From Paludibacteraceae bacterium (GTDB taxonomy: Bacteria > Bacteroidota > Bacteroidia > Bacteroidales > Paludibacteraceae), in NCBI GenBank assembly GCA_024401555.1, contig JAKSKV010000026.1, positions 1 to 46,278 on the forward strand: DNA of 46,278 nt, read 5' to 3'. Position numbers and translations under genes: made by a program. This document shows positions 1 to 46,278 of this stretch, one piece after another. Within the stretch, counting starts at the first letter, position 1, and every line of letters begins with the position of its first letter. The notes beneath the pieces were generated by a model. That model saw only the letters and a list, made by a program, of their open reading frames with translations, did no database searches and had not been told where the DNA came from.

Positions 1-15
1 AGCCGCCGTCTTGGA

Positions 16-48
16 GGGGATGTTCCTAACGGAACGTCCCCTTTTTTT
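16..48 (+). terminator. Rho-independent terminator of an upstream gene outside the window
   Basis: An 11-bp stem (16-26 with 31-41, one G-T wobble) closes a TAAC loop and is followed directly by seven T (42-48). This is a textbook + strand terminator. The gene it ends lies left of the window. Confidence 0.85.
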
Positions 49-60
49 GCGCGTGTCCAC

Positions 61-81
61 GGGGCGTTTTCAAAACGCCCC
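61..81. repeat. REP-like palindrome GGGGCGTTTT-C-AAAACGCCCC
   Basis: A perfect 10-bp inverted repeat around a single C. The inner 19 bases recur exactly at 41271-41289, and a related GGGGCGTAT palindrome forms the terminator at 38489-38511. The recurrence in unrelated intergenic places suggests a dispersed short palindromic repeat family rather than a gene-specific element. Confidence 0.7.
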
Positions 82-109
82 TACAACGAATCGAATGAGC
101 CTCTGTGCA

Positions 110-194
110 GTGCCTGGAAGGCACCATCTGAGTAACCGGGGGCATCGCCCTCGGCCAAAGATGTACCGCTCACATTTATCAGCCTGGAAGGCTG
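110..194. repeat. Cluster of three short palindromes in a gene-free stretch
   Basis: Three small hairpins follow each other: GTGCC-TGGAA-GGCAC at 110-124, CCGGGGGC-ATC-GCCCTCGG at 136-154 (one wobble), and CAGCC-TGGAA-GGCTG at 180-194. The first and third share the TGGAA loop and a GCC stem core. ORFs across it have no protein-like character, so the whole of 1-314 reads as intergenic repeat DNA. Confidence 0.6.
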
Positions 195-314
195 TGCCTC
201 CTGTGCTATCATAAACAAAAAAAGAAGGCGCTCACATACGATGCGAGCGTCCCTATCTATATCATAATTCAAAATAAAAAAGTCTTCAGATACTGTATTT
301 TCTTCTGAAATCAT

Positions 315-322
315 TAACTTTG
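315..322 (+). promoter_or_regulatory. -7 promoter box TAACTTTG of the GT51 gene
   Basis: TAACTTTG matches the Bacteroidota -7 consensus TAnnTTTG. Transcription would begin near 326-329, about 20 bases before the ATG at 347. No clear -33 TTTG lies at the usual distance. The box overlaps the TTG at 320, which argues against translation starting there. Confidence 0.6.
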
Positions 323-346
323 TTTTTTAGAGAAAAGATATACAGT

Positions 347-2380
347 ATGAACCACAAGCGATTTTATTTCATAGGTTTGATCGTTGTGGTCGTTTTGACG
401 GGAGTTTTCGCCTTATTTTCTAAACGTGATCGTATTCTTTGGTCGGTGATTGAAAGCAGGATAGAAAAGTTCGAAGCAAACACGGCCGCAAAGGTTACCG
501 TGCGCTCTTTTACGATGGAGGGCTTGGATCGTTTGCATATCTCTGACCTGCTTTTACTGACACCCTCTTCCGACACCTTGGCTACCGTGCGTCGCGCTTC
601 CATAAAGTTTGATTTCCTTAGTCTGTTGCGTCTGACTGCGGATATTGATGAGTTGGATTTGGATGGTGTTCGTCTTTACCCAAATGACCAGTTGGGAAAT
701 AAAAGATACCATTTCCTCTCGTCAAAATCGGGAACCACGGAGAAATCTCACGATCAAGGAGGTAAATTATCCTCTTTCCTCCGAAGCTACAAGGGGATCC
801 TTAGTCTTTTACCCTCCTCGTTGTCGGTATCGGATGTGATTGTTGTCGGCTATCAGAATGGTAGTCCATTCAAAGCCTCTTTCCCAGAAACCTCCCTAAA
901 AGATGGTCAATTGGAGAGCCAAGTCATCTATCGTGTTTACGATAATTCTGGTTCTTCGACGGAGAAATGTTTTATTCTCACGGGCAATGTCCATGATGTC
1001 GATTCGGAGTTGAGTTCGCTGAAGGTCTATCCCGGTAACGCCTCCTCTTTCCCGATTGTACTTACGAAGGGAGAGGAGTCTTTCTCTTTCTCTTTTGACA
1101 CACTCTATGTGAAGTTCATTTCTGATAAACGATACGAAAATTGGGAAGGTAATATCTCCCTTTCGACGCTCTATGTCGATTACGCCAGATTAGCCTCTTC
1201 TCCGATTACGGTCGACTCCTGTTCGTTTGATTACCGCTTGATTTTGAGGTTGGATCCTTTTGAACATATAGAATTGGACAGTTCAAGCGTTTGTAGTCTC
1301 AACGGTTTTGATTTCCATCCCTACTTCTTGTATGAAAAGCGAGATTCGTTTCCGACTATCTCGATTAGAGCGAAACGAGACTCTTTCTTGGCGCAACGTA
1401 TGTTGGATGCCTTCCCTCCTAGTATATTTCCTCATATCTCTGGTATGAAGACTTCGGGTTCTTTGTCCTACAATTTTTCGTTGGATTTAGATTTCGGTCA
1501 GGTGGACAGCGTAAGATTCTCTTCTTCGATGAAAAAGCACGATTTTATAATCGACTCTTATGGCAGTGTGGATTTCCGTTCTGTTGCGCAACCGTTTACC
1601 TATCACGCCTATGATGAGGAGGCGGAGACTTCCTTCCTTGTTGGCCCTGACAATGTTGACTTTACGCCTTTGAACGAAGTCTCTCCCTATCTGAAGAATG
1701 CGGTACTCTATTCTGAAGATGGGCTCTTTTATGTCCATAAAGGCTTCTTGGAGACCGCTATGAATGCGGCGATTGCCAAAGATATCCAGGAGAAGAGGTT
1801 TGTGCGTGGTGGCAGTACGATCTCCATGCAATTGGTTAAGAATCTATGGCTCTCCCGCGAGAAGACCTTGTCCCGTAAATTGGAGGAGGCGATGATCGTC
1901 TGGATGATTGAAAATAATCGGTTGTTGACCAAAGATAGAATGTATGAGATCTATCTGAATATCATTGAGTGGGGCCCCCATATTTATGGCGTGAAGCAAG
2001 CGTCCCATTTTTATTTTGCGAAAGAACCTTCTGAATTAACGCCTGAGGAGGCGATTTTTATGGCCAGTGTGATTCCTCGCCCTAAAAAATTCATGTGGTT
2101 CTTTGACGAGAATGGTGATTTGAAGCCGTTCTTAACCACCTACTTCGATATATTAGGTGATAAATTATTGAAGCACAACATTATCACGCAGAGGCAGCGG
2201 GATGAGTTGGTTCACAATGTGGTAGTGACGGGCGCTGCGAAAGCCTATCTCCGAAGCTCGATCACCAAGTTGGATGATGAGTCTAGTCAGGAAATGGACG
2301 GCGAGTCGGCGTTGATTAATGTTTTGGACAAAGCGATGAACAATGAAGATCTTTCCAACGGAACAAATAAAAAGAATTGA
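347..2380 (+). CDS. Membrane-anchored peptidoglycan glycosyltransferase (GT51) with a large AsmA-like N-terminal region
   Basis: Probable glycan-strand polymerase acting on lipid II at the outer face of the inner membrane. A transmembrane anchor lies near residues 5-25. About 420 residues follow with the beta-rich, AsmA/TamB-like pattern (for example HISDLLLL, then LDLDGVRLYP). The C-terminal third (about 450-600) is a GT51 domain with the motifs EDGLFYVHKG (catalytic Glu), GGSTISMQLVKN, RKLEEA and EIYLNIIEWGP. The last is typical of monofunctional MtgA-type enzymes. There is no transpeptidase domain, and the protein is far longer than MtgA (about 240 aa). An in-frame TTG at 320 would add nine residues but lies inside the -7 box, so ATG 347 is chosen. 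The last 38 bases overlap nnr, suggesting translational coupling. The AsmA-like assignment is by pattern only. Confidence 0.85.
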   Translation: MNHKRFYFIGLIVVVVLTGVFALFSKRDRILWSVIESRIEKFEANTAAKVTVRSFTMEGLDRLHISDLLLLTPSSDTLATVRRASIKFDFLSLLRLTADIDELDLDGVRLYPNDQLGNKRYHFLSSKSGTTEKSHDQGGKLSSFLRSYKGILSLLPSSLSVSDVIVVGYQNGSPFKASFPETSLKDGQLESQVIYRVYDNSGSSTEKCFILTGNVHDVDSELSSLKVYPGNASSFPIVLTKGEESFSFSFDTLYVKFISDKRYENWEGNISLSTLYVDYARLASSPITVDSCSFDYRLILRLDPFEHIELDSSSVCSLNGFDFHPYFLYEKRDSFPTISIRAKRDSFLAQRMLDAFPPSIFPHISGMKTSGSLSYNFSLDLDFGQVDSVRFSSSMKKHDFIIDSYGSVDFRSVAQPFTYHAYDEEAETSFLVGPDNVDFTPLNEVSPYLKNAVLYSEDGLFYVHKGFLETAMNAAIAKDIQEKRFVRGGSTISMQLVKNLWLSREKTLSRKLEEAMIVWMIENNRLLTKDRMYEIYLNIIEWGPHIYGVKQASHFYFAKEPSELTPEEAIFMASVIPRPKKFMWFFDENGDLKPFLTTYFDILGDKLLKHNIITQRQRDELVHNVVVTGAAKAYLRSSITKLDDESSQEMDGESALINVLDKAMNNEDLSNGTNKKN

Positions 2381-3851
2381 TGCGTTGACTGCCCAATATG
2401 AGCCGATAGCATCTTACCGGTTGATGGAACGTGCCTCCCGTGCCTTTTTCGATGAATTAATTCGTCGTGTGGAGGATACGACCACTTTTTGTGTTGTGGC
2501 GGGAAGTGGCAATAATGGAGGTGACGCGCTGGTCATCGCGCGTCTTCTGTTGATGATAGGACGTTCGGTCGTTGTCTATCTGGTCAATCCGAAAAATAAA
2601 ATGTCCGAAGATTGTGCGGCGGCATACCGAGATTTGACGTCTCGTTTCCCCGATTCGGTTATTACTGTTGATGGTGACGCTTCGTTCCTAATCCAAGAAG
2701 ATTGTGTCATCGATGGCTTGTTTGGCTCTGGTTTGAATCGTCCGTTGTCCGGACTCTATAAAAGTGTGGTCGAGAGAATCAATGATGCCAGAAAATTCGT
2801 GGTTTCGGTGGATATGCCATCCGGACTTTTCGGCGAGGATAATGACTCCAACGACAGCCGTGCGATCGTGAGAGCGTCACTTACATTGACCTTCCAATTC
2901 CCGAAACTCTCTTTCTTGTTGCCGGAAAATGAGGCGTTCGTCGGCGAAGTGAAGGTGCTTGATATCCAACTTCATCCCCAAGCGATAGCGGAGGTCCCTT
3001 CTTGTTATCGCCTAACGGAAACAGCGGATGTGAAACCTCTTTTGAGGGTACGCCCACGATTCTCCCATAAAGGAACATATGGTCATGCATTGCTGGTCGC
3101 AGGTTCATTGGGAATGACAGGTGCCGCTCTTTTGGCGGCGCGTTCCGCTCTGCGTTCGGGGTGCGGTTTGCTCTCTGTAAGGGTGCCAAGCAAGTGTCGA
3201 GAAATTCTCCAAATAGGTGTGCCTGAGGCGATTGTCAGTGTGGATGATGATGCGGATTGTTTCTCCTCTTTACCTGATATGTCGAAATATAACGCGGTAG
3301 GTGTCGGTCCTGGTTTAGGTACGGCGGAAAACACGAAGGTGGCGATGAAGGCATTGTTGGAACAGATAGGGGAGAAGCCGCTGGTGGTGGATGCCGACGC
3401 TTTGAATCTGTTAGGAGAAAATCCCTCGTGGTGGAACCTTATCCCGGAAAACACGATATTGACACCTCATCCCAAGGAATTTGAACGGATATTAGGTAGA
3501 AAGACAGTTGGTTTTGAACGATGGATGGCGCAAAAGGAGTTGTCTGTCAAGCATCGGGTGGTAATAGTCTTGAAGGGCGCCTATACCTCCGTTTCCCTTC
3601 CGGACGGCACTTTGCATTTCAATACGACCGGCAATTCGGGTATGGCTACCGCTGGCAGTGGAGACACTTTGACGGGCATCCTACTCTCGTTGCTCGCACA
3701 GGGGTACGATGCGGCCGATGCGGCTCGTTTGGGCGTCTGGTTGCATGGTAAGGCGGGAGATTTGGCCCTTGCGGAACAGAGTGAGGAGAGCCTATTGGCC
3801 GGAGATATAACCTGTAATTTAGGGAAAGCGTTTTCTTCGCTGAAAATGTAA
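2343..3851 (+). CDS. nnr: Bifunctional NAD(P)HX epimerase / ADP-dependent NAD(P)HX dehydratase
   Basis: Repairs hydrated NADH and NADPH in the cytoplasm. The N-terminal YjeF_N epimerase half (about 1-210) shows GSGNNGGD at residues 54-61 and VIDGLFGSGLNRPL. The C-terminal ribokinase-like dehydratase half (about 225-500) shows GTYGHALLVAGS, VGPGLG, LTPHPKEFERILG and the nucleotide-site motif AGSGDTLTGI. At 502 aa it has the normal length of the fused enzyme. Its ATG lies inside the end of the upstream GT51 gene (38-base overlap, different frame), so the two are probably co-transcribed. Confidence 0.95.
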   Translation: MKIFPTEQIKRIDALTAQYEPIASYRLMERASRAFFDELIRRVEDTTTFCVVAGSGNNGGDALVIARLLLMIGRSVVVYLVNPKNKMSEDCAAAYRDLTSRFPDSVITVDGDASFLIQEDCVIDGLFGSGLNRPLSGLYKSVVERINDARKFVVSVDMPSGLFGEDNDSNDSRAIVRASLTLTFQFPKLSFLLPENEAFVGEVKVLDIQLHPQAIAEVPSCYRLTETADVKPLLRVRPRFSHKGTYGHALLVAGSLGMTGAALLAARSALRSGCGLLSVRVPSKCREILQIGVPEAIVSVDDDADCFSSLPDMSKYNAVGVGPGLGTAENTKVAMKALLEQIGEKPLVVDADALNLLGENPSWWNLIPENTILTPHPKEFERILGRKTVGFERWMAQKELSVKHRVVIVLKGAYTSVSLPDGTLHFNTTGNSGMATAGSGDTLTGILLSLLAQGYDAADAARLGVWLHGKAGDLALAEQSEESLLAGDITCNLGKAFSSLKM

Positions 3852-3896
3852 TCTTTTTTTAATCCCCACATCTGCTAATTATTGGCTTTTATTTAT

Positions 3897-3904
3897 TAAA
3901 TTTG
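3897..3904 (+). promoter_or_regulatory. -7 promoter box TAAATTTG upstream of rnr
   Basis: A match to TAnnTTTG 45 bases before the rnr ATG, in the only gap (97 bases) between nnr and rnr. It suggests that rnr and the two genes after it start a new transcript. No good -33 box was found. Confidence 0.5.
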
Positions 3905-3948
3905 GGGAAGATAACGATTTTCGAATGTTGTAATGAATAGATACGATT

Positions 3949-6153
3949 ATGGCAAAATCACTAAAACAATCAAGAGCCTCTTTGGCTGCTAAGAAGAAGA
4001 GTAAGAAAAAAAGTGAACCTGCTGGCGGTAAGCAACTAACCAAGCAGGAGATGTTGAATCGTACGGTTCACTTCTTTGAACAGAATAGTTCCCAAGCATA
4101 TAACTACAAACAAATCGCCTTTGAAATTGGTGTTTCCAGTATGACGCAAAAGCGTCAACTCATCCAATTGTTGGAGGATTTGGTGTTGCAGGAGTTTTTG
4201 ATCTCTCCCGCGAGCGGTAAATACCGTATCGACAACCGCACAGGAGCGATTGTCGGAAAATTGGAACGTCGTACGGGTGGAAAGATATTCCTTGTTCCTT
4301 CGGAGGGAGGAGAGGATATCTTCATCATGGACAAGTATATGAACAAAGCGATTGTGGGTGATACGGTGCGTGTCCGTCTCTTCGCCCGCCGCAAGGGTCA
4401 AATGCAGGAAGGCCAGGTGTTGGAGGTGCTTCAGCGTGGCCACGACACTTTTGTGGGCAAATTGGATGTCTCCAAGAATTTCGCCTTCTTACAGGTGGAC
4501 AATCGCTTGTTGTGCAACGATATCTTCATTCCGTTGGATCAGTTGAAGGGTGGCAAGACGGGCGATAAGGCGATCGTTAAGATCACTGAATGGTCGCAGC
4601 GTGACCGAAATCCAGTCGGTGAAGTCGTGGAGATTCTTGGCGAGTCAGGCGATAACAACGCCGAGATGAATGCAATCTTGGTGGAGTATGGTTTGCCATA
4701 TTCCTATCCTCAAATCGTGGAAGAGGAGGCGAACAAAATTCCAGAGGAGATTCCTGCTGAGGAGATCGCCAGACGTGTCGATATGCGAGGTGTTCCTACC
4801 TTCACCATCGACCCTGCCGACGCGAAGGACTTTGATGATGCCTTGTCTATCCGAAAGATGGAGGATGGCACCTGGGAGGTGGGTGTCCACATCGCGGACG
4901 TTACCCACTATGTCAAGGAGGGGGACATCATCAACGAGGAGGCCTATAAGCGCGCCACATCCATCTACTTGGTGGATAGAACCATCCCGATGTTGCCGGA
5001 GCGCCTTTGCAATAAGATCTGCTCTTTGCGTCCGGATGAGGAGAAGTGTTGCTACTCCGTCATCTTTAAGATGAACGACAATGCGGATGTGTTGAAATAT
5101 CAAATCGCCCATACGGTGATTCGTTCTAATAGGAGATTCGCCTACGAGGAGGCGCAACAGGTCATTGAGACACATGAGGGAGATATGAAGGAGGAGATCC
5201 TCACCTTGGATAGCCTTGCCAAGAAGTTGCGCGAACGCCGTTTCTTGAAGGGCGCCATTGCCTTTGAACGCACGGAGGTGCGCTTTGAAATCGATGAGAA
5301 GGGTAAGCCTTTGAGCGTCTATTTCAAGGAGTCGAAGGATGCGAATAAATTGATCGAGGAGTTTATGTTGTTGGCCAATAGAACAGTGGCTGAACACATC
5401 GGCAAGGTAAAGAGCAAAACGACCAAGCCCAAGACCTTTGTCTATCGTATCCACGACTTGCCGGATCCTGAGAAATTGTCCAATTTGTCGCAGTTCATCT
5501 CTCGTTTCGGCTATAAGTTGAAGACCACGGGAAAGAATACGGAGGTTTCCGCTTCTATCAATAGATTGTTGGATGATGTGCAAGGAAAGCGTGAGCAGAA
5601 CTTGATCGAGACCATTGCGATCCGTTCTATGGCTAAGGCGGTCTATTCCACAGAGAATGTGGGCCACTATGGTTTGGCTTTCGATTTCTATACCCACTTT
5701 ACCTCTCCGATCAGACGTTATCCGGATATGATGGTTCACCGTTTGTTGGATCGTTATGCGGAGGGACAGAAGAGTGCCGACGAGGTGGTGTTCGAGGATT
5801 ATTGCAAGCACTGTTCCGATATGGAGCAGGTGGCGGCCAATGCCGAGCGCTCTTCCATTAAGTACAAGCAGGTGGAGTTTATGTCTGATAAGATCGGACA
5901 GACATTCAACGGTGTCATCTCTGGCATCCAAGAGTGGGGTATCTATGTTGAGTTGAATGAAAACAAGTGTGAGGGTATGATTCCTATCCGTGACTTGGAC
6001 GATGATTTCTACTTCTTCGACGAGAAGAATTACTGCTTGACAGGTAGAAAGTATAACCGTTCTTACCGCCTTGGTGACGAGGTGGTGGTTCGTATCAAGA
6101 AGACGAACTTGGATAAGAAGCAGATGGATCTTGAATTAATAGAGAAGTTATAA
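3949..6153 (+). CDS. rnr: Ribonuclease R (3'-5' exoribonuclease)
   Basis: Processive hydrolytic 3'-5' exoribonuclease of the RNB family, degrading structured RNA. A Lys/Ser-rich N-terminus is followed by an RNase R-type winged-helix/cold-shock region. The RNB catalytic domain has the metal-binding cluster DPADAKDFDDA (from about residue 287) and the conserved block FYTHFTSPIRRYPDMMVHR (around 577-595). The C-terminal S1 domain (about 645-730) begins GQTFNGVISGIQEWGIYVEL. At 734 aa it has family length. The stop codon overlaps the next ATG by one base (TAATG), so the lipoprotein downstream is likely co-translated. Confidence 0.97.
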   Translation: MAKSLKQSRASLAAKKKSKKKSEPAGGKQLTKQEMLNRTVHFFEQNSSQAYNYKQIAFEIGVSSMTQKRQLIQLLEDLVLQEFLISPASGKYRIDNRTGAIVGKLERRTGGKIFLVPSEGGEDIFIMDKYMNKAIVGDTVRVRLFARRKGQMQEGQVLEVLQRGHDTFVGKLDVSKNFAFLQVDNRLLCNDIFIPLDQLKGGKTGDKAIVKITEWSQRDRNPVGEVVEILGESGDNNAEMNAILVEYGLPYSYPQIVEEEANKIPEEIPAEEIARRVDMRGVPTFTIDPADAKDFDDALSIRKMEDGTWEVGVHIADVTHYVKEGDIINEEAYKRATSIYLVDRTIPMLPERLCNKICSLRPDEEKCCYSVIFKMNDNADVLKYQIAHTVIRSNRRFAYEEAQQVIETHEGDMKEEILTLDSLAKKLRERRFLKGAIAFERTEVRFEIDEKGKPLSVYFKESKDANKLIEEFMLLANRTVAEHIGKVKSKTTKPKTFVYRIHDLPDPEKLSNLSQFISRFGYKLKTTGKNTEVSASINRLLDDVQGKREQNLIETIAIRSMAKAVYSTENVGHYGLAFDFYTHFTSPIRRYPDMMVHRLLDRYAEGQKSADEVVFEDYCKHCSDMEQVAANAERSSIKYKQVEFMSDKIGQTFNGVISGIQEWGIYVELNENKCEGMIPIRDLDDDFYFFDEKNYCLTGRKYNRSYRLGDEVVVRIKKTNLDKKQMDLELIEKL

Positions 6154-7007
6154 TGAAAAAAAATATTGTATTTGGCCTAATAGGTCTTGCCTTCGCTTTG
6201 TGTTCGTGTGGAGGTTCCGATTCCGCAAGTGACTTGACGGATTTGGGATTACGGGGCAAGGTGAAGAACGTGACGGAGAGAAGATTCCACGCATTGACGG
6301 AGCCCGATGGTTCGGTGAAGAAGGGCGTCTTCTTCCGTGGTGAGGATGAGTGGGATTATACGGAGTCTTTTGACAAAAGGGGAAAGTACCAAGTCATCGC
6401 CTATTTAGACCGCGACGGAGATACCGTTGCCACCAATGTCTATGAATATGACAAGGAGGGCAATTTGCTTTTTAAGCGTTTTCTGGAAGAGGGAAAGGCT
6501 TTGAAGATGTCTTCTAAGTATGTTTACGACATGTTGGGCAGAGTTAAGGTCGTGTATGAACTGGATGAGGAGGATTTGATGATGCATACCAGCAACACGG
6601 AGTACAATGACGAGAATATGATCGAGACCTGTACCACCATTGACAATAAGGGTGCTTTCTTCTCCCAAACTGTCACGCAAAAAAACAGAAGGGGTGATGT
6701 CACGGATTTTAAGTACATCAACAACGAGAGGGAGCTGGTCAATTGGCGAAAGGAGACTCACGACGAAGAGGGTAAAATGACTGAGATGGCGGTCCTTACA
6801 CCTGACGAAAAGGTGATTTTCAAGGTGAAATGTAGTTATAATCTGCAAGGGGATATGGTGACTATGGTTCCGACTTCCGAAGAGGCGGAGTTTATGAGCG
6901 AATCATATACCTATGAGTATGACAAAAAATCCAATTGGGTGAAGCGAATCCAATATGTGGGAGATTCTGCCGTAAGCGTTACGGAACGAGAGATTGAGTA
7001 CTATTAA
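6153..7007 (+). CDS. Lipoprotein with YD/RHS-like short repeats
   Basis: Function unknown. A lipoprotein signal ends in LCSC with the acylated Cys near residue 19, followed by Gly-Gly-Ser. The mature part contains several tyrosine-rich beta-hairpin units of the YD/RHS-like type, such as VYEYDKEGNLLFKRFLEEG, then YVYDMLGRVKVVYELDEE and YTYEYDKKSNWVKRI, about 60-100 residues apart. Similar lipoproteins are common in Bacteroidota and their partners are unknown. The start codon overlaps the rnr stop and the ABC-F gene begins 19 bases after the stop, so this looks like the middle gene of a three-gene operon. Confidence 0.75.
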   Translation: MKKNIVFGLIGLAFALCSCGGSDSASDLTDLGLRGKVKNVTERRFHALTEPDGSVKKGVFFRGEDEWDYTESFDKRGKYQVIAYLDRDGDTVATNVYEYDKEGNLLFKRFLEEGKALKMSSKYVYDMLGRVKVVYELDEEDLMMHTSNTEYNDENMIETCTTIDNKGAFFSQTVTQKNRRGDVTDFKYINNERELVNWRKETHDEEGKMTEMAVLTPDEKVIFKVKCSYNLQGDMVTMVPTSEEAEFMSESYTYEYDKKSNWVKRIQYVGDSAVSVTEREIEYY

Positions 7008-7026
7008 TTTGGAATGAGGAAGAAAG

Positions 7027-8964
7027 ATGATTTCAGTAGATAAACTGACGATCCGTTTTGGCGGTGTTACGCTGTTTAATGATATTTCCTATGTGGTGAA
7101 TCCGAAGGACCGTATCGCTTTGGTCGGTAAGAACGGAGCGGGAAAGAGTACGATGTTGAAGGTGTTTGCAGGTATTCAGCCCGCATCCAGCGGAAGCGTC
7201 TCTGTTCCGAAGGATGTGACGATTGGCTATTTGCCTCAGCACATGATCCATGACGATGGTGTGACGGTGATGGAAGAGGCGGAAAAGGCCTTCTCCGATA
7301 TCTTCAAGTTGCAGCAGGAGATTGAACGAATGACTTTGGAATTGGCGGAACGGACCGATTACGAATCCTCTTCCTATCAGCAATTGATCGATAGATTGAC
7401 CCATGCCAACGAGCGTTTGGATATGATGGGTGTGAACAATTTCAAAGGCGAAGTGGAGAAGACGCTGCTCGGCTTGGGATTTGTCCGCTCTGATTTTACC
7501 AGGCAAACCAGCGAGTTTAGCGGTGGTTGGCGTATGCGTATCGAACTAGCGAAGATATTGTTGAAACGTCCGGATGTGCTGCTGTTGGACGAGCCCACCA
7601 ACCACTTGGACATCGAGTCCATCCAATGGTTGGAGGATTTCTTGAAATCCTGCGGTAGCGCGGTGATTTTGGTGTCGCACGACCGTGCCTTCATCGATGC
7701 GGTGACCAACCGTACCATCGAAATCTCCTTGGGTAAAATTTACGATTATAAGGTCTCTTATTCCAAATATGTTGAGTTGCGTAAGGAACGTCGTGAACAG
7801 CAGTTGCGCGCCTACGAGAATCAGCAGAAACAGATTCAGGAGACGGAGGATTTCATCGAGAGGTTCCGTTACAAGGCTACAAAATCCAATCAGGTGCAAT
7901 CTCGTATCAAACAGTTGGAGAAGTTGGATATCATCGAGGTGGATGATGAGGATAATTCAGCGTTGCGTCTGAAATTTCCTCCCGCTCCCCATTCGGGAAC
8001 GATTACGGTGGAGGCACAACACCTGACCAAAAGATATGACAACAATGTTGTATTGGACGATATAGACATCACCATTAAACGTGGCGAGAAGGTGGCCTTT
8101 GTCGGAAAGAACGGTGAGGGTAAATCTACGTTGGTGAAGTGTATCATGGAGCAGATCCCTTACGAGGGAATGTTGAAATTGGGCCATTTGGTGAAGATTG
8201 GTTACTTTGCGCAGAATCAGGCGTCGCTGTTGGATGATAACTTAACTGTGTATGAGACGATTGATCATGTGGCAGTCGGTGATATCCGTACGAAGATCCG
8301 TGATATTTTAGGTGCCTTTATGTTTGGTGGCGAGGCTTCCGACAAGAAGGTGAAGGTCCTTTCCGGAGGAGAACGCACTCGTTTGGCGATGATTCGATTG
8401 CTCTTGGAACCAGTCAATTTCTTGGTGCTCGATGAGCCTACGAACCACTTGGATATGCGTTCGAAGGATGTCTTGAAAGATGCGATCAAAGCCTTTAACG
8501 GCACGGTGGTGGTCGTGTCGCACGATAGAGAGTTCCTTGATGGCTTGGTGGACAAGGTGTATGAGTTCGCCAACCATAAGATCAAGGAGCATTTGGGTGG
8601 AATCTACGATTTCTTACAGGCGAAGAAGATGGCCTCGCTTCAGGAGTTGGAGCGCAAAGCGGAGACGCAAAAGAGTGAAGTGAAGGAGGAGACTCCTTCT
8701 GACAATAAGCTCTCATACGAAGCTAAGAAAGAACTCACCAAACGGATCCGTAAGGCAGAGAAGGCTGTCTCCGATGCGGAGGCTGCCATCGCTTCCATAG
8801 AGCAACGTATCGCTGAAATAGAGACGGAACTTCAAAATCCGGAGAATGCCACCAATAGCGCTCTCTTTGACGAATACCAGAAGCGAAAGCATGAACTCGA
8901 ACAAAAAATGTACGAGTGGGAATTGCTTTCCGATGAGTTGGAGGCGGTGAAGGCTGAGGCCTAA
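7027..8964 (+). CDS. ABC-F family ATPase (ribosome-associated, Uup/YheS-like)
   Basis: Cytoplasmic tandem ABC ATPase without membrane segments. The family acts on the ribosome in translation control or antibiotic protection. ABC1 has Walker A GKNGAGKST at residues 34-42, signature FSGGWRMR and Walker B LLLDEPTNHLD (about 185). ABC2 has GKNGEGKST (about 359), signature LSGGERTRLA and LVLDEPTNHLD (about 466). The inter-domain P-site linker (about 235-315) is rich in Arg, Lys and Gln. The C-terminal 100 residues form a charged coiled coil typical of Uup-like members. Its last base lies next to the convergent nuclease gene at 8965, leaving no room for a separate terminator. Confidence 0.93.
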   Translation: MISVDKLTIRFGGVTLFNDISYVVNPKDRIALVGKNGAGKSTMLKVFAGIQPASSGSVSVPKDVTIGYLPQHMIHDDGVTVMEEAEKAFSDIFKLQQEIERMTLELAERTDYESSSYQQLIDRLTHANERLDMMGVNNFKGEVEKTLLGLGFVRSDFTRQTSEFSGGWRMRIELAKILLKRPDVLLLDEPTNHLDIESIQWLEDFLKSCGSAVILVSHDRAFIDAVTNRTIEISLGKIYDYKVSYSKYVELRKERREQQLRAYENQQKQIQETEDFIERFRYKATKSNQVQSRIKQLEKLDIIEVDDEDNSALRLKFPPAPHSGTITVEAQHLTKRYDNNVVLDDIDITIKRGEKVAFVGKNGEGKSTLVKCIMEQIPYEGMLKLGHLVKIGYFAQNQASLLDDNLTVYETIDHVAVGDIRTKIRDILGAFMFGGEASDKKVKVLSGGERTRLAMIRLLLEPVNFLVLDEPTNHLDMRSKDVLKDAIKAFNGTVVVVSHDREFLDGLVDKVYEFANHKIKEHLGGIYDFLQAKKMASLQELERKAETQKSEVKEETPSDNKLSYEAKKELTKRIRKAEKAVSDAEAAIASIEQRIAEIETELQNPENATNSALFDEYQKRKHELEQKMYEWELLSDELEAVKAEA

Positions 8965-9765
8965 TCACCGTTTCCATTCGGATAAATCTGCCTTCCTTTC
9001 TATCCTCTTTTCCAGTTTGCGGGGCAACCAATGGAAGAAATCGAAATGGGTGATTTTCTCAATCTCATCCACATTACGGACCGCCTGTTTCATGGGTTGG
9101 CTGTCGTCGTTGTTCTCGTAAATGAATCCGATTGCCTTTTCCTCTCCCTCTTTGAGCGATAACACCACTTTAAAGAAGGCGTCCGGAACAGCCACTTGGT
9201 GCCTCTTGCCAATCCTTTGCGGATCTTTGCTCCTGAATATAGGACCGCAGACGATGTGTATGCCTCCCTCTTGGATGGCCCATTTCTCGCGACAGATATT
9301 TTCGAGTGCCGCCCAATCTCCAGCGTTCAGTTTAGCGCTTTGTGGGCACATATTGCTCATGAAGAAACATTCGTCCGCCGCCTTGGCGTCAAATCGCATG
9401 TCGGCGAAAGGTGCCATGTGGCCACGGCTTAGTTTGACATCCGTGTGAGCCAATTCTCCTGCGTAGTCATTGTTGGATACCCTGTATTTCTCCTCCACTT
9501 TCGAGTCTTCCGTGAAATTGTTGCTACGCTTGATTCCTTTTGCCCTTGCTTCGTCAGGGGTGAGTTCCCAGGATACCCAGTTCGGAACCAGTAGTTTTTT
9601 GTTTAAGGAAAGGGTATAATGGTCGTGATCGACGACTATGCTATTCTTCCTATGTTGTTTGACCATAAGATCGGTCGGCGTCCCTTCGTTTCCCTTTAGG
9701 GAGAGACAGGAGCTGAGCAGAAGCGATCCTATGAAGATGGACAGTGCCTTTGCGAGTCTATTCAT
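8965..9765 (-). CDS. Lipoprotein DNA/RNA non-specific endonuclease (NUC1/EndA-like)
   Basis: Predicted membrane-anchored beta-beta-alpha-metal nuclease acting outside the cytoplasm. The lipobox LLSSC places the acylated Cys at residue 20. The catalytic region reads KLSRGHMAP with general-base His116, followed by FMSNMCPQ (Asn138) and LNAGDW (Asn147), which would bind magnesium. Family members usually have DRGH, and here the Asp is replaced by Ser, so activity is likely but not certain. It is convergent with the ABC-F gene and lies 61 bases downstream of the OmpP1-type gene, with a terminator between them. Confidence 0.88.
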   Translation of the reverse strand: MNRLAKALSIFIGSLLLSSCLSLKGNEGTPTDLMVKQHRKNSIVVDHDHYTLSLNKKLLVPNWVSWELTPDEARAKGIKRSNNFTEDSKVEEKYRVSNNDYAGELAHTDVKLSRGHMAPFADMRFDAKAADECFFMSNMCPQSAKLNAGDWAALENICREKWAIQEGGIHIVCGPIFRSKDPQRIGKRHQVAVPDAFFKVVLSLKEGEEKAIGFIYENNDDSQPMKQAVRNVDEIEKITHFDFFHWLPRKLEKRIERKADLSEWKR

Positions 9766-9780
9766 GTGTAAAAAAGTAAA

Positions 9781-9805
9781 GGCGCATTGTGATAAGCAAT
9801 GCGCC
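9781..9805 (-). terminator. Hairpin terminator after the OmpP1-type porin gene
   Basis: A 9-bp perfect stem GGCGCATTG / CAATGCGCC with a 7-base loop. On the - strand it is followed by TTTACTTTTTT, and on the + strand by TTTTT. It lies between the porin stop and the nuclease start, so it most likely ends the porin transcript. Confidence 0.75.
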
Positions 9806-9826
9806 TTTTTGTGAGTTATTTCTTTA

Positions 9827-11245
9827 TTAGAATCTCCAACCTACGGTTGCGATGATGTTACGTGTCTTCAATCCCTCTTTCAACGACTCGTCCTTTGTGT
9901 CGAGTGGGAGGTAGTCGTAGAGGTAGTTGGTGGTGTTCTTGAACGCATAAGCCAAGTCGCAGTAGAAGTGCTCACCCTTGTAGCCCGCACCTCCTGTCAC
10001 GTAGACGGATTGTTGAGGAATGGTGATCGCTCTGAAGTTGACGATGTTGTAAGCCTCCTCAGGTGTGTAGTTCTTCATTGGCTTTGATGCGTAAGCGAAA
10101 CCAGCACGGAGGAAGAATCCATCCACCACTTGGAACTCTCCACCTAACTTGATGGTGTGTGTCTTGCACATGCGCTCTTCGGCGAGATCAGCCTCGGAGT
10201 CGAAGTTCATGTCGTTCACCTTCAAACGTGTCTTTTGGAAGTTCTCGAAGTTGTAGTCGATGTCGATCAATCCACGCTTGCCAAGTACAAATCCGATACC
10301 AGCCTTGAATTTAAGAGGAGTCATTAAATCGTAGTATACTGGTTCTCCTTTGTAATCCTCCTTGCAATATTTGTTATTGTCGCCCAATTCTACGCTGTTG
10401 TATTCCTTCATGTCGTAGTAGGTAGGAGTCTCGAAAGAGGCACCGATTCTGAGAACATCCACTGGACGGACGATCAAACCTACTCTGAAGTTAATACCGG
10501 TTCCCTCCATCTCTGCCATGTTGTCCAAGTACCAAGTGTCATCGTATATCACGCTTCCGTCGGACATTGGTGTGTCGGAATACTCCGTGTACATGGAGGT
10601 TTGTTTGTATCTCAAGGTGTTGATGCCCAATGCCGCACCCCAATATACGCGGTTGTTGATGTTCATACCATAGGCGATGTCCCATTGACCGACATGTCCC
10701 TTCTCCATGAAGGAGAGCTCTCGTCTAATGGATTTACTGCCGTATAGAGAACCTAGATCATCGATAAGTCCGATCTCGTATGCGAAATCGTTGTGGAGGT
10801 TACCTTCGCCCATCATAGCGATGTCGTCGGTCAATGAGTGGTTCACCTCGTCTTTTCTTCTGGTGTAGCGGGAGATATTGCTCAATCGGTTGTAGTTGAT
10901 GCCCAAAGAGGAGGTGATGTAACCGCTTTCTCTCTCCCTGTTTTTGCCGAAATTCACGACAAGACCAAAGTTGTTCAATGCACCCTTCACCTCGCCGTCG
11001 TTGTTGATGTATAGAGTAGGGGAGAAGGTGATGTCGTAACTTCTGTAAATACCCAACGCGGCAGGGTTGTCTTTGATGGCGGATGTGTTTCCTCCCAATG
11101 CGGTGAAGGCTCCTGCCATACCCGCATATCTTGCGGTTCCCAACACAGGGTCGATTCTGGATTCGACAACCGCATCCAAAACATTCTGGGAGAATGCCAT
11201 GCTGGTCATCGCCGCAAGTCCTATTGTTGCTAATACTTTTTTCAT
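9827..11245 (-). CDS. Outer-membrane transport protein of the OmpP1/FadL/TodX family
   Basis: Predicted outer-membrane beta barrel for hydrophobic compounds. A cleavable signal peptide (MKKVLATIGLAAMTSMAFSQ) is followed by the family hallmark TARYAGMAGAFTALGG and then NPAALG, the N-terminal hatch region of FadL-like channels. The rest is a series of alternating amphipathic strands rich in Tyr and Gly, and the chain ends in an aromatic residue (GWRF), as expected for BAM recognition. At 472 aa it has normal length. The substrate cannot be told from sequence. It is monocistronic by context, with a hairpin on each side. Confidence 0.9.
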   Translation of the reverse strand: MKKVLATIGLAAMTSMAFSQNVLDAVVESRIDPVLGTARYAGMAGAFTALGGNTSAIKDNPAALGIYRSYDITFSPTLYINNDGEVKGALNNFGLVVNFGKNRERESGYITSSLGINYNRLSNISRYTRRKDEVNHSLTDDIAMMGEGNLHNDFAYEIGLIDDLGSLYGSKSIRRELSFMEKGHVGQWDIAYGMNINNRVYWGAALGINTLRYKQTSMYTEYSDTPMSDGSVIYDDTWYLDNMAEMEGTGINFRVGLIVRPVDVLRIGASFETPTYYDMKEYNSVELGDNNKYCKEDYKGEPVYYDLMTPLKFKAGIGFVLGKRGLIDIDYNFENFQKTRLKVNDMNFDSEADLAEERMCKTHTIKLGGEFQVVDGFFLRAGFAYASKPMKNYTPEEAYNIVNFRAITIPQQSVYVTGGAGYKGEHFYCDLAYAFKNTTNYLYDYLPLDTKDESLKEGLKTRNIIATVGWRF

Positions 11246-11292
11246 ATGCGTAATTTTTAAATTTAATTCTTAACTGAATGGTTTTTATTGAG

Positions 11293-11325
11293 AGGAGATT
11301 CCCGAAACCCTTCCGGGAATCTCCT
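11293..11325 (-). terminator. 12-bp perfect hairpin after the Ser-rich protein gene
   Basis: AGGAGATTCCCG pairs perfectly with CGGGAATCTCCT around a 9-base loop, 23 bases past the stop of the gene at 11348-12562. Neither strand has a T run next to it, so it may be a 3'-stabilising hairpin or a T-tract-poor terminator. Confidence 0.55.
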
Positions 11326-11347
11326 GAAAACTCTTATCTGTTGAATA

Positions 11348-12562
11348 CTATCTGCGTCCTCCTGCGCGGGAAGATCCGCCGCCGCTGTAACTGCCGTGTG
11401 AGCTGGAGCTGCTGGATGAGAATCCGGATCTTGAAGAGCTACTGCTGCTTGATCCACCGGAGAAAGAGCTGCTGGTTCCGTGGGAAGCTCCGCTGTAAGA
11501 AGAGCTACCGCTGTGGGATGAACCGCTGTAAGATGAACCTCCTCTGTAGGAAGATCCGCTGCGGGTACTGCTGCCACTGCGTGCGCTTGAACTGCTTCTT
11601 TGTGCACCGCCACCTACTCTAGAAGAGTAAGATGAACTGTTTGTTCTGCCGCTTGATCTGACAGCGTTTCCGCTAACTGTTCTTGAACCACCTGCTCTTG
11701 CGCTTTGTGAAGAAGATGATTGCGAAGAAGAGGTCGCAACTCTGGTGCTTCCAGAAGTGCCACTTGAACTGCGGACTGAAGATGCCGTGTTGGTGTGGGC
11801 TTGACTTCTTACGACGCGTGTGCCACTGTTTCTCACATCATTTCCTGTCATAATGCGACGAGGAGAGGTCAAGTGACGACGGTTGTCGAAGTGGTGGACT
11901 GGATGATAATAGTGGTGTGCGTGTCCGTAGTGGTATGGGTGGTAGCCCCATCCATAGTAGCTTGGATAGTAACCATAATATCCGTAATAGTTCCAGCCAT
12001 AGTAGTTCCAACCGTAGTTGTGGCACCAGTGGTGTGAGTAGTAGTGCGGATAGTAGTATGAGTGATAGTAATCCCAACCCCATGGATAATCATAACTGTA
12101 TGGGTTTGACAACACATAGATGTTCGTAGTGGATGGGTTTGTGCTGATCTCCGCATCGTCTGCTGTGTACATCGGAATGCCAGCGTCGTGGAAACGATTC
12201 AATCTTTCGGTGTAGCTGTAATCATCACCCTTCTCCACCATAATGGTGTCGGTATAGAAATCAGAACCCACGATAGTCGGATCCTCCACATAGATGGTGT
12301 CGTTGCTGACGCGCACATCTTGTTGTTGTTTGCTCTTGATCACCATAGTCTGATAAGACTTCTCGGCCTCAGCCTTCTTAGCCTCCTTCTCTGCTTTCAT
12401 CTTTTCCCTGGCCTCAAGACGCGCTTTTTGGCGGGCGATAGCTGCTTCCTCCTCCTTTTTAGCGTCGGAAGTTGAGTAGTAGATGTCATCGACAACGGCA
12501 AATGCGTTGAGCGGTAGGACTACTGTCCCTAATGCATATAAAAAGAATTTTAGAATTTTCAT
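11348..12562 (-). CDS. Exported low-complexity protein: charged coiled coil, Tyr/His-rich middle, Ser-rich tail
   Basis: Function unknown. A signal peptide (about 1-22, ending NAFA) is followed by three parts. A Lys/Glu/Ala coiled-coil stretch (about 32-72) comes first. A segment dominated by Tyr, His, Trp and Gly follows (about 155-225, with repeats such as YYGWNYYGYYGYY). The C-terminal half (about 245-404) is almost entirely Ser, Gly, Arg and Ala and ends GGRR. There is no lipobox. The composition suggests an extracellular or periplasmic surface-associated polymer-like protein. Because the tail is repetitive at DNA level, its length may vary between strains. Confidence 0.7.
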   Translation of the reverse strand: MKILKFFLYALGTVVLPLNAFAVVDDIYYSTSDAKKEEEAAIARQKARLEAREKMKAEKEAKKAEAEKSYQTMVIKSKQQQDVRVSNDTIYVEDPTIVGSDFYTDTIMVEKGDDYSYTERLNRFHDAGIPMYTADDAEISTNPSTTNIYVLSNPYSYDYPWGWDYYHSYYYPHYYSHHWCHNYGWNYYGWNYYGYYGYYPSYYGWGYHPYHYGHAHHYYHPVHHFDNRRHLTSPRRIMTGNDVRNSGTRVVRSQAHTNTASSVRSSSGTSGSTRVATSSSQSSSSQSARAGGSRTVSGNAVRSSGRTNSSSYSSRVGGGAQRSSSSARSGSSTRSGSSYRGGSSYSGSSHSGSSSYSGASHGTSSSFSGGSSSSSSSRSGFSSSSSSSHGSYSGGGSSRAGGRR

Positions 12563-12610
12563 GGCCTTACCCTCCTATATTTAAATTCAAAAAACTTACT
12601 TTTGTGTTTA

Positions 12611-12640
12611 CAAAGATAATAAATAATCTCTTCACTGAAA
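12611..12640 (-). promoter_or_regulatory. Promoter of the Ser-rich protein gene
   Basis: On the - strand TATCTTTG (complement at 12611-12618) fits the -7 consensus and TTTC (complement at 12637-12640) sits 18 bases upstream as a -33-like box. The start codon is about 50 bases downstream of the box. Confidence 0.6.
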
Positions 12641-12660
12641 CCTTTCTTTCGTTTCAGTGA
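12632..12660. promoter_or_regulatory. 10-bp palindrome overlapping a -33 box (possible operator)
   Basis: TCACTGAAAC and GTTTCAGTGA form a perfect inverted repeat around a 9-base CT-rich spacer (12642-12650). One arm covers the -33-like element of the divergent Ser-rich protein gene. The other arm points toward prmA. It could bind a dimeric repressor or activator. It lacks a T run, which makes a terminator less likely. Confidence 0.45.
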
Positions 12661-12744
12661 TACGAAAATAGATTAAAGTTTGGGGTTCCCAAAATGATAT
12701 GGACCATTTCCCCGATATTATCGACGAATTAATATTTGTGAACG

Positions 12745-13587
12745 ATGAAATACGTTGAGGTAAAATTTAAATTTTCGTCCCAAGAGGATTTTGTAAAGGA
12801 TTTGTTAACCAATGAGTTAGGTGAAATTGGATTCGAAAGCTTCTCTGTGGAGGCGGATACTTTGATCGCCTATGTGCAGACGCCTGTATTCGACGAATCG
12901 GCCCTAAAAAGTGTGGTTTCCGAATTCCCGTACGACAGTGAAATCCGTTACGAAGCGAAAGCGGCTGAGGATAAGGATTGGAACGAGGAGTGGGAGAAGA
13001 ATTATTTTGAGCCTATCGTGATCGGAAACGAATGTGTGGTGCATGGTTCTTTCCATAAGGATGTACCTGTTGCCAAATATGATATCATCATCAATCCTAA
13101 AATGGCCTTCGGTACTGGCTATCACGCCACCACCACCTTGATGATGAAGGCCTTGCTCAGCAATGACCTTTCGGGAAAGAGCCTCTTGGATATGGGGTGC
13201 GGTACCGCTATTTTGGCCATTCTTGCCCAGAAGAAGGGCGCAGGCCGTACGGTGGGAATCGATATCGACGAGTGGGCCTACGAGAACGCGAAGGAGAACA
13301 TCGTCATCAACGGGACGCCAAACATCGAGATTCGTTTGGGAGGCGCCGATGCGCTTCGGGAGGAGACCTTCGATATCATCATGGCCAATATCAATCGAAA
13401 TATACTTTTACAGGATATACAACACTATGCGAAACGACTCCATGTCGGCTCCTTGTTGTATATGAGCGGATTCTACGAGACGGATATCCCCGTTATCGAG
13501 GCGGAGGCGGAGAAGCATGGCTTGAAGCGGATCTCCTACGAGAAACAGGGAGATTGGGTAGCTGTCCGATTTGAGAAGATGGAATGA
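12745..13587 (+). CDS. prmA: Ribosomal protein L11 methyltransferase
   Basis: S-adenosylmethionine-dependent methyltransferase that trimethylates ribosomal protein L11. The N-terminal L11-recognition domain (about 1-90) contains DKDWNEEWEKNYFEPI. The catalytic Rossmann domain shows FGTGYHATTTLM, motif I LLDMGCGTAILAI (about 147) and the motif FDIIMANINRN (NxxR variant of the family's NPP-like site). At 280 aa it has family length. It heads a run of + strand genes, but a 33-base gap to the helicase gives no sign of a terminator. Confidence 0.95.
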   Translation: MKYVEVKFKFSSQEDFVKDLLTNELGEIGFESFSVEADTLIAYVQTPVFDESALKSVVSEFPYDSEIRYEAKAAEDKDWNEEWEKNYFEPIVIGNECVVHGSFHKDVPVAKYDIIINPKMAFGTGYHATTTLMMKALLSNDLSGKSLLDMGCGTAILAILAQKKGAGRTVGIDIDEWAYENAKENIVINGTPNIEIRLGGADALREETFDIIMANINRNILLQDIQHYAKRLHVGSLLYMSGFYETDIPVIEAEAEKHGLKRISYEKQGDWVAVRFEKME

Positions 13588-13620
13588 TAATCATTCATTT
13601 ATGATAAAAAACCTACTGTT

Positions 13621-15762
13621 ATGATGCAAACTAATCCACAATTGGAACTGGCTCGTCGTATCATCGCCGAGACGGGTTCCAATCTGTTCCTGACGGGAAA
13701 GGCGGGAACTGGTAAGACAACTTTTTTAAGACAATTGAGGGCGCACTCGCCAAAACGGATGGTGGTGGTGGCTCCTACGGGTGTCGCGGCCATCAATGCG
13801 GGTGGTGTGACCATCCATTCTTTTTTTCAAATCCCCTTTGGCCCTTATCTGCCAGGCAAGAAAGACCTTGCGAAAGAGGTGGGCAAAATGCGGCGGGAAA
13901 AATTGAATATCATCCGTACGCTGGATCTTTTGGTGATCGATGAGGTCAGTATGGTACGCGCGGATCTGCTGGATTGCATTGACGATGTCCTCCGTCGGGT
14001 GCGTCGATCGCCGTTGCCGTTTGGCGGTGTGCAACTCTTGATGATCGGGGATACCCAACAATTGACTCCTGTGGTGAAGGACGATGAGTGGCAGATGTTG
14101 GGGGAGGTTTACGATACGCCCTATTTTTTCAGCAGTCGAGCCTTGTTGAAGACACGCTTCTCTTGTGTGGAGTTGAAGCAGATCTTCCGTCAGGATGATG
14201 AGGCCTTCATCGATTTGTTGAACCGTATTCGCGAGAACCGGGTGGACGCAGGTATGTTGGCGGATTTGAACAAACGCTGCATGCCTCACTTTAACCCCTC
14301 CGATAAGGATGGTTACATTCGGCTGACCACCCACAATTCGTCAGCGCAAAAAATCAATGAGACAAAACTCTCCGCTTTAAAGACGAAATCCTACCAATTC
14401 GATGCCGATGTGACGGGCATTTTCCCCGAATACGCCTATCCGACCGATGCCCATTTGGTCTTGAAGGAGAATGCGCAGGTAATGTTCATCAAAAACGACT
14501 CCTCTTCGGAGAAACGTTACTACAATGGTAAAATAGGCGTGGTGAAGCGTATTGACGACCATGAGATTGTGGTGGAGGATCGGAGTACGGGCGACACCGT
14601 CACCGTGAATCGGGAGGTCTGGGAAAATATCCGCTACGAAATCAACAAGGAGACCAAGGAGATTGTTGAGGTGGTGGATGGCACCTTCGAACAGTACCCG
14701 TTGAAGACCGCTTGGGCGATCACTATCCATAAAAGTCAAGGTCTCACTTTCGAACGGGCGATCATCGACGCAGGCTCCTCCTTTTCGCATGGACAGGTCT
14801 ATGTGGCGCTCAGCCGTTGCAAACGGTTGGATGGACTGGTACTCAGTTCTCCTATCACAATGGCCTCCATCCGCCATGATGTCCGTGTGGATTATTTTAA
14901 CCAGGAGATGGAGAGCCGCGAGCCGGACGAGGCGGGAATGACGCAGCTGCATAGGGAGTATTATATACAGTTAGCCAGTGAGCAGTTCTCCTTTAATGGT
15001 TTGTTGCAACCACTCTTTGCCATGCAACGGTTGATGGTCGAGTCTTTCGCCAAGTTGTATCCCGCCACTTTGAAGTTGGTGGATGAGGCTCTGCCTCTAC
15101 TGAAAGAGGAGGTGGATGATGTGGCGTTACGTTTTGTGCAGCAGCTAACGATGCTGGCCAATGAGAGCCTGAATGTTGATGAGGATGAGAAATTGTTTGA
15201 AAGAACGCAAAAAGCGGCCGAATATTTTTCAAAAAAATGTGAATCTGTCGTACCTTCGTTGCTCGAAGCGTTGGTCTCCGTCGAGTCGAATAACAAGGAG
15301 GTGATGAAGCGGTTCAATGATTTGCTGAACACCATCCAAAGTGCCTATGATGAGAAGATGGCGACGCTGGCGGCTTGTGACAGAGGTTTTGTCGCGTCTC
15401 GTTTCCTGGATAGGAGGAACGATGCGATAGTCTCTGGCAAGGCGTTGAAGAGGTCTAAAGCGGAGAAGACTCCTTCTTACGAGTTGACGTTTCGCCTTTA
15501 TCGTGAGGGAATGACGGTTGATGAGATCTCGGAGGAGAGAGGCTTCGCTATGAGCACGGTAGAGACGCATCTTTTCCAATGTGTGCAACATGGTTTGTTG
15601 TCCGCTGAGGATATATGGACGAAGGAACGATGGGCGGAGCTCCGTGCCTTTGTGAAAAAACATTCCGACGTGTCGTTGGGAGAGATGTATAAATTGGGTG
15701 ATGAGAAGTATAGCTATTCGGAATTGCGTATAGCTCAATATATTAACAAAGAAAATGATTGA
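13621..15762 (+). CDS. PIF1-like superfamily 1B helicase with a C-terminal helix-turn-helix domain
   Basis: Predicted 5'-3' DNA helicase. Walker A GKAGTGKT is at residues 26-33, Walker B LLVIDEVSM near 102, GDTQQLTPV is the sensor/motif III region, and the C-terminal RecA fold has KTAWAITIHKSQGLTFE and VYVALSRCKRLDGL (about 360-405). After a helical linker rich in charged residues, about 615-700 forms an HTH_40-type domain (for example LYREGMTVDEISEERGFAM). This helicase plus HTH arrangement is common in Bacteroidota, and its cellular role is not settled. The start at ATG 13621 is supported by proximity of the nucleotide-binding motif. Its TGA lies inside the first codons of the LD-carboxypeptidase reading frame. 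Confidence 0.9.
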   Translation: MMQTNPQLELARRIIAETGSNLFLTGKAGTGKTTFLRQLRAHSPKRMVVVAPTGVAAINAGGVTIHSFFQIPFGPYLPGKKDLAKEVGKMRREKLNIIRTLDLLVIDEVSMVRADLLDCIDDVLRRVRRSPLPFGGVQLLMIGDTQQLTPVVKDDEWQMLGEVYDTPYFFSSRALLKTRFSCVELKQIFRQDDEAFIDLLNRIRENRVDAGMLADLNKRCMPHFNPSDKDGYIRLTTHNSSAQKINETKLSALKTKSYQFDADVTGIFPEYAYPTDAHLVLKENAQVMFIKNDSSSEKRYYNGKIGVVKRIDDHEIVVEDRSTGDTVTVNREVWENIRYEINKETKEIVEVVDGTFEQYPLKTAWAITIHKSQGLTFERAIIDAGSSFSHGQVYVALSRCKRLDGLVLSSPITMASIRHDVRVDYFNQEMESREPDEAGMTQLHREYYIQLASEQFSFNGLLQPLFAMQRLMVESFAKLYPATLKLVDEALPLLKEEVDDVALRFVQQLTMLANESLNVDEDEKLFERTQKAAEYFSKKCESVVPSLLEALVSVESNNKEVMKRFNDLLNTIQSAYDEKMATLAACDRGFVASRFLDRRNDAIVSGKALKRSKAEKTPSYELTFRLYREGMTVDEISEERGFAMSTVETHLFQCVQHGLLSAEDIWTKERWAELRAFVKKHSDVSLGEMYKLGDEKYSYSELRIAQYINKEND

Positions 15763-16801
15763 TATGAGAAGAGTATTGTGGGCAATCGTCCCTTCATTGT
15801 TGTTGTGCGCCTCTTGTAAGAAGGTGTATGAGGAGAATTATTATTACAACACGGATGAGAATGTTTATAACTACGAGTATTACCAGACTATTTTGTTGAA
15901 TCAGGAGGAGATTTCGCAAGATCTTCGCCCTGAGTATTTGAAGAAGGGTGATACGGTGGCGGTCTTTGCCGCTTCCAATAAGGTGACCGTGAGTGAAATG
16001 GCCAATGGTATCCAGACCTTGAAAAGTTGGGGCTTGAATGTAGTCGAGGCGGAGAATCTCTATGCCGAGGATGGCCGCTATGCGGGAACCCAGTCTCAAC
16101 GCATCATCGGTTTGCAAAAGTTGATGGACAATCCGAACATCAAGGCGCTCTTCTCCGCTCGTGGCGGATATGGTGCGGCGCAGGTCATTTCCTTCCTTGA
16201 TTTGGAGAAGTTCCAGAAGAACCCTAAATGGGTGGTGGGTTACAGTGATGTGACCGCCCTTCATGCGGCGTTGAATAATTTAGGCATCGAGTCTGTTCAT
16301 GGCCCGATGGTGAATAATATGACACACGCCGAGAGCGTGGAGAGCTTGCGCAAGATGCTTTTCGGCGAGTCGGTCTCATATACCATTCCGAAGAACAGCA
16401 ACTGCAGAACGGGAAGCGCCGAAGGTAGGTTGGTGGGTGGTAACCTCTCCTTGATTTATAGCTTGGGCGGAACCTTGTTCGACCTGAATGTGAAGAATGC
16501 GATCCTTTTGATTGAGGATACGGGCGAGAGCAATTACCATTTGGACCGTATGTTGACCAACTTGAAATTGAGTGGTAAACTCGATTGCATCAAAGGTTTG
16601 GTGGTCGGTGAGTTCATCAAGATGAATCAAGGCGGAGACGCTCCTGTCAATGAGATCATCCTCGACAAAGTGAAGGATCTAGGCATTCCGGTGATGTATG
16701 GAATCAATGTGGGACACGATGTGGCGAACAATGCGGTATGCTTGGGAAGAACGGTGAAGTTGACGGTGGATGACAACAACGCGACGCTCTCTTTCGAATA
16801 A
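15755..16801 (+). CDS. Lipoprotein LD-carboxypeptidase (peptidase family S66)
   Basis: Predicted periplasm-facing enzyme that trims the terminal D-Ala from muropeptide tetrapeptides (L,D-carboxypeptidase, LdcA-like). The lipobox is LLCASC. The S66 core has SARGGYGA, the nucleophile motif GYSDVT (Ser at residue 164) and the Glu/His relay regions IEDTGESNYHLDRM and INVGHDVANN. Classical LdcA is cytoplasmic, whereas this one has a lipoprotein signal, so it probably works on peptidoglycan outside. The first ATG (15755) overlaps the helicase stop. An ATG three codons later (15764) is equally plausible and fits the signal peptide well. Confidence 0.9.
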   Translation: MIDMRRVLWAIVPSLLLCASCKKVYEENYYYNTDENVYNYEYYQTILLNQEEISQDLRPEYLKKGDTVAVFAASNKVTVSEMANGIQTLKSWGLNVVEAENLYAEDGRYAGTQSQRIIGLQKLMDNPNIKALFSARGGYGAAQVISFLDLEKFQKNPKWVVGYSDVTALHAALNNLGIESVHGPMVNNMTHAESVESLRKMLFGESVSYTIPKNSNCRTGSAEGRLVGGNLSLIYSLGGTLFDLNVKNAILLIEDTGESNYHLDRMLTNLKLSGKLDCIKGLVVGEFIKMNQGGDAPVNEIILDKVKDLGIPVMYGINVGHDVANNAVCLGRTVKLTVDDNNATLSFE

Positions 16802-16824
16802 TAACATAGGATAAGTATAGGTCG

Positions 16825-18192
16825 ATGGCAAAGGTTAAATCTGTATATGTCTGTCAAAATTGTGGCGCAGAGGCTGCGAAATGGGTGGGGAAATGTCCCG
16901 CTTGCGGGGAGTGGAACACCTATGTGGAGGAGGTAGTCCGTAAGGAGTCGAAGGGAGCGCAAACACTGAATTTCGTTCCCGACAGCGGAAAGTCCAAGCC
17001 TGTCCGTATCGATGAGGTGGAGACCGCCGAGGAGCCGCGCGACGATACGGGAAACAATGAGTTCAACCGTGTCTTGGGAGGTGGAATCGTGCCAGGATCC
17101 CTCACATTGATAGGCGGTGAGCCGGGAATCGGCAAATCCACCTTGATATTGCAGATCGCTTTGAGCCTATACAATAAAAAGATACTTTATGTCTCCGGCG
17201 AGGAGAGCGTGAAACAATTGAAGCTGCGCGCGGATCGTCTGTCAACGCAGGCGAACCCCAATTGCTATATTGTCAGCGAGACCTCTTTGGAACAAATTTT
17301 TGTCCACATACAAAACGTGCAACCAGACCTGGTGGTGATAGATTCTATCCAGACGATCAGTACGGAGATGGTCGAGTCTTCGCCTGGTAGCGTCTCCCAG
17401 GTGAGGGAGTGCGCGGCCGCTATCCTGAAATTCGCGAAGGAGAGTGGTGTGCCGGTCTTGATGGTGGGCCATATCAACAAGGAGGGTAATATCGCCGGAC
17501 CGAAGGTGTTGGAGCATATCGTGGATACGGTGCTTCAATTCGAAGGCGATCAGCACTATATGTACCGTATTCTCCGATCCATCAAGAACCGTTTCGGAAG
17601 CACTTCCGAATTGGGAATCTATGAGATGCGGCAATCTGGATTGAGGGAGGTTTCCAACCCCTCGGAACTCTTGCTGAGTAACAACCATGCGGGGTTGAGC
17701 GGCACATCGATCGGTGTGGCCATCGAGGGCGTGCGTCCCTTCTTGATCGAGGTGCAGTCGTTGGTCAGTTCGGCGGCGTATGGCACACCGCAACGCTCCA
17801 CGACGGGCTTTGACATCCGTCGTCTCAATATGTTGTTGGCGGTGCTGGAGAAGCGTGTCGGTTTTAAATTGGCGCAGAAGGATGTTTACTTGAATATCGC
17901 AGGCGGATTGCGCATCAATGATCCAGCTTTGGACCTTGCGATTATTACGGCGATACTCTCTTCCAATATGGATATTGTGGTGGATGCGCAGACCTGCTTG
18001 ACTGGTGAGATTGGCCTCTCCGGAGAGATTCGTCCGGTCAACCGCATCGAGCAACGCATCTCCGAGGCGGAGAAGTTGGGCTTTAAAAGGATCATTATTC
18101 CCGAATTCAAGAATTTGGATGTGAAGAAATGGAACATCGAGATTGTCTCCGCCCGTAAGGTGGATGAGGCCTTCTCCTCCATCTTCGGTTGA
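16825..18192 (+). CDS. radA: DNA repair protein RadA/Sms
   Basis: RecA-like ATPase/helicase acting in branch migration during recombination. The N-terminal C4 zinc finger uses Cys10, Cys13, Cys24 and Cys27. Walker A GEPGIGKST is at residues 98-106, the RadA-specific motif KNRFG near 255, and the C-terminal Lon-like domain contains GLSGEIRPVNRIEQRI. At 455 aa it has family length. It starts 23 bases after the LD-carboxypeptidase, so they may share a transcript. Confidence 0.97.
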   Translation: MAKVKSVYVCQNCGAEAAKWVGKCPACGEWNTYVEEVVRKESKGAQTLNFVPDSGKSKPVRIDEVETAEEPRDDTGNNEFNRVLGGGIVPGSLTLIGGEPGIGKSTLILQIALSLYNKKILYVSGEESVKQLKLRADRLSTQANPNCYIVSETSLEQIFVHIQNVQPDLVVIDSIQTISTEMVESSPGSVSQVRECAAAILKFAKESGVPVLMVGHINKEGNIAGPKVLEHIVDTVLQFEGDQHYMYRILRSIKNRFGSTSELGIYEMRQSGLREVSNPSELLLSNNHAGLSGTSIGVAIEGVRPFLIEVQSLVSSAAYGTPQRSTTGFDIRRLNMLLAVLEKRVGFKLAQKDVYLNIAGGLRINDPALDLAIITAILSSNMDIVVDAQTCLTGEIGLSGEIRPVNRIEQRISEAEKLGFKRIIIPEFKNLDVKKWNIEIVSARKVDEAFSSIFG

Positions 18193-18272
18193 TTTCGATT
18201 TTTTTAACTATTTGAGCAAAATAGAGCGTGTCGGTGCGGCGTTAAGTGTAAAGAGAAGTGTGATAAATAGAG

Positions 18273-20255
18273 ATGAGAAAGCGGTTTAGCATATGGATGA
18301 TGTTTGTGCTTTGTGTGGTGGGCGCCCCCGCGCAGATCAACACGAAGCGTATGATGGAGATAGGAAGGAATGCCATCTATTTCGAGGATTATGTTCTCTC
18401 TATCCAATACTTCAACCGTGTCATCAGCGCTAAACCCTATCTGGCCGATCCCTATTTCTACCGTGCGGTGGCGAAAATTAGTTTGGAGGATTATACGGGT
18501 GCGGAGGTGGACTGCGGTCTCGCTTTGGAACGCAACCCCTTCGTAGTGGACGCTTACCGTTGTAGGGGTGCCGCCCGCACTTGCTTGGGCAAGTATGAGG
18601 AGGCGTTGTCCGATTTTGAGAAGGGGTTGGAGTTGGAACCTCACAATAAGATTTTCCGTTTGTTTAAAGGCTCTGTGTACGCCTGCCAAGAGAAGTGGGA
18701 TACCGCTATCGTGGCGTTCTCTGATTTGATAAAGTTGCAGCCCCATTTCCAGGAGGCCTATTTGCGTCGTGGCTATGCCTATTTTTCGAATGGCGACACC
18801 CTGAAGGCGTTGCAGGATTTCGAGTCTTTGTTGGCGCTCGACCGTTACTCGGCTGACGGACACGCCGCGCGAGGCTATTTGTTGGGGGCGACCAAGGATT
18901 ACAAGAGAGGTATTGCGGAATTGAATGAAGCGATCCGTCTTGAACCCTATCGAGTGGGGTATTACATCAATCGAGGCGCCGTTTGGGCGTGGGCTGGCGA
19001 TTCGGTTAAGGCAGTGGACGATTATGATGTCGCGATCCAATTGGATCCGACTTGTGTGACAGCCTATTTCAACCGTGCGATTATGCATACGAAGATGGGC
19101 AACAAAAAGCTTGCCTTGGAGGATTACGACAAGGTGGTGGATTTGGAGCCGGGCAACTATTTCGCCATTTACAACCGTGCCATTTTGTGTGGCCAGATGG
19201 GACGATATAAGGCCGCTATCCGTGACTTAGGAAAGATATTGGAGGAGTACCCTGATTATTATCCGGCCTACCAGATGCGTGCGGAGATAAAAATGAAGAT
19301 GAAGGATAAGCAGGGTGCGGAAATCGACTACAATACAGCCTATGTGATCCAGCGGAAGTTGGAGAAACGGGGGGAGAAAGAGTCCTCGGAGTTGGCCTCC
19401 TCTCGGAAAAAGAAGCAGGATTTGGATCGACACGGGGAACTGGTGGTGATGGATAAACAGGAGGAGATGCGACGACTCTCCTATAAGAACGAGTCGAGGG
19501 GTAGGGTGCAGAATGTCAACTTCCATATCGAACTGAGTCCGATGTTGTTGCTCTCCGTCCATCCGAAAGAAAACAAGGCGATGGGAAGGACCGTCTATTT
19601 TGATGAGAAAGTCAATGCGTTGAATGCGCAAAAAATCTTCCCGCTGAAGTTGAGCCTCTCGGTGGAGGAGGAACCTGTGGGTGATGGCCGATTGTCCCGT
19701 GCGATCTTTTGTATAGATAGTTTGACCAAACGCTTGGAACAGCGTCCGACCTCAAGGGATCTCCTGATCCGTGCGGTGTGCCACGAGGCTGTCTCCGATT
19801 ACCAAAGCGCCTTTGATGATTTGTCCGCCGCCATTGATTTGGGAGCGGATGAGTATGGCTGGCTGGCACACTTCCTTCGAGGTGTGCTTCGTTACAAACG
19901 CTATTTGATACAATCCAACATGGAGGGAGAAGAGGTGGCTTCTGTTCAGACTGTCGTTTTTGATTTGATGCAAAAGGATTTTGAGCAGGCAGCCCATTTA
20001 ATGCCCAATTTCGCTCCCGCTTGGTACAATTGCGCGCATGCGATGGTGGCGCAACGTAAGTATGCGGAGGCGGTTCAGATCTATGATCGGGCCATTGAGC
20101 ACAACCCGAATTTGGCGGAAGCCTACTACAACCGAGGTTTGGCCCATATCTATATGAAGAACCGCCAACAGGGCATCTCCGATTTGAGCAAGGCTGGCGA
20201 GTTGGGACTCTATTCCGCCTATAATGTGATCAAACGTTTTGGCGGCAGCAAATAG
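18273..20255 (+). CDS. Exported tetratricopeptide-repeat protein
   Basis: Signal peptide (about 1-21, ending GAPAQ) followed by at least eight TPR units in two blocks (about 30-380 and 520-655), with typical motifs such as AYFNRAIMHTKMGNKKLALEDYDKVVDLEP. Between the blocks (about 365-500) lies a charged, Lys/Glu-rich region and a segment without TPR pattern (NVNFHIELSPMLLLSV). It is presumably a periplasmic or outer-membrane scaffold with unknown partners. An 80-base gap follows radA. Related large TPR proteins are widespread in Bacteroidales without assigned function. Confidence 0.8.
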   Translation: MRKRFSIWMMFVLCVVGAPAQINTKRMMEIGRNAIYFEDYVLSIQYFNRVISAKPYLADPYFYRAVAKISLEDYTGAEVDCGLALERNPFVVDAYRCRGAARTCLGKYEEALSDFEKGLELEPHNKIFRLFKGSVYACQEKWDTAIVAFSDLIKLQPHFQEAYLRRGYAYFSNGDTLKALQDFESLLALDRYSADGHAARGYLLGATKDYKRGIAELNEAIRLEPYRVGYYINRGAVWAWAGDSVKAVDDYDVAIQLDPTCVTAYFNRAIMHTKMGNKKLALEDYDKVVDLEPGNYFAIYNRAILCGQMGRYKAAIRDLGKILEEYPDYYPAYQMRAEIKMKMKDKQGAEIDYNTAYVIQRKLEKRGEKESSELASSRKKKQDLDRHGELVVMDKQEEMRRLSYKNESRGRVQNVNFHIELSPMLLLSVHPKENKAMGRTVYFDEKVNALNAQKIFPLKLSLSVEEEPVGDGRLSRAIFCIDSLTKRLEQRPTSRDLLIRAVCHEAVSDYQSAFDDLSAAIDLGADEYGWLAHFLRGVLRYKRYLIQSNMEGEEVASVQTVVFDLMQKDFEQAAHLMPNFAPAWYNCAHAMVAQRKYAEAVQIYDRAIEHNPNLAEAYYNRGLAHIYMKNRQQGISDLSKAGELGLYSAYNVIKRFGGSK

Positions 20256-20285
20256 CCGCAACTATATCATCGTCTATATCACTGT

Positions 20286-21302
20286 CTATTTCATGATATG
20301 TAGTTTCTGTCCTACTTTAAGGGCGGTGCCTTTCAGGTGGTTCCACGCTTGGATCTGTTCCACGGTGCATCCATAAATCTTGGAGATGCGGTAAAGCGTC
20401 TCTTTGGGTTGAACGGTGTGCTCGATGCATATCACCTCGTCTGATGGAATGTTTTGGGGTTGAGGCTCTCGCTTCACCTCCTCTTCTTGTTGAATGTAGA
20501 GCTTTTGACCCAATTTCAGATAGGTGTCATGGAGATGGTTCCAACGCATCAAATCCTCTACCGTGCAACCATATTTCTTGGAAATCTTAAACAAAGTCTC
20601 TTTCTTTTGGACGATGTGGAAGAGGGAGTCTTCTCTCTCAACGATGGGTTCGATGACGGGTTGAGGCTCGTTCTCCTCCTTCGGGTTCACCTCTTCTTCC
20701 GGCGAGGAATGATCCTCTGACGGTATGGTGTCCACAGCCTGTTTCTCGTCTTTGTCCGGCGTTACGACTGGTAGCTCCTTCTCTTGCTCTTCTGGAATAT
20801 CGAGGGTAGGCTCCTCTTCTCCGACAATGCGTTTGATGCCGATGAAACGGATCTTGTAGTAATCTGCGGTTGGATAGTTATCTATGGTGATGCCACTGCT
20901 TATGGAGGCGTGGATGAAACGCAAGGTGGTGTTTTTTCCGTCGGGAATCACCTCGCTAATGATGCCGACATGGCCTACGCTTTTGGATTTAGCGTTGCTG
21001 CCCTTGAAAAAGATAAGATCTCCCTTCTTCGCATCTTCTACGGAGACTTTGTCGCCTTGTAGGTATTGCGAGGCGGAGGATGCTGCCAATTCGTAGCCGA
21101 ATTGTCGGAACACATAGCCAGTGAATCCTGAGCAGTCGAATCTGTTTGGACCTTTCCCTGCGTATTGATACTTCTTGCCAAGATGTTTGGTGGACTCCAT
21201 GACAATGGAATCGCGCAAGGAGCGTGTGTTGTCCTTGTGCCTTCTGGCGAATGCGCAAAGCGGCAAAATCGCTAATAATAAAAATGTTATAATCCTTCTC
21301 AT
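20286..21302 (-). CDS. NlpC/P60 peptidoglycan endopeptidase with two LysM domains
   Basis: Predicted secreted gamma-D-Glu-mDAP endopeptidase. A signal peptide (about 1-19, ending CAFA) is followed by an NlpC/P60 domain with the catalytic triad Cys57 (FDCSGF), His111 (GHVGII) and His131 (FIHAS). A Pro/Glu/Lys-rich linker (about 165-225) follows, then two LysM peptidoglycan-binding repeats (about 228-271 and 294-337) that share KKETLFKISKKYGCTVEDL and PKETLYRISKIYGCTVEQI. Catalytic domain first and LysM last is the reverse of many Gram-positive homologs. A promoter box lies almost against the start codon. Confidence 0.93.
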   Translation of the reverse strand: MRRIITFLLLAILPLCAFARRHKDNTRSLRDSIVMESTKHLGKKYQYAGKGPNRFDCSGFTGYVFRQFGYELAASSASQYLQGDKVSVEDAKKGDLIFFKGSNAKSKSVGHVGIISEVIPDGKNTTLRFIHASISSGITIDNYPTADYYKIRFIGIKRIVGEEEPTLDIPEEQEKELPVVTPDKDEKQAVDTIPSEDHSSPEEEVNPKEENEPQPVIEPIVEREDSLFHIVQKKETLFKISKKYGCTVEDLMRWNHLHDTYLKLGQKLYIQQEEEVKREPQPQNIPSDEVICIEHTVQPKETLYRISKIYGCTVEQIQAWNHLKGTALKVGQKLHIMK

Positions 21303-21307
21303 GGAGA

Positions 21308-21315
21308 CAAAGATA
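21308..21315 (-). promoter_or_regulatory. -7 box TATCTTTG abutting the NlpC/P60 start codon
   Basis: The - strand reads TATCTTTG only five bases before the ATG at 21302. If used, transcription would start at or within a few bases of the ATG, giving a leaderless or nearly leaderless message. No convincing -33 TTTG was found. Confidence 0.45.
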
Positions 21316-21369
21316 CATATTTTCTTTGAATGGAGGAATTTAGCGTGTTGTTTCGTCCGACAGCGAACA

Positions 21370-21406
21370 AGAAGAGGGACTGGTGTTGTGCGCCAGTCCC
21401 TCTTCT
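21370..21406 (-). terminator. 14-bp hairpin after the tailed esterase gene
   Basis: AGAAGAGGGACTGG pairs perfectly with CCAGTCCCTCTTCT around a 9-base loop, 18 bases past the esterase stop. On the - strand it is followed by TTGTTCG, and on the + strand by CTTTT. The stem strength supports transcription termination. Confidence 0.75.
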
Positions 21407-21423
21407 CTTTTGGTAAGCCCGCG

Positions 21424-23709
21424 TTATTGGGTAACGATTATCTTGTGTATGTTATGGGTCTTGTTGCCTTTGAGCAGGTAGATGCCCCTCTTGAGAGATG
21501 GTAGCTCCTCTGTGGTTAGGGAACCCACCGATCTGCCTAAAAGATCCATCACCTCGAATTGGTCATCCTTCTCCAATTCCTCTGTCACGATAGTAGTGGC
21601 GGTGGTGTTGGCAGGTTTGAACATCATATAGTCCATGTCCACCCAGCTGCCCGTAATGACGAGTTTCAGTTCGTGTTTGCCCTCGGAGATTTGTCCGATA
21701 TTGGCGGAAACGGTGGTGTAGGTGCTCCAATCGCCCGTGTTAGGAACGGCGATTTCGTCGGTGACGGCTTTGTTGTCGATGTAGAGTTGGAACGACGAAC
21801 CGTCGCTGCCGGAGGCGACATAGGCATCCATTGTGTAGGTGTCGCTCTCCTCTGCTGTGATGGTGTATTTGATCCACTCTCCCTTCTCGGTGTAGCCGAT
21901 AGCGGTGTTGCTCATATCTACCCCCTCTTGGCGGTCGCCGCCATTCCTGTTTTGACTGTCATTGTCGTTGTAGGCGACGTCCTGTCCTCCGTAATCAAAC
22001 TCCTCGGCTTCGATTTTACCAGGGATAGGTGCGGGCGTTCCATGGAACGGTGTCTGCGGAGTGATGACGATTGGTCTGGAATTGCATTCCGTGGTGTAGC
22101 GTCTGACGAAGAGCCAAATCTCGCGGGTGGTGTTGTAGGCGTCGTTGGAGTGCCAATGTCCCTTGTTCGGGATGGCGTTCAGCACGACATCCGCATCGCA
22201 GTCGCCGCCGCTATAGGTGGTTCTGGTGGCTGTGTTGACGGTAGTTACCTTCTTGGTCTTACAGTTGTTGTGCTTTTGCCACTTGTCGATAACGGCTTCC
22301 GCACCTGATTGACCACCGCTAGGTTGAAAATGTACCACATCATCCGCTGTACCGTGGGTGTGGATCAATGGAACCGCACGTGTGCTTGCGTTGCAAGGGT
22401 TTCCGAATTGATAACCTGATACGGGTGCGAAAGCGGCGAAGTAATCAGGAATCTTGTTCATCGCATGGTAGGTCATCATGCCTCCCATGGAGAATCCGCT
22501 CAAATAGACACGGCTCTTGTCGATCTTATAATCTTGGGACATCTTGTCGATGATGGCGATCAAATACTTAGTGTCTTTGTCTCCACTGATATCCCATGAC
22601 TTGTTCTCTCCAGAAGGGTAGGCCACCACAAAGTTGGCGGTATCAGCCACCGACTCCCACTTGGCTTGTCCCTTTTGGTAGTTGATGTCTTGGTTCATAC
22701 CGTGCATGGAGATGAGCAGTGGACGGTTGGATCTGATGTTTTGCGGTGCGTAAACATAGACCTGACGGCCGTTCACATAGTAGTTGGTTCCACCCTTTGC
22801 GCCTGTGACCGGTTGGTTCTCCAAATTGTTTCCTGTGTTGTTGTTAGTGTTTGTGTTGTTGCTTCCCCCTTTGTCGGAGGCTGGCAGTAGTTTCAACATC
22901 TGCTCCGCATAGCGTTTGCCGAATTCACGGTAACCTGCGGCTGTGAAGTGAAAACGATCGCCATTCCCCATGCCCTCCAAATTTTTAGAGGAGATGACGT
23001 ATGAGTTCTTGATGACGTTAGGCATCTTGGCGATGACACCATTGTGACCGTTGCAAGCTCCGTCTTGGCGAGTCTCTCCCACCAACAATGGAACATCCGC
23101 TGCGTTCAACCCCAATTCATTCAACAATTTATCGTAGATGGCCTTCACACGGTTCTGCCAATCTTGTTGCATGTTGTTGGTCTCGCCTTGGTGCAACAAA
23201 ATTCCCTTGATGACACCATCTTTTTGAGCCAATTTCGCACATTCCAGAAGTCTCTTGTAGCCATTGTTGTTGTAGTAGGCTGCCAAGTTCTTGAACCAAG
23301 TTGCCTCACCTGCCACATAGGCTTCTGCCTTGTCCTCCTCGAACAATTTGATGTCCGCACCACCGACCGCAACCACTACGACTCCCACTTTGATATTGGA
23401 GTTCAGGTTTTGTACAAGGGTGCGTCCGAAATAATCGGTTGGGCCTAGTCCGGATGAACAGTGCGCCAAAGGAGGGGTGGCGGTGTACCATTTCCCAAGT
23501 TGACGTTGACCACAGTTGGCGGTGGACATCATCTGAAATCGGCTGTCGCAAGTTCTGTCTTGGCTCTCTGGTTGTGCGGCACCCTCCATGTTGGATTGTC
23601 CGAAACAGAGATAAATGTGAAAATTTGGATCTGGGTTCGCCAGAGAAAGAAAACAGTTTCCAAGCAAGGCGAACAAGACACTTAAAATAGTAAGTTTTGT
23701 GTTTTTCAT
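21424..23709 (-). CDS. Secreted two-esterase enzyme: SGNH/CE6-like + CE1-like + CBM6 + T9SS tail
   Basis: Predicted extracellular deacetylase/feruloyl-type esterase acting on plant polysaccharide such as acetylated xylan. In order: a signal peptide (about 1-24); an SGNH/CE6-like domain with nucleophile Ser39 in FGQSNMEG and later HQGETNN (about 28-275); an Asn-rich linker; a CE1/PHB-depolymerase-like domain with LISMHGMNQD and nucleophile Ser407 in SGFSMGG (about 305-545); a CBM6-type carbohydrate-binding module starting IEAEEFDYGGQD (about 563-695); and a C-terminal sorting-type tail (VMDLLGRSV, then RGIYLLKG and the end HKIIVTQ) typical of T9SS type A cargo. Two different esterase folds in one chain suggest cooperative removal of distinct ester groups. 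The substrate is inferred from family only. Confidence 0.88.
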   Translation of the reverse strand: MKNTKLTILSVLFALLGNCFLSLANPDPNFHIYLCFGQSNMEGAAQPESQDRTCDSRFQMMSTANCGQRQLGKWYTATPPLAHCSSGLGPTDYFGRTLVQNLNSNIKVGVVVVAVGGADIKLFEEDKAEAYVAGEATWFKNLAAYYNNNGYKRLLECAKLAQKDGVIKGILLHQGETNNMQQDWQNRVKAIYDKLLNELGLNAADVPLLVGETRQDGACNGHNGVIAKMPNVIKNSYVISSKNLEGMGNGDRFHFTAAGYREFGKRYAEQMLKLLPASDKGGSNNTNTNNNTGNNLENQPVTGAKGGTNYYVNGRQVYVYAPQNIRSNRPLLISMHGMNQDINYQKGQAKWESVADTANFVVAYPSGENKSWDISGDKDTKYLIAIIDKMSQDYKIDKSRVYLSGFSMGGMMTYHAMNKIPDYFAAFAPVSGYQFGNPCNASTRAVPLIHTHGTADDVVHFQPSGGQSGAEAVIDKWQKHNNCKTKKVTTVNTATRTTYSGGDCDADVVLNAIPNKGHWHSNDAYNTTREIWLFVRRYTTECNSRPIVITPQTPFHGTPAPIPGKIEAEEFDYGGQDVAYNDNDSQNRNGGDRQEGVDMSNTAIGYTEKGEWIKYTITAEESDTYTMDAYVASGSDGSSFQLYIDNKAVTDEIAVPNTGDWSTYTTVSANIGQISEGKHELKLVITGSWVDMDYMMFKPANTTATTIVTEELEKDDQFEVMDLLGRSVGSLTTEELPSLKRGIYLLKGNKTHNIHKIIVTQ

Positions 23710-23891
23710 AAAATTGTGTTTTTCAAAACATTAATTGACAATATGAATTTTTCGCTAAAGTAGGACTTTTTGGGATGTGCCATTTGTATTATTGTGTCAA
23801 TGTCAGGAAACTGATGGGAAAATAATAGCAAGTGAGCCATTAGTCCTATTTTTTGCAACGATATTATCGGGTGCCTTTCTGCGGGATGGCA

Positions 23892-23899
23892 TATCTTTG
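23892..23899 (+). promoter_or_regulatory. -7 box TATCTTTG of an orphan + strand transcript
   Basis: A perfect TAnnTTTG match with no coding gene following it on the + strand before a strong terminator at 24112-24144. The predicted transcription start is about 23904-23907. No -33 TTTG lies at the standard distance. Confidence 0.5.
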
Positions 23900-23904
23900 C
23901 AATG

Positions 23905-24144
23905 CTTTGGGAGAGATACATTGACCGGTAAAAGAGTATGAATGATCCTCTGATATGGTTCTTTCCCAGTGATACGTTTGAATAACAGTTTTTCATCTAT
24001 AACAAGACATTGTGGTTATATGCGAATGAGGCCCTCGTAATTCAAGTACCTGTGGTAGGCTGAAAAGAGTATGAGGTGATTACAATGTGTTTTAGCGTAA
24101 TATGTGTTTTTAAACCGCTGTCCTGATTGGACGGCGGTTTTTTG
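23905..24144 (+). ncRNA. Candidate structured small RNA of about 240 nt (class unknown)
   Basis: A + strand unit bounded by a TATCTTTG box and a rho-independent terminator, lying between two - strand genes. The longest plausible ORF is 15 codons (ATG 23938), so it is probably non-coding. Pairings visible by eye are: 23918-23923 with 24083-24088 (ACATTG/CAATGT); 23998-24003 with 24015-24020 (TATAAC/GTTATA); and an irregular rod 24033-24076 formed by CCTCGTA/TATGAGG, TTCA/TGAA and TACC-TGT-GGTA. The 12-mer AAAAGAGTATGA occurs twice (23930-23941 and 24063-24074). The size and rod shape would fit a 6S-like RNA, but no recognisable consensus of 6S, SRP, tmRNA or RNase P RNA was identified. Start and end are estimates. 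Confidence 0.45.
24112..24144 (+). terminator. Rho-independent terminator of the orphan transcript
   Basis: AAACCGCTGTCC (24112-24123) pairs with GGACGGCGGTTT (24129-24140), with one G-T wobble, around a TGATT loop, and T residues follow. The T tract is on the + strand only; the - strand side is A-rich. It therefore terminates a + strand transcript, although no + strand protein gene lies within 3.8 kb upstream. Confidence 0.8.
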
Positions 24145-24166
24145 TCTGCATTAGGGTATAAAGAAA

Positions 24167-24210
24167 AAAAAGGAAGCCTGAACGATACAATACGTTTCGG
24201 CTTCCTTTTT
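24167..24210 (-). terminator. Terminator of the lipoprotein gene at 24228-24905
   Basis: AAAAAGGAAGCC pairs perfectly with GGCTTCCTTTTT (outer 12 bp), and an inner AACG/CGTT pairing extends it. On the - strand a run of T follows, 18 bases after the lipoprotein stop. Confidence 0.8.
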
Positions 24211-24227
24211 ATGGTGCTTTCCCCTGT

Positions 24228-24905
24228 TTATAGTATCACTTCAATTGTTGAAGAGATTTTTTTTCCTCCTTCAAAGGTGATAGAGATGGTCAAGTGGTGT
24301 GTGGTGGAAAGGGTGGGAAGAGGAAAGGCAAGACTTATACCACCATCCCACCATAGACATTTTTCGTTATAGGTGAAATCAGAGAATTTTTTACTAATAT
24401 ATACTAAATGAGTGTCGTTGATAGGATATCCGTTTAAGACGAAGTCGCCCCAAGACTCGGTTCGAACAGTCGCAAAGTCAATTAAATCACTCCCCGCAGG
24501 ATGAACCACGTCAAAGTCAGCATCTGAGATGATGGAGATGTCGCTGACAGGAAATGCGATTGGCGGATTTGTCGCACTGCTTTCCCCATGCCAAGCCGTA
24601 TCGTGGTAGAGTTGGCAGATGGAATCGAATAGTTCTGTGTTTTTCGGAACTTTGCATTCGTCTGAATAAATGATGTCTCCCTTTATAGAAAATCCTATGG
24701 CAAATGAATCCCTGCGCCGACTTGGTACGATGTGCCATTTTACATGGGAAAACGAATCGGGAATTGTGTAGCAATTGTGAAGGTGCTTGGAATTCCAATA
24801 TATTGGCGGATATCCATCTTCATTCTCGTCACCACAAGCAAATGTGATGGATAGAAGAGCGCAAATGAGTATCCATTTGAAGAGAAAATACAAACTGTGT
24901 CTCAT
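24228..24905 (-). CDS. Hypothetical lipoprotein
   Basis: Not recognised. The N-terminus MRHSLYFLFKWILICALLSI ends in TFAC with the predicted lipidated Cys at residue 24, followed by Gly-Asp-Glu. The mature part (about 200 aa) is rich in Asp, Ser, aromatic residues and short beta strands (for example HLTISITFEGGKKISSTIEV at the C-terminus) and shows no catalytic motif. It has its own terminator and a likely promoter about 155 bases upstream, so it is monocistronic. Confidence 0.7.
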   Translation of the reverse strand: MRHSLYFLFKWILICALLSITFACGDENEDGYPPIYWNSKHLHNCYTIPDSFSHVKWHIVPSRRRDSFAIGFSIKGDIIYSDECKVPKNTELFDSICQLYHDTAWHGESSATNPPIAFPVSDISIISDADFDVVHPAGSDLIDFATVRTESWGDFVLNGYPINDTHLVYISKKFSDFTYNEKCLWWDGGISLAFPLPTLSTTHHLTISITFEGGKKISSTIEVIL

Positions 24906-25058
24906 AATTGTAAATGTTAAATTGGGTTATCTGAAAATTGGGAATATTGTGTGGCTATATTTATAGTCGGCATCCTTTGATGGATTGTTGTCTGTGTAAT
25001 CAAATGACTCCGCTTGGGTAATATGAAAACATCCGCTTGCAAAATAGCCGTTGCGCTG

Positions 25059-25066
25059 CAAAGATA
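25059..25066 (-). promoter_or_regulatory. -7 box TATCTTTG for the lipoprotein gene; surrounding gap 24906-25316
   Basis: On the - strand TATCTTTG would start a transcript near 25053, giving an unusually long leader of about 150 bases before the ATG at 24905. The rest of the 411-base gap holds an A/T tandem (AAAATATAT units, about 25079-25106) and the opposite promoter at 25283. No gene was recognised in it. Confidence 0.5.
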
Positions 25067-25282
25067 ATAATGTTTCTAAATAAAATATATAAAATATATA
25101 AAATACGCAATATGCCACTGCGAATCTTTCGATAGAACTGTTTTGAAGTTTGTTAGAAAATCACATTGCTCTGTAAGTTAAGAGAGGGGCCATTCTACTC
25201 TTTATGCTTTTGGGGAATGGACGAACTGCGACAAAAAACGACATAATAGTTGCTAAATGCGCTGTTTTTAGTCGAATAGTTG

Positions 25283-25290
25283 TATTTTTG
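25283..25290 (+). promoter_or_regulatory. -7 box TATTTTTG of the symporter gene
   Basis: A TAnnTTTG match 26 bases before the TTG start of the AGCS symporter, in the right place and direction. The -33 element is unclear. Confidence 0.55.
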
Positions 25291-25316
25291 CACATAAATA
25301 TTCAAAAAGCATAACA

Positions 25317-26831
25317 TTGGAAACATTAGAGCAGGTCATCAGGGAGGTCAGCGGATTGTTATGGGGATGGCCCCTTATCCTTTTATTGGTGGGTACCCAT
25401 GTCTATTTGACCTATATCCTTAAATTTCCCCAACGACATATAGTTAAAGCGATTAAACTCACATTCTCCAATGAAAAGGGGATGAGTGGCGATGTGAGCG
25501 CATTCAGCGCGTTAGCGACAGCATTGGCGGCAACTATCGGAACGGGTAACCTCGTAGGTGTGGGAACTGCCATCGCATTGGGTGGTCCGGGTGCTGTTTT
25601 CTGGTGCTGGATCACGGGAGTGTTAGGTATGGCCACCAAGTACAGCGAGGGATTGTTGGCGGTGAAATTCAGGGTGAAGACCTCTAACGGAGAGATGTTG
25701 GGAGGCCCGATGTATGCTTTGGAACGTGGCTTGGGAATGAAGTGGTTGGCGGTATTGTTCTGTATCTTTACCGCACTTGCCTCTTTCGGAATCGGTAATA
25801 TGGTACAGGCCAATGCTGTCGCGGAGGTTTTGAATACGGAATTGGGCGTGGGGAACTCCACGACAGGTCTTCTCATCGCCTTGATGGTGGGCGCTGTGAT
25901 GTTGGGTGGTGTGAAGAGTCTTTCAAAGGTTTGCGGTTTCTTGGTACCGTTCATGGCGCTCTTCTACATCTTGGGCTGCTTCTATATTTTGTGCTGTAAC
26001 TACAACCATATATTTCCTGCGTTGAATATGATTCTCTCCTCAGCGTTCCATCCTCATGCGGTAGGCGGTGGTGCGGTAGGTGGTGCTTTGCTGATCACAA
26101 TTCGTTATGGCGTGGCGCGTGGATTGTTCTCCAATGAGTCGGGAATGGGTTCCGCTCCGATTGTGGCGGCTGCCGCTAAATCCAAGAATCCGGTCAGACA
26201 GGCGTTGGTCTCCATGACAGGTACCTTTTGGGACACGGTGGTGATTTGCGCGATCACAGGTTTGGTCTTGGTCAGCTGCCTGCATGCGAATCCCGATATG
26301 GTATGTGAAGAGGGTCCAGGCATGATGCGTGCCGCTTTCGGAACGATTCCTTTCGTCGGACCATTGGTTTTGGTGGTGGGCTTGGCCACTTTCGCATTTT
26401 CGACTATTTTGGGATGGTCTTACTACGGAGAGAAGGCGGTGGAATATCTTGGTGGCAAAAAGGCCACTATTTACTACCGAATTATCTTTGTCGTCATGGT
26501 TTATTTCGGATCGGTTTTCTCATTGAGCGTGGTTTGGAACTTCGCCGATATCATGAACGGTTTGATGGCCATTCCAAACTTGATCTCTTTGCTGTTGCTC
26601 TCTCGCCTTTTGGTCAAGGAGACCAACTATTACCTCTGGCAATTGAATTTGGACGAAGAGTACACGCCGGATGACGAGTTTTGGAACAACCAAGAGGAGG
26701 AGCGACGGAATGCCAATATCCGTAAAAAGACGGAAAAGAATTCGCTACGCGCGCAAGAGTATACCAAAAGCAAGTGGCGTAGTTGGAATAGCCGTTTCAT
26801 TAGAAATAATAGAGGCCATAAAAGGCGTTAA
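25317..26831 (+). CDS. Sodium:alanine (glycine) symporter, AGCS family
   Basis: Inner-membrane secondary transporter taking up alanine or glycine with sodium. About ten to eleven hydrophobic segments are visible. Family signatures include SAFSALATALAATIGTGNLVG (discontinuous segment near residue 60), GPGAVFWCWITGVLGMATKY, YGVARGLFSNESGMGSAPI (about 265) and TFAFSTILGWSYYGEKA near 365. The C-terminal 55 residues are hydrophilic and Arg/Lys/Asn-rich, somewhat longer than in many homologs. The likely start is TTG at 25317, since no ATG lies upstream in frame and the first helix follows directly. A promoter box 26 bases upstream supports this. Confidence 0.93.
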   Translation: METLEQVIREVSGLLWGWPLILLLVGTHVYLTYILKFPQRHIVKAIKLTFSNEKGMSGDVSAFSALATALAATIGTGNLVGVGTAIALGGPGAVFWCWITGVLGMATKYSEGLLAVKFRVKTSNGEMLGGPMYALERGLGMKWLAVLFCIFTALASFGIGNMVQANAVAEVLNTELGVGNSTTGLLIALMVGAVMLGGVKSLSKVCGFLVPFMALFYILGCFYILCCNYNHIFPALNMILSSAFHPHAVGGGAVGGALLITIRYGVARGLFSNESGMGSAPIVAAAAKSKNPVRQALVSMTGTFWDTVVICAITGLVLVSCLHANPDMVCEEGPGMMRAAFGTIPFVGPLVLVVGLATFAFSTILGWSYYGEKAVEYLGGKKATIYYRIIFVVMVYFGSVFSLSVVWNFADIMNGLMAIPNLISLLLLSRLLVKETNYYLWQLNLDEEYTPDDEFWNNQEEERRNANIRKKTEKNSLRAQEYTKSKWRSWNSRFIRNNRGHKRR

Positions 26832-26857
26832 GCAGACAATCGATAAGGGTTGTCTGC
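26832..26857. terminator. Hairpin between convergent symporter and HIRAN genes
   Basis: GCAGACAA / TTGTCTGC form a perfect 8-bp stem with a 10-base loop immediately after the symporter stop. A T-rich stretch (TCTTTTTTA) follows only about 20 bases later, so the termination call is moderate. Confidence 0.5.
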
Positions 26858-26869
26858 CTAACGGAATGG

Positions 26870-27223
26870 TTATGCTCTCTTTTTTACCTGCAAAGTGATG
26901 CGGATCTGCCTTTCGTAGTGCTCTTGTGGATTGATTTGACTGATTCTACACTCGAAAATATCTCCCCAGCCCATGTCCATTAATGCAGCCAGTTGACTGT
27001 TGTGGACGCTTGGAATGTATCCGAGCTTATACTCATTTTGCGTGTCTGGATCCACGAATTTCAAAAGGATAGCCTCGTGGTCGTATTTGTTATCCGGATC
27101 ACGTTCTAAGGCTAACACAGTGCCTATTTTCAACGAATCCCACACTTCGTTTGCGTCATAGTATTGGCGTCCTGCCAAGTGACATTCCATAAAAAATAAT
27201 TTCTTCGTTTCCATAACTGTCAA
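26870..27223 (-). CDS. Small HIRAN-domain protein
   Basis: Stand-alone HIRAN domain of 117 aa. In larger proteins (for example HLTF/Rad5) this domain binds DNA 3' ends at stalled forks. Visible family features are CHLAGRQYYDANEVWDSLKIG, the conserved LERDPDNKYDHEAILL and KLGYIPSVHNSQLAALMD. There is no helicase or nuclease part. ATG codons at residues 1 and 4 are both possible starts, and the second (METKKLFF) fits homologs better. Convergent with the symporter gene. Confidence 0.85.
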   Translation of the reverse strand: MTVMETKKLFFMECHLAGRQYYDANEVWDSLKIGTVLALERDPDNKYDHEAILLKFVDPDTQNEYKLGYIPSVHNSQLAALMDMGWGDIFECRISQINPQEHYERQIRITLQVKKRA

Positions 27224-27287
27224 TTATTAAGTTATTATGTATGACAAAGGAACTTTTATGGTATGCCCAAACGAGGCATAGGTCGTC

Positions 27288-27325
27288 AAAAAAAGAGAGG
27301 CGCGACACCTTACGGTACCGCGCCT
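27288..27325 (-). terminator. Rho-independent terminator of ddh
   Basis: Stem AGGCGCG (27298-27304) with CGCGCCT (27319-27325) and an inner ACC/GGT pairing around TTAC. On the - strand the stem is followed by CTCTC and then seven T (complement at 27288-27294), 24 bases past the ddh stop. Confidence 0.8.
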
Positions 27326-27348
27326 AGGTCTTTCGACTATATGTAGTC

Positions 27349-28245
27349 TTATACTAAACTTCTAACTAAAGTCTCTCTGTCGCCTGCCAACAAATCCATA
27401 GGAGCGATCTCTGGCAAAGTGTAGCAACCAGGACGTTGCTTAACAACCGCACGAGCGCAAGATGTCAAAACTTGTGCAGTCAATGCAGGGTTGTTGATGT
27501 GCATACGGTATTCGAACAATTGGTTTTGAGTCTTTCCAGAAACACCCTTACGCTCGATCAATACACCGTGACCCATATCCTTGCAGTCATCTACGCTGTT
27601 AACAGGGATTACGTGAAGCTCGTCGTGTGCAAAGTAATCGTCAGCCTTCAACTCAGCGTAAACTTGCTCAGCTGTGTAGCCTTCCTCCAACTCTACGTAA
27701 ACCATACGGCTGTGGATGCTTTGTCCCTTAGGGATTGTCATGGAAAGTGCGTTCTTAACGCCCTTCTTGCCACGTGCGACAACAGAGTGTCCCATGCTCA
27801 TACCTGGACCGAAATTGGTGTAGGTCAAGCCCTTAGGAGCCATAGCCATCAAAAGTGTACGGATTACAGAGTCTGTTCCTGGATCCCATCCTGCTGAGAT
27901 GATGGATGCGACATTGTACTTCTTTGCCTCTGCATCCAATGATTGACGGAGGTTCCAAACTTCGCCGTGGATATCGAAGCTATCTACGGTGCAGATACCC
28001 TTTGCCAAGATGCTCTTAGCAACCTCTGGGATGTTTCTGGTTGGACTACAAAGAATGGCTACGTCTACCTTACCCAACTCGTCGATGTTAGAAACTACCT
28101 TAACAGCAGCCAACTCAGCTGGTTTTGAGGATGCGTCGCGACGTACAACACCAACCAATTCCATGTCTGGTGCCGCTTGAACGGCTTCTACGCTGAAGCG
28201 TCCGATGTTGCCGTAACCGACAACCGCAACTTTTAATTTTTCCAT
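27349..28245 (-). CDS. ddh: Meso-diaminopimelate D-dehydrogenase
   Basis: NADPH-dependent reductive amination of L-2-amino-6-oxopimelate to meso-DAP in one step, supplying peptidoglycan and lysine. The N-terminal Rossmann motif is VAVVGYGNIGRFSVEA (GxGxxG), followed by VVRRDAS. The substrate region contains ISAGWDPGTDSVIRTL, FGPGMSMGHSVVARG and HDELHVIPVNSVDD. At 298 aa it is slightly shorter than many (about 320) but complete. It has its own terminator and lies 74 bases downstream of gdhA, with another terminator between. Ammonia assimilation (GdhA) and this amination step are neighbours, though not clearly one operon. Confidence 0.95.
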   Translation of the reverse strand: MEKLKVAVVGYGNIGRFSVEAVQAAPDMELVGVVRRDASSKPAELAAVKVVSNIDELGKVDVAILCSPTRNIPEVAKSILAKGICTVDSFDIHGEVWNLRQSLDAEAKKYNVASIISAGWDPGTDSVIRTLLMAMAPKGLTYTNFGPGMSMGHSVVARGKKGVKNALSMTIPKGQSIHSRMVYVELEEGYTAEQVYAELKADDYFAHDELHVIPVNSVDDCKDMGHGVLIERKGVSGKTQNQLFEYRMHINNPALTAQVLTSCARAVVKQRPGCYTLPEIAPMDLLAGDRETLVRSLV

Positions 28246-28267
28246 TGTCTAAATTTTTAATTTATTA

Positions 28268-28301
28268 AAAAATCCCCGATGTAGGAACAACGGGGATTTT
28301 T
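28268..28301 (-). terminator. Bidirectional-looking terminator after gdhA
   Basis: AAAAATCCCCG pairs perfectly with CGGGGATTTTT (11 bp) around a 12-base loop, 19 bases past the gdhA stop. A/T arms on both sides would work on either strand, but only - strand genes flank it. Confidence 0.8.
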
Positions 28302-28319
28302 CCTTATGTTGTTTGGTTA

Positions 28320-29669
28320 TTATACTAAACCTTGAGCCAACATAGCGTTAGCAACTTTAACGAATCCAGCGATGTTAGCACCCTTAACGTAGTTAACAAC
28401 ACCAGTCTTCTCGTCCTTACCGTACTTAACGCAGTTGTCGTGGATATTCTTCATGATACCCTTCAACTTGTTGTCAACCTCTTCAGCTGTCCAAGAGATA
28501 CGACCAGAGTTTTGACACATCTCCAAACCTGAAGTAGCAACACCACCGGCGTTAGAAGCCTTACCTGGAGCGTAAAGGATCTTAGCATCGATGAATGCGT
28601 TTACAGCCTCGATAGTAGAAGGCATGTTAGCACCCTCAGCTACGCAGATAACGCCGTTTGCCAACAATGTCTTAGCATCGTCACCGTCCAACTCGTTTTG
28701 AGTTGCGCATGGCATAGCGATATCGAACTTAGCCAACTTCCAAGGACGTTGGTTCTCGAAGTACTTAGCAGATGGATACTTAGCTGCATACTCCTTGATA
28801 CGACCACGCTTAACGTTCTTCAAATCGAAGATGAATGCCAACTTCTCAGCGTCGATACCGTCAGCATCGTAGATAGTACCGTTAGAGTCAGATACAGTAA
28901 CAACCTTTGCACCGAGTTGAGTACACTTCTCAACTGCGTATTGAGCAACGTTACCTGAACCGGAGATAGCAACTGTCTTACCCTTCAAAGAGTCACCCTT
29001 AGTCTCCAACATATATTGTGCGAAGTAAGTAGTTCCGTAACCAGTAGCCTCAGGACGGATCAAAGATCCACCGAACTCAAGACCCTTACCAGTCAAAACG
29101 CCGGTCCACTCGTTCTTCAATCTCTTGTATTGACCGAACATGAAACCAACCTCACGAGCACCAGTACCGATATCACCAGCAGGAACGTCAGTGTCAGCAC
29201 CGATGTGACGGAACAACTCAGTCATGAAGCTTTGGCAGAAACGCATAACCTCATTGTCTGACTTACCCTTAGGATCGAAGTCAGAACCACCTTTACCACC
29301 ACCCATTGGAAGAGTAGTCAAAGAGTTCTTCAAAACTTGCTCGAAAGCCAAGAACTTCAAAAGACCCAAGTTTACAGAAGGATGCAAGCGGATACCACCC
29401 TTGTAAGGACCGATGGCGCTGTTCATTTGAACACGGAAACCACGGTTGATTTGGTACTCACCCTTATCGTCGATCCAAGGAACACGGAAGATGATTACTC
29501 TCTCTGGCTCGCACATTCTCTCAAGGATCTTAGCCTCTTTGTACTTAGGGTTAGCCTCGATGAATGGCAACAATGACTCAACTACCTCTTGAACTGCTTG
29601 GTGGAAAGGAGCCTCGCCTGGATTCTTGGCGATCACCTTGTCCATGAATTCTTTTACTTTTGCATCCAT
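28320..29669 (-). CDS. gdhA: NADP-type glutamate dehydrogenase
   Basis: Assimilates ammonium onto 2-oxoglutarate to give glutamate. At 449 aa with FRVPWIDDKGEYQINRGFR, IGPYKGGIRLHPSV, the catalytic-lysine region LPMGGGKGGSDFDPKGKS and the dinucleotide fold VAISGSGNVAQYAVEKC, it is the hexameric small-subunit type. Codon choice is strikingly uniform (a small set of preferred codons), indicating high expression. Cofactor preference for NADP is inferred from the family. Preceded by a good Bacteroidota promoter and followed by a strong terminator. Confidence 0.97.
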   Translation of the reverse strand: MDAKVKEFMDKVIAKNPGEAPFHQAVQEVVESLLPFIEANPKYKEAKILERMCEPERVIIFRVPWIDDKGEYQINRGFRVQMNSAIGPYKGGIRLHPSVNLGLLKFLAFEQVLKNSLTTLPMGGGKGGSDFDPKGKSDNEVMRFCQSFMTELFRHIGADTDVPAGDIGTGAREVGFMFGQYKRLKNEWTGVLTGKGLEFGGSLIRPEATGYGTTYFAQYMLETKGDSLKGKTVAISGSGNVAQYAVEKCTQLGAKVVTVSDSNGTIYDADGIDAEKLAFIFDLKNVKRGRIKEYAAKYPSAKYFENQRPWKLAKFDIAMPCATQNELDGDDAKTLLANGVICVAEGANMPSTIEAVNAFIDAKILYAPGKASNAGGVATSGLEMCQNSGRISWTAEEVDNKLKGIMKNIHDNCVKYGKDEKTGVVNYVKGANIAGFVKVANAMLAQGLV

Positions 29670-29735
29670 AATGTTAAATAAATAACGTTAGTAATATTTT
29701 AGTAAATTGATTTATTCCGTAACTTTTTACAAATG

Positions 29736-29766
29736 CAAATATACCACTTTTTCTAATTCTGAAAAA
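29736..29766 (-). promoter_or_regulatory. Promoter of gdhA
   Basis: On the - strand TATATTTG (complement 29736-29743) is a perfect -7 box and TTTT (complement 29763-29766) lies 19 bases upstream at the -33 position. The leader would be about 60 bases. The rest of the 29670-29930 gap is A/T-rich and shows no gene. Confidence 0.65.
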
Positions 29767-29924
29767 TTATTTGAGGAATTTTTTGGAAATTTTCCATTTA
29801 TTCATCGTTTTGTCCAACAAATTGTTAGAAAATGTCCTTTTTTGAATACAAAATGTAACTTGTGCGGCGGGTGGATGTGGTGGAAACTGGTTGGATAAAT
29901 GTCACAATAGATGGCAAATGGCCA

Positions 29925-29964
29925 TAAAAAAAGGAGAAATATCATCAAAATGACACCTCTCCTT
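29925..29964 (-). terminator. Terminator of the TPR-lipoprotein-aroE operon
   Basis: AAGGAGA (29931-29937) pairs with TCTCCTT (29958-29964). On the - strand the stem is followed by six T (complement 29925-29930), 24 bases after the aroE stop. Confidence 0.7.
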
Positions 29965-29988
29965 CCTCTGTTCCGTTTTATTCTTGCT

Positions 29989-30732
29989 CTATCTCACCGC
30001 ATTCCAGATTTTCCATGCGGCGATGGCTTGGCCGTGCAGCATCTCCAGTCCGTTCTTGGTGGCGGCGCCACGCTCTCTGGCCAGACGGCAGAGCTTGGTC
30101 TCCTCTGGATTGTATATCAAATCGTAAACCAAATGCTCTTGGGTGAGGTGCTCCACAGGGAATTGCGGCATTTCGTCCACCTTCGGGAAGGTGCCGAGTG
30201 GGGTGCAGTTGACGATGAGTTTGTGAGCCGCCACCACCTCTGGGGTGAGGTCTTCGTAGGCTAAGACGCCCTCTTTTCGGGTTCGAGAAACGTATTGTGG
30301 CTCTATACCTATTTTATTTAATATATATACGATGGCTTTCGAAGCGCCGCCAGTTCCCAGAACAAGGGCCTTGGTGTGGCAAGGTCTGAGTAGAGGGGTG
30401 AGGGAGTTCTCGAAGCCGATGGCGTCGGTGTTGAACCCCTTTAGAATGAGGCGCCCACCTTCGTGTCGGAATTGGATGGTGTTCACGGCGCCGATCTCTT
30501 TCGCCATCTCGTCCAGTTCGTTCAAAAAGGGCATTACCTCTTGCTTGTAGGGGATGGTCACGTTGAGACCGCGTAGTCCCTCGGTTTGGACAAGTTCCGC
30601 GAATTCCGCTATGACGGGGAGTTCGAAGAGGTCGTAACGGGCCTCGATCTGTTCGTTAGCGAATTTCTCGGTGAAGAATTTTTTCGAGAAGGAATGAACC
30701 AATATTTTCCCGATTAAGCCGTATCTATCCAT
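29989..30732 (-). CDS. aroE: Shikimate dehydrogenase
   Basis: NADPH-dependent reduction of 3-dehydroshikimate to shikimate in aromatic amino-acid synthesis. The substrate-binding half shows GKILVHSFSKKFF (the Bacteroidota variant of HSLSP) and NVTIPYK with the catalytic Lys at residue 63. GFNTDAIGF follows, then the nucleotide motif VLGTGGASKAIVYIL with VSRTRKEG, and the C-terminal DLIYNPEETKL and NGLEMLHGQA. At 247 aa it is short but normal for the phylum. Five bases separate it from the lipoprotein gene upstream, and a terminator follows. Confidence 0.96.
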   Translation of the reverse strand: MDRYGLIGKILVHSFSKKFFTEKFANEQIEARYDLFELPVIAEFAELVQTEGLRGLNVTIPYKQEVMPFLNELDEMAKEIGAVNTIQFRHEGGRLILKGFNTDAIGFENSLTPLLRPCHTKALVLGTGGASKAIVYILNKIGIEPQYVSRTRKEGVLAYEDLTPEVVAAHKLIVNCTPLGTFPKVDEMPQFPVEHLTQEHLVYDLIYNPEETKLCRLARERGAATKNGLEMLHGQAIAAWKIWNAVR

Positions 30733-30737
30733 TTGAA

Positions 30738-31487
30738 TTATTTGTTTAGAAAGTCCATTTTGTCGCTGATCACCAATGTGCAGGTGTCTTTGCCGATGTT
30801 GAAGTAGGCGGTGTCTTTCGCTTTGTTGATGGTGAAGCGCTCTTTTTTATAGAAAAAGAAGATGGAAGATAGTCCCGCCATCTTTTGTGTCTTGTATTTC
30901 GTCTCTCCCTTCAATTCCTCCCCGTAGGTGTAGATGTCCACTGATCCGATGGATTTGGTCTCGCCTCTTGTGATGGTGTCGGCCGATCGGGTGGTGTTCT
31001 CTCCTGATATGAGCTTGAGGTGGGAAGTGGAGAATACGGTGTCCCTCATCTCGTTTTTGATGCAGTAGGTGTACTCCTTCTGCTTGGAGAGGACAAATAG
31101 GCTGTCGGTTAAGTCCAACTGGTACACGCCGATCTCCTCCAGGTCCGCTGGCCCCTTCCAGAGTTTGCGGAAGGCAAGTTCCTCCGTGATGCGGGTTTCG
31201 TCGTGGTTGAGCGCTTGGAGGTGCTTCACCTTGTATAATCCCACGCTGGTCTCCACGTCCCAGACGTGTTTGCCTCGGATGTCCGTGCGCTCCGCAAGGA
31301 CGATGCTGTCGCCGGGGTTCATCTCCTTTTCGAGGTCGTCCTTCATTCCTTCGATGTTGTATTTCAGAAGGATGGGCTCCTCGATGGTGCTCTTGTTGAC
31401 AATGACGTAGCGGTAGTCTTGTTCGCTTTTGTCGCAGCTTGCCAAGAGAAGGAGGGAGAGTATCGTGAGGATAAGGTTGTTTTTCAT
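30738..31487 (-). CDS. Hypothetical lipoprotein in the aroE operon
   Basis: Not recognised. The signal MKNNLILTILSLLLLASC places the lipidated Cys at residue 18, followed by DKSEQD. The mature part is about 230 aa of predicted beta strands with several charged loops, including a NKSTIEEPILLKYNIEG stretch, and has no catalytic motif. Gaps of five and six bases to its neighbours show it is the middle gene of TPR-lipoprotein-aroE. Nothing links it functionally to shikimate synthesis, so the linkage may be incidental. Confidence 0.75.
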   Translation of the reverse strand: MKNNLILTILSLLLLASCDKSEQDYRYVIVNKSTIEEPILLKYNIEGMKDDLEKEMNPGDSIVLAERTDIRGKHVWDVETSVGLYKVKHLQALNHDETRITEELAFRKLWKGPADLEEIGVYQLDLTDSLFVLSKQKEYTYCIKNEMRDTVFSTSHLKLISGENTTRSADTITRGETKSIGSVDIYTYGEELKGETKYKTQKMAGLSSIFFFYKKERFTINKAKDTAYFNIGKDTCTLVISDKMDFLNK

Positions 31488-31493
31488 GGTGTC

Positions 31494-32885
31494 CTAATCT
31501 AAATATTTCAGTAAATCGATGTGCGGGCTCTCTATCGCTTCAGGGCATAACTCCAAGAATGCTTGGATATTCATCGGGTTGTAGGAGAGGGCCTCTTTGA
31601 GGTATTTCTCGCACATCTCATAATCCGCCAACCCAAAGAAGGTGTGCGCGAGAAGAACTGATAATCTCTCCATCTCGCACCCTGCCTTTTTCGCCCTTTC
31701 GTAGTAGGCGAGTGCCGTTGTGTACTTCTTGTCGTCTGCATGGAGCTTGCCCAAGGCGATGAGCGCGTCAGGTTGGTCCGGATTGATTACGAGCGCATTG
31801 TTGTAGCAACGGATGGCCTCCGCCTTCTTTTCTTCAAGGATGTGGACCTCCGCCTCGTATATCCAAAGTTCGCAGGTGTTACCCTGTATATTCCGCATCT
31901 TTTGTATGTATTCAAGAGCCTGGTCGGTTTTGTTTTGTTCGAGGCAGCAGACGCAGAGTCCGGTTAAGACCTCGATGTCTTTCTCGTCCAGCCCGTGGGC
32001 CTTGGTGTAGATGGCCTCCGCTGATTCGAAATTCCCCATTTTCTCGTAGCATTCGCCCATGAGGACGCATGTGTTGACGCTCTCTCCCGTGTAATCCATA
32101 TACTCCTCGTAGGTCTCCACCGCCTCTTGGAAGCGTCCGGAAAGGAGCATTGCGTTGGCTTTTTGGAAGAGGGATTGGAAGTCGTTCGGGGTGACGGCGT
32201 AGGCGTATTCGTATGCGTCGATGGCTTGCCCGTAGTCCTCGTGGAACATGTGGATCTGACCTAAGTTGTACCACGCTTCGTTGGAGTAGGGGGCTATGTC
32301 CAAAATTTTGTTGTAGATGATGACCGCCTCGTCGAACATCTCCTTCTGCTCCAAACTGAAGGCCATCTCGTAAAAGACGTCGGTGTTCTTCGGTTCTATG
32401 GCGATCGCCTCTTCAAGGAAGTGGAGCGCCTCGTCGAACATGCGGCTGTCGTTGAGCGCGTAGGCGATGTTGAGGAGAATGGCGCAATCTTTGTTGCTCT
32501 CTCTCTTGAGTTGATCGAAAATCTCCATTGCCTGCTCCCTCATTCCTTTACGGAGAAGAATTTCTCCCTTGAGCAGGTTGGCGTCGTCGTCGCCGGAATC
32601 GATCGTACGGATGTACTCGATGATGGAGAGCGCTTTCGAGATTTCTCCCGTGTCGGCGTAGAGTCGCGCTTGCTTGGTGAGGAGCGTCGTGCTGTTCGGA
32701 TGGAGGCGTTGGCCGTAGCGGACGGCGTTCATCGCCTCTTGGGGGTTGGCGTCGTCCATGTAGTGGTTGATGATGGTCTCCAGTTCGTCCACCTCAAAGT
32801 AGCCGAATTTGCCTGCCTTCAGACCGCTCTCGTATCTTCCGATCACCTCGTCCTTCCTGCTATTTGAATACCTGTCTCTTTTCAT
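31494..32885 (-). CDS. Cytoplasmic tetratricopeptide-repeat protein
   Basis: No signal peptide (MKRDRYSNSRKDEVIGRYE). From about residue 35 to the end it consists of roughly ten to eleven TPR helical pairs, for example SNEAWYNLGQIHMFHEDYGQ and DALIALGKLHADDKKYTTAL. Acidic overall. It probably acts as a protein-protein interaction scaffold with unknown partner. Homologs of this size are widespread in Bacteroidales, often next to aroE. First gene of the operon, with a promoter box 22 bases upstream. Confidence 0.85.
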   Translation of the reverse strand: MKRDRYSNSRKDEVIGRYESGLKAGKFGYFEVDELETIINHYMDDANPQEAMNAVRYGQRLHPNSTTLLTKQARLYADTGEISKALSIIEYIRTIDSGDDDANLLKGEILLRKGMREQAMEIFDQLKRESNKDCAILLNIAYALNDSRMFDEALHFLEEAIAIEPKNTDVFYEMAFSLEQKEMFDEAVIIYNKILDIAPYSNEAWYNLGQIHMFHEDYGQAIDAYEYAYAVTPNDFQSLFQKANAMLLSGRFQEAVETYEEYMDYTGESVNTCVLMGECYEKMGNFESAEAIYTKAHGLDEKDIEVLTGLCVCCLEQNKTDQALEYIQKMRNIQGNTCELWIYEAEVHILEEKKAEAIRCYNNALVINPDQPDALIALGKLHADDKKYTTALAYYERAKKAGCEMERLSVLLAHTFFGLADYEMCEKYLKEALSYNPMNIQAFLELCPEAIESPHIDLLKYLD

Positions 32886-32906
32886 CCGCTAATCGTGGCT
32901 TTTCTG

Positions 32907-32914
32907 CAAAAATA
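32907..32914 (-). promoter_or_regulatory. -7 box TATTTTTG of the TPR-lipoprotein-aroE operon
   Basis: The - strand reads TATTTTTG 22 bases before the TPR gene ATG, consistent with a short leader. It shares the divergent region 32886-33157 with the promoter of the SUMF1-fold gene. Confidence 0.55.
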
Positions 32915-33035
32915 GAACAACTGGGTCTATTTCTTATTATTGTATAGGGAAAACTTATTAACAATTCCACCGAATTATATATTAGTAGTGTGTATTTTTT
33001 ATGATATTTTTTCGGTGTTTTATGACGAAGTTTAT

Positions 33036-33043
33036 TAACTTTG
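33036..33043 (+). promoter_or_regulatory. -7 box TAACTTTG of the SUMF1-fold gene
   Basis: A TAnnTTTG match followed by an approximately 110-base leader to the ATG at 33158. The leader starts with an unusually G/C-rich stretch (about 33053-33085, with CCGTGTGGTCCGTGCGG) between A/T-rich flanks. Confidence 0.5.
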
Positions 33044-33157
33044 TGAGCTTTATGTGCGGTCCCGTGTGGTCCGTGCGGCGGCGTAGAGCATATTGTGGCG
33101 CGAGGAAACAATTGCAGTGATGTGAATATCAATAACTTAAAAACAAATAAAGAATTC

Positions 33158-34750
33158 ATGAAAAGAATTTATTTAACGATGCTGACTGTGCTTATGTCGG
33201 CAGCTGCCCTTTGGGGACAGGCACAGGAGACTGCTCTCTCTGGGTCTATTTCCGGAAAAGAGAAATATGTGGCAGGTAAGAACAGTTATCTGATGGATGA
33301 GTACAAAGTGGATGTTACCTACAAAGAGGTGATGGGTGATCCAGTATGTACCGCCAGCATGACATGGTCAAATCTTCCAAGCTACATGGTGAAAGGTAAG
33401 AAAATCACAGCCGCTCAATTGGAGAAGTATCCAGATTTGAAGGCTCGTTACGATTTGATCGCGCCAAAGGCCGTTGAGTGTACCTACACCATTATGTTCT
33501 ATTCAGAGAACTCTAAGGCATACATCGCATCCGCAAAGACAAAGTTGAGCTTGGATTTGTTGGAGAAGGCTGGTTCGAAGGTGGCGCTCGCCATTCCTGA
33601 GAATTTGTCGTGGAAGGAGTCTTTCTCTGATTTGGTGATCGGTAAGCAAGATATCAAGAAGCCAGGTGTGGTAATTCCTGACGCTGCATTGGACGAGTTC
33701 TTCAAGAGCTCAAGAATCACCAGCGGTAAGTTGGATCCAAAGGCTCCTGGTTATGCATACAATTTGAGCTTCCGTCGTGTGTTCGACGCTTGTTCAAGAG
33801 TTGACCTCGTAAATACTTCCGTTAACGTGAAGTGGAACGACGAGGATTACAACTTCATCACTGACGAGTACAACAAGCGTGTCTTGGCTGAGTCATACTT
33901 GGCAAAGAAGGATACCGTCAATGCTGTGAAGACCTACACAAGCAACAGAAAACGTGAAATCTCTATCAGCGAGAACTCTCCTGCATTCTGGAGATCCACT
34001 TCTATCCCTTACGAGGTTTGCTTGGATGCTGTGAAGACCGGTGACGATCTTTACGCGCAACAAAAGTGGGATGAGGCGCTTCCTTTCTATGAGAAGGCCG
34101 CTAAGTCTGACGACAAGTTCGCTTATCCAGCTAACCGCGTGAAGAAGATCCAAAAGTATTTGGAGGTTAAGTCTAACCGTAACGTTAGAGACTTGGAGTT
34201 GATCTATGTGGAGGGACAAGGTTCTATGAAGTCGTTCTACATGAGTAAGACTGAGATCACCCAAAGACAATGGATGCGTGTGATGAAGACCAATCCTTCT
34301 AAGTTTAGAGGCGGTAACGCTGACGCTCCAGTAGAGAACATCACTTGGGACGAGGCAATGCAATTCGTTAAGACTTTGAACGCCCAAACAGGTATGAAGT
34401 TCCGTTTGCCTCGTGCTGAGGAGTGGACATACGCTGCTAAGGGTGGTAAGATGACTGTCAATACACAATTCAGTGGTGGTGATAACTTGGGTGATGTCGC
34501 TTGGTGCGCATACAACTCAGAGGAGAAGACTCATCATGTAGGTGAGAAGTCGCCTAATGAGTTGGGTATCTATGATATGACCGGAAATGTCAGCGAGTGG
34601 GTAGCGGACGTTTACGACAACAACAACCGCATCATCAGAGGTGGTTCTTGGGCTGACGACGCTTCTAACTGTGCGGTTAGCGCATCTGAGAAGGTCTCTA
34701 TCAAGTATAAGAGTGGCAACATCGGTTTCCGTGTATGTCAAGACGAATAA
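33158..34750 (+). CDS. Exported protein with a C-terminal SUMF1/formylglycine-generating-enzyme-like domain
   Basis: Signal peptide MKRIYLTMLTVLMSAAALWG, then about 270 residues of a DUF-like region (includes PAFWRSTSIPYEVCLDAVKT and a TPR-like helix pair AQQKWDEALPFYEKAAKSDD near 310-325). The last 170 residues are a SUMF1 fold: FYMSKTEITQRQWMRVM, PVENITWDEAMQFVKTLN, FRLPRAEEWTYAAKGG, LGIYDMTGNVSEWVADVY and RGGSWADDASNC near the end. The copper-binding Cys pair of true FGE is not evident, so it is probably not a sulfatase activator. It is not a lipoprotein, unlike GldK/PorK, which use the same fold in T9SS. Codon bias suggests high expression. An in-frame upstream start is possible (33095) but leaves the signal peptide buried, so ATG 33158 is preferred. 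Confidence 0.8.
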   Translation: MKRIYLTMLTVLMSAAALWGQAQETALSGSISGKEKYVAGKNSYLMDEYKVDVTYKEVMGDPVCTASMTWSNLPSYMVKGKKITAAQLEKYPDLKARYDLIAPKAVECTYTIMFYSENSKAYIASAKTKLSLDLLEKAGSKVALAIPENLSWKESFSDLVIGKQDIKKPGVVIPDAALDEFFKSSRITSGKLDPKAPGYAYNLSFRRVFDACSRVDLVNTSVNVKWNDEDYNFITDEYNKRVLAESYLAKKDTVNAVKTYTSNRKREISISENSPAFWRSTSIPYEVCLDAVKTGDDLYAQQKWDEALPFYEKAAKSDDKFAYPANRVKKIQKYLEVKSNRNVRDLELIYVEGQGSMKSFYMSKTEITQRQWMRVMKTNPSKFRGGNADAPVENITWDEAMQFVKTLNAQTGMKFRLPRAEEWTYAAKGGKMTVNTQFSGGDNLGDVAWCAYNSEEKTHHVGEKSPNELGIYDMTGNVSEWVADVYDNNNRIIRGGSWADDASNCAVSASEKVSIKYKSGNIGFRVCQDE

Positions 34751-34781
34751 TCAATAGTGTAAAAAATAAGATTTCTAAATA

Positions 34782-36161
34782 ATGAAAAAGATAGTATTAT
34801 TTTTGCTGATGGCAAGTGGCACCATGATGGTGTTCGCCGATAACAAGAATATCAGTTCAGAAGAGAAACTTGCGCGCAAGAACTATTATAGAGCGGTAGA
34901 TTATTTTGATGCTGGCGATTATAAGTCCGCTGTTAAATTCATCGACGCCGCTGAGAAGGCATTGAACAAGTCTAATCCTCGTTTGAGCTACGTGAAGGCT
35001 AAGGCTTTGTACCAACAGGGTGATTTGACCGGCACGCAGGCTGCATGTTCCAAGTATTTCTCTTCCAATCCAATTCAGGACAACGGTTATTTCGAGATGA
35101 CACAAATCTTGGATGACGTTACCGCTCAATTGAATGCTGCAGCCGCTCGTCGTAGAGAGGAGGCTGCTGCGCAAAAGGAGGCCGAGATCGAGGCAGCTGT
35201 ACGCGCCGAGGCTGAGGCACAAGAGCGCGCTACCGCTATGGCATCGGCTGCTGAGCGCCGTGCTAAGGATGCGGAGGATCAAGTGGCAAGAGACGCTAAG
35301 GTGGCAGAGGCTTTGAAGGAGGTTCAAAAGAAGAACACCAAGGAGGCTTACCAACAATTTATCTATGATAACGCAAGTAGCAAGTTCGCCGCTCAAGCGA
35401 AGGCTGAGATGAACAAGAAGTGGCCTGCCCCTGTCCGCGTGATGAGAAAGAACAAGTATGGTTATGAGAAGGCCGGCGTCTTGGTTGTGAAGGCTAAGTA
35501 CGATAACGCTTCTGATTTCAACGAGGGTCTTGCTCGTGTAGGTAAGGAGAATAAGTATGGTTTCGTCGCTGAAGATGGTAAGGAGGTTGTTCCTGCACAA
35601 TTCGTGGCAGCCAGCAACTATAGCTACGGCTTTGCCGCTGTGAAGGCTGGTGAGGGTAACTGCTACTTCATCGATAAGGCTGGTAAGAAGATGAACGATG
35701 AGGTTTACGCTGATACCAAAGCGTTCAACGAAGGTTTTGCACCTGTTCAAGCGAACGACAACTACCTTTACGGTTTCATCGACACCAAGGGTAACATGGT
35801 GATCGAGCCAGTTTACAGCAGCGTTTCTTGGTTCTTCGAGGGATTGTCTGCCGTATCAAAGAACATCGGTGGTTCTAAGCGTTATGGTTACATCAACAAG
35901 AACGGCGAGGCGGTTTCAGCATTCGACTATGAGGCTGCCAAGGATTTCAAGAATGGTGTGGCATGCGTAAAACAAAATGGAAAGTTCGGTTTGATCGACA
36001 AATTCGGCGCTCCAATCACTGAGTGTGTTTACGACTACATCTCTGACTTCGCTAACGATGGTTACGCATTGGCAAAGAAGGGTAACTTGAAGATCTACTT
36101 GGATCGTGAGGGTCACACTTGGGCCAAGGTGAACGGCAAGTATGTTGAGGTGAAATTCTAA
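34782..36161 (+). CDS. Exported coiled-coil protein with WG repeats
   Basis: Signal peptide (MKKIVLFLLMASGTMMVFA) followed by a TPR-like region (about 25-115), an Ala/Glu/Arg-rich coiled coil (about 120-185) and then at least five WG/KWG-type repeats (about 220-450) such as NKYGFVAEDGKEVVPAQF, YGFIDTKGNMVIEPVYSSV and GKFGLIDKFGAPITECVY. WG repeats form beta-propeller-like binding surfaces. Function unknown. Codon use is as biased as in gdhA and the upstream SUMF1 gene, 31 bases away, so the two probably form a highly expressed pair. A terminator follows. Confidence 0.82.
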   Translation: MKKIVLFLLMASGTMMVFADNKNISSEEKLARKNYYRAVDYFDAGDYKSAVKFIDAAEKALNKSNPRLSYVKAKALYQQGDLTGTQAACSKYFSSNPIQDNGYFEMTQILDDVTAQLNAAAARRREEAAAQKEAEIEAAVRAEAEAQERATAMASAAERRAKDAEDQVARDAKVAEALKEVQKKNTKEAYQQFIYDNASSKFAAQAKAEMNKKWPAPVRVMRKNKYGYEKAGVLVVKAKYDNASDFNEGLARVGKENKYGFVAEDGKEVVPAQFVAASNYSYGFAAVKAGEGNCYFIDKAGKKMNDEVYADTKAFNEGFAPVQANDNYLYGFIDTKGNMVIEPVYSSVSWFFEGLSAVSKNIGGSKRYGYINKNGEAVSAFDYEAAKDFKNGVACVKQNGKFGLIDKFGAPITECVYDYISDFANDGYALAKKGNLKIYLDREGHTWAKVNGKYVEVKF

Positions 36162-36181
36162 CGAATTATTATTCATAGTGG

Positions 36182-36210
36182 AACAAGGCGGCTAATCTGG
36201 TCGCCTTGTT
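36182..36210 (+). terminator. Terminator after the WG-repeat gene
   Basis: AACAAGGCG pairs perfectly with CGCCTTGTT (9 bp) around an 11-base loop, followed by a T-rich tract (TTCTTCTATTGTTG). It lies 20 bases past the stop and 18 bases before the rel start. Confidence 0.7.
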
Positions 36211-36228
36211 TCTTCTATTGTTGTGAGT

Positions 36229-38466
36229 ATGGACGAATTGCAGATTCAGAAGGAAAATGAGTTGATTGAGGCTGAGTACCAGGCTCTATTGGCGGATTAT
36301 TTGGCATCCAACCATCGTCGTAAGGTGGCCATCATTGAGAAAGCGTTCAAATTCGCGTGTCAGGCGCACCATGGCGTGAGAAGACGTTCTGGTGAACCCT
36401 ATATCATGCACCCCATCGCGGTTGCCCGTATTGTGGCGGGAGAGATCGGCTTGGGATCCACCTCTATATGTTCCGCCCTGTTGCACGACGTGGTGGAAGA
36501 TACAGAGTACACTGTGGAGGATATAGAGAACCTCTTTGGTGCGAAGATCGCCTCGATCGTGGCGGGTTTGACCAAGATCTCCGGTGGTGTCTTTGGCGAA
36601 AAGGCCTCCGCTCAGGCGGAGAACTTCCGTAAGTTGCTTTTGACCATGTCCGACGATATCCGTGTGGTGCTCATTAAGATGGCCGACCGTCTTCACAACA
36701 TGCGGACCTTGGGCTCTATGCCTCCTGCCAAGCAGTATAAGATCGCTGGCGAAACCCAATACATTTACGCTCCTTTGGCTAACCGTTTAGGCCTCTATGC
36801 CTTGAAGACGGAGTTGGAGGATTTGAGCTTCAAATACGAACATCCCGACAAGTATGAGCAACTCTCGCGCTTGATGGAGAATTCGAAGCAGGAGCGTGAT
36901 AAACTTTACGAGTTGTTCTCCAAACCGCTTCAGGAGAAGTTGGAGTCGTTGGGCTTCAAGTTTGAGATACATTCCCGTGTGAAATCCATCTACTCCATTT
37001 GGCGAAAGATGCAGGCGAAGAACATCCCTTTTGAGGAGGTGTTTGATATCCTGGCGATGCGTATCGTCTTCGATGTGGAGTCGGAGTCTGAAGAGAAGAA
37101 GACCTGTTGGTCGATTTATTCCGCCATTACGGATGTCTATAAACCGCACCCTGAGCGTCTGCGCGATTGGGTGAATACGCCAAAGGCGAATGGTTATGAG
37201 GCGCTTCATGTCACGGTGATGGGTCCTACCGGACAGTGGGTAGAGGTGCAGATCAGAAGCCGTCGTATGGATGATATCGCGGAGAAGGGATTCGCCGCCC
37301 ACTGGAAGTATAAGACAGGAGAGAAGGATGATTCCGAGTTGGAGAAGTGGTTGCAGACCATCAAGGAACTTTTGGAGAATCCGGAGCCTAATGCGATCGA
37401 CTTCCTCGATACATTTAAACTGAATCTTTTCGCATCCGAAATATTCGTATTCACCCCACATGGTGATATCAAGACCTTGCCGCAGGGCTCCACAGCCCTC
37501 GACTTCGCCTTCTCTTTGCACACCGACATCGGTATGCACTGTATCGGAGCGAAGGTGAACCATAAGTTGGTGCCGCTCAGTTATGTGCTGAACAGTGGCG
37601 ATCAGGTGGAGGTGCTGACCTCTTCCAAACAGAATCCAACCTCGGAGTGGATCAATTATGTGACCACCGCACGCGCGAAATCAAAGATCCGCGCACTTTT
37701 CAAAAAGGAGTTTAAGTCCTTTATGAATAAGGGTGAGCACGATTTGAAGAGCTTCTTCGAGAAGAATAGCCTTTCTCCATCCCCGGATAATATCGCAAAG
37801 ATCATGGAACATTTCCATGAGACGAAAAAGGAGAATCTGCTCTATAAGGTAGGCAAGGGTATTGTCTCGTTGGAGGAGTTGATGAATACGGTATTCAAGT
37901 CTAAGGCGCAGAGCCGTTGGATGAAGTACTGGAAGTTGACGTTCGGCGGAGGCAAGAATGATGACGGTATATTTAACCTTCCTATTTTTGGTAATAAGAA
38001 GGTCCCAGTCAAGAACACCTTGACTTTGACGGAGGATAATTCAGGCGTTACCTATCGTATCGCCGATTGTTGTTCGCCTATCCCTGGCGACGATATTTTG
38101 GGCTTTATGGAGGAGGATGGTATGCTGGTGGTGCACAAGCGTCAATGTCCGGTTGCTATGCGTTTGAAGTCGAACTATGGAGAGCGTATAATCTCTGCGG
38201 TCTGGGAGACGCACAAGATGCTCTCTTTCCCTGCGACCATTGAGTTGAAGGGTATTGATAGAATGGGTATGTTGAGCGATATTGTGAAGGTGATCACGGA
38301 GGAACATGCGGTAAATGTGACCAAGGTGCATGTGGAGACCAACGACGGTATGTTTGAAGGTTTTGTCACGGTCTATGTCCACGATGTGGAGGATGTGAAT
38401 AACCTTTGCGTCCACTTGGTGAAGATTCAAGGCATCAGTTCCGTAAACCGTGTGGAAAACAATTAA
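36229..38466 (+). CDS. Bifunctional (p)ppGpp synthetase/hydrolase (Rel/SpoT type)
   Basis: Makes and degrades the stringent-response alarmone. The N-terminal HD hydrolase domain is intact: HHGVRRRSGEPYIMHP, then LLHDVVEDT and KMADRLHNMRTL. The synthetase domain has HSRVKSIYSIWRKMQ, FDILAMRIVF and YEALHVTVMGP. The regulatory half contains a TGS domain (FVFTPHGDIKTLPQGSTALD, about 400-465) and a C-terminal ACT domain (about 670-745). An intact HD motif argues for a bifunctional enzyme. A GTG at 36223 is in frame, but ATG at 36229 is the better start. A terminator precedes it and another follows. Confidence 0.95.
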   Translation: MDELQIQKENELIEAEYQALLADYLASNHRRKVAIIEKAFKFACQAHHGVRRRSGEPYIMHPIAVARIVAGEIGLGSTSICSALLHDVVEDTEYTVEDIENLFGAKIASIVAGLTKISGGVFGEKASAQAENFRKLLLTMSDDIRVVLIKMADRLHNMRTLGSMPPAKQYKIAGETQYIYAPLANRLGLYALKTELEDLSFKYEHPDKYEQLSRLMENSKQERDKLYELFSKPLQEKLESLGFKFEIHSRVKSIYSIWRKMQAKNIPFEEVFDILAMRIVFDVESESEEKKTCWSIYSAITDVYKPHPERLRDWVNTPKANGYEALHVTVMGPTGQWVEVQIRSRRMDDIAEKGFAAHWKYKTGEKDDSELEKWLQTIKELLENPEPNAIDFLDTFKLNLFASEIFVFTPHGDIKTLPQGSTALDFAFSLHTDIGMHCIGAKVNHKLVPLSYVLNSGDQVEVLTSSKQNPTSEWINYVTTARAKSKIRALFKKEFKSFMNKGEHDLKSFFEKNSLSPSPDNIAKIMEHFHETKKENLLYKVGKGIVSLEELMNTVFKSKAQSRWMKYWKLTFGGGKNDDGIFNLPIFGNKKVPVKNTLTLTEDNSGVTYRIADCCSPIPGDDILGFMEEDGMLVVHKRQCPVAMRLKSNYGERIISAVWETHKMLSFPATIELKGIDRMGMLSDIVKVITEEHAVNVTKVHVETNDGMFEGFVTVYVHDVEDVNNLCVHLVKIQGISSVNRVENN

Positions 38467-38488
38467 GAGGTGATGTGACGTATATTGT

Positions 38489-38515
38489 AGGGGCGTATGC
38501 AATACGCCCCTTTTT
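38489..38515 (+). terminator. REP-like palindrome acting as the rel terminator
   Basis: AGGGGCGTAT / ATACGCCCCT form a perfect 10-bp stem around GCA, followed by TTTTT on the + strand. The sequence is related to the palindromes at 61-81 and 41271-41289. Confidence 0.8.
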
Positions 38516-38542
38516 GTTTGTGTCCTTTTCTCTGTATATTCC

Positions 38543-40510
38543 TTATTTCGCTGTGATCAAAATCTCCGTTCTTCTGTTTTGGGCTCTTCCCTCATCGGTG
38601 CGGTTGTCCGCAATGGGTTGTTCAGCGCCGAATCCCTGGTATTCGAGTCGGGTAGGGGGAACGCCCTTCTTGACGAGGTAATCGTAAGCCGCTTTGGCGC
38701 GGTTGTCGGAGAGTGTCATATTGTACTCCTTAGAGCCCTTGGCGTCGGTATGTCCGCAGAGTTTGATCTTCACGGTAGGGTTCTCCTTCATGAACTGTGC
38801 GCAACGATCTAGCTCGAAATGAGACTCCCTTTTCAAGGTTGCCTTGTCGAAGTCGAAGAAGATGTTTTTCAAGGTGATTTTCTTGCCCACCTCGATCTTT
38901 TCCAACTCTACCTTGTCGTTCTTGGTCAAGTCCACCTTCTTCGTGTTCTTGGTAGTGTTTTGCTTGACAATGGTTCCGTTCTCGTCTGAGTTTTCCGAGA
39001 AGAAGAGGTATCCCTTCTTGCTCACATTGACACCATATTCCTCGTCGCTTGGCACGCAGGCGATGAATTCGCCGCTGGATTTGTCGGAGACGGAGCGGAA
39101 GATGGTTTTGTTGCTCTTCAATCCATAGACATCGATGGCGGCCTGCATTGGCTCCTTTTTCTCCGCATCAAGGATCTTTCCTGTCGTGAACTTCATTTGC
39201 TTGGCTGGCTTCGCGTTGCCCTCCGCAAGGGTGAGTTCATAGATCTCACGTCCCTTCCAGTTCTTCTCCTGACCATCGGAGGAGAAGTAGGCTTTGTCGC
39301 CCCATGCGTTGACGACGAAACCAGTCTCGTCTCTACAAGTGTTGATAGGGTAACCGATGTTTTTCGGTTGGGTCCAACCTCCCTTGCCATCTTTGTAGGT
39401 GACGAAGATGTCATAGTTGCCCAATCCCTTCATTCCTTTGGAGGAGTAGTAGAGCGTCTGGTTGTCGGCATGGATGAAAGGGGATAGCTCATCCTCTTTG
39501 GTATTGACGGTAGGCCCAAGGTTGACTGGGGCGGAGAAGGCGAGCTTTCCATCCTGTTGGATGGTCACTTTGCACTTCCAGATGTCGCACTTGCCTTGTC
39601 CGCCTGGACGGGTGCTGGCGAAGTAGAGTTCGTCACCTGTCGGGCTGAGGGAAGGGGAGGTCTCCCAGAAACGTGTGTTGACGGGGGATCCGCAGTTGAT
39701 GGCCGGCGACCATTTGTCTCCCTCGTGGATGGAGTAGTAGATGTCGCAACCTCCTAATCCGACGGCGCGGTCGCATGCCACAAAAAACAGATATCGTCCA
39801 TCCAGAGAGATGCTTTGCGCACCCTCGTTTCCGATGGTGTTGACCGCGTTGCCCACATTGAGGGCGGTTCCCCAGTCGGAACCCGACCGTTTGCTGAGGT
39901 AGATATCCTCGTGGATGCCTCTTCCGAATTCGGATTGTCCCTGCTTTTTGTTGAGCTTGCGTGTCATGGAGAAGTAGCCCTCGTCGGCGGTTAGGCTGGG
40001 CCAATACTCGTCGAATTCGGTGTTGATGGCGGTGCCCATGTTCCTGAAGTTGAAAGGAACGGGTTCCTCTTTGAGCTCCAATGCGTCCTCACACTCTTTG
40101 ATGGCGGCTTGCGCGCGTTTGTAGTAGGTCGATTCCGTCGGAGGAATGATCTGGTAGGTCTTGATGGCGTTGTTGTAGTCGCAAAGACTGTGGTAGGCTG
40201 CCGCCAGACGCATGACGCTGTTGTGGTAACGGGGCAACTTGGGGTTGGCTACCTTGACGAGCGTGGCGATCTGCTTTTCGTCGTCGCACATGCGTCCGTA
40301 GAGTTCGGCCAGCGACCAGGAGGCGTCAACGAACTCCTTGTTGGTGCTCACCAATCCCTTCAGAAGCGGAAGCGCCTCTTTGTATTTTCCCTCGTTCATC
40401 AGGATGACGGCTGTTTCGTAGGTTTTGATATCCTTTTTATTCTGGCCGAAAACCATGGTGGCCATCACCAACGATGTGAGTATGATAGCGATTCTTTTCA
40501 TTGTCTTCAT
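38543..40510 (-). CDS. PorE-like outer-membrane-associated protein: TPR + PD40 propeller + CRD + OmpA
   Basis: Domain order matches PorE (PG1058) of the type IX secretion system. After a signal peptide (about 1-22, ending VFGQ) come TPR-like helices (about 28-140), then a PD40/WD40-like propeller (about 155-425, with repeats such as TSPSLSPTGDELYFASTRPG and ELSPFIHADNQTLYYSS). A carboxypeptidase-regulatory-like domain (about 440-520) and a C-terminal OmpA peptidoglycan-binding domain (about 545-650) follow. The OmpA domain has FFDFDKATLKRES, the binding motif LCGHTDAKGSKEYNMTLSDN and QNRRTEILI at the end. The role would be anchoring the T9SS to peptidoglycan. A tailed esterase in the same window supports an active T9SS. 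Similar multidomain proteins unrelated to T9SS also exist. Confidence 0.85.
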   Translation of the reverse strand: MKTMKRIAIILTSLVMATMVFGQNKKDIKTYETAVILMNEGKYKEALPLLKGLVSTNKEFVDASWSLAELYGRMCDDEKQIATLVKVANPKLPRYHNSVMRLAAAYHSLCDYNNAIKTYQIIPPTESTYYKRAQAAIKECEDALELKEEPVPFNFRNMGTAINTEFDEYWPSLTADEGYFSMTRKLNKKQGQSEFGRGIHEDIYLSKRSGSDWGTALNVGNAVNTIGNEGAQSISLDGRYLFFVACDRAVGLGGCDIYYSIHEGDKWSPAINCGSPVNTRFWETSPSLSPTGDELYFASTRPGGQGKCDIWKCKVTIQQDGKLAFSAPVNLGPTVNTKEDELSPFIHADNQTLYYSSKGMKGLGNYDIFVTYKDGKGGWTQPKNIGYPINTCRDETGFVVNAWGDKAYFSSDGQEKNWKGREIYELTLAEGNAKPAKQMKFTTGKILDAEKKEPMQAAIDVYGLKSNKTIFRSVSDKSSGEFIACVPSDEEYGVNVSKKGYLFFSENSDENGTIVKQNTTKNTKKVDLTKNDKVELEKIEVGKKITLKNIFFDFDKATLKRESHFELDRCAQFMKENPTVKIKLCGHTDAKGSKEYNMTLSDNRAKAAYDYLVKKGVPPTRLEYQGFGAEQPIADNRTDEGRAQNRRTEILITAK

Positions 40511-40524
40511 GTCTTAATTCTATG

Positions 40525-40532
40525 CAAATATA
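40525..40532 (-). promoter_or_regulatory. -7 box TATATTTG of the PorE-like gene
   Basis: The - strand reads TATATTTG 15 bases upstream of the ATG at 40510, a near-consensus promoter with a very short leader. Upstream TTGC sits a little closer than the usual -33 spacing. Confidence 0.6.
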
Positions 40533-40569
40533 GTAAATTTTATTTTTTGCAATGCGACGCTTTCTTGTG

Positions 40570-40735
40570 TGCGGTGATGATGAATGATGCGCAGGCTTGG
40601 CCTCCATCAGCCTCCCCTCCGATAGGAAATTAAATCCAATCCTTGTTTTGTGTAGAACTGGAATTTCCTGTCGCAGGATATGAGCGGCATCTTGTTGGTT
40701 ATCGCATGTGCGATGATGACATGGTCGCTGGGATC
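40570..40735. repeat. 166-bp exact direct repeat, copy A (back end of cassette 1)
   Basis: Identical base for base, by eye, to 41314-41479. It covers the last 42 codons and stop of the PIN gene, starting exactly at the DPSDH motif, plus 37 bases of 3' flank. Confidence 0.9.
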
Positions 40736-41035
40736 TCGATGGTCTTGGTTGACGTTGATATCCAGAGTTGCGAATGTCTGCATGTGCTCTTCTTTAACGG
40801 GTAGAATAGTGATGTTAAGCACGTTTTTAATTGTGTGGATAATATCTTCGCTGTACTGACATTCTCGAAATTTTAATCCTTTGTTTTTGAACGCTATGAT
40901 TAATTCTCTGACTGTTTCGATGCTGATGCAAAATTCATTATCGTAGTCGTCAAATAAATTACGGACCTCTTTCCCTAGTAGTTCCGGCTCTGTCGTGGCA
41001 AACAAAAATGTGCAGGTGTCAAGTAGGTATCTCAT
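40607..41035 (-). CDS. PIN-domain protein, VapC-like toxin candidate (full length)
   Basis: Predicted single-strand RNA endonuclease of a toxin-antitoxin pair. At 142 aa it has the whole PIN fold with the acidic residues expected at the metal site: Asp6 (YLLDTC), Glu40 (ISIETVREL), Asp104 in DPSDHVIIAHA and Asp122 (LISCDRKF). The ATG overlaps the TGA of the small upstream ORF (ATGA), the classical coupled arrangement of antitoxin then toxin. The last 42 residues are identical in DNA to those of the second PIN gene at 41351-41638. Toxicity is inferred from the family and the layout. Confidence 0.85.
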   Translation of the reverse strand: MRYLLDTCTFLFATTEPELLGKEVRNLFDDYDNEFCISIETVRELIIAFKNKGLKFRECQYSEDIIHTIKNVLNITILPVKEEHMQTFATLDINVNQDHRDPSDHVIIAHAITNKMPLISCDRKFQFYTKQGLDLISYRRGG

Positions 41036-41193
41036 TTCTTTTCTTCATTTATTAATTGCTCTCTAAGCGCAACCCATTTTGGGTAGGTGATTGTCCATAG
41101 CCCTTTGTGTTTTTGGATTGCTTCCCATGTTTTATTCAACCTTTTCTTTCCTTGGGAGGAGGGAGAATTCATCTCATTGTGAATTGGTTCCAT
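41032..41193 (-). CDS. Small antitoxin-like protein of cassette 1 (53 aa)
   Basis: Short ORF directly upstream of the PIN gene, sharing ATGA with its start. The protein starts MEPIHNE, is Lys/Trp/Gln-rich and contains KTWEAIQKHKG and TYPKWVAL. It aligns with the 49-aa protein of cassette 2 (same MEPIHNE start, KKR..KTWEA, K.KG, TYPK.V.L), which supports it being a real gene under selection. I recognise no AbrB, ribbon-helix-helix, HTH or Phd motif, so if it is the antitoxin it is of an unfamiliar type. Its 5' leader and first seven codons lie in the 59-bp repeat. Confidence 0.7.
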   Translation of the reverse strand: MEPIHNEMNSPSSQGKKRLNKTWEAIQKHKGLWTITYPKWVALREQLINEEKK

Positions 41194-41230
41194 AGTCTTG
41201 ATGTTTTAATCATTAAACAAATAAATTTTA
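41172..41230. repeat. 59-bp exact direct repeat, copy A (front end of cassette 1)
   Basis: Identical to 41763-41821. It spans the first seven codons of the small ORF and its leader up to just before the -7 promoter box. Confidence 0.9.
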
Positions 41231-41232
41231 CG

Positions 41233-41262
41233 CAAATGTAGAAAATGTTTTGGAATTTCAAA
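41233..41262 (-). promoter_or_regulatory. Promoter of PIN cassette 1
   Basis: On the - strand TACATTTG (complement 41233-41240) is the -7 box and TTTG (complement 41259-41262) sits 18 bases upstream as the -33 box. The leader is about 35 bases. Cassette 2 has the same -7 box. Confidence 0.65.
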
Positions 41263-41270
41263 AGGGGCTG

Positions 41271-41289
41271 GGGCGTTTTCAAAACGCCC
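41271..41289. repeat. REP-like palindrome between the two PIN cassettes
   Basis: GGGCGTTTT-C-AAAACGCCC, identical to the core at 62-80. It lies upstream of cassette 1's promoter and downstream of cassette 2's PIN gene, in the junction between the cassettes. Confidence 0.7.
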
Positions 41290-41313
41290 AAACAATGCGA
41301 TGCATCTCTTGTT

Positions 41314-41479
41314 TGCGGTGATGATGAATGATGCGCAGGCTTGGCCTCCATCAGCCTCCCCTCCGATAGGAAATTAAATCCAATCCTTGTTTTGTGTAGA
41401 ACTGGAATTTCCTGTCGCAGGATATGAGCGGCATCTTGTTGGTTATCGCATGTGCGATGATGACATGGTCGCTGGGATC
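41314..41479. repeat. 166-bp exact direct repeat, copy B (back end of cassette 2)
   Basis: Copy of 40570-40735 at an offset of 744 bases, in the same orientation. Confidence 0.9.
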
Positions 41480-41638
41480 CTTGTGATTCTCTGCTTCATT
41501 TATGGAGAGTTTTCCATAGGTGATGATTTGTTCCTTTGAGATCGGGAGAATCTCGATTATGATTTGAACATCAGGAGATAATAGTTCATAGTCTTGTGTT
41601 AGGTGAATGAGAGCGCATGTGTCAAGCATGTATCTCAT
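41351..41638 (-). CDS. Internally shortened PIN-domain protein of cassette 2 (95 aa)
   Basis: Matches the full-length PIN neighbour at both ends (YMLDTC with Asp6; DPSDHVIIAHA with Asp57; LISCDRKF with Asp75; identical last 42 residues). It lacks about 47 residues in the middle, in frame, including the segment with the conserved Glu40. Without that acidic residue and the helices around it, catalysis is doubtful. It may be an inert remnant or act as a decoy. An ATG 12 bases upstream (41650) is in frame, but the one at 41638 overlaps the small ORF stop by ATGA exactly as in cassette 1, so it is preferred. No frameshift or stop is seen. Confidence 0.8.
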   Translation of the reverse strand: MRYMLDTCALIHLTQDYELLSPDVQIIIEILPISKEQIITYGKLSINEAENHKDPSDHVIIAHAITNKMPLISCDRKFQFYTKQGLDLISYRRGG

Positions 41639-41784
41639 TCTCCTTTGCATTCTTTTGTTAGGTTGACGAATTTAGGATAGGTGACCCAACCTGTCCCTTT
41701 GGATTTTAGTGCGGCTTCCCAAGTTTTGCTGACTCTTTTCTTGTCTTTCTCGCAATTGATCTTCTCATTGTGAATTGGTTCCAT
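41635..41784 (-). CDS. Small antitoxin-like protein of cassette 2 (49 aa)
   Basis: Counterpart of the 53-aa protein at 41032-41193: same MEPIHNE start, then DKKRVSKTWEAALKSKGTGW and TYPKFVNLTKE. It is diverged in sequence but matches in layout, with its TGA overlapping the PIN ATG. Pairwise conservation around KTWEA and TYPK suggests these are functional residues. It may be a cognate antitoxin, retained beside a shortened toxin. Confidence 0.7.
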   Translation of the reverse strand: MEPIHNEKINCEKDKKRVSKTWEAALKSKGTGWVTYPKFVNLTKECKGE

Positions 41785-41821
41785 AGTCTTGATGTTTTAA
41801 TCATTAAACAAATAAATTTTA
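41763..41821. repeat. 59-bp exact direct repeat, copy B (front end of cassette 2)
   Basis: Copy of 41172-41230 at an offset of 591 bases, in the same orientation. The difference from the 744-base offset of the back-end repeat reflects the 153-base shorter middle of cassette 2. Confidence 0.9.
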
Positions 41822-41827
41822 TCATTG

Positions 41828-41835
41828 CAAATGTA
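41828..41835 (-). promoter_or_regulatory. -7 box TACATTTG of PIN cassette 2
   Basis: Same box as in cassette 1, five bases further from the repeat. ATTG (complement 41854-41857) lies 18 bases upstream as a weak -33 element. Confidence 0.55.
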
Positions 41836-42051
41836 GTAAAAATATCTTGCTGGCAATGCGTTTCCGTGAACATTTCTTTTGATAATTGTCGCAAAGGGTG
41901 TGTGGTTCTGCACCGAAATTCCCCCTGTGTAAAATTCCTCTATTCACATCTCTTTTTAAAATATATCAATAAATATATTGTTTAATATCAAAAAGAATTT
42001 GGCGAATGTCATATAAATGATTGTTTGTGTTGTTGATTGTTGCATTTTATA

Positions 42052-42059
42052 TAATTTTG
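42052..42059 (+). promoter_or_regulatory. -7 box TAATTTTG upstream of the giant protein gene; gap 41836-42296
   Basis: A TAnnTTTG match that would give a leader of about 230 bases. The leader contains a possible hairpin (CAAGGCGT with ACGTCTTG, about 42173-42195) and a run CAAATGGCCCTTTGGGGCT. The rest of this 460-base gap is A/T-rich without a gene I can support. Confidence 0.45.
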
Positions 42060-42296
42060 CACTTTGGTATGAAACAGAAGTATTGATAGGTAAGTCTTTG
42101 TTGTGATGTTTGATAATTGATTGATTGTCAATATTATACGACGGACTTTCATAAAAGGAAAGCTTTTTAGGACAAGGCGTAAATGGTACGTCTTGGTATT
42201 ATTTGAACTACAAATGGCCCTTTGGGGCTAATGGTATGCAAGAATAGGGTAAAAAGTGTATTCGCTCTTCTGTTTTTGTTGAAATGAAACATAAGT

Positions 42297-45200
42297 ATGA
42301 ATATGAAAGATATAAAGTATTCTGTAAAAGAGATTTTTAGAGGAAATTGGGTGAAATGGTTGTTGTTGGCTCTTGTGATGTTCATGGGAGCTGGGGAGGC
42401 TTGGGCGCAAACGGTCTCATATCCTGGGGGAAATACGTGTGCGGAACCAGGAGAAACGGTGACTGTTTATTTCCCTAAGAAAAGTGGAACTAAGTATTCT
42501 GACTATTTTTTTGGTACTAGATATCAAAATAGATTTTTTGGTTGGTCTGTTGAGGATCGATTCATTCCAACGGCAATTGATGATGAGCATTTTTCTATTA
42601 CAATTCCATCTAATTATAAGAAAGGAAAATATACTATATACTATGGAAGAACTTCTATTTGGTGGATCATTTTTACTTGTTATTACGGAAGTTCTTCGTT
42701 TGATATAAATGTTTGTCAGGATGATCCTTTTATTGAGATAGATGAAAATTGCGTGTGCCCTGGAGATATTGTACATGCTACTGTTTTTCAATCGGAGAAA
42801 ACTAATCATAGTTGGCAATATAAGTTGGATGATGAATCCTCGTGGAAAAATATACCAACATATACAACTATAGATGATAGCACTATTTCCTTTACAGCAC
42901 CTTCTTTCAATTCAAGGTTATACATTAAAGTTGATAATGATGCGGAAGAGAATGTGTCAATTTGTTTGCCAGTTTTGTATGGTCCACAATGTGCACCGAA
43001 TAAGTCAACTGTGAATTTTCATATAGATCAAGCGTGTCCAACTGTCACATATAATTTTAATGGTAAAAATTATACGGGGCAAACTTCGTATGTAATTCCT
43101 GTTACAGTATCAATATCTTCGACAAAAACATATGAATTAAAGGTTGGAAGTAATAAAATTGGAGAGTGGGTGCTGTCAAAATGTGACGTGGTTGTCACTT
43201 GCCCGGATTATTCAACATCTCCAACAGTGTATAATCTATCCTCTGGGTGTTCTATAGCTGCAAATACTATCTTGTCAGCTTTGCCAAGTCCGACGCAAAG
43301 TGGCGGTAATAATTTGGAGGTGATTTATTGGTTTAAGGAGGACAACGGCAAGGAACAAAAAGTTGAAAGCACGACAGTCTTTTCCGCTGGTCATACTTAT
43401 AGTGTACGCGGAGAGGTTTATGTGGATGATATTTTTATGTCTGTTTGTGAAGTGCCTGACTTTACTATAACTGCCAACTACACAGCCACCATTGGCAAAT
43501 TGCAAGGGGAAGGATCTGTTTATATGACCGTAGAGGGTGATTCAAAAAAATACGAATCTTCCGTGACTGTTCCTTGCGGAAAAAAGGTTACTTACCACGC
43601 CGTGCCTGGTGATTGTAGTAAGTTTAAAGTATGGCATTATTATTACAATGGAAGTTTTTGGAATGGCTCTTTGAGTGATGCTCCGCAAGATTATACGGTT
43701 GAGGTGACTGAAAATGTCCATTATCAGGTCGAATTTGAAAATGGACAATTTACGGTAACTGCTGCTACTTCTACAGATGCTGAGTGCGATGGAACCGGTT
43801 CTGTCAAGATGTTCTTTAATAATGCGGAGGTGTTTAGCCCATTCACGCCAGGTTGGTGTTCCGATGTTGTCTTGGTAGCAGAACCTACTGATTGTAGTAA
43901 ATTCGACCATTGGGAGTTGGATGGTGAGAAGTTCTCGGAAAATTTGAGAGTCTCTATTCGTAAAGAGTCGACGTGGGAGGCTTGTTTCAAGGCTGCTGAT
44001 ATTTCAAGTGTAGAGATTACCGCAAACGACGAAGCTCTCAAGGAGCAGACTATTTGTTTGGGTGAAAGCATCCAAGAGGTGACGTTGAAGACCAATGTAG
44101 GTACAATGGGTTATTCGACAGTTGGTCATACGGAAGGTCTGACTGCTGTGGTGACACGTAACCCTGATGATGATGCGTTGGCGATTGCCTCATGTGATCA
44201 ATATGGTGTCAATATCTTCTCTCACTCTCAGTACGATTGGGGATTGATGTACTATGTGCACCCAGAGATCCTTCGTGATCAATATGATTTCTCTTCAGGA
44301 ATAGCTGTTTACGATATTAAGATTTATGATGGCGATGGTGATGATGCGGCTTTGGTGGCATCGACTTCTCAAAACCATGGATCAGATCAGGGTAATTTTG
44401 TCCCTGGTAAAGGTTATTTGTGCCAGTTGTCCCAACAATTGGATTTCACTAAGGAATATACGATTAAGATATATATTCATGAGTTGAATGTGCCGTTGGA
44501 TGAAGTGAAGCCGCTTGTCTGCTCAAGTAACTTCTCAAAGGAGAATGGATATACATCTTCAACCTCTTCAGATGGTAAAAAGTATTTCCAATTGAGTGGT
44601 ACTCCTCAGTACGCGGGAGATGTGACCTATACGGTTGCCTCAATTGCAGGTGCTGGATGTGCCTCCAATTCGGTGGATGTCATCATCCACGTCAACGACA
44701 CCATCGTTCCAGTGTTGTCATCTGATGATGCAGTTTGTAAGAATGCCGACTTGGTGATAAACGAAACTGTTGGCAATGCTACCGATTATACTTATGAGTG
44801 GAGCGTAGAGGGTGGAACAATTGCCGGAGGACAAGGTACTGCGCAATTGACTGCTAATTGGCCAACGGCAGGAACCAAGAAAGTCTCTTTGGTGATTACC
44901 AATAAAACAACAGGTTGCCAATCTCGTATCTCTAAAAACATCACCGTCAATGATCTTCCTACCGTAGCGATCCCTGCGATTGCGGCTGTTTGCCCTAATG
45001 TGGGTACGGTGGATGTGACGGCAACTGTTGAGAATTCGCCTTCTGATTATAATTATGTATGGGGTGGTGATGTCACATATGACAAGAAAGAGTTGAATGA
45101 GGCGACTGTAAGATTTACGGCTCCTGATGATTGCGGACTTACACGTAATATCAATGTCAAGGTGACCGATGGCAATGGCTGCGAGAGCGCATTGGCAACA

Positions 45201-46278
45201 CAAACTATTTCGGTAAAGAATCCTGTTACGCCAACTATAGAAACATCTTTGACTAATAGAGACTTTGGTTGTGACATTTCAACCAAGGTTGATCCTGCTG
45301 TTGCTGACTTTACAGTGACTGACGAGTGTGGAACGACAAAACAAGTGACATTGACACCAAGTGCTGTGACGGATTTGGCAAATTGTGGTAAATCGCAGAC
45401 ATGGACCGCTACCTATACCAATGTGTGTGGAACTCCAGCGGAATCTAAGAGTGTCACTTATACTTGGAAGGAGGCTACTGCTCCAACTATAGCAGCCATA
45501 GCGGATGTCCAGGCAACCGCAATGGGTGGTTGTAAATATAAGATGCCAGATTTGTCATCGGTAACACTTGCCGCTACTACGGATGGATGTGGCGCCACTC
45601 CGACATTTGTTTCTCAAAGTGTAGCGGTGGATGAGGTCTATGACCAGACTTCTGAAAATCAAACGATACCAGTGTCGGTTACCGTGAAGGGTTCTTGTGA
45701 CTTGACTCAAACGGCTACTGTCAATGTGATTATTCCAGCCAATACCCTTACATTGACCATGCCAACCGCTCGTACGATTTGTAAGGGCAATTCTGTAGAG
45801 TTGGTGGCAACCACTACCAGTGCGACCACTTTCTCTTGGGCGCCTGCAGCTGGTTTGAATAAGACGAATGAGGCATCGGTGATTGCGGCTCCAACGGCAA
45901 CCACTACCTATACATTGACCGTTTCTGATGCGAATGGATGTAGTACGTCAGGTGATGTGACGGTGACCGTCAATCCGTTGGTAGAGTTGAGCGCGACGAA
46001 CTTGGAACAGACCGTCTGCGCGAACACGGCGATCGCTCCAGTGGTTATCACCAGCGCAAACGCAACGGTAGCGACGAGCACATTGCCTGCAGGCTTGAGC
46101 TTCGCCGACGGCAAGATTATCGGCACGCCGACTGCGGCAGGCACCTATACGATAACCATCACAGCTACGAGCAACCAGACACCAGCGTGTGATCCACAAA
46201 CCAAGACATTCAGCTTGAAGGTAAATCCGTTGGTAGAGTTGAGCGCGACGAACTTGGAACAGACCGTCTGCGCGAACA
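42297..46278 (+). CDS. Giant secreted repeat protein, 5' end only (at least 1327 codons, runs off the window)
   Basis: The frame stays open from ATG 42297 to the window edge. A signal peptide (1-37, cleavage after GEAWA before QT) precedes a long extracellular chain. Visible parts: a Cys-containing region without clear family (about 38-390); two divergent InlB B-repeat-like units sharing DCSKF..W (about 395-560); PKD/Ig-like domains (for example YTYEWSVEGGTIAGGQGTAQ, about 800-890, then SFSWAPAAGL-like units); and from residue 1226 He_PIG-type repeats (LPAGLSFADGKIIGTPTAAG) with an exact 84-residue period. The first 1.2 kb is clearly A/T-richer and uses codons (ATA, AGA, TTA) that neighbours avoid, while the repeat end is G/C-richer. 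It resembles SprB-like or other large T9SS-exported adhesins, but the C-terminal sorting domain lies outside, so this is inference. ATG 42303 is an alternative start. Confidence 0.85.
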   Translation, partial: MNMKDIKYSVKEIFRGNWVKWLLLALVMFMGAGEAWAQTVSYPGGNTCAEPGETVTVYFPKKSGTKYSDYFFGTRYQNRFFGWSVEDRFIPTAIDDEHFSITIPSNYKKGKYTIYYGRTSIWWIIFTCYYGSSSFDINVCQDDPFIEIDENCVCPGDIVHATVFQSEKTNHSWQYKLDDESSWKNIPTYTTIDDSTISFTAPSFNSRLYIKVDNDAEENVSICLPVLYGPQCAPNKSTVNFHIDQACPTVTYNFNGKNYTGQTSYVIPVTVSISSTKTYELKVGSNKIGEWVLSKCDVVVTCPDYSTSPTVYNLSSGCSIAANTILSALPSPTQSGGNNLEVIYWFKEDNGKEQKVESTTVFSAGHTYSVRGEVYVDDIFMSVCEVPDFTITANYTATIGKLQGEGSVYMTVEGDSKKYESSVTVPCGKKVTYHAVPGDCSKFKVWHYYYNGSFWNGSLSDAPQDYTVEVTENVHYQVEFENGQFTVTAATSTDAECDGTGSVKMFFNNAEVFSPFTPGWCSDVVLVAEPTDCSKFDHWELDGEKFSENLRVSIRKESTWEACFKAADISSVEITANDEALKEQTICLGESIQEVTLKTNVGTMGYSTVGHTEGLTAVVTRNPDDDALAIASCDQYGVNIFSHSQYDWGLMYYVHPEILRDQYDFSSGIAVYDIKIYDGDGDDAALVASTSQNHGSDQGNFVPGKGYLCQLSQQLDFTKEYTIKIYIHELNVPLDEVKPLVCSSNFSKENGYTSSTSSDGKKYFQLSGTPQYAGDVTYTVASIAGAGCASNSVDVIIHVNDTIVPVLSSDDAVCKNADLVINETVGNATDYTYEWSVEGGTIAGGQGTAQLTANWPTAGTKKVSLVITNKTTGCQSRISKNITVNDLPTVAIPAIAAVCPNVGTVDVTATVENSPSDYNYVWGGDVTYDKKELNEATVRFTAPDDCGLTRNINVKVTDGNGCESALATQTISVKNPVTPTIETSLTNRDFGCDISTKVDPAVADFTVTDECGTTKQVTLTPSAVTDLANCGKSQTWTATYTNVCGTPAESKSVTYTWKEATAPTIAAIADVQATAMGGCKYKMPDLSSVTLAATTDGCGATPTFVSQSVAVDEVYDQTSENQTIPVSVTVKGSCDLTQTATVNVIIPANTLTLTMPTARTICKGNSVELVATTTSATTFSWAPAAGLNKTNEASVIAAPTATTTYTLTVSDANGCSTSGDVTVTVNPLVELSATNLEQTVCANTAIAPVVITSANATVATSTLPAGLSFADGKIIGTPTAAGTYTITITATSNQTPACDPQTKTFSLKVNPLVELSATNLEQTVCAN
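45972..46278 (+). repeat. 252-bp tandem repeat in the giant gene (1.2 copies visible)
   Basis: The 55 bases 45972-46026 recur exactly at 46224-46278, where the window ends. The period of 252 bases equals 84 codons, in frame. DNA-level identity implies recent amplification or conversion, and the array probably continues beyond the window. Confidence 0.88.

Follow-up and report, generated by a model that had tools for sequence, protein, structure and literature searches.

How toxin-antitoxin pairs gain a new specificity without a mismatched, harmful intermediate is a question raised in concrete form by two tandem gene cassettes of a Paludibacteraceae bacterium. Each cassette joins a small open reading frame (ORF) to a gene for a PIN protein, and the two cassettes have identical ends around strongly divergent middles. 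The window analysed here is the whole 46,278-nt stretch of DNA, which makes up an entire contig (C79) of a genome that comprises 159 contigs and is 99.83% complete.

A mosaic pair of tandem PIN cassettes

Both cassettes lie on the minus strand, B (41821 to 41314) followed by A (41230 to 40570), and no further copy was seen in their own genome. They sit between an OmpA/PD40-type gene and a long ORF running off the contig (window 42297-46277; at least 1327 aa, surface-protein-like by eye). The order in each cassette is leader, small ORF and PIN gene, with an ATGA overlap joining the two genes. The features are as follows:

41763..41821, minus strand: cassette B shared front, identical to 41172-41230
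41635..41784, minus strand: cassette B small ORF, 49 aa, putative antitoxin; Pfam matches below cut-off only
41351..41638, minus strand: PIN B, 95 aa, probably inactive after losing 47 internal residues; PIN score 31 bits
41314..41479, minus strand: cassette B shared back, identical to 40570-40735
41231..41313, minus strand: spacer between the cassettes, from 41271 part of a dispersed intergenic repeat of the same genome
41172..41230, minus strand: cassette A shared front, covering the leader and the small ORF's first 22 nt, identical to 41763-41821
41032..41193, minus strand: small ORF of cassette A (53 aa), a putative antitoxin without a family in Pfam, NCBIfam, PADLOC or PHROGs
40607..41035, minus strand: PIN A, 142 aa; Pfam PIN score 39.9 bits, cut-off 23.6
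40570..40735, minus strand: cassette A shared back, from PIN residue 101 through the stop codon to 37 nt beyond, identical to 41314-41479

The cassette fronts run without a difference for 59 nt (37 nt of leader and 22 nt of the small-ORF start) and the backs for 166 nt (129 nt of coding sequence, from PIN residue 101 at the DPSDH motif to the stop codon, and 37 nt past it), with a core between them whose 283 aligned columns show 54.8% identity. When the 557 aligned A/B columns were shuffled 10,000 times, a run as long as either of these never arose. The gene order with its overlap, the identical ends, the divergent middle and the start of the back at DPSDH had all been given in a preliminary description and hold here, as does its claim that this is no simple duplication: recombination is needed because identical silent sites and post-stop sequence adjoin a 55% core. 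Weaker A/B homology extends about 20 nt past the identical tracts, which are thus found inside older, diverged homology, as in gene-converted paralogues.

Both PIN proteins exceed the Pfam PIN cut-off, and NCBIfam VapC models match them only far below cut-off. PIN A is a single-domain protein of 142 aa, with no constant N-terminal delivery part of the kind found in polymorphic toxins, and it retains Asp6, Glu44, Asp104 and Asp122, acidic residues that we take, from their placement in the PIN fold, to be the catalytic positions. PIN B is 47 residues shorter through an in-frame loss that includes the Glu44 region, a point absent from the preliminary description. Among 86 related PINs, surveyed by a regular expression whose 23 exceptions were then read individually, the Glu is absent at that position only from PIN B and a 60-aa remnant (L216). 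PIN B is probably inactive, as judged from its sequence, since the in-frame loss removed a Glu that full-length relatives keep. No solved structure matched PIN A at an E value of 0.01 and no relative of PIN B was found in viral contigs; relatives of PIN A are present in 55 plasmid records, every one below 60% identity. Neither the 53-aa nor the 49-aa window ORF matched any family above cut-off in Pfam, NCBIfam, PADLOC or PHROGs.

The window's own ends are confined to their own genome, apart from a 65-nt match at a contig edge in the relative G008. Among 200 genomes, own included, the back matched 6, closely only in G008 (65 nt, 95%), at the point where that contig begins; there the two genomes agree in each of the final 18 PIN residues, although their OmpA regions are 80% alike and the sequence after the stop codon has diverged. 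The front matched 5 of 61 genomes, own included, with four relatives at 78%, one of them also having a short stretch at 86%. The OmpA-type gene is present in 16 of 16 genomes of the genus, own included, and on its upstream side in 14 relatives PIN sequence was found in G008 only, again at the contig edge (the stretches compared measured 5-6 kb in most relatives, with shorter ones in G011, about 600 nt, and G008, 150 nt). A search for other cores between the same ends, as the preliminary description had proposed, thus yielded none for the window's own ends in the 200 genomes compared with the back and the 61 compared with the front, and succeeded in relatives with other ends (G292/G064, G378 and, more weakly, G294), as set out below.

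These sequences make it probable that the tandem cassettes recombined homologously through their conserved ends. The preliminary description had offered conversion of the ends or exchange of the cores; recombination through the ends stands, and import of a foreign core is not needed in the window because the core data are compatible with A and B being sisters (p-AU 0.5). The new specificities that it expected of chimeric PIN proteins are hypothetical, and PIN B has probably lost its activity. We lean towards end conversion of an old tandem pair as a reading at least as good as core import, because diverged homology passes the tracts and the two cores are not rejected as sisters. The window would then carry a tandem pair that is old and diverged, with conversion having restored identity at its ends, and the internal loss in PIN B would have come later.

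Rather doubtful, in our judgement, is the import of a core into the window, by which a recent tandem duplication was followed by replacement of one core with a diverged one through the identical ends. Such an import would agree with fixed-end core replacement as the simplest reading of the G292/G064 locus, and G002 has a nucleotide core slightly closer to those of A (69%) and B (64%) than these are to each other (61%); yet the possible sisterhood of A and B speaks against it, the diverged homology outside the tracts suggests an older pair, and a search of 358 family genomes for a type-B donor core yielded nothing more than general PIN likeness. End conversion of an old pair remains the reading that we favour for the window.

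Two observations concern repeated sequence around the cassettes. The spacer repeat, which contains the palindrome GGGCGTTTTGAAAACGCCC, occurs at window 41271-41330 and 61-86 and at L002, L003, L004, L005 and L092, and two copies include a part resembling the cassette tail. The leader was considered as a genome-wide element and rejected as such: its 15-nt core has 8 exact matches in 16 genus genomes, 6 of which are these cassettes (the reversed control gave 0 matches).

The same-ends layout across the family

PIN A has 95 matches (E 1e-8) in 68 of the 358 family genomes. The cassettes compared number 87, window B included and 8 matches left out, and a few of them are truncated or partial. A small upstream ORF, 33-89 aa long with a median of 49, is present in 85 of these 87; the 2 cassettes without it were excluded from the pair comparison, leaving 85 cassettes and 3570 pairs.

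The same-ends pattern is rare in PIN cassettes. When likeness of at least 80% is required of both front and 3' tail, and of less than 70% in the core, a cut that, like the looser one below, was set after the pattern was first seen, it appears in 3 of the 3570 pairs: window A/B, L027/L129 in G378, and L135/L137 across G292 and G064. This amounts to 2 of 35 within-genome pairs, drawn from 17 genomes, compared with 1 of 3535 between-genome pairs. At a cut of 72%, again with the core below 70% and for PIN cassettes only, the counts are 3 of 33 within genomes and 4 of 3472 between them (p 2.6e-5). The looser cut adds G294 to the within-genome pairs, and its between-genome pairs are G292/G064 together with G235/G306, G312/G309 and G278/G346, the last three having backs of 56-63%. 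The layout recurs in further genera of the family, where the ends are different ones.

Some likeness of the backs is to be expected. Within-genome pairs alike at the back only are found in G083 (91%), G064 (81%) and G428 (80%), and a G227 pair, with 81% at the front and 77% at the back, likewise lacks the pattern. The PIN back end is conserved in general, which raises back identity; the silent sites and the tails are not so explained.

Three-segment fits place the breaks in similar zones. The front break lies within antitoxin nt 17-36 in three of the four pairs, G294 being the exception with a break ahead of the start codon; all four have the back break at PIN residues 101-118, so that the boundary seen at DPSDH in the window recurs. 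No permutation (500 per pair) gave as good a fit. The G378 cassette front occurs a third time, at the end of a contig (G378:C15:7021-7161; L260, L261), where a further G378 core may lie hidden.

Trees were built from 33 of the 87 cassettes, hand-chosen, by a quick search. The core data reject sisterhood for L135+L137 (p 2e-49), L020+L134 (p 9e-35) and L033+L130 (p 0.019); in addition to A+B, they do not reject it for L027+L129 of G378 (p 0.57). From the short back, core-sharing pairs were not rejected (p 0.055, 0.11 and 0.44), and one such pair was grouped anyway.

Two cores at one locus and a possible route to new pairing

The clearest case outside the window joins two genomes at a shared locus. 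The cassettes of G292 and G064 lie behind an upstream flank of 4914 nt that is 97.8% identical, and the fit divides them into a front of 97%, a back of 93% and a core of 55% identity, the first nine antitoxin codons being the same. The front, the back and the tail of each are nearest to those of the other, and the nearest core is that of G282 for G292 (92%) and that of G324 for G064 (84%). What the comparisons establish is thus that the mosaics break in similar zones and that, in relatives, a single locus can hold different cores between ends that are alike; as far as sequences can tell, core replacement in relatives is well supported.

The locus is also a patchwork, because an additional gene separates flank from cassette in G292, whose downstream genes differ from those of G064. 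This patchiness, together with the tandem pair in the window, lends something to an explanation without replacement, in which deletion between shared ends removed one cassette of an ancestral alike-ended tandem pair in one lineage and the other cassette in the other. We consider it unlikely, as no inspected genome has the two cores side by side at this locus; 14 of 178 genus genomes match the back end or the following sequence, and part of these were inspected. Core replacement is kept as the simplest reading of this locus.

The shared back of G292 and G064 continues via a leader into the next gene (L222/L223, about +560 to +660 from the PIN start), and after this shared gene start the two genomes bear different surface-protein-like genes. 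Similar leaders are present in other genomes of the genus.

On the mechanism that we propose, the front end would consist of the leader and the first antitoxin codons and the back end of the PIN C-terminal part and the 3' tail, and host homologous recombination would use the leader and the conserved C-terminal region of PIN. The middle, comprising the N-terminal part of PIN and the bulk of the small ORF, would diverge or be replaced as one piece. Because the two genes overlap within the stretch that is exchanged, the small ORF and the PIN N-terminal part would travel together, and one-piece replacement would preserve a matched pair. The core presumably carries the pairing specificity, and its exchange may be useful. 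Extended to the family, this suggests, tentatively and at somewhat less than even chances, that short-antitoxin PIN modules diversify by exchanging a matched core, made up of the presumed toxin-binding part of the antitoxin and the PIN N-terminal part, between fixed ends, within genomes and between species, with the leader and the PIN C-terminal end serving as adaptors and new pairing arising in one step. If true, new specificity could be gained simply, by moving a matched core in one piece between fixed ends, much as toxin-immunity cassettes do. The G292/G064 alleles and the window pair offer natural test material for matched-core replacement.

Parts of this picture have precedents, with gene conversion between VapBC paralogues already reported and joint toxin/immunity replacement known in polymorphic toxins. 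The window modules resemble VapBC type II toxin-antitoxin systems in having a PIN protein behind an overlapping small ORF. A DNA-binding domain in the antitoxin is usual in VapB, and the window modules differ in that their small ORFs match no antitoxin family above cut-off. Gene conversion has been described in vapB25-vapC25 and vapB31-vapC31 of M. tuberculosis (PMC13061034), in a preprint where no account of cores swapped between constant ends was found. Toxin-antitoxin modules are known to be mobile and to recombine within genomes (PMC2701414), and in polymorphic toxin-immunity cassettes one recombination event swaps the toxin part and brings in the partner gene (PMC3482391). Those toxins keep a constant N-terminal delivery part and vary the C-terminal toxin, whereas the window's PIN keeps its C-terminal part and has no delivery part. 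The ComQXPA quorum-sensing locus has conserved flanks around comQXP. In Bacillus, comQXP is highly polymorphic and tied to specificity groups (PMC4408185); ComQXPA is a signalling system and the window modules are toxin-antitoxin-like, so this is a resemblance only. A literature search that left subscription papers mostly aside found no report of cores exchanged between fixed ends in PIN modules.

Repeats, leader arrays and mobility

Direct repeats of at least 30 nt and at least 80% identity flank 18 of 67 PIN cassettes and 10 of 256 control ORFs in 20 genomes (Fisher p 1.6e-7). Together with small modules separated by repeats in some relatives, a likeness to integron arrays, they could point to integron-like or other site-specific cassette movement, which is nevertheless very unlikely: the integron integrase model exceeded its cut-off in 0 of 24 genomes (best 105.8 of 265 bits, in G057), and the flanking repeats differ from genome to genome. 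An integron was rejected on the lack of an integrase above cut-off in these 24 genomes, the point in which the modules are unlike integron arrays. Weak matches to the integrase occur in 21 of the 24 genomes, and a common attC-like form was not noticed in the folded repeats of six loci, judged from the folds alone.

Recurring leaders of about 30-75 nt were observed in two relatives. In G312 (L168, contig C49) one leader recurs before successive modules, at 7760, 8291, 8897 and 9509, and precedes a ParE-type pair, a PIN pair, an unknown pair and a surface-protein-like ORF of 2149 aa. In G347 (L176, contig C33) a leader recurs at 1290, 1804 and 2418 before the partners of ParE- and YoeB-type toxins.

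That the layout is an assembly artefact, or that selection alone holds the ends alike, is the least probable explanation: although the genome is a 159-contig draft and contigs of G008, G014 and G378 terminate inside shared cassette parts, which fits further unresolved copies, the layout is present in separate assemblies, and the identity extends over silent sites and 37 nt past the stop.

A second PIN cassette (L085-L088) is 99.3-100% identical over 99-695 nt in G002:C1, G003:C29, G004:C6 and G014:C14, in genomes whose OmpA regions are only 75-88% alike. A mobile cassette with fixed borders was considered for these four genomes and rejected, as the neighbouring blocks are 79 to 97% identical and the copies have neighbours in common. 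Local recombination suffices for this cassette, because block identities vary and the copies share variable-region neighbours. The match in G014 runs to its contig end, and the copy in G003 lacks the 3' part from about PIN codon 95.
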